From: Mauremys mutica
Lineage: Eukaryota > Chordata > Testudines > Geoemydidae
Assembly (NCBI RefSeq): GCF_020497125.1
Contig: NC_059080.1
Location: forward strand, 45,573,563 to 45,637,562
Length of the DNA: 64,000 nt
Direction of reading: 5' to 3'
The notes beneath the pieces were generated by a model. It did not search any database. It had not been told where the DNA came from and saw only the letters and a list, made by a program, of their open reading frames with translations. A program made the translations under genes and the position numbers. Of the stretch, positions 1-64,000 are shown piece after piece; within the stretch, counting starts at the first letter, position 1; each line of letters opens with the position of its first letter.

Positions 1-1367
1 AGCAGTGGCCTCGGCACACCAGTGGCTTAGTGTCAGAGCTGAATCCAATGGTGGGTGGAGGGCGCTAGTGCACTGAGTTCTGGAGTTTTGACCATCATAC
101 CGACTAGACCCCTCTGCACAGGGGTTAACCTGCAGGGTTACACTAGTGCTTCCACTGATGCAATAGTGAGAAATGGAGAGGAGAGAACATCTCGCAGAGC
201 CAGGCTGGGAGGGTGGAGCCTTGTTGCTTCAGTTCCTTGGCCCCACAGCACGGCTGAGGTGCTGCTACCCACAAGCAGAGACTTCCTGCTGCACAGCGCC
301 TGGCAGCCTCAACAATGCAGGGAGCCTGCTCTCCGCGCACCAACCCAGGAGGTGAGGGAAGGGGCTGAGGTTTTGGTGACCTGAAAACGGAAGAGTCATT
401 GCCTGAAAGGAAAGGAATAAACACTCTTATTCTGGTTTCTCCACCTGGCAGCAGAGCCCTGCCTGCCACGTCTCACAGGCTGCAGGGAGGCAGCAGGGAG
501 GATTCACTTTGCTAGGATCACTTTTATCCCAGACATCTGGGGGAGCAGGCTCCTGTGCGCTGGGGACTTGTCTACACTAGAGCAATCAGTGAACTTGAGG
601 TGGTTCACATGTTTTTAAAGCTAGTGTGGACATTCCCCACACAATATTCCAAGGTACAAGTGTCTGTGATTTTGCCCTAAGCTGATCCTAAGGGGATGTC
701 TACACTCCAGTGGCACACTTTCAACACTGTATATGTTTTCCAGGGATGTAGTTAATGCACCTCCAGGAGATGGTAGCGGGTTGATGGAGTTAATACCTCG
801 AGTTAACTGGCAATCACTCTTGCTCTGATTGAGCTAAAAATAGGGCTAGCCACTTTGAATAGGATCCTGTCAAGACCATAGGCATAGACTCTGGGCCACT
901 TGTGCCAGCACAGCTACACTGCTATCTGTAGTGCACTAGCTGAATCAGTGCCAGCGTAGGCATATCTCCTTTTGTTGGAACTTCTACCTCCAGCTTGAAG
1001 CGTGGATGTGCCCTCCAAGTGAAAGTCCCTGGGAGGTCTGTGCTAATCAGCGTTTGATGAAAGCAGAAGTATTGCAGACACTGCTCCCACATCGGCTCTC
1101 AGTCCTGGCCATTGGTTAAAACTCCCTTTATCGTTTGCACAGCCGATTTGTTGGACAATTGCAGATGGTTGTGGGTCATTTGCAAACAGGAAACGTGTCT
1201 CCCCCCAGGAGTAAAGCTTCCAGGGCACCCAGGCAGGGAATAGAAGCAAGGTGTGATCAAGAATCCACAGCAGACTAGTGGATGCTCCCAGCAAACCACA
1301 GGCCAAAATTTGTTTGCTGAAATAAGGTGCTAAAAAATTGCAATAACACCCTGCTTCAGTGAAGGCA
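1..1367. other. non-coding stretch, no gene recognised
   Basis: No exon with plausible splice sites or recognisable protein was seen. Short open frames on both strands overlap each other and resemble nothing known to me. The motif gtctacact recurs near 570 and 698, which suggests decayed ends of Harbinger-type miniature elements, but no pair of inverted ends could be matched. Confidence 0.5.
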
Positions 1368-1600
1368 GCATTGTCTAGTGGTTAGAGTATTGGACTGGGA
1401 GTCAGGAGGCCTGGATTACATTCTCTGCACTGGGTCTTTGGGGAAATTCCAGCCCTTCATCTGTCTTGTTGATTTAAATCAACAGCTCTTCTAGGCAGGG
1501 GTGGTCTCTCACAGTCTGTACAATAGTACCCTGCTCTTGGCTGCAGCTTCAAGATGCTACTGCAGTGGAAATAACAGCAAATGAGTAAAAATCCTGACCT
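1368..1600 (+). mobile_element. MIR-like tRNA-derived SINE, degraded
   Basis: The 5' part reads like a tRNA-derived promoter (gtctagtggttagagtattgg), and the 3' part resembles the MIR/L2-type tail (gcaggggtggtctctcacag). The middle section, normally containing 'gcctcagtttcccc', is largely lost. Related copies lie at 16990 and 29776. Confidence 0.55.
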
Positions 1601-2114
1601 GTGTGTAATACTTTGCCAAAGGAGACAGGGCTGTGCTCATTGGGTGTGTTATTTGCACATAACAATGGAACCACTTCTGCTCCCTGCTGAAGTGATTATG
1701 GTCTGATCCTAGGGTGAAACATGCCTTGATTGAGGAGAGATGAGCTGCTTTGCGTCTTCACAGGTGCTTTGGGGGCTGGGGCATGAGAGTCATGTGCTTC
1801 CGCCACAACACTCCCGAGTCTGCCAGCTCCCTGGAGTGCACGCTGTGGGGTACTGCTGCAGAGCACAGCCATGGATTTTCATTAGGAGTGGCAATAGGAA
1901 AGAGTTGAATTTTAAGCAGAGATTTATGGTGTGGGATAAGGCTGGGATGGGGGCAGGGTTCCATGCAGCGCAGGCTGTATGGAAGAAGACACTGAGGCCT
2001 GGTGTACATTACAAAGCCAGGACAGGGTATCTACAGTGTTTGGGGCTGTGAAAAATAGCACACCCTGTGTGATGTAGTTAAGCCGACTGAAGCCATGGTG
2101 GAGACATTGCCAGT
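1601..2114. other. non-coding stretch, nothing recognised
   Basis: Open frames on both strands at about 1740-2051 are overlapping shadows without family resemblance. No repeat family was recognised. Confidence 0.45.
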
Positions 2115-2306
2115 GAGGAGGGATAGCTCAGTGGTTTAAGCATTGACCTTCTAAACCCAGGGTTGTGAGCTCAGTCTTAGAGGGGGGCCACACAGGGATC
2201 TCAGGCAAAATCAGTACTTGGTCCCGCTAGTGAAGGCAGGGGGCTGGACTTGATGACCTTTTGGGGTCCCTTCCAGCTCTATGAGATAGCTATATCTCCA
2301 TATTTT
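2115..2306 (+). mobile_element. turtle-type tRNA SINE with CR1-like tail
   Basis: The head is tRNA-like, with an A-box match (tagctcagtgg) at 2123-2133. The body is followed by a tail (ctggacttgatgacctttt, then 'gggtcccttccag') that matches the 3' end shared with CR1 LINEs, and a short 'tatatctccatatttt' end. This is the organisation known for tortoise pol III SINEs mobilised by CR1 machinery. A second copy with the same layout is at 34620-34806. The copy is non-coding and looks old. Confidence 0.8.
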
Positions 2307-2896
2307 AGGTCAGCACAAGAATTCTTCTGTCAACCTCGCTATTGCCTTAGCGACACTGCTGGGAGAACCCTTGCACTGGCTGCAGTCAGTGTTTACACAA
2401 TGACAGTGCAGCTGCACACATTTCTAGTGCAGACACCCCTAGATGAGAGACATATCATGTGAGATACGCGTAAACTCCTATAGCACCTTTATCCCCACAG
2501 GTGGGATGGGAGGGGTTGCAGCATGACAGCAGCATGGCACAGTACTGTACTCTGAATGCTTTTCAGATGGGCATAAAATCCAGCCTGGGGTTGGTGGTGT
2601 CTGAGACTGCCCCAGGCAGTGAGGGTCTGCACTAGCCAGTGCCTGGCGAGCTGTGGAGAGGGTGGACAGGCACCAGATTTCCATGCCTGCTGTGACTCAA
2701 TAGTGGGAGTCATTGCAACCTGGTGGCTGAGCTAGCAGCTTGGCAACGGGGCACGCTGTCCTATACCCTCCCAGCTCCTTGTCAGCTCACCTGGCACAAG
2801 CCCAGTCAGACCAACTCAGACTTGGATGTCAGGGCCGTTCTGTTCCCTTCATCACCTCCAAACTGGAAATAAAACCCAGCTGGGCCCTTGGGGTCA
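2307..2896. other. non-coding stretch, nothing recognised
   Basis: No gene, RNA or repeat family was recognised between the SINE and the Gypsy insertion. Confidence 0.4.
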
Positions 2897-2901
2897 GTTG
2901 G

Positions 2902-3661
2902 TGTCAAGGCTGAATCCCAACTCTGTGTCTTTGAGTGCAGAAGTGGGGCCTGCAAGGATTTTAAAAATTAATACTGGCCACCCCAGGCTTGTATTAAACT
3001 CCCAAGGTTACAGCTTCTCTCTGACCTTGGCTTGGTAAACACTGCCATCACCCAAATGCAAAAAAACAAAAACAAAAAAAAAAACCCCTTTGAATCCAGG
3101 AAGGAGCACTTGGGAATTCCTCATGTGGGGTACCCTCAAACCCTTTCACTCCCCCCCTCCGGGCAAGAGCTGAGAAAGAAAACAAAGGAAATTAGCTGTG
3201 GCTACCAGCTGGTGAAACAACATGCACAAACCTCTCATGACACCAAAAATCTGATTCTGTTCTTAAAAAAGGTAAATTTTATTAAAAGCAAAAAGAAAGA
3301 AAATACCTCTGGAACTTAGGCTTTTGCTAGATTTTAAAAGAGCAATTCCAAAAATCAAGCACCCAAAATAGCTTTCTTGGGCATTCAGCTTAAAGGTTAC
3401 AAGCAAACAATAGCATCTGAGGTTAGCAAAGAGGAGTCCACAAGGCAATAAGAAAAGTTTCTTTCCCAATTTTAAAAAGTTCTACCTTCCCATTGGCTCT
3501 TTTGGTCAGATGCCCACTTTCCCCCCCCCCCCTTTACCTGGGGGATTTTTTAACCCTTTACAGGTAAGCAAGTAAAGAACAGCTACCAAGAGGGATTTTA
3601 CAGCTAACTGGCTGGCTGGGTGTCCATCAAAGGGAGCTATCTCTCCTCTTTATTTATCACA
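2902..3661 (-). repeat. 3' LTR of the Gypsy element
   Basis: This 760-bp LTR begins tg and ends ca. Long stretches at 3286-3661 are near-identical to the other LTR (5561-6704). Relative to that copy it lacks about 150 bp near 3450. It carries AT-rich tracts and a C-run at about 3522-3533. Confidence 0.85.
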
Positions 3662-3959
3662 CGCTCCCCAAATCACAGACAGTGCTGGCCAGCCTGGTTC
3701 AGGTCGGGTCCACACTGGCTGGGGTTTCTTCCTGGAGGTTTAGGAAACAGAGTTAATAAGATAACATGCACCTCTAATTTTACTAATAATTACATGAAGA
3801 ACTAAACCGTACTTTTTACGTTTCAAGGACTATAATGATGTAGAATACACGGACATTTTTACCTGGCTGATTCTGGGAAACCTTCCTGGGAGAGTGCATC
3901 AGCCACTTTGTTAGAGGCTCCTGAAATGTGTTGTAATTTAAAATCAAAGTCTTGTAGAG

Positions 3960-4286
3960 CTAAACTCCATGAAGAAGTTTTTTGTTAGTCTCTTTGACTG
4001 TGTGAAGCCACTTCAGTGCATCATGGTCAGTCTGCAGGTGGAACTGCCGTCCCCAAATGTATGGGTGTAGCTTCTCCGGAGCATATACAATAGTGTAACA
4101 TTGTTTTTCTGAGACTGACCAGTGGCTTTCCCTCTCAGAAAGTTTTTTGCTGAGAAACACAACAGGACGGAATTGTTTATTTGGTCCTTGCTGCATTAAA
4201 ACTGCTCCCACGCCATGCTCGGACGCATCTGTGGTTACGACAAATGGCTGGTTGAAGTTTGGGGCCCTCAGTACAGGGTCAGACAT
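3960..4286 (-). pseudogene. Gypsy RNase H domain remnant
   Basis: The antisense frame encodes a Ty3/Gypsy RNase H. It shows the TDAS block (VVTTDASEHGVGAVLMQQG), the FLSKKLSERE segment and a TDHDALKWLH block near the end. These are the conserved acidic and TDH positions of retroelement RNase H. The domain would degrade the RNA strand of RNA:DNA hybrids during reverse transcription. It sits downstream of the reverse transcriptase remnant, but the frame is closed on both sides, so no intact polyprotein remains. Confidence 0.9.
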
Positions 4287-4326
4287 AAGGGCTGCCTTAA
4301 GCTGGTTAAAGGCTTTTTCACACTTA

Positions 4327-5574
4327 TCAGTCCACTGAACTGCATTTGGTTATTTTTTCCTGGTTAGGTTTGTCACTGGGGTGGCAATTTGGCTGCACTT
4401 TGGTACAAATCATTGGTAATACCTGGCCAAGCCCAAGAAGGATTGGACCTGCTTCCTGGACCTTAGGGACAGGCCAATTTTTGATAGCATTTAGCTTAGC
4501 CTGTAGGGGGTTGATAGTACCTTGACCCACCTGGTGTCCAAGGTATGTTACCCTGTTTAGGCCTATTTGACACTTTTTGGCTTTAACGGTTAATCCTGCC
4601 TCCCTTATACGCTGGAAGACAGCTTGGAGGTGTTCTGCCCATGAATCTGAGAATATAGCCACATCAGCGAGGTAGGCGACTGCAAATTCCCCAAATCCAG
4701 CCAGAAGGTCATCTACCAGTCTCTGGAAGGTGGCGGATGCATTTCACAGTTCAAAAAGGAGCACATTAAATTAATACAGCCCTACATGGGTTATGAAGGC
4801 TGACCTTTTCTTGGCTGGGTCATCTAGCGGCACTTGCCAGTACCCCTTAGTTAAGTCTAAGGTGGAGATGAACTGGGCATGTCCCAGTTTCTCCAATAGC
4901 TGATCTGTGTGTGGCATTGGATAGTTTTGTGGGCGAGTTACAGCATTTAGCTTATGATAGTCCACACAAAAGCAGATTTCCCCATCTTGTTTGGGAACCA
5001 GAACCACTGGAGAGGCCCATGTACTCTCAGAGGGGCAGATTACACCCATCTGTAACATGTCCTTGATCTCCCTTTCTATTGTAGTTTTGGCCTGAGGAGC
5101 CATTCTAATTGGGCAAGCATCACCTGTGTCAATGGAGTGGTACGCCTGTTCTGTCCATCCTGGGGTGGCTGAAAACATTGATGCGAAGCTGGTGCAGAGC
5201 TCCTGGATTTGCTGTTGCTGCTTATGCCCAAGGATCTTGGAAAGTCTTACCTCTTCCACGCCACTGTTGCTTTTTCTGTCATAGTAGACTCCTTCAGACC
5301 ATTCACCGTCATCTCTCTCCTGGGCTGTAAACTGGAGAACCTTGATTTCTCGGGAATAAAAGGGCTTTAGAGAATTGACATGGTATACTTTAAGTTTTAG
5401 GGTAGGGTTTGGGAATGCTATGAGATAATTAACAGCTTCCAGGTGCTCTTGGACCATAAATGGCCCCTCCCACAATGCTTCCATCTTATTGGCCTGGAGC
5501 ACTTTTAGGACCCTGACGTGGTCACCTACTCTGAAGGAACGCTCTCCGGCATGTTTAAAAGAAAGAAAATACAC
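4327..5574 (-). pseudogene. Gypsy integrase C-terminus and reverse transcriptase remnant
   Basis: The longest antisense frame (5574-4771, 267 codons) starts in LTR-derived sequence. It then shows an integrase C-terminal module of GPF type (residues about 12-75, with GDHVRVL, WEGPFMV and VYHVNSLKPFY), a spacer, and the start of reverse transcriptase (about residue 165 on: WASPVVLVPKQDG, FCVDYHKLNAVT, TLDLTKGYWQVPL). The reverse transcriptase continues in other frames to about 4330 (EAGLTVKAKKCQIG, YLGHQVGQG). The catalytic box at about 4665-4676 reads Y-L-A-D instead of YxDD, so one catalytic aspartate is lost. Frameshifts and stops between 4770 and 4660 confirm a dead copy. Confidence 0.88.
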
Positions 5575-6704
5575 CTGGAACTTAGGCTTTTGCTAGATTT
5601 TAAAAGAGCAATTCCAAAAATCAAGCACCCAAAATAGCTTTCTTGGGCGTTCAGCTTAAAGCAGAGGTGGGCAAACTATAGCCCGGGGGCCACATCCAGC
5701 CCTTGAGATCCCGGCCGGGAAGGCTAACCCCCAGCCCCTCCCTGGTTGTCCCCCACTCCCCGTAGCCTCAGCTCGCTGTGCCGCCAGTGCTCTGGGCAGC
5801 AGGGTTGAGAGAGCCGCCTGCCTGCATGCCTGGCTCTGGCCGGGTGGCGCGGCTGCCAGTCCTGGTGCTCTGAGTGGCATTCTAAGGGAGCGGGGGGGGG
5901 GTGGGGGTTGGATAAGGGCAGGGAGTCCCGGGGGGCAGTCAGGGGACAGGGAGCAGGGGGTGGTTAATAGGCATGGGAGTCCCAGGGGGCCTGTCAGGGG
6001 GCAGGGGTGTGAATAGGGGGCAGGGGACAGAGAGCAGGGGAGGTTGGATGTGGGGGGTCCCGGAGGAATGGTCAGGGGACAAGGAGCAGGGGGAGGGGTT
6101 GGATGGGTCGGGAGTTCTGAGGGGGGGGCAGTCAGGGGAGGGGAAGTGAGAGGGGTCGGATAGGGGGCAGGGGCCAGGCTGTTTGGGGAGGCATAGCCTT
6201 CCCTACCCGGCCCTCCATACAGTTTTGGAACTCCAATGTGGCCCACAGGCCAAAATGTTTGCCCATCCCTGACTTAAAGGTTACAAGCAAACAAAAGCAT
6301 GTGGGGTTAGCACAGAGGAGTCCACAAGCCAATAAGAAATAACCCTAATTGCATCTAGTTAAACATTCTGATCTACTTACACATTTGGAGTTCAGATAAG
6401 TATTTCTAAGCATGATCTGATGATTTATAATCATACCTGGCTTAGCTGCTTATAGCATGGCTGCTCTGTCCCTCCAGCCCAGAGAACAACAAACAAAGGC
6501 AAAGTTTCTTTCCCAATTTTAAAAAGTTCTACCTTCTGATGGGCTCTTTTGGTCAGGTGCCCACATTTTTTTCTTTACCTGGGGGACTTTTTAACCCTTT
6601 ACAGGTGAAGCAAGTAAAGAACAGCTACCAAGAGGGATTTTACAGATAATTGGCTGGCTGGGTGTCCATCAAAGGGAGATACCCCCCCCACACACTTTAT
6701 CACA
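5561..6704 (-). repeat. partial 5' LTR of the Gypsy element, interrupted
   Basis: The first part of this LTR, equivalent to 2902-3285 of the other copy, was lost in the internal deletion. The remainder matches 3286-3661, plus about 150 bp (around 6340-6500) that the other LTR has lost. A hAT element at 5662-6271 interrupts it. The uninterrupted 3' LTR shows the empty target site. Confidence 0.85.
5662..6271. mobile_element. non-autonomous hAT element nested in the LTR
   Basis: Terminal inverted repeats cagaggtgggcaaac and gtttgcccatccctg bound a G-rich/C-rich interior of about 610 bp. Flanking 8-bp duplications are gcttaaag (5654-5661) and acttaaag (6272-6279), matching 7 of 8. The other LTR has a single 'gcttaaag' here, proving insertion. 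Long open frames in the interior come from GC-rich low-complexity sequence. Confidence 0.88.
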
Positions 6705-6709
6705 GTTGG

Positions 6710-7247
6710 CCTATGGGGGTCACCCATCCATCTGCCTTTGGGTGCTGTCTCCAGAGAAAGCTCTCATCCCTGTGGCTATTGGGGGGAAGTCAGTCTGTCG
6801 TGCTCCTTCCAGTCTAGCTTTCTGGTTACTCAGGGTTTGCAGGCTTGTGTGGGGGGGATAAAGATAGCCCCGTTTCTACCAGCCGGATGTGTGTGAGGTT
6901 TGCAAACACGCTGCCCTCTCTCCACTCACATTTTCCATTATGCAAGCACAGCTCTCTCTGGCTGTAAATAGCTGGGCAGTTCACCAGCACTGCATGCGTG
7001 CATCCGCGTAGACCTGTGTTGCTGGGTGTATAAAACACATGTGAAGAACTGCCAGACTAGATCAGAACAATGAGCCAGCTCATCCAGTGTCTTGTCTTTG
7101 GTGGCTAGTGGCCAGGTTCAGCTGTTGCAGAGGAAGATGCAAAATGCCTTGCAGGAGGCAATTATGGGAGAACTTCCACTAGAGACTGGAGCTTGTGCTC
7201 CGAGACATGGGGGATTATGTCCTTCCAAAGCACTAGTTTTTTAAATC
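6710..7247. other. non-coding stretch, nothing recognised
   Basis: No gene, RNA or repeat family was recognised. Confidence 0.4.
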
Positions 7248-7420
7248 CTTATTACTCTAACTCTGGATTCTTTGGGTATCCCTATAATTATCCAAGACTC
7301 TTTTGAACCCACTCTAAGCTCTTGAGCTCAATTACATCTTGTGGATGTGAGTTCCACAAGCTAATTCTGCATTGTAGGAAAACTTATTTCCTTGGACCAG
7401 TTTAAAAAAACATTGTTTGG
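7248..7420 (-). mobile_element. old CR1 LINE fragment
   Basis: The segment containing gtgagttccacaagctaatt and 'acttatttccttggaccagttt' corresponds to the part of CR1 seen at about 38613-38690 in the better-preserved antisense copy. It is diverged and short. Confidence 0.5.
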
Positions 7421-9229
7421 AAATAGCTCTGATTGCAAATGCCTGGGTCCCCTTGAAGCCCAGATAATGGATTCTCTATGCTTTTGCCATAATTCCTCCC
7501 TCAAAAAACCTCCAAAATCTGAGAGTGTGAAAATGATCAGTAAGAGGATGCAGCTGCTTCATTCACACACCATATATCACTGCTTCACTTACTCACTCCC
7601 TATGCAACTAACAACCTCCACCCACTCTAAACTCTTCCCCTTCCTGTCTCCTGAAAGAGTAGGGTAGTGCTGGAGACATAAGCTAGAAATAACCCTCCAT
7701 AAAGATTTCAAAACCAGTTTACTCGCGGGCTCTGTTGGTACATGCTACAGCCTTGTGTGTCTTCTGCTATGTTGATTGAGTAGTAAGATGTTTCTTTTAT
7801 GGTAAAAAGGGAAAATCTTGTCTTTTGGCCCTTCTAGAATGTGCTGAATAAAGGAGGTGGATTCTCACCTTCATAACCTTGATGTAAAGCTGGAGTAACT
7901 CCAGTGGTCTCAATAGGATGACTCTGGATTTACATCAGTGTAACCGAGTGGAAGTTGTGACAGGTGTGTTACATTTATGCAAAGCAGACCTTGCTGGTTG
8001 ATGCACTGAGCTGTACTGTTCAATTAACAGTCATATGCTCTGGGTTTGGGCTGGAGTGCACTGGAAGCAGACCTCTCATGTATGTTTACAAGTATGTTGC
8101 AGCAGTGCCTAGGAGGCCCATGGTGCTGTGTAAATAGAAAGTAAATGGCTACCTCTGCCCCAAAGAGCTTGCTGTCTAGCAGATGGGACAGACCGCATGG
8201 CTGAGGCACACAAGTGGGTTGAGCTGGGGAGCTGGCCAGGGCTCGCTTCTTACCCAGTCAGGAGCAGTGCTCAGATCTGGTGCTTGCCTCGCAGCCATCT
8301 GGGGGTAGACATTTGTGTGCAGAGGTGAGTTCTGAGGGTGACCTGGAGGAGGCCAAGGTGGAGGCATTACGAGTCTAGAGGGAAGCTCCCACCATGTGTT
8401 GGGGGCAGTGAGGGGAGAGTGCAAAGGGCTTGTAGAGAAGTGGGTGTCTGAGGCTGGCATTGCTGATGAAGTGAAGGTGAGAGCTGAGCTGATGACAGGA
8501 TACTCCATAGCTCATAGTGCAATCTGCTGGTAATCTGTTGTACTTCTATTTACATGTATTTATGCCAATCATAGGCCTGATCCAAAGGTCACTGAAGTCA
8601 CTGGGAGTCTCTCTCTTGATTGTGATGAGTTTTGGGTCAGATTCTACAAAGGGAGCTAAGCACAGCTGCATGGGGAGGTGTAACTCACATAGAAAAAGTA
8701 AAGCAAGATTGTATGGCTGCATCCCTTGATTATAATCAATTTCCTGGGTGATCGCAGATGCCAATGATTGACATTTGCAGCCTGAACCACTTTCTAATGA
8801 TGTTTTTTGGTGACTGATTCCCTGGGATTTTTTGGGGGTGGGGGAAGGAGAGAGGGATAGCGTTGTATTGATATATCTTTATATGCACAATTAATGAGGG
8901 AAGAGTAGAACTGAAATATAACTTAAATACAACTAATATTTCGACTGTCAGTTGCCAGTAAGGAATTAGAAAATACAGAGGATCTCTTGACTGGAAGAGG
9001 GACACAGATCTTTCTGAAGTTATATTGATTAACTAATATCACAATTCAGAAGGTGAGTCACACTGAGATTAGTGCTGTCAACAAAATAAGTGTGTGGCTA
9101 AGAAAGGCAAAATCCCCTTGAAGGATCAACAAGAAAAAGCATACTTCTGTGGAAAAACTCGATTTGGTGTGCAGAGGAGGATGGGTTTGCAGTGAAGGCC
9201 CTGGCTGGTACTCAGCAGTTTCAGTAATC
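7421..9229. other. non-coding stretch with faint old repeats
   Basis: No gene was seen. At about 8096-8205 the sequence resembles the MIR-like SINE tail (cagtgcctaggaggcccatgg). At 7875-7960 and 8565-8650 there are palindrome-like phrases ('gtaaagctggagtaactcc' with 'tttacatcagtgtaacc'; 'cctgatccaaaggtcactga') typical of small amniote foldback repeats. Confidence 0.4.
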
Positions 9230-9720
9230 AGCTCTACCACAGACTTCCTTCATGACCTTGGGCAAGTCATTTAATCTCTCTGTGCCACTTATATGACCCT
9301 ACTTTACCGTGGTAGCTGTGTGCCTCATAATCTTGAATGTTTGTATCCTCCACCCACCCCTCCGAGGGAGGGCAGTGCTATTATTGCGATTTCACAGAGG
9401 GGAAATTGAGGCACAGAGAGCCCACATGATTTGTACCTATCATCCAGGGAGTCTGGGGTGGAGCAGGGAATTGAATGCTAGTCTCCTAAGTCCCATGCTA
9501 GTTCCTTGACCACTGAACTACCTCCCTCTCTAAAGGACTCACCCTTCCTTTTCTGAGGAGTTCCTGTCTATAAAATGGAGATGGTAATTCTTCCTTTCTC
9601 CCCGCTCCGTCTGTTTAAACTGTAAGCTCTTCCGAGCAGGGGCTGTCTGTCCTGATGTGAATGTGCAGTGCCCAGCGCAAAGGGGCTGCTGGGTGCTCCC
9701 ACAAATGACAATTGGCAGTT
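9230..9720. mobile_element. cluster of MIR-like SINE fragments
   Basis: A plus-strand piece (9240-9300, 'gaccttgggcaagtcattta') is followed by an antisense piece (about 9385-9525, 'aaattgaggcacagagagc'). Then comes a plus-strand tail (9560-9720, 'gtaagctcttccgagcaggg'). At least two insertions are needed to explain the orientations. Confidence 0.55.
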
Positions 9721-11225
9721 TTTCTTCTTGGCTCTGTGGTGGCTGCCACAGGTTTGTGCTAGGAGTCCACATTGATAACTGCCTGCGTTTGGGATGTAAT
9801 ACTGATGCTATTACATTGTTCCAGGACCCCACATCCCCTTCCCAAAGCGAGTGCCAGTCAGAAAGGCAGCTTTGCCCAGGTTGGGTCTGAGGGGGCCTGG
9901 AGGCCAGGAGTAAAGGGTTGCACTGCAGATCAGTGTGCCAAGGCCATTCAGAAAGAAGGGCTAGGCAGCACCATCGTTAGAGGAAGCTAAGAGGATACAT
10001 TTGGTGCTACGCCCTCAGGACAGCCCTGTGCGGGGCGGGGACGGAATGGGGGTGAGGCTCGGGCAGGGGACATTGTTCCATCTCACAGAGGATGTCGCTA
10101 TATTGACCTGAGGTTTTGTTCAGATGTGGAACGAAGCCCTGGCCCAGGGCCGTCCAGCTGGTGCGCTGCCCTGGGGCTGCAGATCCTGTGAGCCTGGGCC
10201 CCAAGGAGCTGTGAACCTGGGTGGGTGTGGCTGGAAGCCAGGCAGGGCTCTGTGAAATGTTTCCATCAATGAATCGGCAGATTTGACACCCCCACCCCCG
10301 AATGCTGGCATTTGTGTTAGCCAGGCCCTTGCTTTGACATCTCATCCGAGAGACGGCAGCTCCAGGAGCCAGCACCATGCTAGGGCACATGGGAATCACC
10401 CACCACACGGCCTGCAAACACCTGTGCCCACTCCTGGGGACTGGGAGAGTTCTGAACCAGCAAGGTCCTGTTTGGCTCATGAAATCTGCCCCCATTGCAG
10501 CTGGGCAGGGGATAGCAGCCCTAGGAATGGGCTCTGACTGTGGTGAACACCCAGTGCTAACCCCATGGTTTGGCTGGGAGCCCATCCTGCAGAGCCCTGG
10601 GCTTGGCTAACCCCGCCCGTGCCCCACAGAGCACAGCCACACGAGGCTAGGCAGTGCAGTGCTGAAAGGCCGAGCGCCTGAGGCTATTTTTAGCTATTCC
10701 TCTCTGATCATATCACACCTCTGTGTTGTTGACTGACTGTTATGAATGACTCGAAGGTGGTGGCCTGTGATCGGCCACCAGATAGTTTCGTTCTGAGGTT
10801 CACGCGCTGTCCTACTTTATTGCCGGCTGAGAGCTGGAGGGCTCTCACATGCGCGCTGTGGAGCACAAAAGAGAAGCTTGGAAAGGTGCCCCCTCATGGC
10901 TATTGAGCCTGCTCCTCCTCTGGGGGTGAACCGGGTCACTCTGGAAAAGTGTGGGGTCGGCTCAGGGAAAGCCCTGGGAGTGAAAGGAGAGCCAGACCTG
11001 GTCTACAGGGTGCTGAGGTCTAGCTGGGCTTCAGGAGCAGCAAGGCTACAGTGGCCAATCTGATGTCCAATTTCCCCCTCCTTCTCCCTCAGTCTCTTCA
11101 CCTCAGCTGCACTCCACTTCCTGCTTGGTCCTGTGCCCCTCTCTCCTTCCCTTCCCATGGAGCTGCTCCCCTCCTGACTAAACAACCCAAACCCTCTGGC
11201 ATGGGTCACTTGGCTGGGGTATTCT
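9721..11225. other. non-coding stretch, no gene recognised
   Basis: The longest open frame (10585-10007, minus, 192 codons) has no domain I recognise, shows no splice context, and overlaps open frames on the other strand. I treat it as chance. Confidence 0.4.
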
Positions 11226-11330
11226 CCCCTCCCCCAGCCTGGCTCTGCCTGGGCTGTTTGGATCCGCAGCGCCTAGCATTCTGGGGCCCCAGTCTTGACT
11301 GGCCTTTAGGCTCTGCTGCAATATAATAAA
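11226..11330 (+). mobile_element. MIR-like SINE 3' tail fragment
   Basis: The phrase gcgcctagcattctggggcc followed by 'tgctgcaatataataaa' matches the 3' end of the same SINE family as 1368 and 9560. Confidence 0.5.
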
Positions 11331-11783
11331 CAGGCCTAATAGTCACAACCCCCCAACCCGGTAGCTGCTGTTTGAACATTTTAGGGTCTATTTTGGGGCC
11401 CCATTATTGTCCCTTCATACATGGAGCCTGATTCTCAGCTGGGGTAAATCAGGGCCATCCCACTAAAGTCAGCAGAGATCTGCAGATTCCCATCAGTAGG
11501 GCCTCTGCTTCCCACTGAGTCTGGGTCTCCGTTCACCCCCTCCCCTTCTCCCAGGGTAATGCAGGCCAGTCTCTGCCTGTGTCTTCTATTTTCTCCCAGC
11601 ATGGCTCTTGCCTTTTGCACCTCCTCACTGTCCTCCCAGCCTGATGCACTGGGTGATCCCAGGTCTCCGGTGCAGAGTGCCCACGGTGAGATTTTACCAT
11701 TCCTGGAGACACTGCAATACCAGGTCAATGCATGGGGTGGACAGAGCAAGCTCCTATTTCAAAAATAAAAAAAAATAAAAATT
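11331..11783. other. non-coding stretch, mostly unrecognised
   Basis: At 11423-11490 the phrase 'gcctgattctcagctggggt' resembles one arm of a common amniote palindromic repeat; a related arm appears near 63392. The stretch ends in A-rich sequence next to the U2 pseudogene. Confidence 0.35.
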
Positions 11784-11880
11784 CAAAAATCAAGTTAATA
11801 TACAGTCCTCAAATAAAGGACATATCAGATATTAAACTGATAAGAACAGACACTACACTTCGATCTTAGCTCCAAGGGGT
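11784..11880 (-). pseudogene. U2 snRNA pseudogene, 3'-truncated
   Basis: Read antisense, this matches U2 spliceosomal RNA from about nucleotide 13 to about 110. It includes gctaagatc, the SL-IIa strand 'ctgttcttatcagtttaata' and the following hairpin 'gtccttt...gaggac'. The branch-point-recognition hexamer reads gtagtg instead of gtagta. A base is inserted just upstream (gatcgaagtg rather than gatcaagtg). The first dozen nucleotides are altered and the 3' half of U2 is absent. It is therefore a dead, truncated copy rather than a working snRNA gene. Confidence 0.85.
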
Positions 11881-12197
11881 GTTGTGCTTTGCAGGTGTCT
11901 CTTGCTGGGACAGTGAATACTGAACAATAAATAATGTCACCTTTTTTCAAATCAATGGGTTCTGTGTTCCAGTGCTATTAGCAGCAGATGAACAGAGCAA
12001 GGGCCAATGTTTCCAGATCTGCTAATCAGGCCTAAATCATCCACTCACTTGGCTGGGCCAGAGGAATGATTAAAGTGGCAGAGTTTGATTAAAACCAAGT
12101 TCCTGCTGCTACTCTTTCGGCAGCGCCTAGAGGTCCCAGCAGAGCACAGGCCCTCTCCACCTAGGAAGACAGTCCTTTCCCAAAGAGCTCACAATTT
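11881..12197. other. non-coding stretch with a SINE-tail fragment
   Basis: At about 12127-12196 the text 'gcgcctagaggtcccagcag' and 'aagagctcacaattta' resembles the MIR-like SINE tail. The rest is unrecognised. Confidence 0.4.
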
Positions 12198-12307
12198 AGG
12201 GTGATTTTATAGGGATAGTCCTGATTTTTGAGGCTTTTTCTTATATAGGCACTTATTACCACCAACCCCCTCTCCCGATTTTTCACACTTGCTATCTGGT
12301 CACTCTG
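12198..12307. mobile_element. miniature inverted-repeat element
   Basis: The element runs from agggtgattttatagggata to 'ctatctggtcactctg'. The ends are imperfect inverted repeats, and each half contains a copy of 'gatttttgaggc' or 'cgatttttcacac'. The overall text matches a small turtle element I remember, of unassigned superfamily. Confidence 0.6.
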
Positions 12308-12616
12308 TCACAGTCACACAGACAAAACATGGGTGGGGAAAGACAGAGAGGCTACCCAGTAGGTCTCCTTATCCCATCAGGGGACGTGTTTATCCAGGGA
12401 TCCCAGGAGAGGCACCGGTGTGCTAGGAGAGGGCAGAAGGGGGGGGGGGGTCGGGCATAGTCAGCTGCTGGCTCTTTTACCAGTGAGCTCTTGCCTGGCA
12501 TGTACAGACTGAGGTGTTGGCTTTCAGATCAGAACTAAACCTGATGCTCTGACTGCTTGTGATCCCTAGAGATCCCCAGTGCCCTTTCTCAAGTCGAGGG
12601 GTGTGGGACTGGCCAA
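12308..12616. other. non-coding stretch, nothing recognised
   Basis: It includes a run of 12 or so G at about 12439. No gene was recognised. Confidence 0.4.
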
Positions 12617-12621
12617 TCTGG

Positions 12622-13961
12622 TGTAACGATGCTGCCCTTGGTGGGACACATCTGAGAGTATCAATTCAGGACAAATTGCTTAGAGCAGGGCAGTAACAGC
12701 CCAAGGCTGGAGTTTCTCCACTTCTAAGGCACACCAAATCAGCCAAACAGAGAGGACTTTGGTTTTATCCCACTGGCTAACCATAAGCCATACAAGCAAT
12801 TCCCTTAGACACTCCAGTTTCCCAGTATCACCACCAATGCCACTCATCCTGGGGATGAATGGTTATGAAAACCAATACCCCAGTAAAATAAAAAAGATTG
12901 TCCTGATCCCAAAGGACCAAGCCCCAGACCCAGGTCAATATACAAATCAGATTTTACCCACAAATCTCGCTGTTGCCAATCCTTTAGAATCTAAAATTGA
13001 AAGGTTTATTCATAAAGGGAAAAAGATATAAATGAGAGCTAGAATTGGTTAAATAGAATCAATTACATACAGTAATGGCAAAGTTCTTGGTTCAGGCTTG
13101 TAGCAGCGATAATTTGTACCTGCAGTTTATTCTAAGTCTCTGGAGTACATCCACAGCTGGGCTGGGTCATTCAGTCCTTTGTTCAGAGCTTCAGTTTGTA
13201 GCAAAATTCCTCCAGAGGTCAGAAGCAGGATTGAAGACAAAATGGAGGGGTTTTCAGGGCCTTTTATATTCTCTGCCTGTGGAAGGACCCCTTTTGTTCT
13301 TACTGTGGAAAATCACAGCAGCAAGGTGGAGTCTGGAGTTACATGGGCAAGTCTCATGTCCATGCATGACTCAGTTTGCAGGTGGCAGCCATTGCACACG
13401 TGCTATCTTGAACGTTCCCAGGAAGACGTCTTATGTGGATTGGAGTCTCCCAAGGTCCATTGTTAGTTAAAATTCTTGATTGGGCACTTAATTTTCAACT
13501 TCCTTTCTCAAGAATCAGAGGGGTAGCCGTGTTAGTCTGGATCTGTAAAAGCAGCAAAGAGTCTTGTGGCACCTTATAGACAGACGTTTGGGAGCATGAG
13601 CTTGTGGGTGAATACATGCATCCGACGAAGTGGGTATTCACCCACAAAAGCTCATGCTCCCAAATGTCTGTTAGTCTATAAGGTGCCACAAGACTCTTTG
13701 CTGCTTTCTCAAGAAGCTGACCAAATGCTTCACTAATGCTATTTAGAATCAAACACATTGAGATACAAGTACATAGCCAATATTCATAACTTCAACTACA
13801 AAAATGGTACACACATACAGATAGCATAATCATAACCAGCAAATCATAACCTTTTCATAGACACCTCACACAATAACCCTTTGTACAATATTTGCTGCAA
13901 ATATATAACAGTGGTTGCAACAATGATCTATACGGTCATAGTATATGTCAATAACACCACA
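12622..13961 (-). mobile_element. solo LTR, probably retroviral-type, antisense
   Basis: The element starts tgtaac at 12622 and ends ca at 13961. It is flanked by tctgg (12617-12621) and cctgg (13962-13966), a 4-of-5 target duplication. An antisense polyadenylation signal is present (plus-strand tttatt at about 13004). Without the nested 189-bp insertion and its 12-bp duplication the LTR is about 1.14 kb. No internal coding region flanks it, so it is most simply a recombined solo LTR. The family name is not certain. Confidence 0.7.
13515..13703. mobile_element. foldback element nested in the LTR
   Basis: Two arms of about 70 bp (13545-13612 and 13629-13700) are inverted copies separated by a short spacer (atgcatccgacgaagtggg). 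A single-copy leader ('tcagaggggtagccgtgtta') precedes them. Exact 12-bp duplications ctttctcaagaa lie at 13503-13514 and 13704-13715. A long duplication plus an inverted arrangement is typical of Penelope-like retroelement insertions. The leader matches a very common reptile repeat, but the family assignment is inference. Confidence 0.8.
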
Positions 13962-13966
13962 CCTGG

Positions 13967-14320
13967 TTTGACAATGGCATTCTGAGTCCTTAGAGTCCTC
14001 CCTGCAGCTTGAATTGGGTACAGTGTTCCTCTTCACCTCCTGACGCTGCCTGCTATGCAGCACTGCTATGTGCTGCTCCACAGCTGCTGCCTTCCACCCC
14101 AGAGGTGGCTGCATTCCAAAGGGTGATGGCATATAGTGCTTTGGAATCTGGTAGGATGAAAGCTGGAAATGAAGTGCTTGTTATTCTTATGTTACCCATA
14201 GCGGTGGCAGGAAGGAAGGCAGTCTGTGGGGTAGTGCAGGAATGAGGATGCTGGTAAGGAAGGTCATTCTTAGTGCCTGCCCCTGCTGCCACTGGAGACA
14301 ATGGCAGGATCAGACCCTTA
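13967..14320. other. non-coding stretch, nothing recognised
   Basis: Overlapping open frames occur on both strands without recognisable domains. Confidence 0.4.
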
Positions 14321-14585
14321 GCCTGGGTCTACACTTGCAAGTTGTATTAGCATAGCCATGTTGGTCGGGGTATGAAAACCCAGCCCCCGCCTGACCTAGT
14401 TGTGTTGACCTAAACCTCAGTGTAGACGCAGCTACATCAACGGGGTCAGGGAGGTCTAATGCTGCTTGGGGGAGTGGTTTCCTACACCAACCGAAAAGCT
14501 CCTTCTGCTGGATGGCCTGCATCTGCACTCAAGGGCTGCGCTGAGGTAGCTGTGCCAGCATAGGTGCTCTCGTGTAGACATACCA
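14321..14585. mobile_element. Harbinger-type miniature element
   Basis: The left end reads gcctgggtctacac and the right end, reverse-complemented, reads 'tggtatgtctacac', so the ends share the gtctacac core. The interior of about 230 bp is non-coding. The 3-bp flanks (tta and tag) do not match well, so the exact borders are uncertain. Confidence 0.65.
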
Positions 14586-15630
14586 TAGGCAGGAGTGATT
14601 CAATCACATGTACCCCCTGGAATGCCCTCTGATTCGGGCCTCTGCCCTGACCTCAGTACACAGCCTCCCCCTGCCCTGCCATGCAGTGCTGGTGTGTGGG
14701 GGAAGGGAAGGAAGTGGGAATGGTTGTAGGGCTCCTCTCTAAGCCAAGCGGGAGGGGTTTTTGAGGGGGCCCAGCGGGGTGAAAGGGGAGACATCCTGAA
14801 CCCTGGGGGGTTGTGCTGGTCTCCTCGTGGAGCGCACACCTCAGAGTGCCGGAGCAAGAGCAGCACGCGTCCTGCAAGCATCGTGCCCCGGCGTCTGCGC
14901 TGCCAGGAGGAGGGGGAGATGTGTGTGAGGAGTGAAAGCTGCTGTGCAGGCGCAGGCAGGTAAACACTCCCTCCCTGAGGGATGTGGTGAGGCGGTGTGT
15001 ACTCACCGCCCCCGTGTTCAGACAGCAGATCGAAGACACGATCCGGAAGAGAGAAGTATTTATAGAAACAAGGGCAGGCGAACAAGCAGAGCCCTGAGCC
15101 AGTGCCAGTTCAGTGGCTGGTGATGCCTTGTGCTTTCAGCGAAACCTCTGCTGGCATGTGCCAGCTGCTGACTGAGAATCGGGCCGCCTCCTGTGCCCAC
15201 TGCAGGTCCCCACCAGGGTCGTACAGGGGCCATGCCCTGAAAGTAACACAGGTCAGAGGTTTTCAAGCAGAGTCCCAGAAGTGCTGCGCGCCCATGTCAG
15301 TTACAGTCGGTACCTGCAGCTCTCTCTAATCCTCCCAAGGATCAGGCCCTCGGGCTGGCACTGGGGCTCTCCTTTGATCCCCCCCCATTCCCTGGCAAAG
15401 ATTGTGGTTTGGGATGAAAAGTGCTGTGCAGAGCCCAAAGAGCTCTGTCAGTAAACGGGAGCTCAGACTCGCTACAGGTCGGAGGCTGGGGCGAGGATCC
15501 TGCCTAGGTTTTGAAGGCCGTTGAACTCCTGTGTGCTAGCACGCCAGTGGTAGGTGTGGCCTATGGGCAACACAATACCCAGCTGGAGATGACAGTAAGG
15601 ACGTCAAGCAGGCATTTCTCTGAGAATAAC
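14586..15630. other. non-coding stretch, no gene recognised
   Basis: Antisense open frames of 161 and 128 codons (15085-14600 and 15039-14653) overlap each other in different frames. Neither contains a recognisable domain. I see no RNA gene or clear repeat. Confidence 0.4.
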
Positions 15631-15880
15631 AATGAGGCCTTGTCTACACCAACTGTACTGCCTTAATCCTACTGGTATAGCTAACGTGTCCGACCCCTGG
15701 CGTGGATGCAGTAAGACTAGTATAAAGGTGCTTATACTGGTATTGCTGTTCCCCTAAGGGAAGGGGAGTTAGCTCTACTGGGTAAGGGCACTGGGCCCAC
15801 ACTAGAGATTGTACTGGTGTGTGTAGTTCGGTGAATGATCACCCCCTAACCAGCGTGGTGTAGGGAGACTAGGCCCAGCC
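15631..15880. mobile_element. probable miniature DNA transposon remnant
   Basis: The left end gaggccttgtctacacc matches the start of turtle gtctacac elements, and 'actggtatagctaacg' resembles their interior. The right end is decayed and no duplication was found. Confidence 0.45.
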
Positions 15881-16989
15881 CACACTGCATGACCAGCTGC
15901 TCTCCCAGGGTTGTGTGGGCTCTGGATCTGGGGGTTTGGTTTGGCTGGCTGTGGAATTCAGCAGCGGATCTGGGTGCAGACTCTGACGTTGCAGCAGGTA
16001 CTCTGGGCTCATCACATTGCGTGGCCTGCGGGTGTTTGGTTACAGACTGTGAGCTCAGGATAGTCTAACAGCAGTCTGCAAGTATGCTGTGCAGCACCTT
16101 GCTCTGCTAACATTGATTTAACCTGCTCCCCCTTGGGAAGTAGCTTGGTATTAGTAGCCCTGGTTTCCAGAGGGATATATCAAGACCCAAAGAGATCCAA
16201 GTAAATTGCTGAAAGTTATGTGGTGAATCACAGCAGAACTAGGAATAAACCCAGGAGTCCTGATCTGCATCCCCCTTCTCTTGCAGTATCTTCCTGGGCT
16301 CTCTCCCTCAGCCTGCAGCGTCTATTTTACTAGCCCAGGAGATGTGCAGCCCTAGTGCATTCACAGCGCAGGTCCAGCCCAAGCTGTGAGCAGGGCCAGT
16401 CTTCTCTCACTGCCTTTCTGACATGCCTCCCCTCAACCTGGAGGGACCCTCTGTGGGGCGAGAAGGAGACAGGACTGTCTGTGATCTGTCCTACCCTGGG
16501 CCTCTCTGGTGCTGACTGCAAACCAGGTGGTGGTTAGGAGACAAAGAACTGGACCAAGAGCCTCTTTACTCATGTTGCGTTGGCCCCACACAGACTTCAC
16601 AGGGAAAGGTGATTTCCAATCCCTGTGGCAAGTTATCTCATCATGCTGCTGGCTTGAAGCCCTGCTGGCATTTGGCCTGGAGCTCCCCCGTTCTGTCTGT
16701 GCACCTTTGTCCAGACTGTCAGGCATAGCCAGGCCGCTGGGGTTGGAACAATAGCATCATTCTGGTAATGTCGTGCTGGCAGCCCAGGCTGAGTCCTAAC
16801 CCCCAGCTAGGCCCAGCTGTGGGTGCCAGTGCTAATGGTATGTGTGTGTGTGTGTCTCTGCTGTTGGATGTGGCTGGAGAATCCAAAGGGTTACAGCAAG
16901 AGCAGGACACTGAATGTGGAGCAGGCTGTGCCTGCGATGCTGTTAGGTGCATGTACATTTACTGTGCACAAAGGGACTTGTGTTGGAGA
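15881..16989. other. non-coding stretch with one antisense SINE trace
   Basis: At about 16205-16290 the text 'aataaacccaggagtcctga' resembles an antisense MIR-like SINE. A short GT run lies at about 16840-16855. No gene was recognised. Confidence 0.4.
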
Positions 16990-17190
16990 CAGTGTGGTCT
17001 AGTGGGTAGAGCACTGGACTCAGGTGACCTGGTTCTGCCACTGGCCTGCTGGGTAACCATGGGCAAGTCATTTCCCCTGGCTGTGCCTCAGTTTTCCCAA
17101 TGGTAAATGGGGCTACTGATCCTGACCTTCTTTGCAAAGTGCTCTGAGCTCTACTGATGGAAGTGCCACATGAGAGCTAGAGATTATCAA
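16990..17190 (+). mobile_element. MIR-like SINE, nearly full length
   Basis: The tRNA-like head (gtggtctagtgggtagagca) leads into the core ('gggcaagtcatttcccctgg', 'tgcctcagttttcccaatgg') and then the tail ('tttgcaaagtgctctgagct', 'gagagctagagatta'). This is the standard order for the family. Confidence 0.75.
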
Positions 17191-18338
17191 GATTTGCTTA
17201 ACGTGAGCTCTCCTTGCATGAGTATTAGCCACACGCTCATTACCACTCAGTGTGTCCCTTCTGTACCAACCGCATACACTCTCAGCACCCTCCCCCAGCC
17301 ACCAGGCTGCCCTTGGACTAGGCCTGCCATGCGTCCAAGCAGGAGACACCCCTTTGTTCTGTCTTGCTGGCTGGCCAGGGAAGCTGTTCAGCAAATATGA
17401 TCAGCTCCTTCCGGTGTGTGGGTTTGGTTTTGTTCTCTCACACATAAACTACTTGGGGGGAAAAAGGATCTTAAAAACTTCAGGTGTTTTAAGGAAGTTA
17501 ACAGGACCAATGGGACCCCACTTGCTTTTCCTAAGGAGGAATCGCAGAAGCTAGGTAGGGATGATATCTCCATCTCCCAGGGACTGATCCCTCCAGGAGA
17601 TTTACAGAAGAGCAGGGAGTCCTGACTCCCCAGTCTGCTGCCAAGGGTACTAGGCACATCTTACACCCAGACTTTTTGAAAACAGTGTCCGTTACATCCA
17701 GAAAGATGCTGCCTTGTATTCCTGTCAGGGGCAGCATGGAGCTTGCTTGCTTTTCACTTGCACTTGAGAAAAAGTGGGCATGGCTTTCAGTGAAAGGAGG
17801 GGTGTGGTCAGGACCAAATCCCGCCCTCTATAGGTTGCCTTCCAACAGCCGCAGGGTGGGGAAAACAGTCAACTGAGAAGAAGCAAGTTGGAAGCTGCCC
17901 AGAGCAGCTATAAGGTGCCCATTGCCTACTGGGCACATAGGGGAGCAAAGCAGATGTGGATGCTGCTGCAAAACTGTGAGTGCCCGTGGGAGCTACCCCT
18001 GTAGTACTGGAGGTGCTGGGTGGAGTTCTGTCTGGTGCTTGGGGGTAGGGAGCTGAGCAGAGGACTCTGTCCTGTACCGATGTCTTCATTTTATTGGGCT
18101 GCCTTGTCTCTGACGCACAGAGATTGGTTTTGGAGCTGACGCTTGTGTATGTTCCTCTGTGGCTGGCCTGTCTGACCGATTGTGCAGTATCCCTACACTG
18201 CGTCTCCAAAGGCACGTGCATTGATAACAAACTCACCCCAGAGTTTGCAGGCACACATGTCTGCAACAGCAATGACACTACACGCATAGCCCTATGGTCA
18301 GCACCCATCCACACCCACGTCACTGGAATACTTTGCCT
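17191..18338. other. non-coding stretch, nothing recognised
   Basis: Open frames up to 177 codons (18341-17808, minus) show no domain and overlap frames on the other strand. Confidence 0.4.
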
Positions 18339-18346
18339 CATGTAAC

Positions 18347-19081
18347 CAGGACCGGTGCAAGGATGTTTCGCGCCCTAGGCGAAACTTCCACCTTGCGCCC
18401 TCCCCCCTCCCCGAGCCCTGCGGCAGCTCCCCCCCCGGCCCTGAGGTCCCCCCCCGTGGCAGCTCCCCACCCCCCCCTCTGCTCTGAGGTGCCCCCCCAT
18501 GGCAGCTCCCCACCTCCCCCTAGCATGGGGAGCCGTGTGGCAGCTCCCCACCCTAGCTCACCTCTGCTCCGCCCCCTCCCCAAGCCCTGCGGCAGCTCCC
18601 CCCCGACTGCCCTGAGGCACCTCCCCGGCAGTAGCTCCCCACCCCCCCTCCACCCTGAGGCGCCTCCCCCATGGCAGCTCCCCCACCGCCCGGCCCGGGG
18701 AGCCGTGCGGCAGCTCCCCACCCCAGCTCACCTCTGCTCTGCCTCCTCCCCGAGCACGCTGTCGCTACTCCACTTCTCCCACCTCCCAGGCTTGCAGCGC
18801 CAATCAGCTGTTTGGCACTGCAAGCCTGGGAGGGAGAGAAGCAGAGTGGGGCGGCGTGCTCAGGGGAGGAGGCAGAGCAGAGGTGAGCTGGGGCGGGGAG
18901 TTCCCCTGTGTGCCACCCCCCCCCACTTGCTACAGGCGGCCTTTCCTGCGCCCCCCTGCCCCAGCTCCCTCCGCCTAAATGCAGACGACGACTGGGGCGG
19001 CCAAAGATCCGGTCCCAGCCGAAGAAAATGCCGCCCCCCAAATGCTAGTGCCCGGTCGCCTAATAGGTTGCACCAGCCTTG
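18347..19081. mobile_element. GC-rich non-autonomous hAT element
   Basis: Inverted ends begin caggaccggtgcaaggatg and finish ggttgcaccagccttg. Flanks catgtaac (18339-18346) and catgcagc (19082-19089) agree at 6 of 8 positions, as for an old 8-bp hAT duplication. The interior is very C-rich, with repeats of 'ggcagctccccacc' on the plus strand. This creates long spurious open frames, including 266 codons at 18294-19094. Confidence 0.8.
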
Positions 19082-19089
19082 CATGCAGC

Positions 19090-21505
19090 CGTGACTTACT
19101 AAAACGCTGGTGACTTATGATCTCTCCCTGGCTTCTACATTACTTTCTCATTAGCCACACACCTTGTACTTGTGCACTGCCTGTCTGTCTGCTTCTGCTG
19201 ATACCATCAGCTGCCCATGCTCCTGTGTTAAGCATAACAGAAATCTTTAATAGTCTAACTCACTGCTGTAGCTACAGGGCCCTCCGGGTGGGAGAAGGAG
19301 CTTTTACAGCGTTTTAACGTCTTTAAAAAATGTCCATTATGATCCGCCTGGGCTCTGGCTCTTGGTGTGAGATTTGTGCACACACTGTTCTTTCTCTCCC
19401 ATCCAAATGGTCACCATATTGCCCCCTGCCACACACAAAGTGTAGACATCCCATTACACATGGAGATCAGTGAACACAACGGGCTGAGACAGAGAGAAAT
19501 CAGCTGAAGAATCCCCTAGCCTTGCAAATCTCCACAGGGCCTGAGCCCAGAAAATAGAACCTTGTCTACCTTGGGGTACATGGTCTGTGCTGCAAGAGGC
19601 ATCCAGGAGGACAGACCTAGATTTGGCCTCCTCCTGCAGTCCCTTGAGCCAGCTGGTCTGAAATGAACAAGTGTTTATCATAGCCACAGTCCTTTGTGCT
19701 TCTCTAGCATCCTCCCTCTGAGGAGCTCCGCCTACACTGCAAACTCTAACAAACTGGGCACAAGAGGCTTGTTTAAGGTCACACAAGTAGTTGGGGTCAG
19801 GGCTGGGCATTGAATCTAGGAGTCCTGGCCACCAGCCTCCTGCTGTAACCACAAGACCATCCTCCAGTGAGCCTGGGGGAGCTTTGAATGATTGTCTCCA
19901 CGTTCATTGCTTGTAACTCCCTTTTAGGGCTTGCAAATGAAAACCAGTCCACACCTGCTGCTCTGAGTGGCTAGAGGGTGCTAATGCTCCTCATGTAACC
20001 TTTGAACTTGGTGAATTGGACGGTTCAGGCAGGACTTCCCCTTTCCCACCCCCAAAATACTCTGTAACAGAAATAGCTCTCTCTGAACGCGTGCGTGGTC
20101 AGGGCAGCTGGCTGTGAATTCTCTGTGGTGCTGGATCGTGGGCGCCTGGAACCTCGAGGAAAGCAGAAGTGGCTAGGGAGCATTCAGTGTGCAGAAGGAA
20201 GTTTCACTTCTGTTGGGTTCAAACAGAAAGTGAAGGAGGTGACTTGCTTTGTCACGATGAACATTGATTTTCGGATCAGTCCCTTCGAATTTCCAGGGCG
20301 GGGCTGGGGGGCATGGACGGAGCAATGTGCCATGGGAGATAGTACTGCCACTGCATGGGCTCTACCCGCTCTGTGGGTGCATGGGGGCATGGCCCCAAGC
20401 ACCCAGGCAAGTCTGAATGCAGCCAGGAGGAGGCGCTGATGACCAGTCGTGGTGCTCTGGAGCAATTCCTCTCCCTCTAGGAACCTTGTTCTTGTACTTG
20501 TTTTCTAGGCGTGCTTTGCACGGCTCCCAATTATGGGACATGGAATTGGATCGTCTTGCAGAGCCCTCTGAGATCTGAGTGCCAGCATGGGGCAAGGAGC
20601 AGGCTGCTGCTACCTAAGAGGGATAATGGCACCGATGTGCATGTCCACAGACTGTCCCTCAGGGTGGGAGCAGCCTTACGGCTGGCAGCGGACTCAGACA
20701 GGGCTGCCTCTGGGAATGGGAGATGGCTGGTCACCTAGGCAGTTAGTGGATTGGATTCCATTCACCCAGGGAATGGGGGCGTTATCAAACTCATCGTCCC
20801 GTTGGTCTGTCTGCACAGAATGGACCAGCCCCTCCCAAATCTCCCATCCCAGCAAGTGCTGAATCTGGTGTCAGACCTGGACTGGTTCTTTGGGGGCTTG
20901 CTCCAAAGACCTGGCCTGCGGATGCGGCAGGAGATCCCTCCAGGGCACTGCAGCGGCATCCCTGCCAAGCCTTTGACGCAGTGTGGAAATTAAGCCAGCT
21001 GGAGAATCGAGCAAGTGTGCAGACCTCCCATAGACAGTGATGGCAAAGCCCACACCAGGGCTGCTGCACTAGGGCATGGTGACTGTGGAAGCTGCATCCA
21101 GCCTAGTAGGGTTTAGCCACATGTAGCGATTCCTCAGCTGCCTGCAAGGTGTTGCATGATGGTTGCAAACAGGCAGCATTGTTAGGTAGCCACCTGATGG
21201 TGACAATGTGCCCTTCTTGGCTTGGCTGGGCTAGCAATTCGAGTGTGTCCTTGCACAGCTATGCCACTGCAGCCACACTGCTATTTTTAGCCATGCTACA
21301 GTCACGTCTCAGATTGCAGTGTAGACACACCTGGGTATCAGGGACCAAAGAAAATTGGAATGAATCTGTAGGCTCAGACAGCAGAGTCATCAGTAATGCT
21401 CTGCACATGCAGCAATGAGGAGAGTTCTCAAGGCCTCCCACACCAAAACCTCAGGCCCCCTGTTGCTTGAGTTAAACAACCTCTGTTTGCTGCTAGTGAT
21501 CTAGG
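19090..21505. other. non-coding stretch with one antisense SINE trace
   Basis: At 19790-19862 the text 'gcattgaatctaggagtcct' and 'aaccacaagaccatcctcc' is an antisense MIR-like head. The rest shows overlapping short frames and no recognised gene or repeat. Confidence 0.4.
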
Positions 21506-21513
21506 GTTTAGAA

Positions 21514-21733
21514 CAGTGGTTCTCAAACTTTTGTACTGGTGACCCCTTTCACATAGCAAGTCTCTGTGTGCGACCCCCCCTTATAAATTAAGAACACTTT
21601 TTAATATATTTAACACCATTATAAATGGTGGAGGCAATGTGGGGTTTGGGGTGGAGGCTGACCATTTGTGACCCCCCACGTAATAACCTCGCAACCCCCT
21701 GAGGGGTCCTGACCCCCAGTTTGAGAACCTCTG
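21514..21733. mobile_element. non-autonomous hAT element
   Basis: The ends are cagtggttctcaaac and 'gtttgagaacctctg'. The 8-bp duplication gtttagaa is exact at 21506-21513 and 21734-21741. The 220-bp interior is non-coding. Confidence 0.93.
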
Positions 21734-21904
21734 GTTTAGAACTACTCCAGCCTTGTCTGCATAAGAATGTCTTTTTGGTATAAACCATGGTATGAATTTA
21801 AACCAATGTAGTTCTACCAGTATATCACCTCTAGGGACACTTGTTCTGGTATCGGCGTGGCCTGTTTTCAGCTTAGCTTGTATCACTTGGGAAGGGGTTT
21901 TAAC

Positions 21905-23270
21905 TAGGGCTTTTGATTAATTGCAGTTAACTCATGCGATTAACTAAAACAAATTAATCGCGATTTAAAAAATTAATCACAATCGCACTGTTAAACGATA
22001 GAATACCAATTGAAATTTATTAAATATTTTGGATGTTTTTCTTCATTTTCAAATATATCAATTTCTGTTACAACACAGAATACAAAGTGTACAGTGCTCA
22101 CTTTATATTTTTATTACAAATTTTGCGCTGTAAAAATGATAAAAGAAATGGTATTTTTCAGTTCAACTCATACAAGTACTGTAGTGCAATCTCTTTATCA
22201 TGAAAGTGCAACTTACAAATGTAAGTTTTTTTGTTACATAACTGCACTCAAAACAATGTAAAACTTCAGAGTTTACAAGTCCACTCAGTCCTACTTCTTG
22301 TTCAGCCAATCACTAAGGCCTGGTCTACACTGGGGGGGGAGTCGATCTAAGGTACGCAACTTCAGCTACGTGAATAGCGTAGCTGAAGTCGAAGTACCTT
22401 AGCTCGAATTACTTATCCGTCCTCATGGCGCGGGATCGACGTCCACGGCTCCCCCGTCGACTCCGCTACCGCCACTCGCTCCGGTGGAGTTCCGGAGTCG
22501 ACGGGAGCGCGTTCGGGGTTCGATATATCGCGTCTAGATCCGGTGGGTAGTGAAGACGTACCCTTAGAGAAACAAGTTTTTTTACATTTAGGGAAGATAA
22601 TGCCCACTTCTTAATTACAATGTCACCTGAAAGTGAGAACAGGCTTTTGCATGGCAATGTTGTAGCTGGCGTTGCAAGCTATTTACGTGCCAGATGCGCT
22701 AAAGATTCATATGCCTCTTCATGCTTTGGCCATCGTTCCAGAGACATGCTTCCATGCTGATGATGCTTGTTAAAAAAATAATGCGTTAATTAAATTAGTG
22801 ACTGAACTCCTTGGGGGAAAATTATATGTCTCCTGGTCAGTTTTACCCGCATTCTGCCATATATTTTATGTTACGGCAGTCTTGGATGATGACCCAACAC
22901 ATGTTGTTGTTCATTTTAAGACCCCTTTCACAGCAGATGTGACAAAACACAAAGACGGTACCAATGTGAGATTTATAAAGATAGCTACAGCACTTGTCGC
23001 AAGATTTAAGACTCTGAATTGCCTTCCAAAATCTGAGAGGGACGAGGCATGGAGCATGCTTTCAGAAGTCTTAAAAGAGCAACACTCCAAAGCGGAAACT
23101 ACAGAATCCGAAGCACCAAAAAAGAAAACCAACCTTCTGCTGGTGGCATCTGACTGAGATGATGAAAGTGAACATGCATCGGTCTGTACAGCTTTGGATC
23201 GTTATCGAGCAGAACCTGTCATCAGCATGGATGCATGTTCTCTGGAATACTATCCTGAATCGTGCTGAAA
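21905..23270. mobile_element. decayed hAT element with inverted transposase segments
   Basis: The left part starts tagggcttttgattaattgc. Its stretch 22567-22760, read antisense, encodes the hAT C-terminal dimerisation segment (LFSLSGDIVIKKWA, ATPAT-like text just before). The right part, read sense at 22798-23250, encodes an upstream transposase segment (119 codons to 23157, then LDRYRAEPVISMDAC after a stop). The two coding pieces therefore face opposite ways around about 22760. The BED finger and DDE core are not present and the frames are broken, so it is inactive. A miniature element interrupts the left part at 22317-22563. Confidence 0.65.
22317..22563. mobile_element. Harbinger-type miniature element nested in the hAT copy
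   Basis: The ends are ggcctggtctacac and, reverse-complemented, 'gggtacgtcttcac'. Flanking trinucleotides taa (22314-22316) and tta (22564-22566) fit the TWA target preference of Harbinger transposons. The interior has an exact 12-bp hairpin (22359-22370 pairing with 22378-22389), extended by a further taaggtac/gtacctta pair. Confidence 0.75.
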
Positions 23271-25325
23271 AGCCAAAACCCCTGATTTCTTTTGGCAGGA
23301 ACTAAATCTCAACAAACTCTATTTCAAAAACCCCCAAATGCAATGTTTTGGCTTGCTCCTGGGGCAGTTGGCTATATGAGCAAGCAGCTGCCCAGGTTGT
23401 CGGGCAGTCTGGCGGTCAAGCTGCCTGGAGTGCCTGGACCCCGAGGAGCCAGCTGGTTTGGTGGTCGAGCAGCCCGGGGAGCTGGACACCAGGAGATTGA
23501 GGACATTGGGCGCTTGATGGCCAGCTGCTTGGCACCATATAGCTAGGGGAGCTGGGGAGTGGGGAGCAGGGGAACCAGCCAGCTGGCTACCTGGCACCCT
23601 GGGGAGCTGAGGATTTGGGGAGCGAGATGAGTGGGTGTGTTTGCAGGAAACCAGGCAGGTTTCCCTCAAACACTTTGATGGAATGTTTCAATTTAACCAA
23701 ATTGGAATTTTCTGGTGTTAAAACTGTTCCCTTGGAGAAGTTCTGAGCAGCTCTGTTTAGAAGTCATGGGAGAGTGCTCTTTCCTCGGCGTCAGTAATGA
23801 CGGATGCCTCCACCTGGGGTGCTGGGCTGCTCGGGGTGCCTACTTTGAAATGAACCATAAAACAAAGCACGCCTGGCCACTCCTGTAAGGAAAGATCCAT
23901 GGGGCCTGTTAGCACAGAGATTGTAGATGATATATTCTGGCCACCTTCCAACTCACCTTACCATGTTTTCTCTGAAGTTTCAATTAGGTACATTATCTGC
24001 CTTCACTTCCACTGCGAAACTGTGATGTAGCTTTGCTGTTAAACGGTTGCTGTGCTCTACCCCAGAGGTGGCTGTGTCCAGTTACAAAGGAAGTGACCCT
24101 GGCAGATCTCTGACCTTTCTCACAGGGTGGGTTATGAGTCTTTTGATGCGGTTCTGCTCCAAAGAAAGGAAGGAAGGACTGTGTAGAACAGGCACACAGC
24201 AGAGTCCTGTTCGTGTGTGTCAGGATTTTTACTCTTCTGAGCCCCACAGAGACCAATCAGCTGTAGGAAAGGGAGCTGAGGTCACCCTGAGAATTGGTTA
24301 CTAAATTCCAGTTGCTAGGCCAGCTCAGGAGATGAATAGCAGCAGATCTTTCGGAGCTGTTGTTTTGGACTGTCTGTAGACTCAGCCAGGTAGCACTACA
24401 TCTGAAGATTATCTTTGCAACCATAGGGGCCGGAGATCTAGCGCTTTTTTGCTCTGAGCGACAGCAGTGCAACCCCATGGATTGCAGTGGATTACTCCTG
24501 ATTTATACAGGTGTAATGGAAAGCAGAAGATTTTTAGACAAAGAGCTTAGATTCTGCGACAATTGGAAAATAAATTGTGAATTTGTGGTTGCGAAATTGT
24601 GTTAATACAGAGGGCCCTGCCCCCAATCTGAATTTTTTAGATTCCGAGTAAAACTGCCCTTTAATTTGCTGCAGTTGAAACAGGACTTGCTCATCATTGG
24701 ATCAAAATGGTTTCAAAGAGCCAAGTATTGTTCATTGTTACAGATGGGTCTTTAGTTGGTTGCTGGCTGTGTTTTTCTGGCACTGCTGAGGTGAAGGGAG
24801 GGTTTCACACCTAGACTAAGATGCATCAGGCCAGTGAATCTGCATGGTGTAAGGAGTGGTTGGCTCGGATTCTCTGCCCACTCTTATTGGAGCAGCGGCT
24901 GCCTGGGCTGTCTCACCCCCCCAGCTTGTGTTTCCTTTCCTCCCATGATCTATTTTTATCTCTGCTAAGCACACAAACCAAGTCCACCTGCAGCTTCCCT
25001 GACTCACTTCCTCATTCACCTGCATGACAGGAAAGGCAGGAGCTGCTCATTTGCATGCAGCCATGCCATTGGTCTATTGATACTTTGGTTTGAGCTGGCG
25101 GCTTCCCTGGGCTGGGATAGCAAGTACAGCTTCCCCGGGCTCCAGCTTGCAACTTGTCCTGCCTTTGACTCACTTGCTCAGAAACCATGAATTGCGAGGC
25201 AGACCCAGTCCCAGGAGCGTAGCTGCGTGCAGGAGGAGAGCAGCGTTGGTTGACAGCGCCAGAGAGCAAGGTTTGGATACTGGTATAATGTCACCATCTG
25301 ACGTGGACAGATTAGGGAGGTGAAT
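23271..25325. other. non-coding stretch, no gene recognised
   Basis: Repeated 'agctgg' and 'gggagc' wording at 23440-23620 gives low-complexity open frames. At 23660-23740 a 'tttgatggaatgtttcaatt' segment may be an old DNA-element end. Nothing else was recognised. Confidence 0.4.
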
Positions 25326-25432
25326 ATTTATTTCTGTCTCTCTTATACACACGCACACACAGCTCCCAGGTACACATATACACTCACTCTTTCTCATTCA
25401 TTTTCACACTCACAGTTCCCCATTCCAGGTAC

Positions 25433-25487
<55 letters not shown>

Positions 25488-25640
25488 CTCTCCGGGTATG
25501 TACATGCGCACGCATGCACACACACACACCTACCTCAGTAGTGTGTATGTGTGTGCGCGCACACATACACACACACACAGCTCCTAGGTTCACACACTCT
25601 CTTTCTCACACACATACACACGACTCCCAGATACCCCATC
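25326..25640. repeat. CA-rich microsatellite region
   Basis: An uninterrupted (CA)n of about 26 units lies at 25433-25484. It sits in a wider stretch of imperfect CA/CACACT repeats. Open frames here encode only His/Thr-type repeats and are artefacts. Confidence 0.95.
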
Positions 25641-26295
25641 TTCCTTTCCTACAGATCCCACAGATCCACACTAACATAGGCACCCCGATGTACGCTAGAC
25701 CCAAACATACAGGCTTACCACACATAGAGACAGGTACTCACAAATACACTCCTACGGCTGCACAGGAGCATGGAGGTCTCTTCTTTCTGTTTCTCACCTA
25801 CATGTCCACAGGCAGAGACTATATTTAGCTCTTTCTCGGGCCTGAAACGTGTATTCCTCCGGAGGGTATCTCTGCAGAAGGGCTGAGAGAAATCTCTTCC
25901 ACTGCCAGCCAGACCGGGACGGGGGAAGGGGAAGTCTGTGCCTTCTGCATATTCTGCATGTGCCTCAGACTTCCCTGGGGGAGCCCGTCCAGGGCATGTG
26001 CCTTTGGGGCCAATGAGTGGCCATTAGTTTCTCAAGCATTAGCACAGACCTTTGGAATGGCCATGGTGGAGCTGACCAATGGGCCAGGTGTCTCCAGCCA
26101 TGAACAATGCAGAAGCCAGGTGTAAAACCCTGTAGTGCACATTATTATGCATTGCTCTCTGCCTCCTGCTGGCAATCAGCTCACCATTTCAGGCAGGAGT
26201 GCTAGCCCTTGAAATGTTGTGTAGCTTATAGACTAGAGCCTGACCCCACTGACCTGCCTTGCATAGACTAGGAGGGTGTTGAGAAAAGGCCTTTC
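25641..26295. other. non-coding stretch, nothing recognised
   Basis: No gene, RNA or repeat family was recognised. Confidence 0.4.
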
Positions 26296-26420
26296 TTCCT
26301 GCCAGTGTGAGATCTGTGAGCTGGGGGATTGCCTCCCAAGGAAAGTCGTGGAAGCCTCAGTCTCTTGAGTCATTTAAAACCAGAGAGTAGCTTGTAGGGA
26401 CAGTCCAGGCCTGGTCCTTG
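26296..26420 (+). mobile_element. old CR1 LINE 3' region fragment
   Basis: The wording 'gggggattgcctcccaagga', 'gtcgtggaagcctcagtctc' and 'gagtcatttaaaaccagag' corresponds to the CR1 3' untranslated region. The copy is short and diverged. Confidence 0.5.
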
Positions 26421-26725
26421 AGTGAATCAGATGATGATAATGGTATTTACATTGTGCTTTTAATTTTCGATGGTGTAATCCTCACAGAAGTTCTGTGGGC
26501 AAGTGAAGTATCTTTGACTAGATGATTGGGTGCCCCATGAGGCTGCTTCCATCTCTAACATCTGTGATGCTGGGATAGTAAATGGAGCAGTTGCCAGTCT
26601 GATATGGTGATCCACATCTTTCCTCCCCCCCCGCTGCTAACATTTAAGGGTAGGGGAATGGGCTGGCAAAAAAAACTCAAATTCCCATGAAAATGTTGAC
26701 AGATACATAGCCAAATAATCCTGCT
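26421..26725. other. non-coding stretch, nothing recognised
   Basis: No gene or repeat family was recognised. The minisatellite starts at its right edge. Confidence 0.4.
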
Positions 26726-27165
26726 TAGTGTACATAGGTGGCCATGTGTGTTTGTGCAGGAGGCAGTGGGTGTGTGAATGCACATATGTGGGTATGCGTG
26801 TCTGGGTGGGGAGGTGGTGGGTGTATGAATACACATATGTGGTCATGTGTGTCTGGGTGGAGAGGTGGTGGGTGTGTGAATGCACATATGTGAGCATGCA
26901 TGTCCGGATGAGGAGGTGATGGGTGTGTGGGCATGTGTGTTTGTGCAGGAGGTAGTGGGTGTGTGAATGCACATATGTGGCATGTGTGTCTTGGCAGGGA
27001 GGCAGTGGCTGTGAATGCATGTATGTGGCATGCGTGTCTGGGCAGGGAAGTGGTATGTGTATGAGAATGCACGTATGTGGCACGGGTTCTGGGCAGGGAG
27101 GTGGTGGGTGTGTGAATGCATGTATGTGGCACAGGGGTCTGGGTGGGAGATGATGGGTGTATACC
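26726..27165. repeat. minisatellite, about 48-52 bp period
   Basis: About eight units share a 'gtgtgaatgcacatatgtgg' core followed by a 'tctgggcagggaggtggtgg'-like half. The gaat core recurs at 26776, 26827, 26878, 26965, 27013, 27065 and 27114, giving spacings of about 51, 51, 48, 52 and 49, with one degenerate unit near 26920. Both strands stay open for long distances because of the repeat, not because of coding. Confidence 0.9.
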
Positions 27166-28390
27166 CAGAGCCAGGCTTATGGGCATGTGTGCTAACAATA
27201 ACACCTGCTGCTTTCTTGCCCAGATCCCTCTCCAGGGCTGACGAGCTGAGCTGGGAGCTGTCAGTAACAGATGCCCAGCTGCTCTTATGAAGGTGTTAGA
27301 GGAAGTTCAAGCCATGCCCTGGAGTACCTATTTCTTCCATTCTCATTGCCCACTGGGGCACTAACCTTCCCCCCCCCATTTATGAAAGGGAAAAAACTGA
27401 TTTGTTTGTTCCTCCTGCGTTTGGCAGAGCGACTTCCCATTGTTGGCTCAGTCCTCAGCTGCGGCTCTGCAGAGCTCCCCACAGCTGAGCATGGCAGCAG
27501 GCGGTAACAATTGCTGCAAGCCGCCTCTCTGACACCGGCCCTGGCCAGGGGCTGAACCAGTGCAGTCTTTAGTGCTCCACAACTGGGTAGGACTGCAGTG
27601 GAGCACAGCCCATACCATGGAGGAGAAGCTGGCTGAGGAGTACTGATATAGAGCTGACTCTGCGTTTAGGGCAGTTTTACGGTCAGTGGCCCCATCCTGT
27701 TGCCACAAAGGGAGGTGACTGCAAGGCAGGAGCTATTTTAAACACCAGGTTTGGGTTTGAATTTTTAAAAATATCAGGTTTTTCACCTTGCAGAGAGGCC
27801 TCAAGGGGCAGGGGGTGGGTACTCCAGCCAGCAGAATTCTCAGTGTTCCCCGGCTGAATCAGCTTCCATTCTCTAAGCCATAACAGTGCCAACTAAGGGG
27901 TCAAAAGTCAGTACCATGCTCTCATTGCCCGTTTGTGCGAGGAGGCGAATTGAGCTGCAGTCACTTCCTGGAAGGGACTTTTTAGCCAAAGGGCATTTTT
28001 CTGACTTGGAAGCTGTTTGGATGGGACTGAGGCTGCACCACCTGTGCCGCAAATTGAATGCATCTTGAGCCATCTCTCCATGGAGACCTGCCAACCAAAG
28101 TAAGGATCTGAGTCTGTCATTGCTTCATTAGTGCTGATATGACTCAAGGAGTGCAGCTGACTCACTACAGTAGTGTTGGAAATACACCTACAACTGAATG
28201 ACTAGCGAATCTGAAGGACTATATGGTATTTGCAAGGCTCTGTTGCTAAGATGATTAGCTGCTTGATTTGTAGCTTGCATGTCAAAGCAAAGGGTCTCTA
28301 GGATGCTGAACAAGATAAAAATATAAATAATAGCTAAGGCTTTGCACTTCTAGTGTCTCCCATTCATGGGTTCAAAGCACTTCCCAAAGG
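27166..28390. other. non-coding stretch, nothing recognised
   Basis: No gene, RNA or repeat family was recognised; the open frames are short and overlap on both strands. Confidence 0.4.
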
Positions 28391-29113
28391 GGTGAGGACT
28401 CCAGCTGGGGGTGCGAGCTCCGGGGTGGGGTGAGAAATTAGGGGTGCAAGGTTTGGGAGGGGTTGCAGGAGAGAGTGCGGGCTCCGGCTGGGGGTGAGGG
28501 CTCTGGGCTCTGGGCTCTGGGCTGGGGTCAGGGATGAGGGGTTTGGGGTGCAGGAGGGGGCTCTGGGCTGGGGCCGAGGGGTTTGGATTGTGGGAGGGGG
28601 CTCAGGGCTTGGGCAGGGGGTTGGGGAGCAGGACAGGGTGCGGGCTCGGAGGGAGTTTGGGTGTGGGAAGGGGTTCCGACCTGGGAAAGGGGTTTCGGGG
28701 TGTGGGCTCTGGCTGGGTGGCACTTACCTCAGGCGGATCCCAGTCACTGGCGCAGTGGGGCTAAGGCAGGCTCCCTGCCTGCCCTGGCTCTGTGCTGCTC
28801 CCGGAAGTGGCCGGAATGTCTGGCCCCTAGGTGGAGGTGTGGCCAGGTGGCTCTGCACAGTGCACGCTACCCGCGTCCACAATCACCACCCCCACAGCTC
28901 CACTGGCCACAGTTCCCAGCCATTGGGAGCTGCGGAGCCAGTGCTTGAGGCGGGGCCAGATTGCAGAGATTCCCTGGCCGTCCCTGTGCCTAGGGGCCTC
29001 CCGCAACTAAGGACATGCCAGCCGCTTCTTGGAGCTGCGCGGAGCCAGGGCAGGCAAGGAGCCTGCCTTATCCCCGGTGGGCCACCGACTAGACTTTTAA
29101 TGGCCTGGTCTTG
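28391..29113. mobile_element. GC-rich non-autonomous DNA element fragment
   Basis: A G-rich left half ('gggtgcgagctccggggtgg', 'ggatgaggggtttggggtgc') leads into 'ggcacttacctcaggcggat' and a right end near 'gactagacttttaatggcct'. The same layout occurs in the element at 60104-62150. No terminal repeats or duplication were found, so it is probably truncated. The 208-codon open frame at 28494 is a GC artefact. Confidence 0.6.
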
Positions 29114-29775
29114 GAGTTGATTGTGTGTGTGTGTATGTGTGTGTGAAAAGGTGCTGTGTTAGGGCCCTGCTGCGTCAGTAAGTGTCTGCATGTGAAATCC
29201 GCCAGTATAAAAGCGAGTGAGCCTCAGAATGGCCCCACCCACCCTTTGACAGCAGTCCTCTCTGTGGCCTCTATGAACACAGCTCCATTGTCTCACTGCT
29301 TAGGTGTGGCACAAGAGTTACAGTAAATAGCCTCTGGCTCCATGCTGTGAGTCTAGCAGCAAGGCACCTGTCCTCTGTGCTTGGAGACACAGCCTGAACC
29401 TCTTGGTGTGGACTCTGCAAGTGGGACAACAGCTGTCAGGGAGCTCCTGATTTTTATAGCCTCCCCCCTCCACACACACACACACACTTTGTTCTTTTCT
29501 AGGAAGGGCTGCTGACGCCCCTGCTCAGAATGCAGGAGGCCTTGGCTTAGGGCCAGCCAAGTTCCATCGCATACTCACAGACTTTACTTGGCAGGAGGAC
29601 ATGGGAGCTGTGCAGGCACTTCTAAAGGAACTCAATGCTTCCCCGGGAAGGCAGCCTCAGCCCTTCTCTGTGCTAGGGGATTTGCCCTGGGTTACAGCTA
29701 CTGGCACAACTGCAGAGCTGCAACCGACTGTGCAGATAGGCAAAGCCAGTTTTAAGCAGGAGGATTGCTCCATCA
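29114..29775. other. non-coding stretch, nothing recognised
   Basis: Short GT and CA runs occur near 29122-29144 and 29473-29487. No gene was recognised. Confidence 0.4.
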
Positions 29776-29980
29776 GTGTGGTCTAGTAGCTAAAGCGCTG
29801 GATGGGGACTCAAAGATATGGGTTCTAGTTCTCTTGCTGGGTGACCTCAGGTGAGTCACTTCCTCTCTCTGTGCCTCAGTTTCCTCATCTGTAAGATCAG
29901 GATAATGATGCTGACCTGCTTTGTAAAGCACTTGGAGATTGACTGATGACAAGTGCTACGTAAGAGCTAGGTGTTATCGC
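29776..29980 (+). mobile_element. MIR-like SINE, nearly full length
   Basis: The head is gtgtggtctagtagctaaag, the core is 'gtgcctcagtttcctcatct', and the tail is 'tttgtaaagcacttggagat' then 'gtaagagctaggtgttatc'. It is the best-preserved copy of the family in the window. Confidence 0.78.
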
Positions 29981-30604
29981 AGTGGGGATATGCCCCGAGG
30001 CTGAAATCACGGCAAATCACCTATGGAATGAAGGCAGAAGGAGGCCGCATTAGCTAGTGGCCAGTACAAAGAGACTGAGTGTCTAGGGGTATGTCTACAC
30101 TATGAAATTAGGTCGATTTTATAGAAGTCGATTTTTAGAAAGCGATTTTATACAGTCGATTGCGTATGTCCCCACTAAGTGCATTAAGTCGGTGGAGTGT
30201 GTCTTCACTAAAGTGGCTAGCATCAACTTACGGAGCGGTGCACTGTTGGTAGCTATCCCACAGTTCCCGCAGTCTCTGCCGCCAATTGGAATTCTGGGTT
30301 AAGCTCCCAATGCCTGATGGGGCAAAAACATTGTCACGGGTGGTTTTGGGTACATGTCATCAGTCACCCCTCCCTCCGTGAAAGCAACGGCAGACAATCA
30401 TTTTGTGCCTTTTTTCCTGGGTTACCCGTGCAGACACCATAGCACGGCAAGCATGGAGCCCACTTAGCTCACCGTCACCGCTGCTGTTGTGGGGAAGTCT
30501 ACTGTGGGGGCTGCTGTGAGCCAAGTAGCCAATGCAATCATTGACGTTCTGTTATCAAGGGTAGTGACTCTGGGAAATGTGCGGGCCTTTTTAAATTTTA
30601 AGTG

Positions 30605-31290
30605 CATCACGTTCCTGTCCTTAGTCACTGGGGAGGAAGTCTTGCAGCTGTACATTCCAGTCTGGTTGGCGCTATAACACCCCATAGCACTTCTGTGGTT
30701 GACACATGTAACAGCTCCAGGGCTCTTGCTCTTTTGCCTTGGCTGAGGTACCTTGCCCTACCAGGACCTCCAAGCATTCGACACAGAAGCACCTGCAGCA
30801 GCTGGCATTGCTACACAGCAGCAGCTCCTTGCCTTCGCAGCAGACGGTGCAGTGGGACTGGTACCCATCCTCATTGGACATGTAACTTGGCCGGGGGTTC
30901 TGGAAACATCTTCCCTGCCTGGCTCCTAGCAACCTCCAGGGCATGATGTACGGCTCCACCGCTTCCGCTGCAACTCTGCTCTCCTGCAACTCAGCTCTCC
31001 TGCTCCCCAGCGACAAGCTTGGGGGATCCATTCTGGTCCTCCTGGGTGCTGCTGGCAGACGTGGTACTGCTGCTCTGGGAGGACTCCTTGGAATCCTCCT
31101 CAGTGAGGTCGTTCAGGGGCTCCTGGACAGACATGGCCATCCTCCTCTTAGAGAACTGAATGGGAGCCAGAGACTCCAAGTCATTCTCTTCTTTAAGTTT
31201 CGTCTGATTGAATGGAGATTCAGTCCTGCCTGGAATATTATGCGAGCTGGAGGCTTCTGCCTCAGGCTGCTCTACCAGAGGGCAGCACCA
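30605..31290 (-). pseudogene. intronless DNMT3B-like fragment inside the Harbinger element
   Basis: The antisense frame 31031-30672 contains a cysteine-rich block ([15 protein letters not shown], then [15 protein letters not shown], then [17 protein letters not shown]). I recognise this as the ADD zinc-binding domain of DNA methyltransferase 3B. After a stop at about 30674 the match continues as PDWNVQLQDFLPSD. In the upstream overlapping frame, [18 protein letters not shown] resembles the end of the DNMT3B PWWP domain. Further upstream (31299-30991) [18 protein letters not shown] resembles its disordered N-terminal region. ADD reads histone H3 tails in the parent enzyme. The pieces lie together without introns, with most of PWWP and all of the methyltransferase domain missing and at least one frameshift and one stop. 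It is a dead fragment. The identification rests on memory, not a search. Confidence 0.75.
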
Positions 31291-31640
31291 TGTGGTCACA
31301 CCTACCCCAGACTATCCCTTGATCCCATGGCTCATGAAGTCTGGACAGTAGTAAGGAGCAGTTCAACTATAGGCTGAGCAAGTGCAGAATGGTGGTAGAA
31401 TGTGCCTTTGGATGTTTAAAAGCTCGCTGGTGCTGTTGGTCAGACCTCAGTGCAACCAACATTCCATTGTTATTTCTGCTTGCTGTGTGCTCCATAATAT
31501 CTCTGGGAGAGTAAGAGGGAGATGTTTATGACGAGGTGGGAGGTTGAGGCAAATCACCTGACATCCGATTTTGAGCAGCCAGACACTAGGGTGATTTGAA
31601 GAGCACAGCAAGGCGTGCTGTGCATCAGAGAGGCTTTGAA
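31290..31640 (+). pseudogene. Harbinger transposase C-terminal remnant
   Basis: Read with frameshifts, the plus strand gives a TYPRLSLDP segment and then FNYRLSKCRMVVECAFGCLK. The second motif, with its N-x-R-L-S and V-E-x-A-F-G elements, is the hallmark of the last DDE block of PIF/Harbinger transposases. An LKARW and IPLLFLLAVCSI tail follows. The final acidic residue region is recognisable, but the frame carries stops and a frameshift near 31330-31370. In an intact element this enzyme would bind the ends and cut and paste the DNA. Confidence 0.8.
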
Positions 31641-31953
31641 AACCAGTTTCATGATGGGCCAGGCTTCAGTGTGACAGTTGTGTGTATTTCTCCTTTGTTG
31701 ATTTTAATTCCCTGCAAGCCAACCACCCTTCCCCCTTCAAAATAAAGTAACTATTGTTTTGAAACCATGCATTCTTTATTAATTACAAAAAAAATTTAGA
31801 TAACGGACAAGGTAGCCCGGGTGGGGGAGGAAGGAAGGAGAAGGCCACATTGCTTATTGTAGCCACACTAAAAATCAAACTGTTTGAATGACAGCCTTCT
31901 GTTGCTTGGGCCATCCTCTGGAGGGGAGTGGCTGGGTGCCTGGAGCCTCCCCC

Positions 31954-32230
31954 TCACATTCTTGGGCATCTGGGTGAGGAGGCTATGGAACATGGGGAGG
32001 AGGATAGGCGGTTATACAGTGGATGCAGCGGGGGTCTGTGCTCTTCTTGGCTTTCCTGCAGCCCCAACAGACGCTTCATCATGTCCGTTTGCTCCCCCAT
32101 TAGCCTCAGTATCGTGTCCTGCCTCCGCTCTTCGCACTCACTTAATTCTTTCCTGGCCTCTGCCACGGAATGCCTCTATGCATTAAGCTGTATCCTATCA
32201 GTGCGGGAGGACTGCATGAGCTTGGAAAAC
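31954..32230 (-). pseudogene. Harbinger Myb-like accessory protein, C-terminal remnant
   Basis: The antisense frame gives a Glu/Arg-rich coiled segment (ARKELSECEERRQDTILRLM, then MMKRLLGLQESQEEHRPPL) followed by a Ser/Pro-rich end. I associate this with the C-terminus of the Myb/SANT-domain protein carried by turtle Harbinger elements. The N-terminal DNA-binding domain is missing. Confidence 0.65.
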
Positions 32231-32734
32231 ATGTCATCGCGAATGCGTTTTTTTTGCCTTCTAATCTGCGATAACCTCAGGGACGGAAGTGATAAGGGGA
32301 CTGTAGAAACATTCTATGCTCTACGATTCTGGGAAGACTGCATGGTCACCAGTGCTGCAGAGTTCACCACGCTGACCAAACAGGAAATGAAATTAAAAAG
32401 TTCCCAGGGCTTTTCCTGTGTACCTGGCCAGTGCATCGGAGTTCAAAGTGCTGTCCATAGTGGTCACAATGGAGCACTCTGGGATAGCTTCCGGCGGACA
32501 ATACTGTCAATTTGCATTCGCACTACCCCAAATTCGACGTAGCAAGGTTGATTTTAGCGCTACTCCCCTCATTGGGGAGGAGTACAGAAGTCTATTTTAA
32601 GAGCCCTTTAGGTCGACGGCACAGGGTTGGTTGTGTGGATGCAGTCATTTTTAAATCGACCTAACGCGGCTAAATTTGACCTAACCCCATAGTGTAGACC
32701 AGGCCTAGGAAACCTCATCTTATTTCTGCCAATA

Positions 32735-32860
32735 GCTTGTCCTGGCACTTTGGGTAAGTCATTTGCCTTCTCTATGCCTCAGTTTCCCCATCTATAGTAC
32801 TGGCCTAGCTTTGTAAAGTGTTTTGAGATTGGCAAGGTGAGGCTCTATCAGTGGTACTGT
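32735..32860 (+). mobile_element. MIR-like SINE core and tail fragment
   Basis: The text 'tttgggtaagtcatttgcct', 'atgcctcagtttccccatct' and 'tttgtaaagtgttttgagat' gives the core and tail; the tRNA head is absent. It adjoins the right end of the Harbinger element, which may have inserted into an older SINE: the nearly full-length SINE at 29776-29980 lies on the other side. Confidence 0.6.
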
Positions 32861-34619
32861 TTGGATGACAACTAGTACAAATGGCTGTGCAGTGACTTCC
32901 AAACGCACCTCCAATGGGTTTTGATTTATTCCAGAAATAAAATACTGTTTCCATTCTGCCCCCATTAAAACAATCATGGGGCCAAATTCCTTCCTAAGCA
33001 GGAATGCAGAGGTAACTCCAGAGTTTCCTTGGTTGAGCTGGTTGCAGACTTTCCAACTGAACATTTTTTCTATGGAAAAATGCCATTTTGTTCACCTTGA
33101 AACTTTCCACAGGGAAGGTTGATTTAGATTAAGTTTTTTTTTTTAGAAAAAAAAATCCAGAACAGAATGCTTTTGATTTTGTTTGCTTTTAAATTACTTT
33201 TCAATTTTTAAATTTTATATTCCATTATACATTATAAAATAGCAAAAAGTCAAAATCAAAATGAAACATTCTAACTGACCCCAAACTAAATATTTTTGAA
33301 AATGGCATTTCATGAGAAGTTTTGAAATCTTTGGTTTTGTTCTGACTTGGAGCTGAAACAAATTTCAAAATTGCAAAATTTCCAATGACACTGGAAATTC
33401 CAAGTTCCCTCCCATCTCGGTTCCTAGGATGCTTCCCTTGGGAGGTGGGGGTTCCGCACCCACAAATCCTCAGAGACCCATGCAGAAGGGTGCTTTGGAA
33501 GTAAATACCATACACAGAAATCCTCTACAGGCTGGTTCTGGGACTCTCCTCTGGCCCCTGGGCTGTGCGTCTGCATAGGACTGGGCACTGCTAGGCTGCA
33601 GCTGACTGGTGCTTTCCACAGCATGGTGAGTCACCAGAAGTTAACAGCGCTTCAGACTCCATGGAGCTAGAGCCCTGCTTGCAAGGGGAGAAAGGAGCAC
33701 AGTATGGAGCTGGAATCCCCTCTCCTCCTGCCCTGTTGAGGTGCAGGTTCCCCTCACTTCTGAGTGCTAATGCAGAAGGGCCTGGGTAGATTACGTGGAA
33801 TGGCCATACCCAACTCCTCCCAGATATTTGGGGGCTGAAGGTTGTGCCATGCATCCCCCAAAAGATAATTTTCTCCAGCTTTGTAGCTAGGGTCTGGATT
33901 TGACCTGTTAACTCAACCTGCTGAGCCAGTAATATCCCTGGGCAGGTGATATACAGATGGGCCAGGGTTTTTTAGATTTGTTAGGACTTCTGTGATTCCC
34001 AAAGACAAACCTTAGGAGTTAGCAAAGGGAAAGACCTGTCAGGCCTCCCAGTCCATCTCCAAGAAGGCCCATGTGGGACAGTTGCTAGAGTATTTGTCCA
34101 GCCAGGTGTTTTAAACTCCAAGCAATGGGGTTTCCGCAGCCCAGAGCTGCCAACAATCCCCCTAGCTGCAGGGACTCCCAGCATACACCCAGGCATGCCC
34201 CAGTGCTGGAGGTCAGCGTAGTGTCACTCATGCTGTGCTTATAGCATTGGAGAAATTCTCCCCCAGCTATCAGCTAGCTGTTCAGAGCCCCTGTGTGCTG
34301 CCGCAGTTGTGCATGGGTATTGGCGTGGAGGGAGAATTTCACCCTCTGGATCTTGCTCACCATTTGGAAGTTTTTCCTGCTGTTCAGCATATATTTTCTT
34401 TGGTTGGTTTCATCCCAAGAGTAGCCCTGAGCAACCACTGAAGTGAAGCATTTATGCTGACTGAGCTTGTTTCCCTAGGTGGGAATCTCCTCTAGTGAAA
34501 TCTAGCAGGCTGTAGGAAACCTGATTCCTTAGGTATTGCAGCTGATCCATCAATAGGCATCTGAATTGCCAGGTTGGGCTTTTAATTTCTCCCTCCCTTC
34601 TGCTGCCTCAGGTTGCTTG
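32861..34619. other. non-coding stretch with AT-rich old repeat
   Basis: At 33060-33400 there is AT-rich sequence with phrases such as 'tgaaaatggcatttcatgag' that look like an old DNA-element family. The rest has no recognised gene. Confidence 0.4.
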
Positions 34620-34806
34620 GGGGGAAGGGATAGCTCTGTGTTTTGAGCATTGGCCTGCTAAACCCAGGGTTGTGAGTTCAATCCTTGAGGGAGCCACTTA
34701 GGGATCTGGGGCAAAATAAGTACTTGGTCCTGCTAGTGAAGGCAGGGGGCTGGACTCAATGGCTTTTCAGGGTCCCTTCCTGTTCTATGAGATAGGTATA
34801 TCTCCA
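34620..34806 (+). mobile_element. turtle-type tRNA SINE with CR1-like tail
   Basis: This is the second copy of the family at 2115. The head is 'aagggatagctctgtgtttt', a B-box-like gagttcaatcc lies at 34674-34684, the tail is 'gggctggactcaatggcttt', and it ends at 'tatctccatatatt'. Confidence 0.8.
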
Positions 34807-36670
34807 TATATTTGCTTCCTAGTCTGGAATCCTGCTGTTTTGAATTTGATCTCTGGTGTGACTCCACTGCAGTTAATGGCAATGCACCAGGTGTGGGGAT
34901 GAATGGTCTAGTTTGTTAGTGGTGTCTGCCACGCTTTCGCCATTGGGACTGTGATGGGTCACAGCAAAACGTCTGTGTCACACCTTGTCACATGTCTGTG
35001 TAATGTCACCATGGAGCACTGGGCAAGGTGCCAGAAATCAGGGTGGATCACTTAGTTTCACTGCCACTCTCCAGCGAGAGAATTGCAGTCAAATGGCTGT
35101 AGCTGCCCTTCAAAAGGCACTGCCTGTTTTATACGACACTTAAAGAATCAACAAGGAAGAAACCAGCTAGAAATTCAGTGTTTGCTTCCTTGTGTTTGAG
35201 GCTGTTTGAGATTGGATTTAGTGCCAGACAGACAGCTCTGGAGACAGAAGGCCACAAAGTAGGAAGAGCAGGGGCATCATCAGGACCAATACCTTGCCAA
35301 AATGGCAAAATGCCAAAACCCTGACCCAGAGGGGAGATTTGTACCTGATGTCCTGAGTTGCTGAGCACCTGCTGCTGCATAGGCATGGGTTAGAGCCACG
35401 AGTACTCAGAACCTCTGAGACTCAGTGCCCTGCTGACTCTTTGCCTCTCTGCTGAGGCTGTCAACACATTATTGCCATAGCAACTCCCATGATGCACCAG
35501 TTTGGTTCATCCCAGAGGAGATGGTGGTGCATCATGGGAGATGTAGTCCTGCCAAAGAGGCCAGCCCATATCGGAGAATGAGGTGGATGCAGATTAAAGT
35601 TGATCTGATGCCAAACAAAACGGTTTGATTTGGTTCCCCAAACAGAAATGTTTCACTTTTGATCGACCCAACCCCACATAAAAACTTCTGTTTAGATTTT
35701 CCTGAGGGAAAACCAAAATTTTGTGGCAAAATTGGCATTTTCCTAAGGAAGATCTTGATCTTTGTGGAAATTGCATTTTCTATCAGAAAAGGACTTTTCA
35801 ACGGAAAAGTCCCAACTAGCCGTGCCAGTGACACTGCTTCACTGAGGAAATGGACCAAGATTCTATCTCCACCTCATTTCACATTGGCCACTAACAAGCC
35901 AATAGTCGGCTATGACATTTGATCATTCCAGGGACAGATTTTCAAAAGAGCTCTGTTCTCAAGGTGTCACTCATTACCAGATTTTTAGAAGGGCTCAATC
36001 CAAGAGGCCCTCCATCTGCGAGGAGGTTGTGTCCCTTGGGGATTAGCTTTGATGATGATGAGCACGTTGAGTGCATGTTGGGTGCTGAGTAGTTCTGAAA
36101 ATGTGGCCCCAATTGTGGGTGCGGATGCTGCAAACTCTGACCTTGATAACATGGCCTGGAGGGTTACCCTCCCCCAGCGGGGAGACTAACCCACGGACCC
36201 CGCCCCTTCCGCTCATGGCCCCACATGGCCGGAGGAACCCCAAGCCCCTCCTTCCCACTGGAGAAGACCTGGCCCACCCACCCCATCTGCCCTGAGCCAC
36301 TGGCCGGCTGGCCTCAGCTACAATGGCCGGTCCCAGTGCTGAGTCGGACTGCTGGCCCGGCCACCCAGGACTGCCCCAGTCCCTGGCCTCTGACGGGCCC
36401 GAGCTCCAGGCCGCTGGCTGGAGCTGAGCCTTCGCCAGCTTCAGAGGAGAGAGGAAGGGAGCAGGGCCTCGGAGTGGAGCATAGGCAGGGCCACGGCCTG
36501 GGTTAGGAAAGGCTTAGCCTGCTCTGGCCTTTGATACCTGCCGCCCATGCTCGTTGACTGGGCAGGATACACCCAGCAGCCAGTAGAGGCGAAAGGCTTC
36601 TGATCCCATTCTCACATGAGCTGTCTAGTGGAAGGGTCTTTAGCAGTTATATCACTGTAGTGCCATGGTG
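34807..36670. other. non-coding stretch with two small element traces
   Basis: At 35482-35542 two inverted arms ('actcccatgatgcacca' and 'tggtgcatcatgggag') mark a short foldback element. At 35620-35830 phrases such as 'ggacttttcaacggaaaag' suggest an old DNA element. No gene was recognised. Confidence 0.45.
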
Positions 36671-36677
36671 TAGATCA

Positions 36678-37958
36678 GAGGTCTCCAATCTTTTAACACC
36701 CAAGATCACTTTTTGAATTTAAGGGGTTTAATAACCTCAACTATACATACAATATGATGCGGGCTAATTTAGCTACAACTGATCAGGAAAGAGATCTTGG
36801 AGTCATCGTGGAAAGTTCTCTGAAGATGTCCACGCAGTGTACAGCGGTAGTCAACATGGCAACAGCATGTTAGGAATAATTTAAAAAGGGATAGAGAATA
36901 AGACGGAGAATATCTTATTGCCTGTCAAGGTTTCCTCCCCCAACTCTGAACTTTAGGGTACAGATGTGGGGACCTGCATGGACCCTTCTAAGCTTAATTC
37001 CTATCTTAGATCTGGTAACACTGCCACCAGCCAGAGATCAGTGTCTGGCACACTTTCTGTTTCCCCAAAACCTTCCCTGGGGAACACAGATCCAAATACC
37101 TTGGATCTTAAAACAAGGAGAAATTAACCATCCCCCCATCTTTCCCCCCAGACTTTCCCCTCCCTGGGTTGCCTTGAGAGGCTTCACACAGATCCAAACT
37201 CCTTGGATCTTAAAACAAAGAGGAATTAACCATCCCCCCTCCCTTTTTCCCCCACCAATCCCTGGTGAGTTCAGACCCAATCCCCTTGGGTCTTAAAACA
37301 AGGAAAAATCAATCAGGTTCTTAAAAAGAAAGCTTTTAATTAAAGAAAGAAAAGGTAAAAATTATCTCTGTAAAATCAGGATGGAAAATGCATTACAGGG
37401 TACTCAGATTCATAGAGACCAGAGGGACCCCCCACCCAGCCTTAGATTCAAAGTTACAGCAAACAGAGGTAAAAATCCTTCCAGCAAAAGAAACATTCAC
37501 AAGCTGAGAAAACAAACAGAAGACTAACACACCTTGCCTGGCTATTACTTACAATTTTGAAACATGAAAGACGGATTCAGAAAGATTTGGAGAGCCTGGA
37601 TGTATCTGGTCCCTCTTAGTCCCAAGAGCGAACAACAACAGAAACAAAGAGCACAAACAAAGACTTCCCTCCACCAAGATTTGAAAGTATCTTGTCCCCT
37701 CATTGGTCCTCTGGTCAGGTGTCAGCCAGGTTTACTGAGCTTCTTAACCCTTTACAGGTAAAAGAGACATTAACCCTTAACTATCTGTTTATGACATTGC
37801 CCTTATATAAATCCATGGTACACCCACATCTTGAATAGTGAGTACAGATGTGGTCTCCTCACCACATCTGAGAGAGGGGAGGATGGAGTGAGCAGGGTAG
37901 GGCTTTGGGGAAGGGGCGGGGCTTTGGGGAAGGGGTGGGGTAGATCCTGGGTTGCCCT
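36678..37958 (+). mobile_element. CR1 fragment in sense orientation, interrupted by a solo LTR
   Basis: A short hAT-like end (cagaggtctccaatctttta, 36678-36733) is followed by CR1 reverse transcriptase sequence at 36738-36922. This continues at 37797-37870 after the LTR. It encodes the segment seen antisense at 39185-38925 (for example LGVIVESSLKMSTQC). The copy then diverges into a G-rich element fragment (37871-37958). It lies in inverted orientation to the main CR1 just downstream. Confidence 0.8.
36923..37796. mobile_element. solo LTR of a Gypsy-type element
   Basis: The 874-bp LTR starts tgtcaagg and ends tatgaca. It is flanked by exact 5-bp duplications ttgcc at 36918-36922 and 37797-37801. 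The CR1 text reads straight through when the LTR is removed. Its start resembles that of the Gypsy LTR at 2902, and both contain 'ttaaccctttacaggta'. Confidence 0.92.
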
Positions 37959-38173
37959 TACATAAGAATATAAGAATGGCCGCACTGGGTCAGACCAAAG
38001 GTCCATCTAGCCCAGTATCCTGTCTACCGACAGTGGCCAATGGCAGGTGCCCCAGAGGGAGTGAACCTAACAGATAATGATCAAGTGATCTCTCTCCTGC
38101 CATCCATCTCCACCCTCTGACAAACAGAGGCTAGGGACACCATTCCTTACCTGTCCTGGCTAATAGCCATGAA

Positions 38174-38528
38174 CAGGGGCGGCTCTAGGAATTGCACCGC
38201 CCCAAGCAGGGCGGCACGCCGTGGGGGGCGCTCTGGCGGTCGCCGGTCCCGCGGCTCCGGTGGACCTCCTGCAGACGTGCCTGCGGAGTGTCCGCTGGTC
38301 CCGTGGCTCTGGTGGACCTCCTGCAGACGTGACTGCGGAGGGTCCGCTGGTCCCGCGGCTCCGGTGGACCTCCCGCAGGCACGCCTGCGGATGCTCCACC
38401 GGAGCCGTGGGACCAGCGGACCCTCCGCAGGCATGCCTGCGGGAGGTCCACCGGAGCCGCCTGCCACCCTCCCGCGGCACGCCGCCCCAAGCACGCGCTT
38501 GGCGCGCTGGGGTCTGGAGCCGGCCCTG
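38174..38528. mobile_element. hAT-type miniature element with internal repeats
   Basis: The ends are caggggcggctctagg and 'ctggagccggccctg'. An exact 8-bp duplication gccatgaa flanks it (38166-38173 and 38529-38536) within the CR1 3' region. The interior holds roughly three direct copies of a unit of about 60 bp ('tccgctggtcccgcggctcc'), followed by inverted copies, so it can fold strongly. The same family occurs at 57789 and 61285. Confidence 0.93.
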
Positions 38529-38536
38529 GCCATGAA

Positions 38537-41494
38537 TGCACCTAACCTCCATGAATTTATCCAGTTCTCTTTTAAATGCTGTTATAGTCCTAGCCTTCAC
38601 AACCTCCTCAGGTAAGGAGTTCCACAAGCTGACTGTGCGCTGTGTGAAGAAGAACTTCCTTTTATTTGTTTTAAACCTGCTGCCTATTAATTTCATTTGG
38701 TGACCCCTAGTTCTTGTATTATGGGAATAAGTAAATAACTTTTCCTTATCTACTTTCTCCACATCACTTATGATTTTATATACCTCTATCATATCCCCTC
38801 TTAGTCTCCTTTTTTCCAAGCTGAAAAGTCCTAGCTCTTTAATCTCTCCTCATATGGGACCTGTTCCAAACCCCTAATCATTTTAGTTGCCCTTCTCTGA
38901 ACCTTTTCTAGTGCCAGTATATCTTTTTTGAGATGAGGCTACCACATCTGTATGCAGTATTTAAGATGTGGGCGTACCATCGATTTATATAAGGGCAATA
39001 ATATATTCTCCTTCTTATTCTCTATCCCCTTTTTAATGATTCCTAACATCCTGTTTGCTTTTTTGACCGCCTCTGCACACTGCGTGGACATCTTCAGAGA
39101 ACTATCCACGATGACTCCAAGATCTTTTTCCTGATTTGTTGTAGCTAAATTAGCCCCCATCATATTGTATGTGTAGTTGGGGGTATTTTTTCCAATGTGC
39201 ATTACTTTACATTTATCCACATTACATTTCATTTGCTATTTTGTTGCCCAATCACTTAGTTTTGTGAGATCTGTTTGAACTTCTTCACAGTCTGCTTTGG
39301 TCTTAACTATCTTGAGCAGTTTAGTATCATCTGCAAACTTTGCCACCTCACTTTTTACCCCTTTCTCCAGATCATTTATGAATAAGTTGACTAGGATTGG
39401 TCCTAGGACTGACCCTTGGAGAACACCACTTGTTACCCCTCTCCATTCTGAGAATTTACCATTTATTCCTACCCTTTGTTCCCTGTCTTTTAACCAGTTC
39501 TCAATCCATGAAAGGACCTTCCCTCTTATCCCATGACAACTTAATTTACGCAAGAGCCTTTGGTGAGGGACCTTGTCAAAGGCTTTCTGGAAATCTAAGT
39601 ACACTATGTCCACTGGATCCCCCTTGTCCACATGTTTGTTGGCCCCTTCAAAGAACTCTAATAGATTAGTAAGACACAATTTCCCTTTACAGAAACCATG
39701 TTGACTTTTGCCCAACAATTTATGTTCTTCTAGATGTCTGACAATTTTATTCTTTGCTATTGTTTTGCCTAATTTGCCCGGTACCGACATTAGACTTACT
39801 GGTCTGTAATTGCCAGGATCACGTCTAGAGCCCTTTTTAAATATTGGTGTTACATTAACTATCTTCTAGTCGTTGGGTACAGAGGCCGATTTAAAGGACA
39901 GGTGACAAACCCTAGTTAATAGTTCCGCAACTTCACATTTGAGTTCTTTCAGGACTCTTGGGTGAATACCATCTGGTCCCGGTGACTTGTTAATGTTAAG
40001 TTTATCAATTAATTCCAAAACCTCCTCTAGTGACACTTCAATCTGTGACAGTTCCTCAGATTTGTCACCTACAAAAGCCGGCTCAGGTTTGGGAATCTCC
40101 CTAACATCCTCAGCTGTGAAGACTGAAACAAAGAATCCGTTTAGTTTCTCCGCAATAGGTTTATCGTCTTTAAGTGCTCCTTTTGTATCTCAATCATCAA
40201 GGGGCCCCACTGGTTGTTTAGCAGGCTTCCTGCTTCTGATGTACTTAAAAAACATTTTGTTATTACCTTTTGAATTTTTGGCTAGCCATTCTTCAGACTC
40301 TTCTTTGGCTTTTCTTATTACATTTTTACACTTAATTTGGCAGTGTTTATGCTCCTTTCTATTTACCTCACTAGGATTTGACTTCCACTTTTTAAAGGAA
40401 GTCTTTTTATCTCTCACTGCTTCTTTTACATGCTTGTTAAACCACGGTGACTCTTTTTTAGTTCTTTTACTGTTTTTCTTAATTTGGGGTATACGTTTAA
40501 GTTGGGCCTCTATTATGGTGTCTTTGCAAAGCATCCATGCAACTTGCAGGGATTTCACTTTAGTCACTGTACCTTTTAATTTCTGTTTAACTAATCCCCT
40601 CATTTTTGCATAGTTCCCCTTTCTGAAATTAAATGCCACAGTGCTGGGCTGTTGAGATGTTCTTCCCACCACAGGGATGTTAGATGTTGTTATATTATGG
40701 TCACTATTTCCAAGCGGTCCTGTTATAGTTACCTCTTGGACAAGCTCCTGTGCTCCACTCATGACTAAATCTAGAGTTTCCTCTCCCCTTGTGGGTTCCC
40801 ATACCAGCTGCTCCAAGAAGCAGTCATTTAAAGTATCAAGAAATTTTGTGTCTGCATTTCATCCTGAGGTGACATGTTTCCAGTCAATATGGGGATAATT
40901 GAAATCCCCCACTTTTATTGAGTTCTTAATTTTGATAACCTCTCTAATTTCCCTTAGCATTTCATCCTCACTATCACTGTCCTGGTCAGGTGGTCGATAA
41001 TAGATCCCTAATTCTTATATTCTTATTAGAGCATGAAATTACTATCCATAGAGATTCTATGGAACATGTGGCTTCACTTACGATTTTTACTTAATTTGAT
41101 TCTACATTTTCTTTCACGTATAGTGCCACTCCTCCCCCGCACGACCTGTTCTGTCCTTCCGATATATTTTGTACCCCGGAATGATTGTGTCCCATTGATT
41201 GTTCTCCGTCCACCAGGTTTCTGTGATGTCTATTATATCAATATCCTCCTTTATCACGAGGCACTCTAGTTCACCCATCTTATTATTTAGACTTCTAGCA
41301 TTTGTGTACAAGCACTTTAAAAACGTGTCACTGTTTATTTGTCTGCCCTTTTGTGATGTGTCCGATTCTTTATGTGAATGTTTCTCATCTGATCTGGCCC
41401 TTACGTTATCCTCTTCCATCCTCTGCTCCTGACTATAACCTAGAGAATCTCTATTAATAGACTCTCCTCTAAGAGAAGTCTCTGTCCGATCCAT
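38537..41494 (-). pseudogene. CR1 ORF2 remnant (endonuclease, reverse transcriptase)
   Basis: In protein order on the minus strand, the apurinic-type endonuclease N-terminus is at 41494-41114 (CLYTNARSLNNKMGELECL, ITETWW). The endonuclease C-terminus and linker follow at 40816-40190 (GNSDHNIT, SPWFNKHVKEAVRDKK). Reverse transcriptase fingers and palm are at 39790-39236 (YLDFQKAFDKVPHQRLLRKL, GVLQGSVLGPILVNLFINDL, and the catalytic FADDTKL). The thumb is at 39232-38939 and the C-terminal tail at 38819-38537 ([20 protein letters not shown]). The domains are in the right order but in several frames separated by stops. An intact protein would nick target DNA and copy CR1 RNA in place. Confidence 0.92.
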
Positions 41495-42206
41495 GTGCTC
41501 CTCTGCAGCAGTCGACTTTCCCCCATCTCCTAGTTTAAAAACTGCTCTGCAACCTTTTTAATGTTAAGTGCCAGCAGTGTGGTTCCACTTTGGTTTAGGT
41601 GGAGCCCATCCTTCCTGTATAGGCTCCCCCTATCCCAAAAGTTTCTCCAATTCCTAATGAATCTAAACCCCTCCTCTCTCACCATCGTCTCATCCACGCT
41701 TTGAGACTCTGAAGCTCTGCCTGCCTATCTGGCCCTGCAGGTGGAACTGGGAGCATTTCTGAGAATGCCACCATAGAGGTCTTGGATTTCAGTCTCTTCC
41801 TTAGCAGCCTAAATTTGGCCACCAGGACGTCTCTCCTACCCTTCCCTATGTCATTGGTACCTACATGTACCATGACCACCGGCTCCTCCCCAGCACTACA
41901 CATAAGTCTATCCAGATGCCTTGAGAGATCTGCAACCTTTGCACCAGGCAGGCAAGTCACCATACGGTTCTCCTGCTCATCACAAATCCAACTATTTATG
42001 TTTCTAATGATCGAATCTCCCATTACTAACACCTGCCTTTTCCTAGTAACTGGTGTTCCCTCCCCTGGAGAGGTAACCTCAGTGCGAGAGGATACCCCAA
42101 CACCATCTGGAAGGAGGATCCCAACTATGGGAAGGTTTCCTTCTCTCGTAGACTGCTCTGCTTCCCTGGGCCTTTCATCCTCCTCAACAGCGCAGGGGCT
42201 GTCTGA

Positions 42207-45050
42207 AGAACTACGAAGAACTAGATGCTCTGCTATCATCAGTTCACCGCACAGACAAGCTGATCCTGCTTGGTGATTTTAATGCAAGAGTCGGATGCGA
42301 TGCCACAGCCTGGGAAGGAGTCATCGGGAAAAATGGAGTGGGAAAGTGTAACAGCAATGGTCTGTTACTGCTGAAAACTTGTGCAGCACATGACCTTCTG
42401 ATCACCAATACGGTCTTCTGCCTCCCTACCCGTAACAGGACTTCGTGGATGCATCCCCGTTCCAAGCACTGGCATCTGATCGACTATGTCATCATCAGGA
42501 GAAGGGACAGACAAGATGTCAGGGTTACAAAAGCTATGTGCGGCGCTGACTGCTGGACGGATCACAGGCTCATAGTATCTAAAATGAAGCTCCGTATGAT
42601 GCCGAAGAGACGACCACAAGGCTGTAAGGCTCTCAAAAGGATCAACGTGTTGAAGCTGAAGAACAGCCGCATCACTGAAAATCTAGCAGAAGACCTAGAG
42701 AATGAGCTTGCTGATCTTCGTATTGAGGATGACGCTGAGAGAGACTGGGAGCGATTCCGCAACACTGTCCATACAGCTGCATCGAAGGTATTGGGGCCCT
42801 CCACATGCAGGCGGCAAGACTGGTTTGATGAAAATGATGCAGAAATCCAGGCCTTACTTGCTGAGAAGCACCGCCTGCATCGCGCATATCAGAACGATCC
42901 ATCCTCAGCGGCAAAGAAGACTGCCTTTATCAACGCTCGCAGAACAGTACAGAACCGACTGTGCAAAATGCGGGACTTGTGGCTGAGCGCCAAAGCAGAT
43001 GAAATACAGGCGTACGCGGACAGGAACGACTATAAGCAGTTCTATGAAGCCCTCAACACGCTCTATGGTCCACAGTCTTCTGGGAGCTTTCCCCTCCTGA
43101 AGTCTGATGGCATTGTGCTCCTTACAGAGAAGACGCAGATTCTCCAGAGATGGGCTGAACATTTTGAAGCAGTTCTCAACTGCCCCTCGTCATCAATGAT
43201 GAGGCCATTGACAAGATGCCCCAGGTTGCAGTCAATGACTCCATGGATGCTTCACCAGAAGAGGATGAAGTGAAGAAAGCCATCAACCAGCTGTCAAGTG
43301 GCAAATCCCCAGGGTCAGATGCCATACCAGCAGAGGTGTACAAAGTCGGTGGACCCGTGCTGCTACGGAAACTCACTGAGCTGTTTCAGTCCTTCTGGAA
43401 GCAGGGATCCATTCCACAGGAATTTAGAGACGCGTCCATTGTGCACCTCTATAAGAGGAAGGGCAGTCGCCAGGTATGCGACAATCACCGTGGAATCTTG
43501 CTGCTCTCTACAGCGGGGAAAGTTCTTGCACGGGTTTTGTTGAACCGACTGATCACTCACCTGGAGCAGGGCTTACTGCCAGAATCACAGTGCGGCTTCC
43601 GCAAGGGGCGTGGGACAATTGACATGATCTTCGCTGCGCGTCAGCTACAGGAGAAATGTCAAGAGCAGAACCGTGAACTCTACACAACTTTTGTGGACCT
43701 CACGAAAGCGTTCGACTCTGTCAGTCGCCAGGGCCTGTGGAGGATCATGTCGAAATTCGGCTGTCCAGACCGGTTCATACGAAAGGTACGTCAATTTCAT
43801 CACGGTATGATGGCTCGTGTCCTGGATAACAGTGAAACATCTGAGGCCTTCCCAGTCACCAACGGCGTCAAGCAAGGGTGTGTTTTAGCACCCACTTTGT
43901 TTAGCATGATATTCTCTGCCACTTTGACTGATGCCTTTCAACACTGCACTGAAGGAGTAGGCCTGAAGTACAGAACCGATGGGAAACTATTCAATCTGAG
44001 GCGACTGCGTGCCATCACCAAGGTGAAGGAAACTGTACTTCGAGACTTTCTCTTTGCCGATGACTGTGCTCTGAATGCTAGTACAGAGCCAGAAATGCAA
44101 GCCAGTATGGACAAGTTTTCATCTGCATGCAACAACTTCGGCCTCACCATTAACATCAAGAAGACTGAGGTAATGCACCAGCCAGCTCCCCATACTCTGT
44201 ACTCAGAACCGTCCATCACTGTAAATGGACAGAGACTTCAGGCAGTGGACCACTTCACGTACCTGGGCAGTACCCTTTCTCGAGCAGTGTCAATCGATGA
44301 TGAAGTAAAGTGCAGAATTGCTAAAACCAGCTCTGCATTTGGCCGATTGCGCTCCAATGTCTGGGAATGTCGAGGGATCAGCCTACCGACGAGGCTGAAG
44401 GTCTACTGAGCAGTGGTGCTTCCAACTCTGCTGTACGCCTGCGAGACGTGGACTGTCTATCGGAGTCATGCACGAAGGGTCAATCATTTCCACATTTCCT
44501 GTCTGCGAAAGCTTCTGAAAATCAGATGGCAGGACAAAGTGCCCGATACTGAAGTCCTTATCAGAGCCAGTCTGCCGTCAGTTCACACACTGCTGATGAG
44601 AGCCCAGACCAGATGGGCCGGACATGTCGTGAGAATGTCAGACGAGCGCATTCCTAAACAGCTCTTCTACGGAGAATTCGCCCAGGGAAAGCGCTCCCAC
44701 GGAGGACAAAAGAAGCGGTTCAAGGACACGCTGAAGACCTCTCTGAAGTCCCTTGAGATTAACACCGCCACATGGGAAACCCTCGCACTGAACCGTCCAG
44801 CATGGCGCAGCCTCATTCACATAGGCAGTAATACCTCTGAGGCGAGGCGTACTGCTGAGGCTGAAAGAAAGCGAGCTGCGCAAGTCCAGAGCTGCCCGCA
44901 CATCATCGACAGTGCCATCACATGTCTGCCCGACGTGTGACAGGACGTTCCATGCCCGAATCGGACTGATCAGTCATCTTCGGACGGACAGAATCCGGTC
45001 ATCGAAAGAATGAGTTGTTGAGGTCTTCGTCGACAACGATGGATGAACAT
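42207..45050 (+). mobile_element. RTE-like non-LTR retrotransposon, 5'-truncated
   Basis: A 31-bp target duplication at 42176-42206 and 45051-45081 flanks 2.84 kb of unrelated plus-strand LINE sequence inside CR1 ORF1. The element starts in the middle of an endonuclease domain, so its 5' end is missing. It ends shortly after a coding stop at 45012, with an AT-poor tail rich in 'gatgaacatcat'. There is no poly(A). The two duplications look identical by eye, suggesting a fairly recent insertion relative to its host CR1. Confidence 0.92.
42210..45012 (+). pseudogene. RTE-like endonuclease-reverse transcriptase with C-terminal C2H2 finger
   Basis: The frame at about 42210-43190 encodes the C-terminal half of an apurinic-type endonuclease ([37 protein letters not shown]) and a basic linker. 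After a one-base frameshift near 43193, the reverse transcriptase spans 43216-44409 (AINQLSSGKSPGSDAIPAE, TFVDLTKAFDSVSRQGLW, GVKQGCVLAPTLFSMIF, and the catalytic FADDCAL). A stop (tga) interrupts at 44407-44409. The same frame then resumes with VLPTLLYACETWTVYRSHAR and RAQTRWAGHVVRM. A last frameshift near 44925 leads to a finger, CPTCDRTFHARIGLISHLRT, ending at a stop at 45012. I place it near RTE-type LINEs; the exact clade is uncertain. Three lesions only, so it decayed little. Confidence 0.85.
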
Positions 45051-45830
45051 CATCCTCCTCAACAGCGCAGGGGCTGTCTGACTGGAGGTGGGACAATTCT
45101 ACAGTGTCCCGGAAAGCCTCATCAACATACCTCTCTGCCTCCCTTAGCTGCTCCAGTTCTGCCACCTTGGCCTCCAAAGCCTGTACACGGTCTCTGAGGG
45201 CCAGGAGCTCCTTGCACCGAATGCACACATATGCCACCCGCCCACAGGGCAGGTAATCATACATGCTACACTCAGCGCAATAAACTGGATAGCCCCCACT
45301 CTGCTGCTGGGCTTCTGCCTGCATTGTCTCCTAGTTAATGAAGGGTTTTGTTTAAATCAAGGAGTTTTGAATGTAGTTTATTTTACAGTTTTAAAGAACA
45401 GCAAGGGGCCCTTGCCCCCTTCCCTCTCCCCTTCCAAACTCCCTTGCAAAACTCTCTGTTAGCAGCCCCTGTTTGGAAAGATCCCTGGTCGCTTGCGCAC
45501 TGCTTTATAAAGCCCTGGCCTGCTTGATAGCCCTGTCCACTGACTAAGGCTCAGCCAATTAACAGAGGCTTCTAGCTTTCAAACCTTCCTTTGAAGCTCT
45601 CAGCTTCCAACTGCCAGCCACAGCACACAGTCCTTCAAACAAACAACCAACCAAACAGATGGACAAATACAAGCTCAGCACACAGCGAGTAACCCCCCAA
45701 AAAACACAAACAAACACACACTACAGACAGTCACTTATTCAAGGGTGCTGTATTTGCTCCTCGTTCACCTGGAGAACTGCCTTGCGAAACTCCCTGTTAG
45801 CAGCCCCTGTTCACAAAGACATACAATCTA

Positions 45831-46676
45831 CATTTTAAGTGTAGATCAGGCCTGTGACAGACTTGCAATATCTTGGACAAACTTTATGGAATTAAGTTAA
45901 ACCTTATTGAATTAGGTTTAATATCTTTGGGGCCCATTCTATTAAAAATGCAACTGTGCATGTTATTGTGGAATTGTGTGAAACTTCTCTAGGAGGAGGG
46001 GGCTGCTAATATCATTCCTCCAGTCATCAGCTCCCTGGAGAGGTTCGCATCTGCTGGTTCAAACTGCATTCTCCAGAGACGAACAGACAAAGAAAGGATT
46101 TTTGGATAAATACCCTAGTTTTAAGCTGGCTCTGGGTCTTCCTGGTCAAGCAAATGGGCAGGATCCTTGCTCCATGGATGGGACGAATCCTTAGGGGAGG
46201 GTTAGAAGGACTTAGGGGCCCCATAAAACTGGGTGCTTGTTCTGAGCTGAAGTTGTGCTGATGTTGAAACCATAAGGAAGCCCTTTGGGTGCGGTGCTGA
46301 ACTGCTCCTCCCAGAGCCCATGTTAGGGTGGGGTGACTTTTGGCAAGCTTGGTAGTAGGCATGTAGGTTCTTTCATTGTTTTTAATTTGTTTTCTCTGTA
46401 GTGCTTTTACCTTAAGAATAATGCAGACTTACATAGGAAGAGCTGTGTGGTGTCTATAACTGTGGGCATTCAGGCTGGTAACTGCCTCTGAGAAGAAAGC
46501 AAGGCTATCTCTGCTGTGGAGAACAGAAATATGTTGGTCAGAAGGGCGTGAGACAAGGGTCTCTACCCAAGAGAGGGGATGGCCCAGGAGCCTGAAGCGG
46601 AGGTGCTTGCTGGATCATAGGGGGAATATGGGTGCGGTTGCCCTGCCCTGTGACAAGGCCTTTGTTCTGGTAAGGT
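45831..46676. other. non-coding stretch, nothing recognised
   Basis: The first bases ('acattttaagtgtagatcag') resemble the end of a gtctacac-type miniature element. No gene was recognised in the rest. Confidence 0.4.
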
Positions 46677-46749
46677 AACAACCTTTCTCAGTTGGTAGAG
46701 CATCAGGCTTTTAATCTGAGGGTCCAGGGTTCAAGTCCCTGGTCAGGTG
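46677..46749 (+). pseudogene. tRNA-Lys (anticodon TTT) pseudogene
   Basis: The D arm (ctcagttggtagag), anticodon arm (catcaggcttttaatctgag) and T arm (cagggttcaagtccctg) match vertebrate tRNA-Lys-TTT almost perfectly. The anticodon is at 46710-46712. The 5' acceptor strand (aacaacc) does not pair with the 3' strand (gtcaggt), and the position 8-11 bases are changed. The molecule could therefore not form a proper acceptor stem. No CCA or A-rich tail follows. Confidence 0.7.
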
Positions 46750-47557
46750 AAGAAGGAACAGTTTCCAGTCAAAATGAAAGAAGGAATCTCTCCAGGGTGT
46801 TGTTTGACATTACTGTGTTGTCCTCACTGGCCTGTGCTGACACATGTTGCTGTTAAGGACATTAGGCCAGACTTGCTACAGGGCAGAAGCCAGCGAAACC
46901 CTGCTGAGGTCATTGGCCTTGCAGGGGCTTCCGTTGGGGTGAACTTGACAGAACCGGGTTTGTGACTGAGGCCCCACCATGAATAATTCGGCAAAGAGGA
47001 GGCGAATTGCTGTGCTAACAAATCCCTCTGTTGTGTGGGAATCGGTGCGATGGGGAGTTTGGGCTAGTTCGTGCAGGGATATTGTGCTGGGGATGTCATT
47101 CCCCTAAGAGACATTGGCTGTGCATTACTCCTCTGCTAACAACCTGGCTTCCAGTTCAGCTTCCAGAGCCCTTCCCCTCTCCTCGCCCTCAGAGTCACTG
47201 AGGCAAACCCTGGCCAGCTCTTGATTTAGCAGCATCTGTTTTAGAGAGGGAACTTCTGCTTCCTGGTTCTAAAATAACTGTCCACTGCTCCCTCTGACTG
47301 GGCGCTCCACGTTCTTCCTGCTAGTGTTCTCAGTGTCAGCTGGGGTTTTAAGCTGCTGCGTGCAGGATATTCTGACACATCACAGACAGGGGAGTCTTCC
47401 AGCACTTCTCCCCCTCCCCCACATCCCCCCACTGCATCCTGGGAAGTTTCAAGGAGGAGATCAGGCTTGGCTAGGTTGTTCTTTCATCCCCATTTCAGAT
47501 GTAGAGTGAGGGTGTGAGGAGTGTGGGGAGACTGGAGCAGGTTCAGTCCCCCTGAGT
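46750..47557. other. non-coding stretch, nothing recognised
   Basis: Short overlapping open frames occur on both strands without recognisable domains. Confidence 0.4.
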
Positions 47558-47565
47558 ACTTAGAA

Positions 47566-47876
47566 CAGGGGTCAGCAACCTTTCAGAAGTGGTGTGCCAA
47601 GTCTTCATTTATTCCCTCTAATTTAAGGTTTCGCGTGCCATTAATACATTTTAACGTTTTTAGAAGGTCTCTTTCTATAAGTCTATAATATATAACTAAA
47701 TTATTGTTGTATGTAAAGTAAATAAGGTTTTAAAAATGTTTAAGAAGCTTCATTTAAAATTAAATTAAAATGCAGAGCCCCCCGGACCAGTGTCCAGGAC
47801 CCAGGCAATGTGAGTGTCACTGAAAATCAGCTCACGTGCCGCCTTCGGCACACGTGCCATAGGTTGCCCACCTGTG
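47566..47876. mobile_element. non-autonomous hAT element
   Basis: The left end is caggggtcagcaacctttca and the right end is 'ataggttgcccacctgtg'. The 8-bp duplication acttagaa is exact at 47558-47565 and 47877-47884. The interior contains an AT-rich segment and 'cacgtgccgccttcggca'. Confidence 0.92.
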
Positions 47877-47884
47877 ACTTAGAA

Positions 47885-48534
47885 CTAAATCAAGTAAGGC
47901 TGGGAAATGTGTCCCTCAGCTGAATCACTGGCTTTGTGAGATGAACCTGACCCTCAGAATAAGGGGAGTGGCATTAATGGCAGCACAAATGCAGTCTGCA
48001 ATAGCCCTCATCCTTAATAATGAGGTGTTGTCCATGAAGACTGTGTCCCAGCATGCAGTGCTTCATCTTGATCTGCACAGTGAGACCTGCAGGCTCCACT
48101 GTGGTATCAAAGGGCACTTGCGATGCAGTCAGCTCCATTGTTTGTGTTGCGGTAGCACCTAGAAGCCTCGGTTCAGAGTTGGAGCTCCGTTATGACAGGC
48201 ACTCTGTGTTTTGCAGATTAGGGTCAGCCATTATGATCTAGGCAACCTGCCATTGTGGCCCTTGACTGGACTGGGAAAAATTTAGGCATTCCTAGTGCAA
48301 GAAAAAATGAAACCTGGGTACAGTTCTGCAAGCTGGGGATTCTGAGATCAGACTCACTTTCATCTTGAAAGTTCTAAGTCTTGCTTACACTCTGATTGTC
48401 AGTTTGAAACAGAACATTAAACTGGGAGAGCATTCCATACCCTGACATGTAAAGGGGCACTCGTGGCTCAATCCTGGAGCCTGGAAAGGGTTCCCTAGTT
48501 GTGAAGATATTGGGACACGGTCATCTTTGCATCA
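47885..48534. other. non-coding stretch, nothing recognised
   Basis: No gene, RNA or repeat family was recognised. Confidence 0.4.
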
Positions 48535-48625
48535 CTACTTAGATGACTAGATTTCAGGCCAGGTGGGACCGTCTGTTCTTGGCTGACCTCTTGCAGAGCA
48601 TGGACCAGAGAACCTGCTGATGTCA
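48535..48625 (-). mobile_element. old CR1 3' end fragment
   Basis: The text 'tagatttcaggccaggtggg' and 'ttggctgacctcttgcag' is a diverged antisense CR1 3' end, comparable to the sense copy at 62595-62930. Confidence 0.55.
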
Positions 48626-49225
48626 TAATGCAAATGTCATCATGTCGGATTGCAGTGACTTTGTCCTGGAAGACAAAATGTTACAAGAGATGTCCCATGT
48701 CATGTTAGTGTGTCGCTCTTCAGTGAAGTACCTGCAGCAGGAGTTCTCAAGAAAGAGCCTGTTGTGAGGTTTCCGTTTGCCATAGCTGTGAAAATAGTGG
48801 TGTAGGGCCCTTTAAAGTGCTCCCTCGAGTGCTGACATTCTCATCAATTAAGATCTTCTGTCAAACATCAGCATGAGCCACAACCAGGCCAGCAAAATGC
48901 CATCGCCCTGCTGCTCCTGTTAAAGCCATACACTGTGCACTACTTCTTGTACACCAGTCATTTATGCAGTAGTAATTAATCCGCATTAAATATGTATTTA
49001 ATTATTTACTGCTATCTGACACAATAACTGTCCTGGTTAATTGAAGGCAAGGAATTGCATAGGGTTGTTATTGCATCTGATTAAATACCAATTAAATATC
49101 AGTGGGTGACAATAGCCATTCTGCACACTTCGGCAACCCCTTTAATCCGCCAAGTGCTTTGCAAACACTGATTAATGAAGCTTCACAAACACTGCTGTGC
49201 AGTAGGTAAATATTGTTAGACCATG
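48626..49225. other. non-coding stretch, nothing recognised
   Basis: It includes AT-rich sequence at 48955-49110 with no recognised gene or element. Confidence 0.4.
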
Positions 49226-49495
49226 ACTCAGCAGATCTCAAACTGTGGGTCGGGACCCCAAAGTGGGTCACGGTCCCATTTTAATGGTGTTGCTAGGGCT
49301 GGCTTAGGCTTCCTGGCACCCAGGGCTGAAGCCAAAGTCTGGGGCCAAGCTGAAGCCCAAACCCCACTGCCTGGGCCAAAGCCCACTGCCTGGGGCTGAA
49401 GCCCCTGGGCTCAGGCTTCAGTCCCCCTTCCTGGGGTCGTCTACTAATTTTTGTTGTTAGAAGGGAGTTGTGATGCAATGAAGTTTGAGAACCCC
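49226..49495. mobile_element. non-autonomous hAT-type element
   Basis: The left end (ctcaaactgtgggtcgggac) and right end ('gaagtttgagaacccctg') are inverted repeats of the 'ctcaaac...gtttgag' class. The interior repeats 'ggctgaagcc' wording. No clear 8-bp duplication survives, so borders are approximate. Confidence 0.75.
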
Positions 49496-49549
49496 TGGAC
49501 TACGTTGTTCTTGGAGGTCTAGTGGCCTGGGAACAAGTGTGAGGGCCAG

Positions 49550-49885
49550 GAACTCCTGATTTCTATCCCTGGTTCAGGCTTTTACTCCTCTCTGTGGGCT
49601 GAATACATTTCATCACACCATGCCTCCATTTTCTGATCTGGAAATGGAGATGATAATCCCAGCATTTAGAAGCTGGGATCCTGGGCCAGTATTTGCTTGT
49701 TGTTTCCTTATGGCACCCTCTCCACCCCTCTACCCCGATCTGTTGCATCCAGTGCTTGTCGCTTGTCTTATACATAGGCTCTCTGGGGCAGTGACTATTT
49801 CTTTGTGTTATTTTGTGTGTTTGTCCAGCAGCTAGTGCAGTGGAGCCATAGGCATGACTGGGATACCAACATAAATCATATTCTC
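49550..49885 (+). mobile_element. MIR-like SINE fragment
   Basis: The core 'tccattttctgatctggaaa' is followed by the tail 'ctctctggggcagtgactat' and 'gtccagcagctagtgcagtg'. The head is not clear. Confidence 0.5.
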
Positions 49886-50021
49886 CCTATTTTAAAGGGC
49901 AGAATGCCCACCCAGCATCCAGGATGCATCGGCACTGAGTAGGAGTGAATGGCTTACTCTGGAAGAGGGTGATGTCTCCGGTAGAGAGCAAGCTCCCTGT
50001 CTTGGGAGAGGGCACATGGGC

Positions 50022-50165
50022 ATGTCTACGCTGCAATTAAACACCTGTGGCTGGCCCCTGGCCCCTGAATCAGGCTCACGGGGCATGGGTTAATTGCGGT
50101 GGAGATGTTTGAGCCTGGGCTGCAGCCCAAGCCCTGAGACCCTCATCCTCCTCGGGGTCCCATTG
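50022..50165. mobile_element. partial miniature DNA element
   Basis: The text 'catgtctacgctgcaattaa' and 'ggttaattgcggtggagatg' forms the end and inner inverted phrase of a known turtle gtctacac element. The other end is truncated or decayed. Confidence 0.55.
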
Positions 50166-50357
50166 AGTGTTGTCGGAGCTAGATGCAGACTCTTTGCATC
50201 TACCTTTTCCAAAACAACCCAGGAGCATGGGAGTCATATGCCGCACACTCAGCTGTTCCAGTCAGCGAAAGAGCTAGTGGGTGGAATAATGTCCATAGAT
50301 ATCCAGGAAGGGAGCATGAGAAAATTCCCTTTAGTTGTGTTCCCAAGACTCAACTAA

Positions 50358-50715
50358 TAGGAACTTGAATGGCCATACTGAACAGACCGGTTCATCTAGG
50401 CGGTTTCTTGTCTTTGACAATGGCCAACGTAGATGCTTCAGAGAAACTGTCATAATTTACCTCCTAGTGCTTTACTGTGCTGTAGATAAAAATGTCTTTC
50501 TGACCCTACTAGCATCAGGATCGAAAGCCTTGGTAATTGTCCCCAGGAAATTGTAATTGCAGCTGCTGTTCCAATTTATATAAGATGATAAAAAGGAGTC
50601 TGTAGACCTTTAATCAGATGATTGCCTCAACAATATCCTGCAGCAGTAAGTTCCACGGATTAATTACATGTCTAATTGAAGATTTGTTTCTAATCAGAGA
50701 TAAATCATGCTGAAC
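50358..50715 (-). mobile_element. old CR1 3' region fragment
   Basis: The phrases 'ggccatactgaacagaccgg', 'tttgacaatggccaacgtag' and 'gtaagttccacggattaatt' follow the order of the CR1 3' UTR seen antisense at 37970-38640, but are highly diverged. Confidence 0.6.
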
Positions 50716-50757
50716 TAACTGCATCGGTCCTCCAGCTGCTGGGACAAGACAGATCAT

Positions 50758-50975
50758 GCTCCACATCAGTGAATTCCTTTTCTGTACTAAACGTATCTCA
50801 GCAAATTCATTTTAAAGGCTGTTGGAGCCTCCTAATTGACAGTGGAGCCAGGAGTTCTTATTTGTAAAGGGCCCTTGGAAAAGGTTGACGCTTCTGATGA
50901 AAAGTGTTACCTCAGAAAATCCCTTTCGTAGCCTGCTTGAGGCTTCTGAATGTGGGGCCCTCTGAGGGGAGGGAA
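50758..50975. repeat. local duplication, copy A
   Basis: This 218-bp segment, from 'gctccacatcagtgaattcc' to 'ctgaggggagggaa', is repeated in direct orientation at 51814-52030. The copies differ by scattered substitutions. Neither looks like a transposable-element end, and no duplication of flanks was seen. Confidence 0.9.
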
Positions 50976-51058
50976 AGTCTCTAACATGCTAATTCACCAG
51001 CCATTCTACCTCATCTTCTGTATTGGATACCTGGCCCTGTATCTAAGGAGATGAGAAT

Positions 51059-51555
51059 TGTCAGAGAAAAACATAGTTCTCACTCTCAGGTTGGGTGCAG
51101 CAAGTCAGATACTTTATTATCTCTAGCAATTGCGTGGAGGGAGAGAGCTAAACAAGTCTCTCCCAGGTAAACAATTACAGCAAGCATTTATACCTTTGTT
51201 ACATACAGTAATGAGAAACAGCTGCATTTTGTTTATACATAGGTCATCCTAATATCTTATTTTTTTCTCACCTCTATTTAGACTATAGTCTGCATTCCAG
51301 ACTTAGCTAACACAAGGTCGCAACAACTTTTCACACAGTTCTTTCCCACTCGCCTCTCACAATCCTCGCTTCTACAAATCTCGCGTTATTAGGGTTACAG
51401 CTAGCCTGACTCTTGCTCACATAAGGAGACCGTGTGGATTTGAAATCCCCTTCAAATCCCTGTCAGTTCTTTCTCTACTTCCACAGAATGTTGCCTCTGT
51501 CTGAAAGATACCCACACGGCGGGATGGCAGCAACCATGGTAATATTTGCGGAACA
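51059..51555 (-). mobile_element. probable solo LTR, antisense
   Basis: The segment starts tgtcag and ends ggaaca. It has a tttattatc phrase near 51114, consistent with an antisense polyadenylation signal. An overall wording ('ctctcaggttgggtgcagca', 'gaaatccccttcaaatccct') fits a retroviral-type LTR. No target duplication was found, so borders are tentative. Confidence 0.5.
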
Positions 51556-51813
51556 CTATACCACTAGAGATGGGCCCAAGTGGAAAGTTTAGATCCAGAT
51601 CTGTATCTACTTGTTTCCACTGCATGGATTCCTTGTTTTGATTTAAGCCTTATTGCTAAGTTCAGTCTTTGGTTTTTCTGAGATCCAGAACTTTGTCGCA
51701 GGGGCAGTTCCACAGATCCTAGGCAATGCGTTCTTCCCTGGCATGCTTGCCTGAGACATATTTGTCCTTTGAGTCAGAGCCCTCCAGTGTCGTTCTCTAC
51801 CCCCACCCAGCTG

Positions 51814-52030
51814 CTCCACATTGGTGAATTCCTTTTCTGAACTAAACGTACCTCAGCAAATTAATTTCAAAGGTTGTTGGAGCCTCCTAACTGACAATGG
51901 AGCCAGGAGTTCTTATTTATAAAGGGCTCTTGGAGAAGCTTGAAGCTTCTGATGAGAAGTGTTACCTCAGAATATTCCTTTTGTAGTTTGCTTGAGGCTC
52001 CTGCATGTGGGGCCCTCTGAGGGGAGGGAA
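51814..52030. repeat. local duplication, copy B
   Basis: This is the direct repeat partner of 50758-50975, about 1,056 bp away. The probable LTR at 51059-51555 lies between the two copies. Confidence 0.9.
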
Positions 52031-52269
52031 TCCTGAGGTGCCGTGGCATGTTCCCCTGCAGCAGAGGTGCTGGGAATCCCAAAGAGAAATCAGTTGGGGA
52101 AAAGAGATGTGCTGACATGCATTCCAGAATGACCGGACCAAAGCAGCTTTCTGTGCACCTGTCTTCTGGGCCTGTCTGAGCCACTCATGACCAAGATGAT
52201 TAACAGTCCCCAGAGGAGTGAAGTCCTTTGCAGGAAACTGCCCAGCAGGGGACATTTGTTCTGCTAGCT

Positions 52270-52834
52270 CAGGGGTGTGCAAACTTTTTGGTCTGAGGGC
52301 CACATCAGGGAATAGAAATTGTGTGGCGGGCCATGAATGCTCACAACATTGGGGTTGGGGTGCGGGAGGGGTTAAAGGCTCTGGCTGGGGGTGCGGGCTC
52401 TGGGGTGGGGCTGGGGATGAGGAATTTGGGGTGTAGCAGGGTGCTCTGGGCTGGGACCGAGGGGTTTGGAGGGCGGGAGGGGGATCAGGGCTGGGGCAGG
52501 GGGTTGGAGTGTGGGGATAGGCTCAGGGGTGCCGGCTCCTACACGGAGGTGCAGCCAGGTGGCTCTGCACACTGCCCCATCTGCAGGCACCCCCCTGCAG
52601 CTCCCATTTGACCACCGGAGGGGGCCATTGGAGCGCGTAGGAGCCAGAGTGGGGCCATGCTGCAGCTTCTGGGAGCTGTGTGGTGTGGCCCGGACCCTGC
52701 GCCCCCGATCCTGCACCCCGGCTGGAGCGCCGGAGCGGGGCCAAGCCATATGGTGCGGCCTGCAACCCCGCTCCCCAGAGGGAGCTTGTGGGCCAGCTTA
52801 AAATGGCTTGCGGGCCATAGTTTGCCCACCCCTG
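52270..52834. mobile_element. non-autonomous hAT element
   Basis: The ends are caggggtgtgcaaac and 'gtttgcccacccctg'. The 8-bp duplication tgctagct is exact at 52262-52269 and 52835-52842. The G-rich interior ('ggatgaggaatttggggtgt') belongs to the same broad family as 5662-6271. Open frames in it are compositional artefacts. Confidence 0.94.
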
Positions 52835-52842
52835 TGCTAGCT

Positions 52843-53309
52843 CCTGAAGAGAAAGAGTGCCTTGGCTTCTGGTCAGGCCCTCGCTAGGAAGGGGTAGCAT
52901 TGGCCTCTGTTGCCAGGTCCCTCCACTCAGCCTGGCCATGGAGAATGAGGAGAGGCAACATCGCCAGGTGCCAGGCAAACAACAACAGCATTCAAAGGGC
53001 AGCCAGGAGAAGCTGCCCCAGCTATGCCCTGGCTCTCACAGTATCAGATGTTCTAAGAACTTCGCAATGGAGGAGGGTTTCCTTTCATCCAAACAGCTCG
53101 AGGATCCTCGGGGCTGCGTCTCTGCTGAGAGCACAGACAGCGGCCTTCTGGAGCTCTGCGCCTGGAGCTCAACACCCTTGCCACGCTTGCCTCAGAGCTG
53201 CTGCCAGGAGCTGGCTTCTTCTCCCTCAGGACGGTGTCGCTCAGCATTCCTTTGTCTGTTCAGCAAGGGTCAGGTTTCCAAAGCCCTCAGCCCTCATGCA
53301 GGAGCCTAA
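52843..53309. other. non-coding stretch, nothing recognised
   Basis: Two overlapping plus-strand open frames of 150 and 142 codons start at 52857 and 52900 in different frames. They have no recognised domain and are partly derived from repeats. Confidence 0.4.
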
Positions 53310-53490
53310 GGGCAGGTCTACACTATGAACTTGCATCGGTGCAGCTGCGCTACTGTACGGGTTCTGGTGAAGATGCTCTAAGCCGATGGGAGATAATTCC
53401 ATCTCTGCGAGAGGCTGTAGCTATGTTGTCAGGAGACGGGGGGTATAACTTTTTAGTTATACAAAGTGGGTGTGTAGTAAGGACCTGGCC
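53310..53490. mobile_element. Harbinger-type miniature element
   Basis: The left end gggcaggtctacactatga and the right end 'ggacctggcc' match a turtle miniature family with 'cttgcatcggtgcagctgcg' near the start. A taa precedes the left end (53307-53309). The right end has a short insertion, so the copy is imperfect. Confidence 0.65.
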
Positions 53491-56400
53491 TTTGTGACAT
53501 GGCCAGAATTACCCCAGGCAGGTTCTCGAGGTGAGCTGGTGCTGGATGCTGAGCCCTTTCGAATATCTAAAGCCACGTCATTCAGATGTCTCTGTGGGCG
53601 CTGAGCCAGTCAGCTCCTGACTCCAACTGGCTCAATGTGGTGTTTAGCATTGGAAGGCTTTTCAGTGTGGAGGCAGCCTTTCCTGCCCCTGTGACTCTCA
53701 GGCCTGCCCTGCCCGCAGCCTCCCCTCCCCACTTCCTCTGCAACCCCTCACGAGATTGGCATAAAAATCAGGAGATTTACAACAGTGAGGTTTTGGGTTC
53801 TCTTCACTTGCCCTCTGGTGTTGGAAGGTTTGGGGATCACGTACCCAGGAGAACACACAACTTGACTTTTCTTTGTAAATGGAAGCTGAGATTCTCCAGG
53901 AAGAACCCAGTTCATCAAGGCCTGAAGGAAAACACTGAGTAGCGTGAGATTCACAGTGACGTCACCAGAACTGGCAATGGGGAATTGAACTATCTGAATG
54001 TCTCCCTCACTCATCACTGCACCCCACAGAGCAGGTGATTGCACCAGTGAAAAGGGAGGCAGATGTTGCTGTTAAGATGTGACAAGATTGCTGCTTCTTT
54101 CTACCCCATGGACCCCCCGCCTTCTGGTACTGAAGGCCAGATTTAATTCTCTTCTAGCGCTTCTGTCTGAGTGAATCATATTCCGCTGCAAGGAGTGGGG
54201 AGGGCAGGGCAGGAGTACTGGCCATTATTTTAATAGATCATCAGACTGGAGCAGATCATTGGAAGGCTGATAAGCCCAGAGAGCCATGAGCTATTGATTA
54301 GCTCACTATTGAGTAGCTCTCTATTGCTCGTACCTTTCAAGGTGCAAATGAAGGAACAAGCAATGCCAGCCAATCTAGATGCTTCAGTAAAGGGGAGATG
54401 TTAGCATTGCTCTGATTAGTGCAGCTGTTTCACTAGAAAGAAGGAACCTGTTTATATCAGGAGGCCAAAAACAGAAGTACAACATTAATCATTGCCTGGC
54501 ACACCAGGAAATAAGCAGCAAAGAAAGCAAGAGTCTTTGGAAAGCTCTCATTGTGAGGGCTCTTTGTTTAAAGGGGCAGTATGCCCAGTCACTTGCAGTG
54601 GTTAGTTTTGTTGTTTGTCACCTTGCAGCCTCTTAGATGCTCAAAAGTGACATTTCCCATCCCTCCACTTTTGCTCTTACCTGTTTTCAGAGATAATTCC
54701 CGCCTTCTATTCCTTAAAACCAAGCTGCAGGGATAAAATGAAAACAGGATCAAGCCCATTCTGAATGGCTGATGACCCCTGGCTAATAAAGGCTCATAAC
54801 AGAAAGAAATGCAAAGTGTGTGTTTCCTCTTCCCTCCCCCCCCCTCAAAAAAATCTCAGATACTTCCCAGTTTGATGAAAACATCCCACGGGCAGTGTTT
54901 CCCACTCTTTAAATGTTTGATGCTTTTTCCTAAAGTCCCCAGTCCTGGAATCCTGTGTGGATTTTTTTCCCCCCAATTGAAAGTTTATGGCCCTCCTGGT
55001 TACAGAGAAAAGCTTGAAAACATGATCCAAGTGCTCCTTAAAGTCTCAAAAAGCAAATAAAAAGAACGCAATGTATATTATTTTACAAACTTTATGGTTT
55101 TTATGGCAATCTCCTGATTTTGGGGCCTGATTCATTGTTTTGGAGCCTTTGCTGAGCCTGTTGGCAATACATGAAGCTGCATGGCTCTCCTCGTACCTGT
55201 GTTATCACACAATGCTATATCCTGAGATGTCTTTAACCTGAAGGATTGCACAGAGCAGAAAACAATGTTAATAAAACCACGTTAAAACTTATTTATGTGG
55301 TGAATAGCCTCATGTGTAACCTGATTAATTGGAGCATTCAGCATCTAAACCAGGGCATCACTGAGAAGCGTTGCAGCTTCCCTGTAGGAGAACATGATAC
55401 AAATTGTTTGCTTATTTTATATCCCTGTTGTCATATGCATGGTACATATGGACAGCACAGCTCTGGGGATATTTTTGAGTGTTATCTTGTGCCCCCTCTG
55501 CTGGCCAAATGGCAACTAGAGTCCCCTTGAAACAGGAGCAACTTGGGTATTAATTCCTTAGCGAACCAGCAGTGTGAATTTTCTGCAGTGTTTCGAAAGG
55601 TTTGCCCTCTTTCCCCACCTGGCAGCACATTTTAGTACTACCCCTTCACATAGGGTCCTCTTAAGACAGATTTAAACTCCAAGTTTCCTTATTTTGGAAA
55701 GGGTAGCATGGCTGGCACATGCCCGAGAAAGGACAAAGGTGAGGTGTTATAGCAAACTCGGGGACAGCTGAGAGGCAAAGCATGACTGCAATGTTATCTG
55801 GAAAAACCTGATCCTCACTCCGCCTCTTTGCAAACCTGCTGTGTCAGGCTAAGTCCACAGCCCCAACCTGGGCATCTACTGTGCCTAGAGCTGAAGAAAG
55901 GGTTCCGGTCTCCTTGAGGCATTGCTGTGAAATCTAGGCACCAGAGTGTGAATCTTTTGTTACTCAGAGGCAGCTCTTTGCAGTCAACATTATGGTCCTA
56001 TGCTTGTCATGTGGAAAACTTTAATTTAGGAGCACCCAGCATTTGCCAACTTCCTGGGAGCCTGTGGGCTGTCTTCTATTTGGATAAAAGTTTACATAAA
56101 TGTTTCACTAAAAATAAAAATGTACTCACGCCTAATGAATGCTGGGATTCGACTATTTCTTGGCAGGCAGGTAGCGATTGTTTGTTCGCTTCGTTCTGCA
56201 ATAATGAAAACTGGCAGTTGATGGGTTTTGTCCTCACCCCAAAGTCATGGGGGAGGTGGGGGGATTGCAAATGGTTTTATGGAATAGGAAGATTAAGTGA
56301 CCTCCAAACCAAACCAGAGCACCACAGGCTGTGATCCTACATAAAGGACATGTGCCTGGCCTCAGATAGCGCTCGCTCCGTCTATGATGGAGGCCTCCCA

Positions 56401-57709
56401 TGTGCGGTGCACTCAACCCCTCCTGTGATCCTCCTCCCATCTGTCTGGGGGTTCTTTTCTCTCTGTTATACCCCCTATGTGGACCTATGCAAGGAGGTGC
56501 AGCTGAAGTTTGGCGTTCCAAGTGGACTTTGCAGGGTTAGAGTAGCTAGTCCATCTTTGCTGTGGGCCATCAGCACTGGAGTCAGACGGGATCCTGGACG
56601 CTGTCAGGAATGGTGCTCTGCCTGGGGGGCTGGATGCATTGGTGTGTCTGGGGCTGGGACTAAAGCCCATGATGCTATGTCAGTTGTGTGGTGCTGGTGC
56701 CACATCCGTTGGGTGCAGCTGAAGAATCTGTGTTGTGCAATGTCAGCCTGGTGTAGTTACAAGGATGTACTGTGCCCTGTTGATCCTGTGTATGAAATCT
56801 GCATGAAACTAATTTGATCGTATCTAGGAAAAAAAAAGGCTGTATTGGTATTTTTGGTTTTGTTTGGTGAGGAGTTGGATGGCGGGAGGATCATTTTTTC
56901 CCACTTTGTTGAATTGGTGTGTCATTCTGAGCTATTCACCTAACCATAACATGAAGATGTTTGGTACTCTGGACATCTGGCTCTCACTGCAATGTGTGAA
57001 TGGAAATGTAGCATTCTAAAAAGCTACATGAGGAGCAAAGAGAGGGTAACAGTCTGAGCTCTGCCTGTTAGGAAGCTGCCAATTGTCCGCAGTTGTTGGT
57101 GACTGGGGAGTGGAAACAAGTCCGTGAATAAACTGAAGGAGTAAAAAATCAATCATTCTTCAGTCTTGATCAGATACAAACACTGTCCAGAATCGTTAAG
57201 CAGTGAGATAGAAAGGGGTTCGTGTGCATGGTAAAGAGTCAGAAAATTGGCTCCTTCAGCTTCTTGGAGATCAATTGTGTCACGGAATGAAATTGCCTAT
57301 TGAGGCAGAGGAGAAGAACGCTGATGATCCTGTAAGTGACACATTTTCATTGCCGTTGTCCTCATCCAATGTAGCCACGATGATAAACTGGAATCCCTGT
57401 GCTAGGCCTTCAACAGCATCTTCATTCAGGAGCTGGCTCTCTTGCCCTCGTTATGTAACAGGTTCAACCTAAACTCATGTAAGCCAGGTTAAGAGCGTCC
57501 ACACATAGAGTCACATCAATTTAGCTAAATCAGTTCAACCTCCCACCTTCAGTGAAACCTGTGTAAGTCTGTGTGCAGGCCAGCCCATAGGCTTTGATAC
57601 CCAAACCAGGGCCTAGATCACTTGGGTGGGGCAGTAGCTGTGCCATGCAGCCAGAGGAAGGGGTCTCTAGGCAATAACGCTCTGGGTATGCTCTGGTCAT
57701 TGCTCCATG
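53491..57709. other. long non-coding stretch, no gene recognised
   Basis: About 4.2 kb without a recognised repeat, RNA or exon. Open frames of 118 codons (53586), 135 codons (55927) and 155 codons (56350) have no family resemblance. This is the longest stretch in the window without a recognised element. It may be older single-copy intronic sequence, where conserved regulatory sites would be sought. Confidence 0.45.
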
Positions 57710-57788
57710 ATGACAGGCTGGGCCGGCTCCAGCGTTTTTGCCACCTCAAGCGGCGAAAAAAAAAAAAAAAGCTGCGATCAGCGGCAGC

Positions 57789-58131
57789 CATGGGTGGCTC
57801 TAGACATTTCGCTGCCCCAAGCACGGCGGCGTGCCGCGGGGGACGCTCTGCCGGTCACTGGGAGGGTAGTTTTTCCACCCCAGATGGGACTTGAACCCAC
57901 AATCTCTGACTTAGAAAGCCATTGCCTTGTCTATTAGGGGGTGGCAGGCGGCTCCAGTGGACCTCCCGCAGGCATGCCTGTGGAGGGTCCGCTGGTCCCG
58001 CAGCTTTGGTGGCACGGCTGGGGGAGGTCCACCGGAGCCGCCTGCCGCCCTCTCGGTGACCGGCAGAGCGCCCCCCGTGGCATGCCGCCCCAAGCATGCA
58101 CTTGGCATGCTGGGGCCTGGAGCCACCCCTG
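57789..58131. mobile_element. hAT-type miniature element, middle member of the nest
   Basis: The ends are catgggtggctctag and 'ctggagccacccctg', the same family as 38174 and 61285. Flanks gcggcagc and acggtagc agree at 6 of 8. Unlike the other copies it carries a tRNA-like insert at about 57867-57947. Confidence 0.75.
57876..57947 (-). pseudogene. tRNA-Arg-like pseudogene (anticodon TCT)
   Basis: Read antisense, the D-arm text 'cctaatagacaaggc', the anticodon arm 'tggctttctaagtcag' and the T arm 'gattgtgggttcaagtccca' follow tRNA-Arg. The anticodon of the loop tttctaa is TCT, and the body is closest to my memory of tRNA-Arg-CCT. The 5' acceptor strand is not recognisable, while the 3' strand 'tctggggtg' is kept and is followed by 'gaaaaacta'. 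Other copies of the surrounding element lack it, so it was inserted there. Confidence 0.65.
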
Positions 58132-58316
58132 ACGGTAGCTCCACCCTGCCGCTTCATTCTTCGGCGGCAATTTGATGGCGAGTCCTTCCCTCTGAGAGGG
58201 ACTGAGGGACCCGCCGCCGAAGAGCCGCCAAAGAGCTGGAGGTGCTGCCCCATTTTGTTGGCCACTCCAGGCACCTGCTTCCTGCACTGGTGCCTGGAGC
58301 CGGCCCTGGTGACAGG

Positions 58317-59884
58317 AAGCAATCTTTGCTTGGCCCCCATGCTCCACCCACTTCTAAGCCTGTCTGCACAGAAGGGAGAATAGCAGCAGCCCAGTGGAAG
58401 CAGGGTCCAGTGCTGTGGATAGCCCATACAAGGGAATGAACGTCTCCTTATGTTCCTCTTGCTCCCTGACATGGCATGGTGCACCACTGAGCCCTTGCTG
58501 AGTGGTGATTATGCCACTAAAAAGATCAAGACAAAAACCTGAGCCTAAAGTTGTGACCTTCTTTTGCATTAATGCCCCCTTCAGTGTCTCACAAAATGAG
58601 CAAAGTAATGAAGTGATTGAAGCACTTTGCTCTAAATATACTCCTCCAGACAGGACAGATTTAAACTTCCAGACTTAGATGCTGCAAATGGGGAAAAAAA
58701 GAAAAAAGAAAAAGTGTGGGGGGGACTGAAAGAAGTGCTAAGAGGATCAGCATGTTCATGCAAGAAGACTGATCAGACATGAGAAATGACCCGATAATAT
58801 TATCCATTCAGGGAAAAATGCATTGCTGCTAAATGCTGATTGTACAGCTGAAAATAAACCTGCGCTATATTGTGTCTAGGTTACTGAAGAGAGCATCCCA
58901 AAACGCAGAGCATAATATGAGAGGATTTCTGCCATTTTGCTCAGAGAAAAGAAAATGAAAGAGATGAGAGACCTTCACAGGAGCAATCAACTCCAGCATT
59001 TGCTTTCTGCGCAGTGAGCACACTGTTGAAACCTTCTTGAAGAAAGAAGTAGCACCTTACACAGCACATAGGGGAAGTTCAACATTTTTTCCACCCTGCT
59101 ATCAGCCTCCTGGTTGATTGACTGATACCATAGGATTGATAGCCTGGCTTCCCAAAAGCACTCAGTGGATTGTGTCTCTGCGTTTTCATCCAAGTGCCAT
59201 AAGGATGTTGCTGTTTGCGCTGAGCAGGAGGCCTTTGTTGGAAACACAACAGACATTTCACACAAGGGACTGTACAGAGATTCTAAACTTTTACAAAAGC
59301 AATTTCAGGAGTTTGCAGAGGCTGCAAAAAAGATTCACTGAAGGAATGGAGCTTTTCCATTACTGAGCCAACATGACTGATCTGAAATACAGAAGTCATG
59401 GGCTGAGCTCCAGACAAGAAGAGTCAGGTGTGATGTAATTCTGAATTCCTTCCTTCTCTTCTAGGTTGGTGCAATAAAAGCTATTACTTGCCCACATTGT
59501 CCCTCTGATAGCCTGGGACCAGCACAGATCCAACAGCACTACAAACAACAATGGAAGATCTCGGTAGCTAGGGCAAATACAAAGTGGGTAGGTCTGACTA
59601 GTTTATAGACTGGAAGCTTGATTCTTGTGCTCCTGTGTTTTACTATCAGACCAGGCCCCCCTGCATCGTGGACATTGGTTGCCTTTTTGTCTCTGAGGAG
59701 TAAATGGGCTTATGAAGTGACTTGCAGCAAGTAGGTGCCTTGGCCTTCAGTTCACAAAACCTTTGTGCTTTCAGAGGGAAAAAGATGGTTTTCTTTGGGC
59801 TTCAGAAAATGGCAGCAAGCCTAGTATTGTCCCACATCAGGTCTCTAGCTCTGGTATTATCTGGCCCCCGTTACCAGTGCCTCT
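58317..59884. other. non-coding stretch, nothing recognised
   Basis: A purine-rich A/G tract lies at 58690-58725. No gene, RNA or element was recognised. Confidence 0.4.
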
Positions 59885-60075
59885 CTGTCTCCAGTGTGTT
59901 ATCCTCATACCCTGGGAGGCAGAGCAGGGCCACTCTCCCCATTGCACAGCTGGTACTAGGCCCAGAGAGACCTGTCCACAGTCCCACACGGAGGCTGTGG
60001 CAGAGCAGGGAATTTAATACAGGTCTCCTGGGTCCCAGGCTAGTGCCCTAAGCACTGGGCCATCCTGTCTCTCTA
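59885..60075 (-). mobile_element. antisense MIR-like SINE fragment
   Basis: The text 'gcagagcagggaatttaata', 'caggtctcctgggtcccagg' and 'taagcactgggccatcctgt' is the antisense head and core of the family. Confidence 0.6.
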
Positions 60076-60269
60076 AGGGGCTCCAGGGCGTATGTTCTAT
60101 ATGTAGGGTTACCAACTTTCTAATAGCACAAAATCGAACACCCCTGCCCCGCCCCCGCTTGCTCCATTCCCCTCCCTCCATCACTCGCTCTCCCCCACCC
60201 TCACTCACTTTCACCAGGCTTGGGCAGGAGCTTGGGATAGGGGCGGGGAGTGAGGACTCTGGCTGGGGA

Positions 60270-60771
60270 TGTTATGCTTATACAAAACACATAAGATCTT
60301 TTATAGGGGAGAAGGCAACACGCCACATTTATTGAAGATACAACAATTAGCATATGCTTTTTAGTTACACATACACAAACCATGCACACTGTCCCGCCAG
60401 TCAATGTTATAGTTACCAGTTTGGATCAACCTAGTGGCCACCTAGGTTGATCACCGGTAGGAAGGTGCCAGGTTCTGTCGGTCGCAACACGATGCTCCGG
60501 GGAAGTCTTGGCAGGACGAACCCAAAGTTTCATGGCAAGGCACCCTGTTTATATAGTGATTTTTTTTATTGGGACCAGTGAGTTTTGCTTTGTTATGCTG
60601 TAATTAATTGTTTGACGAGTACTTGTTTTTTTTTAATTGTTTTTTTTATTTTTTATTACAGCTATTTTATTCCCATTGATAGGTGCCTGTTTTATTTTTT
60701 GAGTTGTTAATTTGCTCTTTTTTGACATTTCAATAGGAGAGTGTTGCAGCCTTCTGGCGCTTTTGCATCTG

Positions 60772-60827
<56 letters not shown>

Positions 60828-61201
60828 GTTTAGTGATGGCCTTTATACTTGTTTTTTAACACATACATTTTTTATTTATACACAAAACAGAATTAATTTA
60901 CACAGAACATTTTGAACAGGAACATTAAATTGCAATGCAAAAGACAGACAGTTATTGCATTCTTTTACTTATTTTCAAATGCTAAACCTACAACAAATTG
61001 GTGACCCTCAAAGGTGTGTTACTGCCTTGAAATCAGTCCAGACACAGATTCTGGCTGATGTATCTTTACCAATGGCCCATTATTCAAAAAGGATAGCTGG
61101 AAGAATATGATCAAATCATACACCAATACATTTAATACATGCTACATTATTATTTTTTATTTTAAATTATATTAATACAAACATAAAATCCTACTACTAC
61201 A
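60270..61201 (-). mobile_element. solo LTR, antisense, in the DNA element
   Basis: The 932-bp segment begins tgttatgc and ends actaca, with ggga on both sides (60266-60269 and 61202-61205). It is AT-rich, unlike its host element. An antisense AATAAA (tttatt at about 60329) near its 3' end fits LTR orientation. A perfect TA run lies inside it at 60776-60824. The retroviral-type assignment is inference from structure. Confidence 0.65.
60776..60824. repeat. (TA)n microsatellite
   Basis: About 24 uninterrupted TA units lie inside the solo LTR. Confidence 0.97.
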
Positions 61202-61284
61202 GGGATGTGGGCTCTGGGGTGGGGCTGAGGATGAGGGGTTTGTGGTGTGGGAGGGGGATCTGGAGTGGGGCAGGGGATTGGAGT

Positions 61285-61640
61285 CAGGGGCGGCTCTAGG
61301 AATTCCGCCTCCCCAAGCAGAGCGGTGCGCCGCGGGGCGCGCTCTGGCGGTCGCCCGTCCCGCGGCTCCGGGGGAACTCTTGTAGACGTGCCTGCGGAGG
61401 GTCCGCTGGTCCTGCGGCTCTGGTGGACCTCCCGCAGGCATGCCTGCGGATGCTCCACCGGAGCCGCGGGACCAGCGGACCCTCCTCAGGCATTTCTGCA
61501 GGAGGTCCACCGGGGTTGCAGGACCAGCGGACCCTCCGCAGTCATGCCTGTGGGAGGTCCGCCGGAGCCGCCTGCCGCCCTGCTGGCAAAATGCCGCCCC
61601 AAGCACGCGCTTGGCGCGCTGGGGTCTGGAGCCAGCCCTG
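61285..61640. mobile_element. hAT-type miniature element with internal repeats
   Basis: The ends are caggggcggctctagg and 'ctggagccagccctg'. The 8-bp duplication attggagt is exact at 61277-61284 and 61641-61648. It is a close relative of the copy at 38174-38528, with the same direct-then-inverted internal repeats. Confidence 0.94.
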
Positions 61641-62150
61641 ATTGGAGTGGAGGGTCTGGGAGAGAGTTTGGGTGCAGGAGGGGACTCCGGGCTGGGGCAG
61701 GGGGTTGGTGTGTAGGAGGGGGCTCAGGACCAGGACATGGGGCTGGGGTGGGAGGGGTGTGGGGTCCCAGCGGCACTTACAGCGGCTTCCAGGAAGCGGC
61801 TGCCAGTTCCCTGCAGCCCCTAGGCACATGAGCAGCCAGGAAGGCTCCATGGTGCTGCCCTAGCACCCGCAGGCTCCGCCTCCAAAGCTCCCATTGGTTG
61901 CAGTTCCCAGCCAATGGGAACTGCAGAGCCAGCACTCGGGGCAGGGGCAGCGCGGTGGTGTCTCCCTGGCTGCCCATGTGCCTAGGAGCTGCGTGGTGCT
62001 AGGGCTGGCAGGGAGCCTGCCTTAGCCTTGGGCCCCCGCTGCGCCGCCAACTGGACTTTTAACGGCCCAGTTGGCAGTGCCGACCGGAGCACCCAAGGTC
62101 CCTTTTCAATGGGGCATTCTGGTTGAAAATCAGACTTCTTGCAACCCTAT

Positions 62151-62594
62151 CTGTATCATGCTCTGCACTGCTCCACACTAGTCTTGTGTCATTATGGGGG
62201 TTGGATTCTACCCGTTCCAATCCAGATGTGTGTTGGACTCCATTAGCCTTGTGTAAGTACAGAGGTCCCAATTCAGGAAAGCCCTTAAGCGCATGCTTGA
62301 GTCCGTTCATGTCCAGGAAAGCATTTAAGCTTGGCCCTAGCATGGGCTTTCCTGACTCAGGACCAGACCCAGGACCATATTGGCTATGAGGGCTAACAGA
62401 GTATGTAGCATGATGGCCCAGTTTGCCTCTGGGCTTTGCATGCTGCCAGGCCAAGCATGGAACAGAAAAAAGAGAGTCCTGATTGTCTCTTCTTTGACAT
62501 CCGTGTCATCCCATTGTCTTCCCAGCGTTATTCCTGCTTTACCCTGGAGGGAGGAAGATGGGAACTGGGCCCAATGGGTTTAGTCGTTCAAATC
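62151..62594. other. non-coding stretch with a palindromic repeat
   Basis: At 62265-62370 the text 'gtcccaattcaggaaagccc' and 'gggctttcctgactcaggac' forms a long imperfect palindrome of a type common in amniote genomes. No gene was recognised. Confidence 0.5.
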
Positions 62595-62930
62595 TAACAG
62601 ACAAACTGAAAGCTCAGGGAGTGTGTGTGAAAGAAACGAGTCCCTCTCTGGGGAAATGGAAAACCTTAACATTGGTCTTATTCTCAGGGGAGGGTGATCT
62701 TTAATGCTGAGAGTAATTAACCATTTGAACAATTTACTGAGGGTCGTGGGGGATTCGCTGTCGCTGACAAGTTTTCAATCCAGATTGGATGTCTGTCTAA
62801 ATGCTCTGCTCTAGGAATCATTGTGGGGCAGTTCTCTGGCCTGTGTGGTACGGTGTGTGTGTGTGTGTGTGTGTCAGACTGAACGATCACAGTGGGCCCT
62901 TCTGGTCTTGGAATCTGTAAATCAGTCATT
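62595..62930 (+). mobile_element. CR1 3' end
   Basis: The text 'gtaattaaccatttgaacaa', 'gattcgctgtcgctgacaag', 'atgctctgctctaggaatca' and 'gggcccttctggtcttggaa' is the CR1 3' end in sense orientation. A (GT)n run has grown inside it at 62853-62874. Confidence 0.85.
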
Positions 62931-63711
62931 GGCAAGTGGGTCTGCAAAGTGGGTCTCAGCCACAGAGTGCCTGGGGCGTCTCTGCTTTTGTCTGTATGGT
63001 CATTTATCTTGGCATGAATGGCACAGTTAACTAACTGAATCCTTAATGTCTCAATGCATTTAAAAACACACGTAATTCAAGCATCCTCTGTATGTGGGAT
63101 CACCTGCCGTCCCACCCGGCCTCTCCCTGCTCTGTCCAAAGTCCATTTTCTGTTACTGAAAGCGATTTGCATCAAAGATGGAGGGTTGAAATCTTCCTGT
63201 GTCATCCTTAGTATTCCACTTTGCCAGGCCCATACTCCCTGCACTGGCCTCCTCCATGCCAAAACCAGGGGGCCACACAGATATATTCTCTGTCTTGGGA
63301 AGGTGCCCCCCTCCTGAGCCCATGCACTTGGCTCAGGTTGGGTTTGAAGGTGTCTGAAATGTGCTGTCTCTTTAAGATCCCAGGCCATTAAATGGGCCAG
63401 ATCCTCAGCTGGTGGAAATGGGTGTAAACCCAGTGACCTTGATTGTGCTACACTGAGTTACGCCATGCTCCGTATGTGGGCATGAACTGACAGATCACTG
63501 CCCCTTGTAATATGTTACCCCTTCTCCCTGCTATGCCCTGTGCTTCCATGGCTGCATCTCATGGGTTTGCTGGATCATGCAAGGCTCTGCCATAGAACAG
63601 TCTGTACATGGCCCACGCCCTGGCATGCAAGGGATTAAGGCCTTGGGTTCCTTTGGCCAGCCACGGGTTGGGGTGCGAAGGCTCACTGGGTTCCTGTGAC
63701 CCTTTTTGCAG
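62931..63711 (+). other. probable intron immediately upstream of the exon
   Basis: It contains a palindromic amniote repeat trace at 63390-63470 ('ccagatcctcagctggtgga'). It ends in a pyrimidine-rich tract and a tandem acceptor cagaag at 63709-63714. A possible branch site ctcac lies near 63682-63686. Confidence 0.5.
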
Positions 63712-63822
63712 AAGAGCGTGAAGGAGGGGCTGTTACTGAAGCAGACGAGCTCCTTCCAGAGGTGGAAGAGGCGATACTTTAAGCTGCGGGGCCGGACGCT
63801 GTATTACGCCAAGGACTCCAAG
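63712..63822 (+). CDS. internal exon, PH domain of a type II diacylglycerol kinase
   Basis: The 111-bp exon encodes 37 residues, with [19 protein letters not shown] and [13 protein letters not shown] as diagnostic blocks. These form the first strands of a pleckstrin-homology domain (K-G-x-L start, W-K-R-R-Y-F-K-L middle, L-Y-Y strand), which binds phosphoinositides and directs membrane targeting. The text is close to type II diacylglycerol kinases, which turn diacylglycerol into phosphatidic acid at membranes; I recall eta as nearer than delta, with kappa not excluded. The acceptor is a pyrimidine tract plus cag at 63709-63711, and the donor is gtagga from 63823. A second acceptor three bases on could drop the first lysine. 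Both exon ends fall between codons. The next exon lies outside the window, so the paralogue cannot be fixed. Confidence 0.9.
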
Positions 63823-64000
63823 GTAGGATAAATCCAGCAGCTCCTGGGTATTGAGGAAGCTCTGGGAGGAGGCTCCTGTAGGCCCCAGGACATCACCAGT
63901 GTGATGGCTGCCATGGCTCATGCCCTGGGAATTCAGCGGGGGACTTACGGAGCTCTAAGCATGGGCCATTGATAAAAGATACAGCAGACTCGCCCCCAAC

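Follow-up and report, generated by a model that had tools for sequence, protein, structure and literature searches.

A spliced DNMT3B fragment carried by a multicopy PIF/Harbinger-type transposon family in the turtle Mauremys mutica

The stretch of Mauremys mutica DNA analyzed here (64,000 nucleotides, hereafter "the window") contains a transposon with terminal inverted repeats (TIRs) that is very probably one copy of a non-autonomous PIF/Harbinger-type Pack-TIR family. In the founder of this family, part of the transposase was replaced by an antisense, spliced and internally deleted fragment of DNMT3B cDNA, and the resulting element multiplied by transposition. That one cDNA capture founded a large family follows from the spliced structure of the block, the junctions shared between copies, the copy counts, and the breakpoints seen in gene models of the green and loggerhead turtles. 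The features of the element and its cargo are listed in Table 1.

Table 1. Features of the DNMT3B-carrying element, in window coordinates.
Feature	Position	Strand	Basis and remarks
Harbinger-type TIR element carrying the DNMT3B block	30087..32705	+	TIR pair; both ends placed in 32 of 39 sister copies
Target-site duplication TAG, left copy	30084..30086	.	Sequence
Target-site duplication TAG, right copy	32706..32708	.	Sequence
Left terminal inverted repeat	30093..30121	+	29 nt, 83% complementary to 32671-32699
Right terminal inverted repeat	32671..32699	-	Pairs with 30093-30121
Transposase remnant, P0149 residues 1-46	30354..30491	+	tblastn, 76% identity
Transposase remnant, P0149 residues 189-224	30489..30596	+	tblastn, 83% identity
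Captured DNMT3B cDNA block	30591..31302	-	Similarity to DNMT3B; sister copies with the same junctions; edges known to within a few bases
Part C: ADD domain from its second half on, up to DAPKI; three exons fused with loss of the introns	30594..30884	-	88.7% identity over 97 aa with DNMT3B of Mauremys reevesii (P0026)
Part B: end of PWWP region (two exons joined without intron), then PPAK	30886..30954	-	DNMT3B comparison
Part A: N-terminal region, GAAGWESSLRQ to VAGEVVE	30955..31302	-	Frameshifted and with stops in the window copy
Transposase remnant, C-terminal, P0149 residues ~327 to 456	31304..31671	+	tblastn in several frames, E ~1e-39; DDE_Tnp_4 positions 102-134
Second Harbinger ORF remnant	31954..32313	-	Open frames; no Pfam match; putatively Myb/SANT-type

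The Element and its Transposase Remnants

An earlier note on this DNA had outlined a TIR-bounded element at 30087-32705. The same ends were found here, with TAG on each side, and within the window the TIR pattern occurs only at these two ends. Assignment to the PIF/Harbinger type is based on the TIRs, on target-site duplications (TSDs) of 3 bp (TTA, TAA, TCA, and others, imperfect in 14 of 32 copies), and on a DDE_Tnp_4 transposase that is present as a remnant only and has some relatives with the source name HARBI1. The Harbinger transposase remnant reported in the earlier note stands: it is recognized by Pfam (DDE_Tnp_4, E 2e-6), and pieces of the element are 76–83% identical to P0149, a turtle transposase of 456 aa that served as the tblastn reference, in three of its alignments. 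The Myb-like label of the same note was not confirmed, with no Pfam Myb match in three degraded frames, 31954-32175 (-), 32176-32313 (-), and 31892-32542 (+); the open frames at 31954-32313 may be what is left of the second Harbinger ORF, putatively of the Myb/SANT type.

Residues 47–188 of P0149 are absent from the element. The DNMT3B block stands in place of approximately 100 transposase residues (~225–322 of P0149), with transposase sequence on both sides, and it is antisense to the transposase in the window. The left edge of the C-terminal remnant is uncertain, as the alignments begin at either 31292 or 31313. Many related elements in the same genome have an unbroken transposase and no DNMT3B block, as would be expected of a capture. 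Among the transposase relatives in this genome, 93 were scored out of 38558 candidates and about twenty are listed without an internal stop; these stop-free relatives are 69–75% identical to P0149, and the nearest ones listed (up to 83%) have stops.

Further repeats were noted in the window. Two alike SINE pieces, which we take to be MIR-like, lie on either side of the element (29850-29941 and 32753-32831). The open frames at 42152-44406 (+) form a fairly intact non-LTR retrotransposon stretch with an endonuclease match (E 6e-5, below the curated cut-off) and an RVT_1 match (E 6e-34). Weak reverse transcriptase, Tf2-type, and integrase C-terminal matches at 4774-5592 (-), with E-values of 1e-5 to 3e-4 that are all below cut-off, perhaps mark the remnant of an LTR-type retroelement. 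Lastly, three related repeats are imperfect self-palindromes (38168-38534, 57789-58131, and 61284-61641), with a match of ~70% along the entire length for two and of 87% within the core 38305-38458. They are candidates for non-autonomous elements of the hairpin type.

A Spliced and Internally Deleted DNMT3B Fragment

The antisense Cys-rich ADD-type peptide of 23 letters and the adjoining PDWNVQLQDF on which the earlier note had built its case are present with all quoted words. The block it had placed at 30605..31290 is indeed similar to DNMT3B, but the similarity extends wider, from ~30591 to ~31302. The frame 31112-30672 (-) was matched to the ADD domain of human DNMT3B over 71 aa (E 6e-36) and to the Pfam family DNMT3_ADD_GATA1-like (E 2e-25). 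A protein search had been proposed as a check of the DNMT3B identity; in the large database, the best matches to the block were turtle DNMT3B-like models, and those to a long query, which already contained turtle letters, were turtle DNMT3B genes. The window block agrees with Mauremys DNMT3B at 172 of 194 comparable residues and contains stops and frameshifts. As expected, no relatives of the block were detected in the viral contigs and prokaryote genome contigs searched. A protein tree was calculated from the block, the DNMT3B-like protein P0001 of Caretta caretta, and 18 DNMT3B proteins, leaving out P0002 and P0003 (too partial) and four near-identical turtle rows; the block groups with P0001 (91% support), but the tree does not place this pair (41%).

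Compared to turtle DNMT3B, parts A, B, and C of the block are colinear, following each other in mRNA order, and the PWWP core, the linker, and the first half of the ADD domain are absent. Both limits of the missing stretch, from PPAK to YM, lie inside exons, and its loss is therefore a deletion and not exon skipping.

The host DNMT3B gene, an identifiable parental copy with introns, was located on C13. In this gene the exon ending CCR and the exon starting CFC are ~1.3 kb apart, the GQEY and DAPKI exons ~0.77 kb, and the two exons united in part B ~1.4 kb; all three pairs are contiguous in the block, which thus lacks three host-gene introns (1.4, 1.3, and 0.77 kb). Like a transcript, the block is spliced, in keeping with the proposal of the earlier note that a piece of a DNMT3B transcript had been trapped. 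Among 22 short ORFs from other contigs, the match ends at these same exon edges, GQEY in 16 and CCR in four, and runs on across a gap in the remaining two.

Copies of the Family in the M. mutica Genome

A search of the M. mutica genome (genome paper: PMC9098631) with the block yielded 2046 candidates. The best 40 were scored, all of them matching; these copies (the window and 39 others) are thus the best-scoring ones and no random sample, and they favor the type found in the window. Each of the 39 further copies carries DNMT3B part C inside the same element at the same place, and alignment of these copies to the window runs in a single orientation across both element and block. The match to DNMT3B stops at residue 524 (DAPKI) in 34 of them and at 517–536 in the other five. 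Both element ends could be placed in 32 copies, the remaining seven being without a placed end; a perfect 3-bp TSD flanks 18 of these 32 and is lacking in 14. In copy L019 the perfect TSD lies inside a CT repeat. The 40 copies represent 35–36 sites, as five are segmental duplicates with common flanks and a further pair has 94 bp in common. The five, L015, L021, L025, L037, and L041 on contig C5, have flank stretches that are 95–99% identical and go back to segmental duplication of one insertion.

Genome-wide, the left capture junction was matched 115 times (58 and 57 by strand, reversed control 0) and the right junction 637 times (342 and 295 by strand, control 1), numbers that count copies and not insertions because some junction matches are segmental duplicates. 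The left pattern comprised 27 bases with up to 3 mismatches and is passed by 34 of the 39 fetched copies, so that divergent copies are missed. The right pattern is passed by only four of the 39 and has 4 mismatches in the window; the right-junction part was lost in the subfamily to which most fetched copies belong. Four places with an exact right junction were fetched in addition. All four carry DNMT3B part A at the junction, three of them contain scrambled further DNMT3B pieces, and the left junction is absent from all four within the 1.15 kb read. Two fetched stretches of the parent gene are at least 10 mismatches away from both the left and the right junction pattern. Spread of the fragment by the element, as suggested in the earlier note, is thus borne out by the left-junction matches and by the fetched copies: far from being absent from all related elements, the insert was found in every one of the 39.

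In L010, two elements of the family, each with pieces of DNMT3B, stand head to head at a distance of ~0.7 kb. Transcribed together, this pair could form double-stranded RNA.

Structural Types, Age, and Relatives in Other Turtles

Two structural types dominate the 40 copies. The fuller type comprises the window and L009-L012, with L034 and L045 showing a further deletion. In the major type, filler from other portions of the DNMT3B block occupies the place of 31059-31331, a patchwork that we infer to be what template switching during gap repair leaves. Mean divergence of the copies from their majority sequence is 5.6%, or 3.5% without CpG sites. If turtle rates are slow, as we assume, the family would date back tens of millions of years. 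Of 291 positions, 13 distinguish the majority sequence itself from the host gene, with 10 codons changed synonymously and three not, one of the latter to a stop.

DNMT3B-like gene models of other turtles resemble the family. P0002 from Chelonia mydas begins with YMSDEDG and ends with DAPKI, as the family does. The Caretta P0001, an open frame of 184 aa with an ADD domain, starts near the same join before AVHH, shares FPEPPAK, ends with DAPKM, and keeps the linker. P0003 from Trachemys also shares FPEPPAK and keeps the PWWP region. Compared as gene-model proteins alone, the three form a series that suggests stepwise internal loss from one spliced ancestor. Moreover, part A of the family (compared in L009-L012, L034, L045, and L050-L053) agrees with DNMT3B of the snapping turtle in having H in NLH and in a loss of four residues, both of which are missing in Mauremys and in tortoises; three other snapping-turtle states do not occur in it. 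This likeness may reflect ancestral states, chance, or horizontal transfer.

Origin of the Insertion and Alternative Explanations

For the entry of the fragment we lean slightly toward a scenario in which a break, or the gap left by an abortive excision, in a Harbinger element was filled by template switching with sequence from DNMT3B cDNA or from an already existing retrocopy of the gene. Later rounds of this process would have produced the internal deletions and patched variants, and full-length relatives in the same genome could have supplied the transposase in trans. This entry step is one that we infer, and insertion by a LINE reverse transcriptase would likewise leave intronless DNA. A single Harbinger copy might have received a processed DNMT3B pseudogene from a LINE enzyme and multiplied afterwards; this would change the entry only and leave the spread as it is. 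Such a route, which we consider tenable but rather doubtful, would explain the intronless block, and the Trachemys model with its retained PWWP region and its unusual FPEPPAK join fits an older, longer retrocopy. However, ~100 residues (~300 bp) of the target are missing and not just interrupted, and the fragment, which is without poly(A), breaks off after five codons of an exon (DAPKI). Inspection by eye of the window and of the copy alignments revealed neither a poly(A) or LINE-type tail nor any obvious duplication flanking the block. That the DNMT3B piece is a repeat in its own right, or a segmental duplication, and sits in the element by coincidence could be read from the five copies derived from one site, but this possibility is refuted by the flanks: all 39 further copies lie within element sequence, 32 of them with both ends, and 35–36 sites are represented. 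We give it virtually no chance.

Two proposals concern a function of the captured fragment. The first, a small ADD protein encoded by the block and maintained by selection in certain copies or in the source elements, is highly improbable. The open frame with an ADD domain in Caretta would agree with such a protein, as would the uneven changes in part C of the 40 copies, which amount to 0.055, 0.041, and 0.066 by codon position (p 1e-5) and to 0.033, 0.028, and 0.043 without CpG sites (p 0.001), with nonsynonymous changes at 0.78 of expectation relative to synonymous ones. But this deficit is small, and the changes are not independent owing to shared ancestry; the copies are near neutral, and a deficit of this size could result from shared ancestry or from weakly constrained source elements. 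Furthermore, with gaps ignored, at least one stop interrupts part C in 35 of the 40 copies and only five are free of stops, the majority sequence itself has a stop, and the window copy has stops and frameshifts. Most copies now appear to be near-neutral relics. The other proposal is that the fragment is used as RNA. Transcripts of the transposase strand would, hypothetically, carry antisense DNMT3B RNA, and an action of antisense RNA on DNMT3B is possible. Small RNAs fed by the antisense strand in the transposase transcript might lower DNMT3B and thereby ease silencing of the element, comparable to miR820 versus OsDRM2 in rice, for which a precedent has been reported (PMC3459959); we regard this as unlikely. 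The orientation of the block in the window and the uniform alignment of the copies would suit such a role, and each of the 40 copies has a perfect match of at least 32 nt to the 291-nt part C of the DNMT3B cDNA, which makes antisense action feasible but not likely. On the other hand, antisense orientation has a one-in-two chance, and RNA of the block folds only mildly better than shuffled sequences (z -2.2, 20 shuffles). An extended form of this idea, to which we attach little credence, would be that antisense transcripts or piRNAs from more than 100 copies lowered germline DNMT3B and helped the family to spread, as an independent animal counterpart of the rice miR820/OsDRM2 system. It is linked to the notion that the family entered pond turtles from an americhelydian turtle, as part A shares two snapping-turtle states that are absent from the host gene.

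Comparison to Known Systems

Capture of gene fragments and their amplification by a TIR element is known from the Pack-MULEs of plants, which differ from the DNMT3B family in belonging to the Mutator superfamily and in their plant hosts. Processed pseudogenes and other retrocopies are likewise intronless copies of an mRNA, but the DNMT3B block is without poly(A), is cut at both ends, lacks a segment of its target, and was spread by a DNA transposon. In Caenorhabditis elegans, the DNA transposon family Turmoil-1 is reported to contain coding fragments of host genes (PMC2572040); these differ in being situated in the terminal repeats, in a nematode, and in deriving from other genes. Rice CACTA elements with miR820 are described as the source of a miRNA against the de novo methyltransferase gene OsDRM2 (PMC3459959). 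In rice the miRNA itself has been reported, whereas the turtle family is known from its anatomy only.

The closest resemblance in architecture is to the animal Pack-TIRs surveyed by Tan et al. (2021; PMC8277862), which are TIR DNA transposons with a foreign gene segment between their halves, some of them multiplied with distinct TSDs. According to this survey, 370 Pack-TIRs exist in 100 genomes; 323 are hAT or TcMariner elements and four are multicopy. The words "Harbinger" and "turtle" do not occur in its main text. Here, in contrast, the piece is spliced, the element is of the PIF/Harbinger type, and the left junction alone has 115 matches. Like a Pack-TIR, the family has a foreign gene between TIR ends, an identifiable parental copy, and copies at different sites with their own TSDs. 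Captures that lack the introns of a multi-exon parent gene were discarded in the survey (Tan et al., 2021; PMC8277862); the block thus lies outside its operational definition, and the filter would have dropped it. In its workings, the DNMT3B family nonetheless resembles a multicopy Pack-TIR. A description of a DNMT3B-Harbinger family in turtles was not found among the titles and abstract openings of the literature searched; repeat libraries outside that search, for example Repbase, may hold an unremarked consensus. The family stands out among Pack-TIRs as spliced, Harbinger-type, high-copy, and derived from a de novo methyltransferase gene.

Implications

A vertebrate TIR transposon can carry and multiply spliced host mRNA sequence. 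As intronless cases were filtered from the main survey, such captures may be more common than thought. For turtle genomics, the DNMT3B-like gene models P0001-P0003 may be transposon cargo, and repeats could contaminate the DNMT3B read counts of studies on turtles, among them work on temperature-dependent sex determination. The DNMT3B enzyme helps to silence jumping elements. With a gene for a silencing enzyme as the captured sequence, the idea of a transposon counter-defense becomes testable in an animal.
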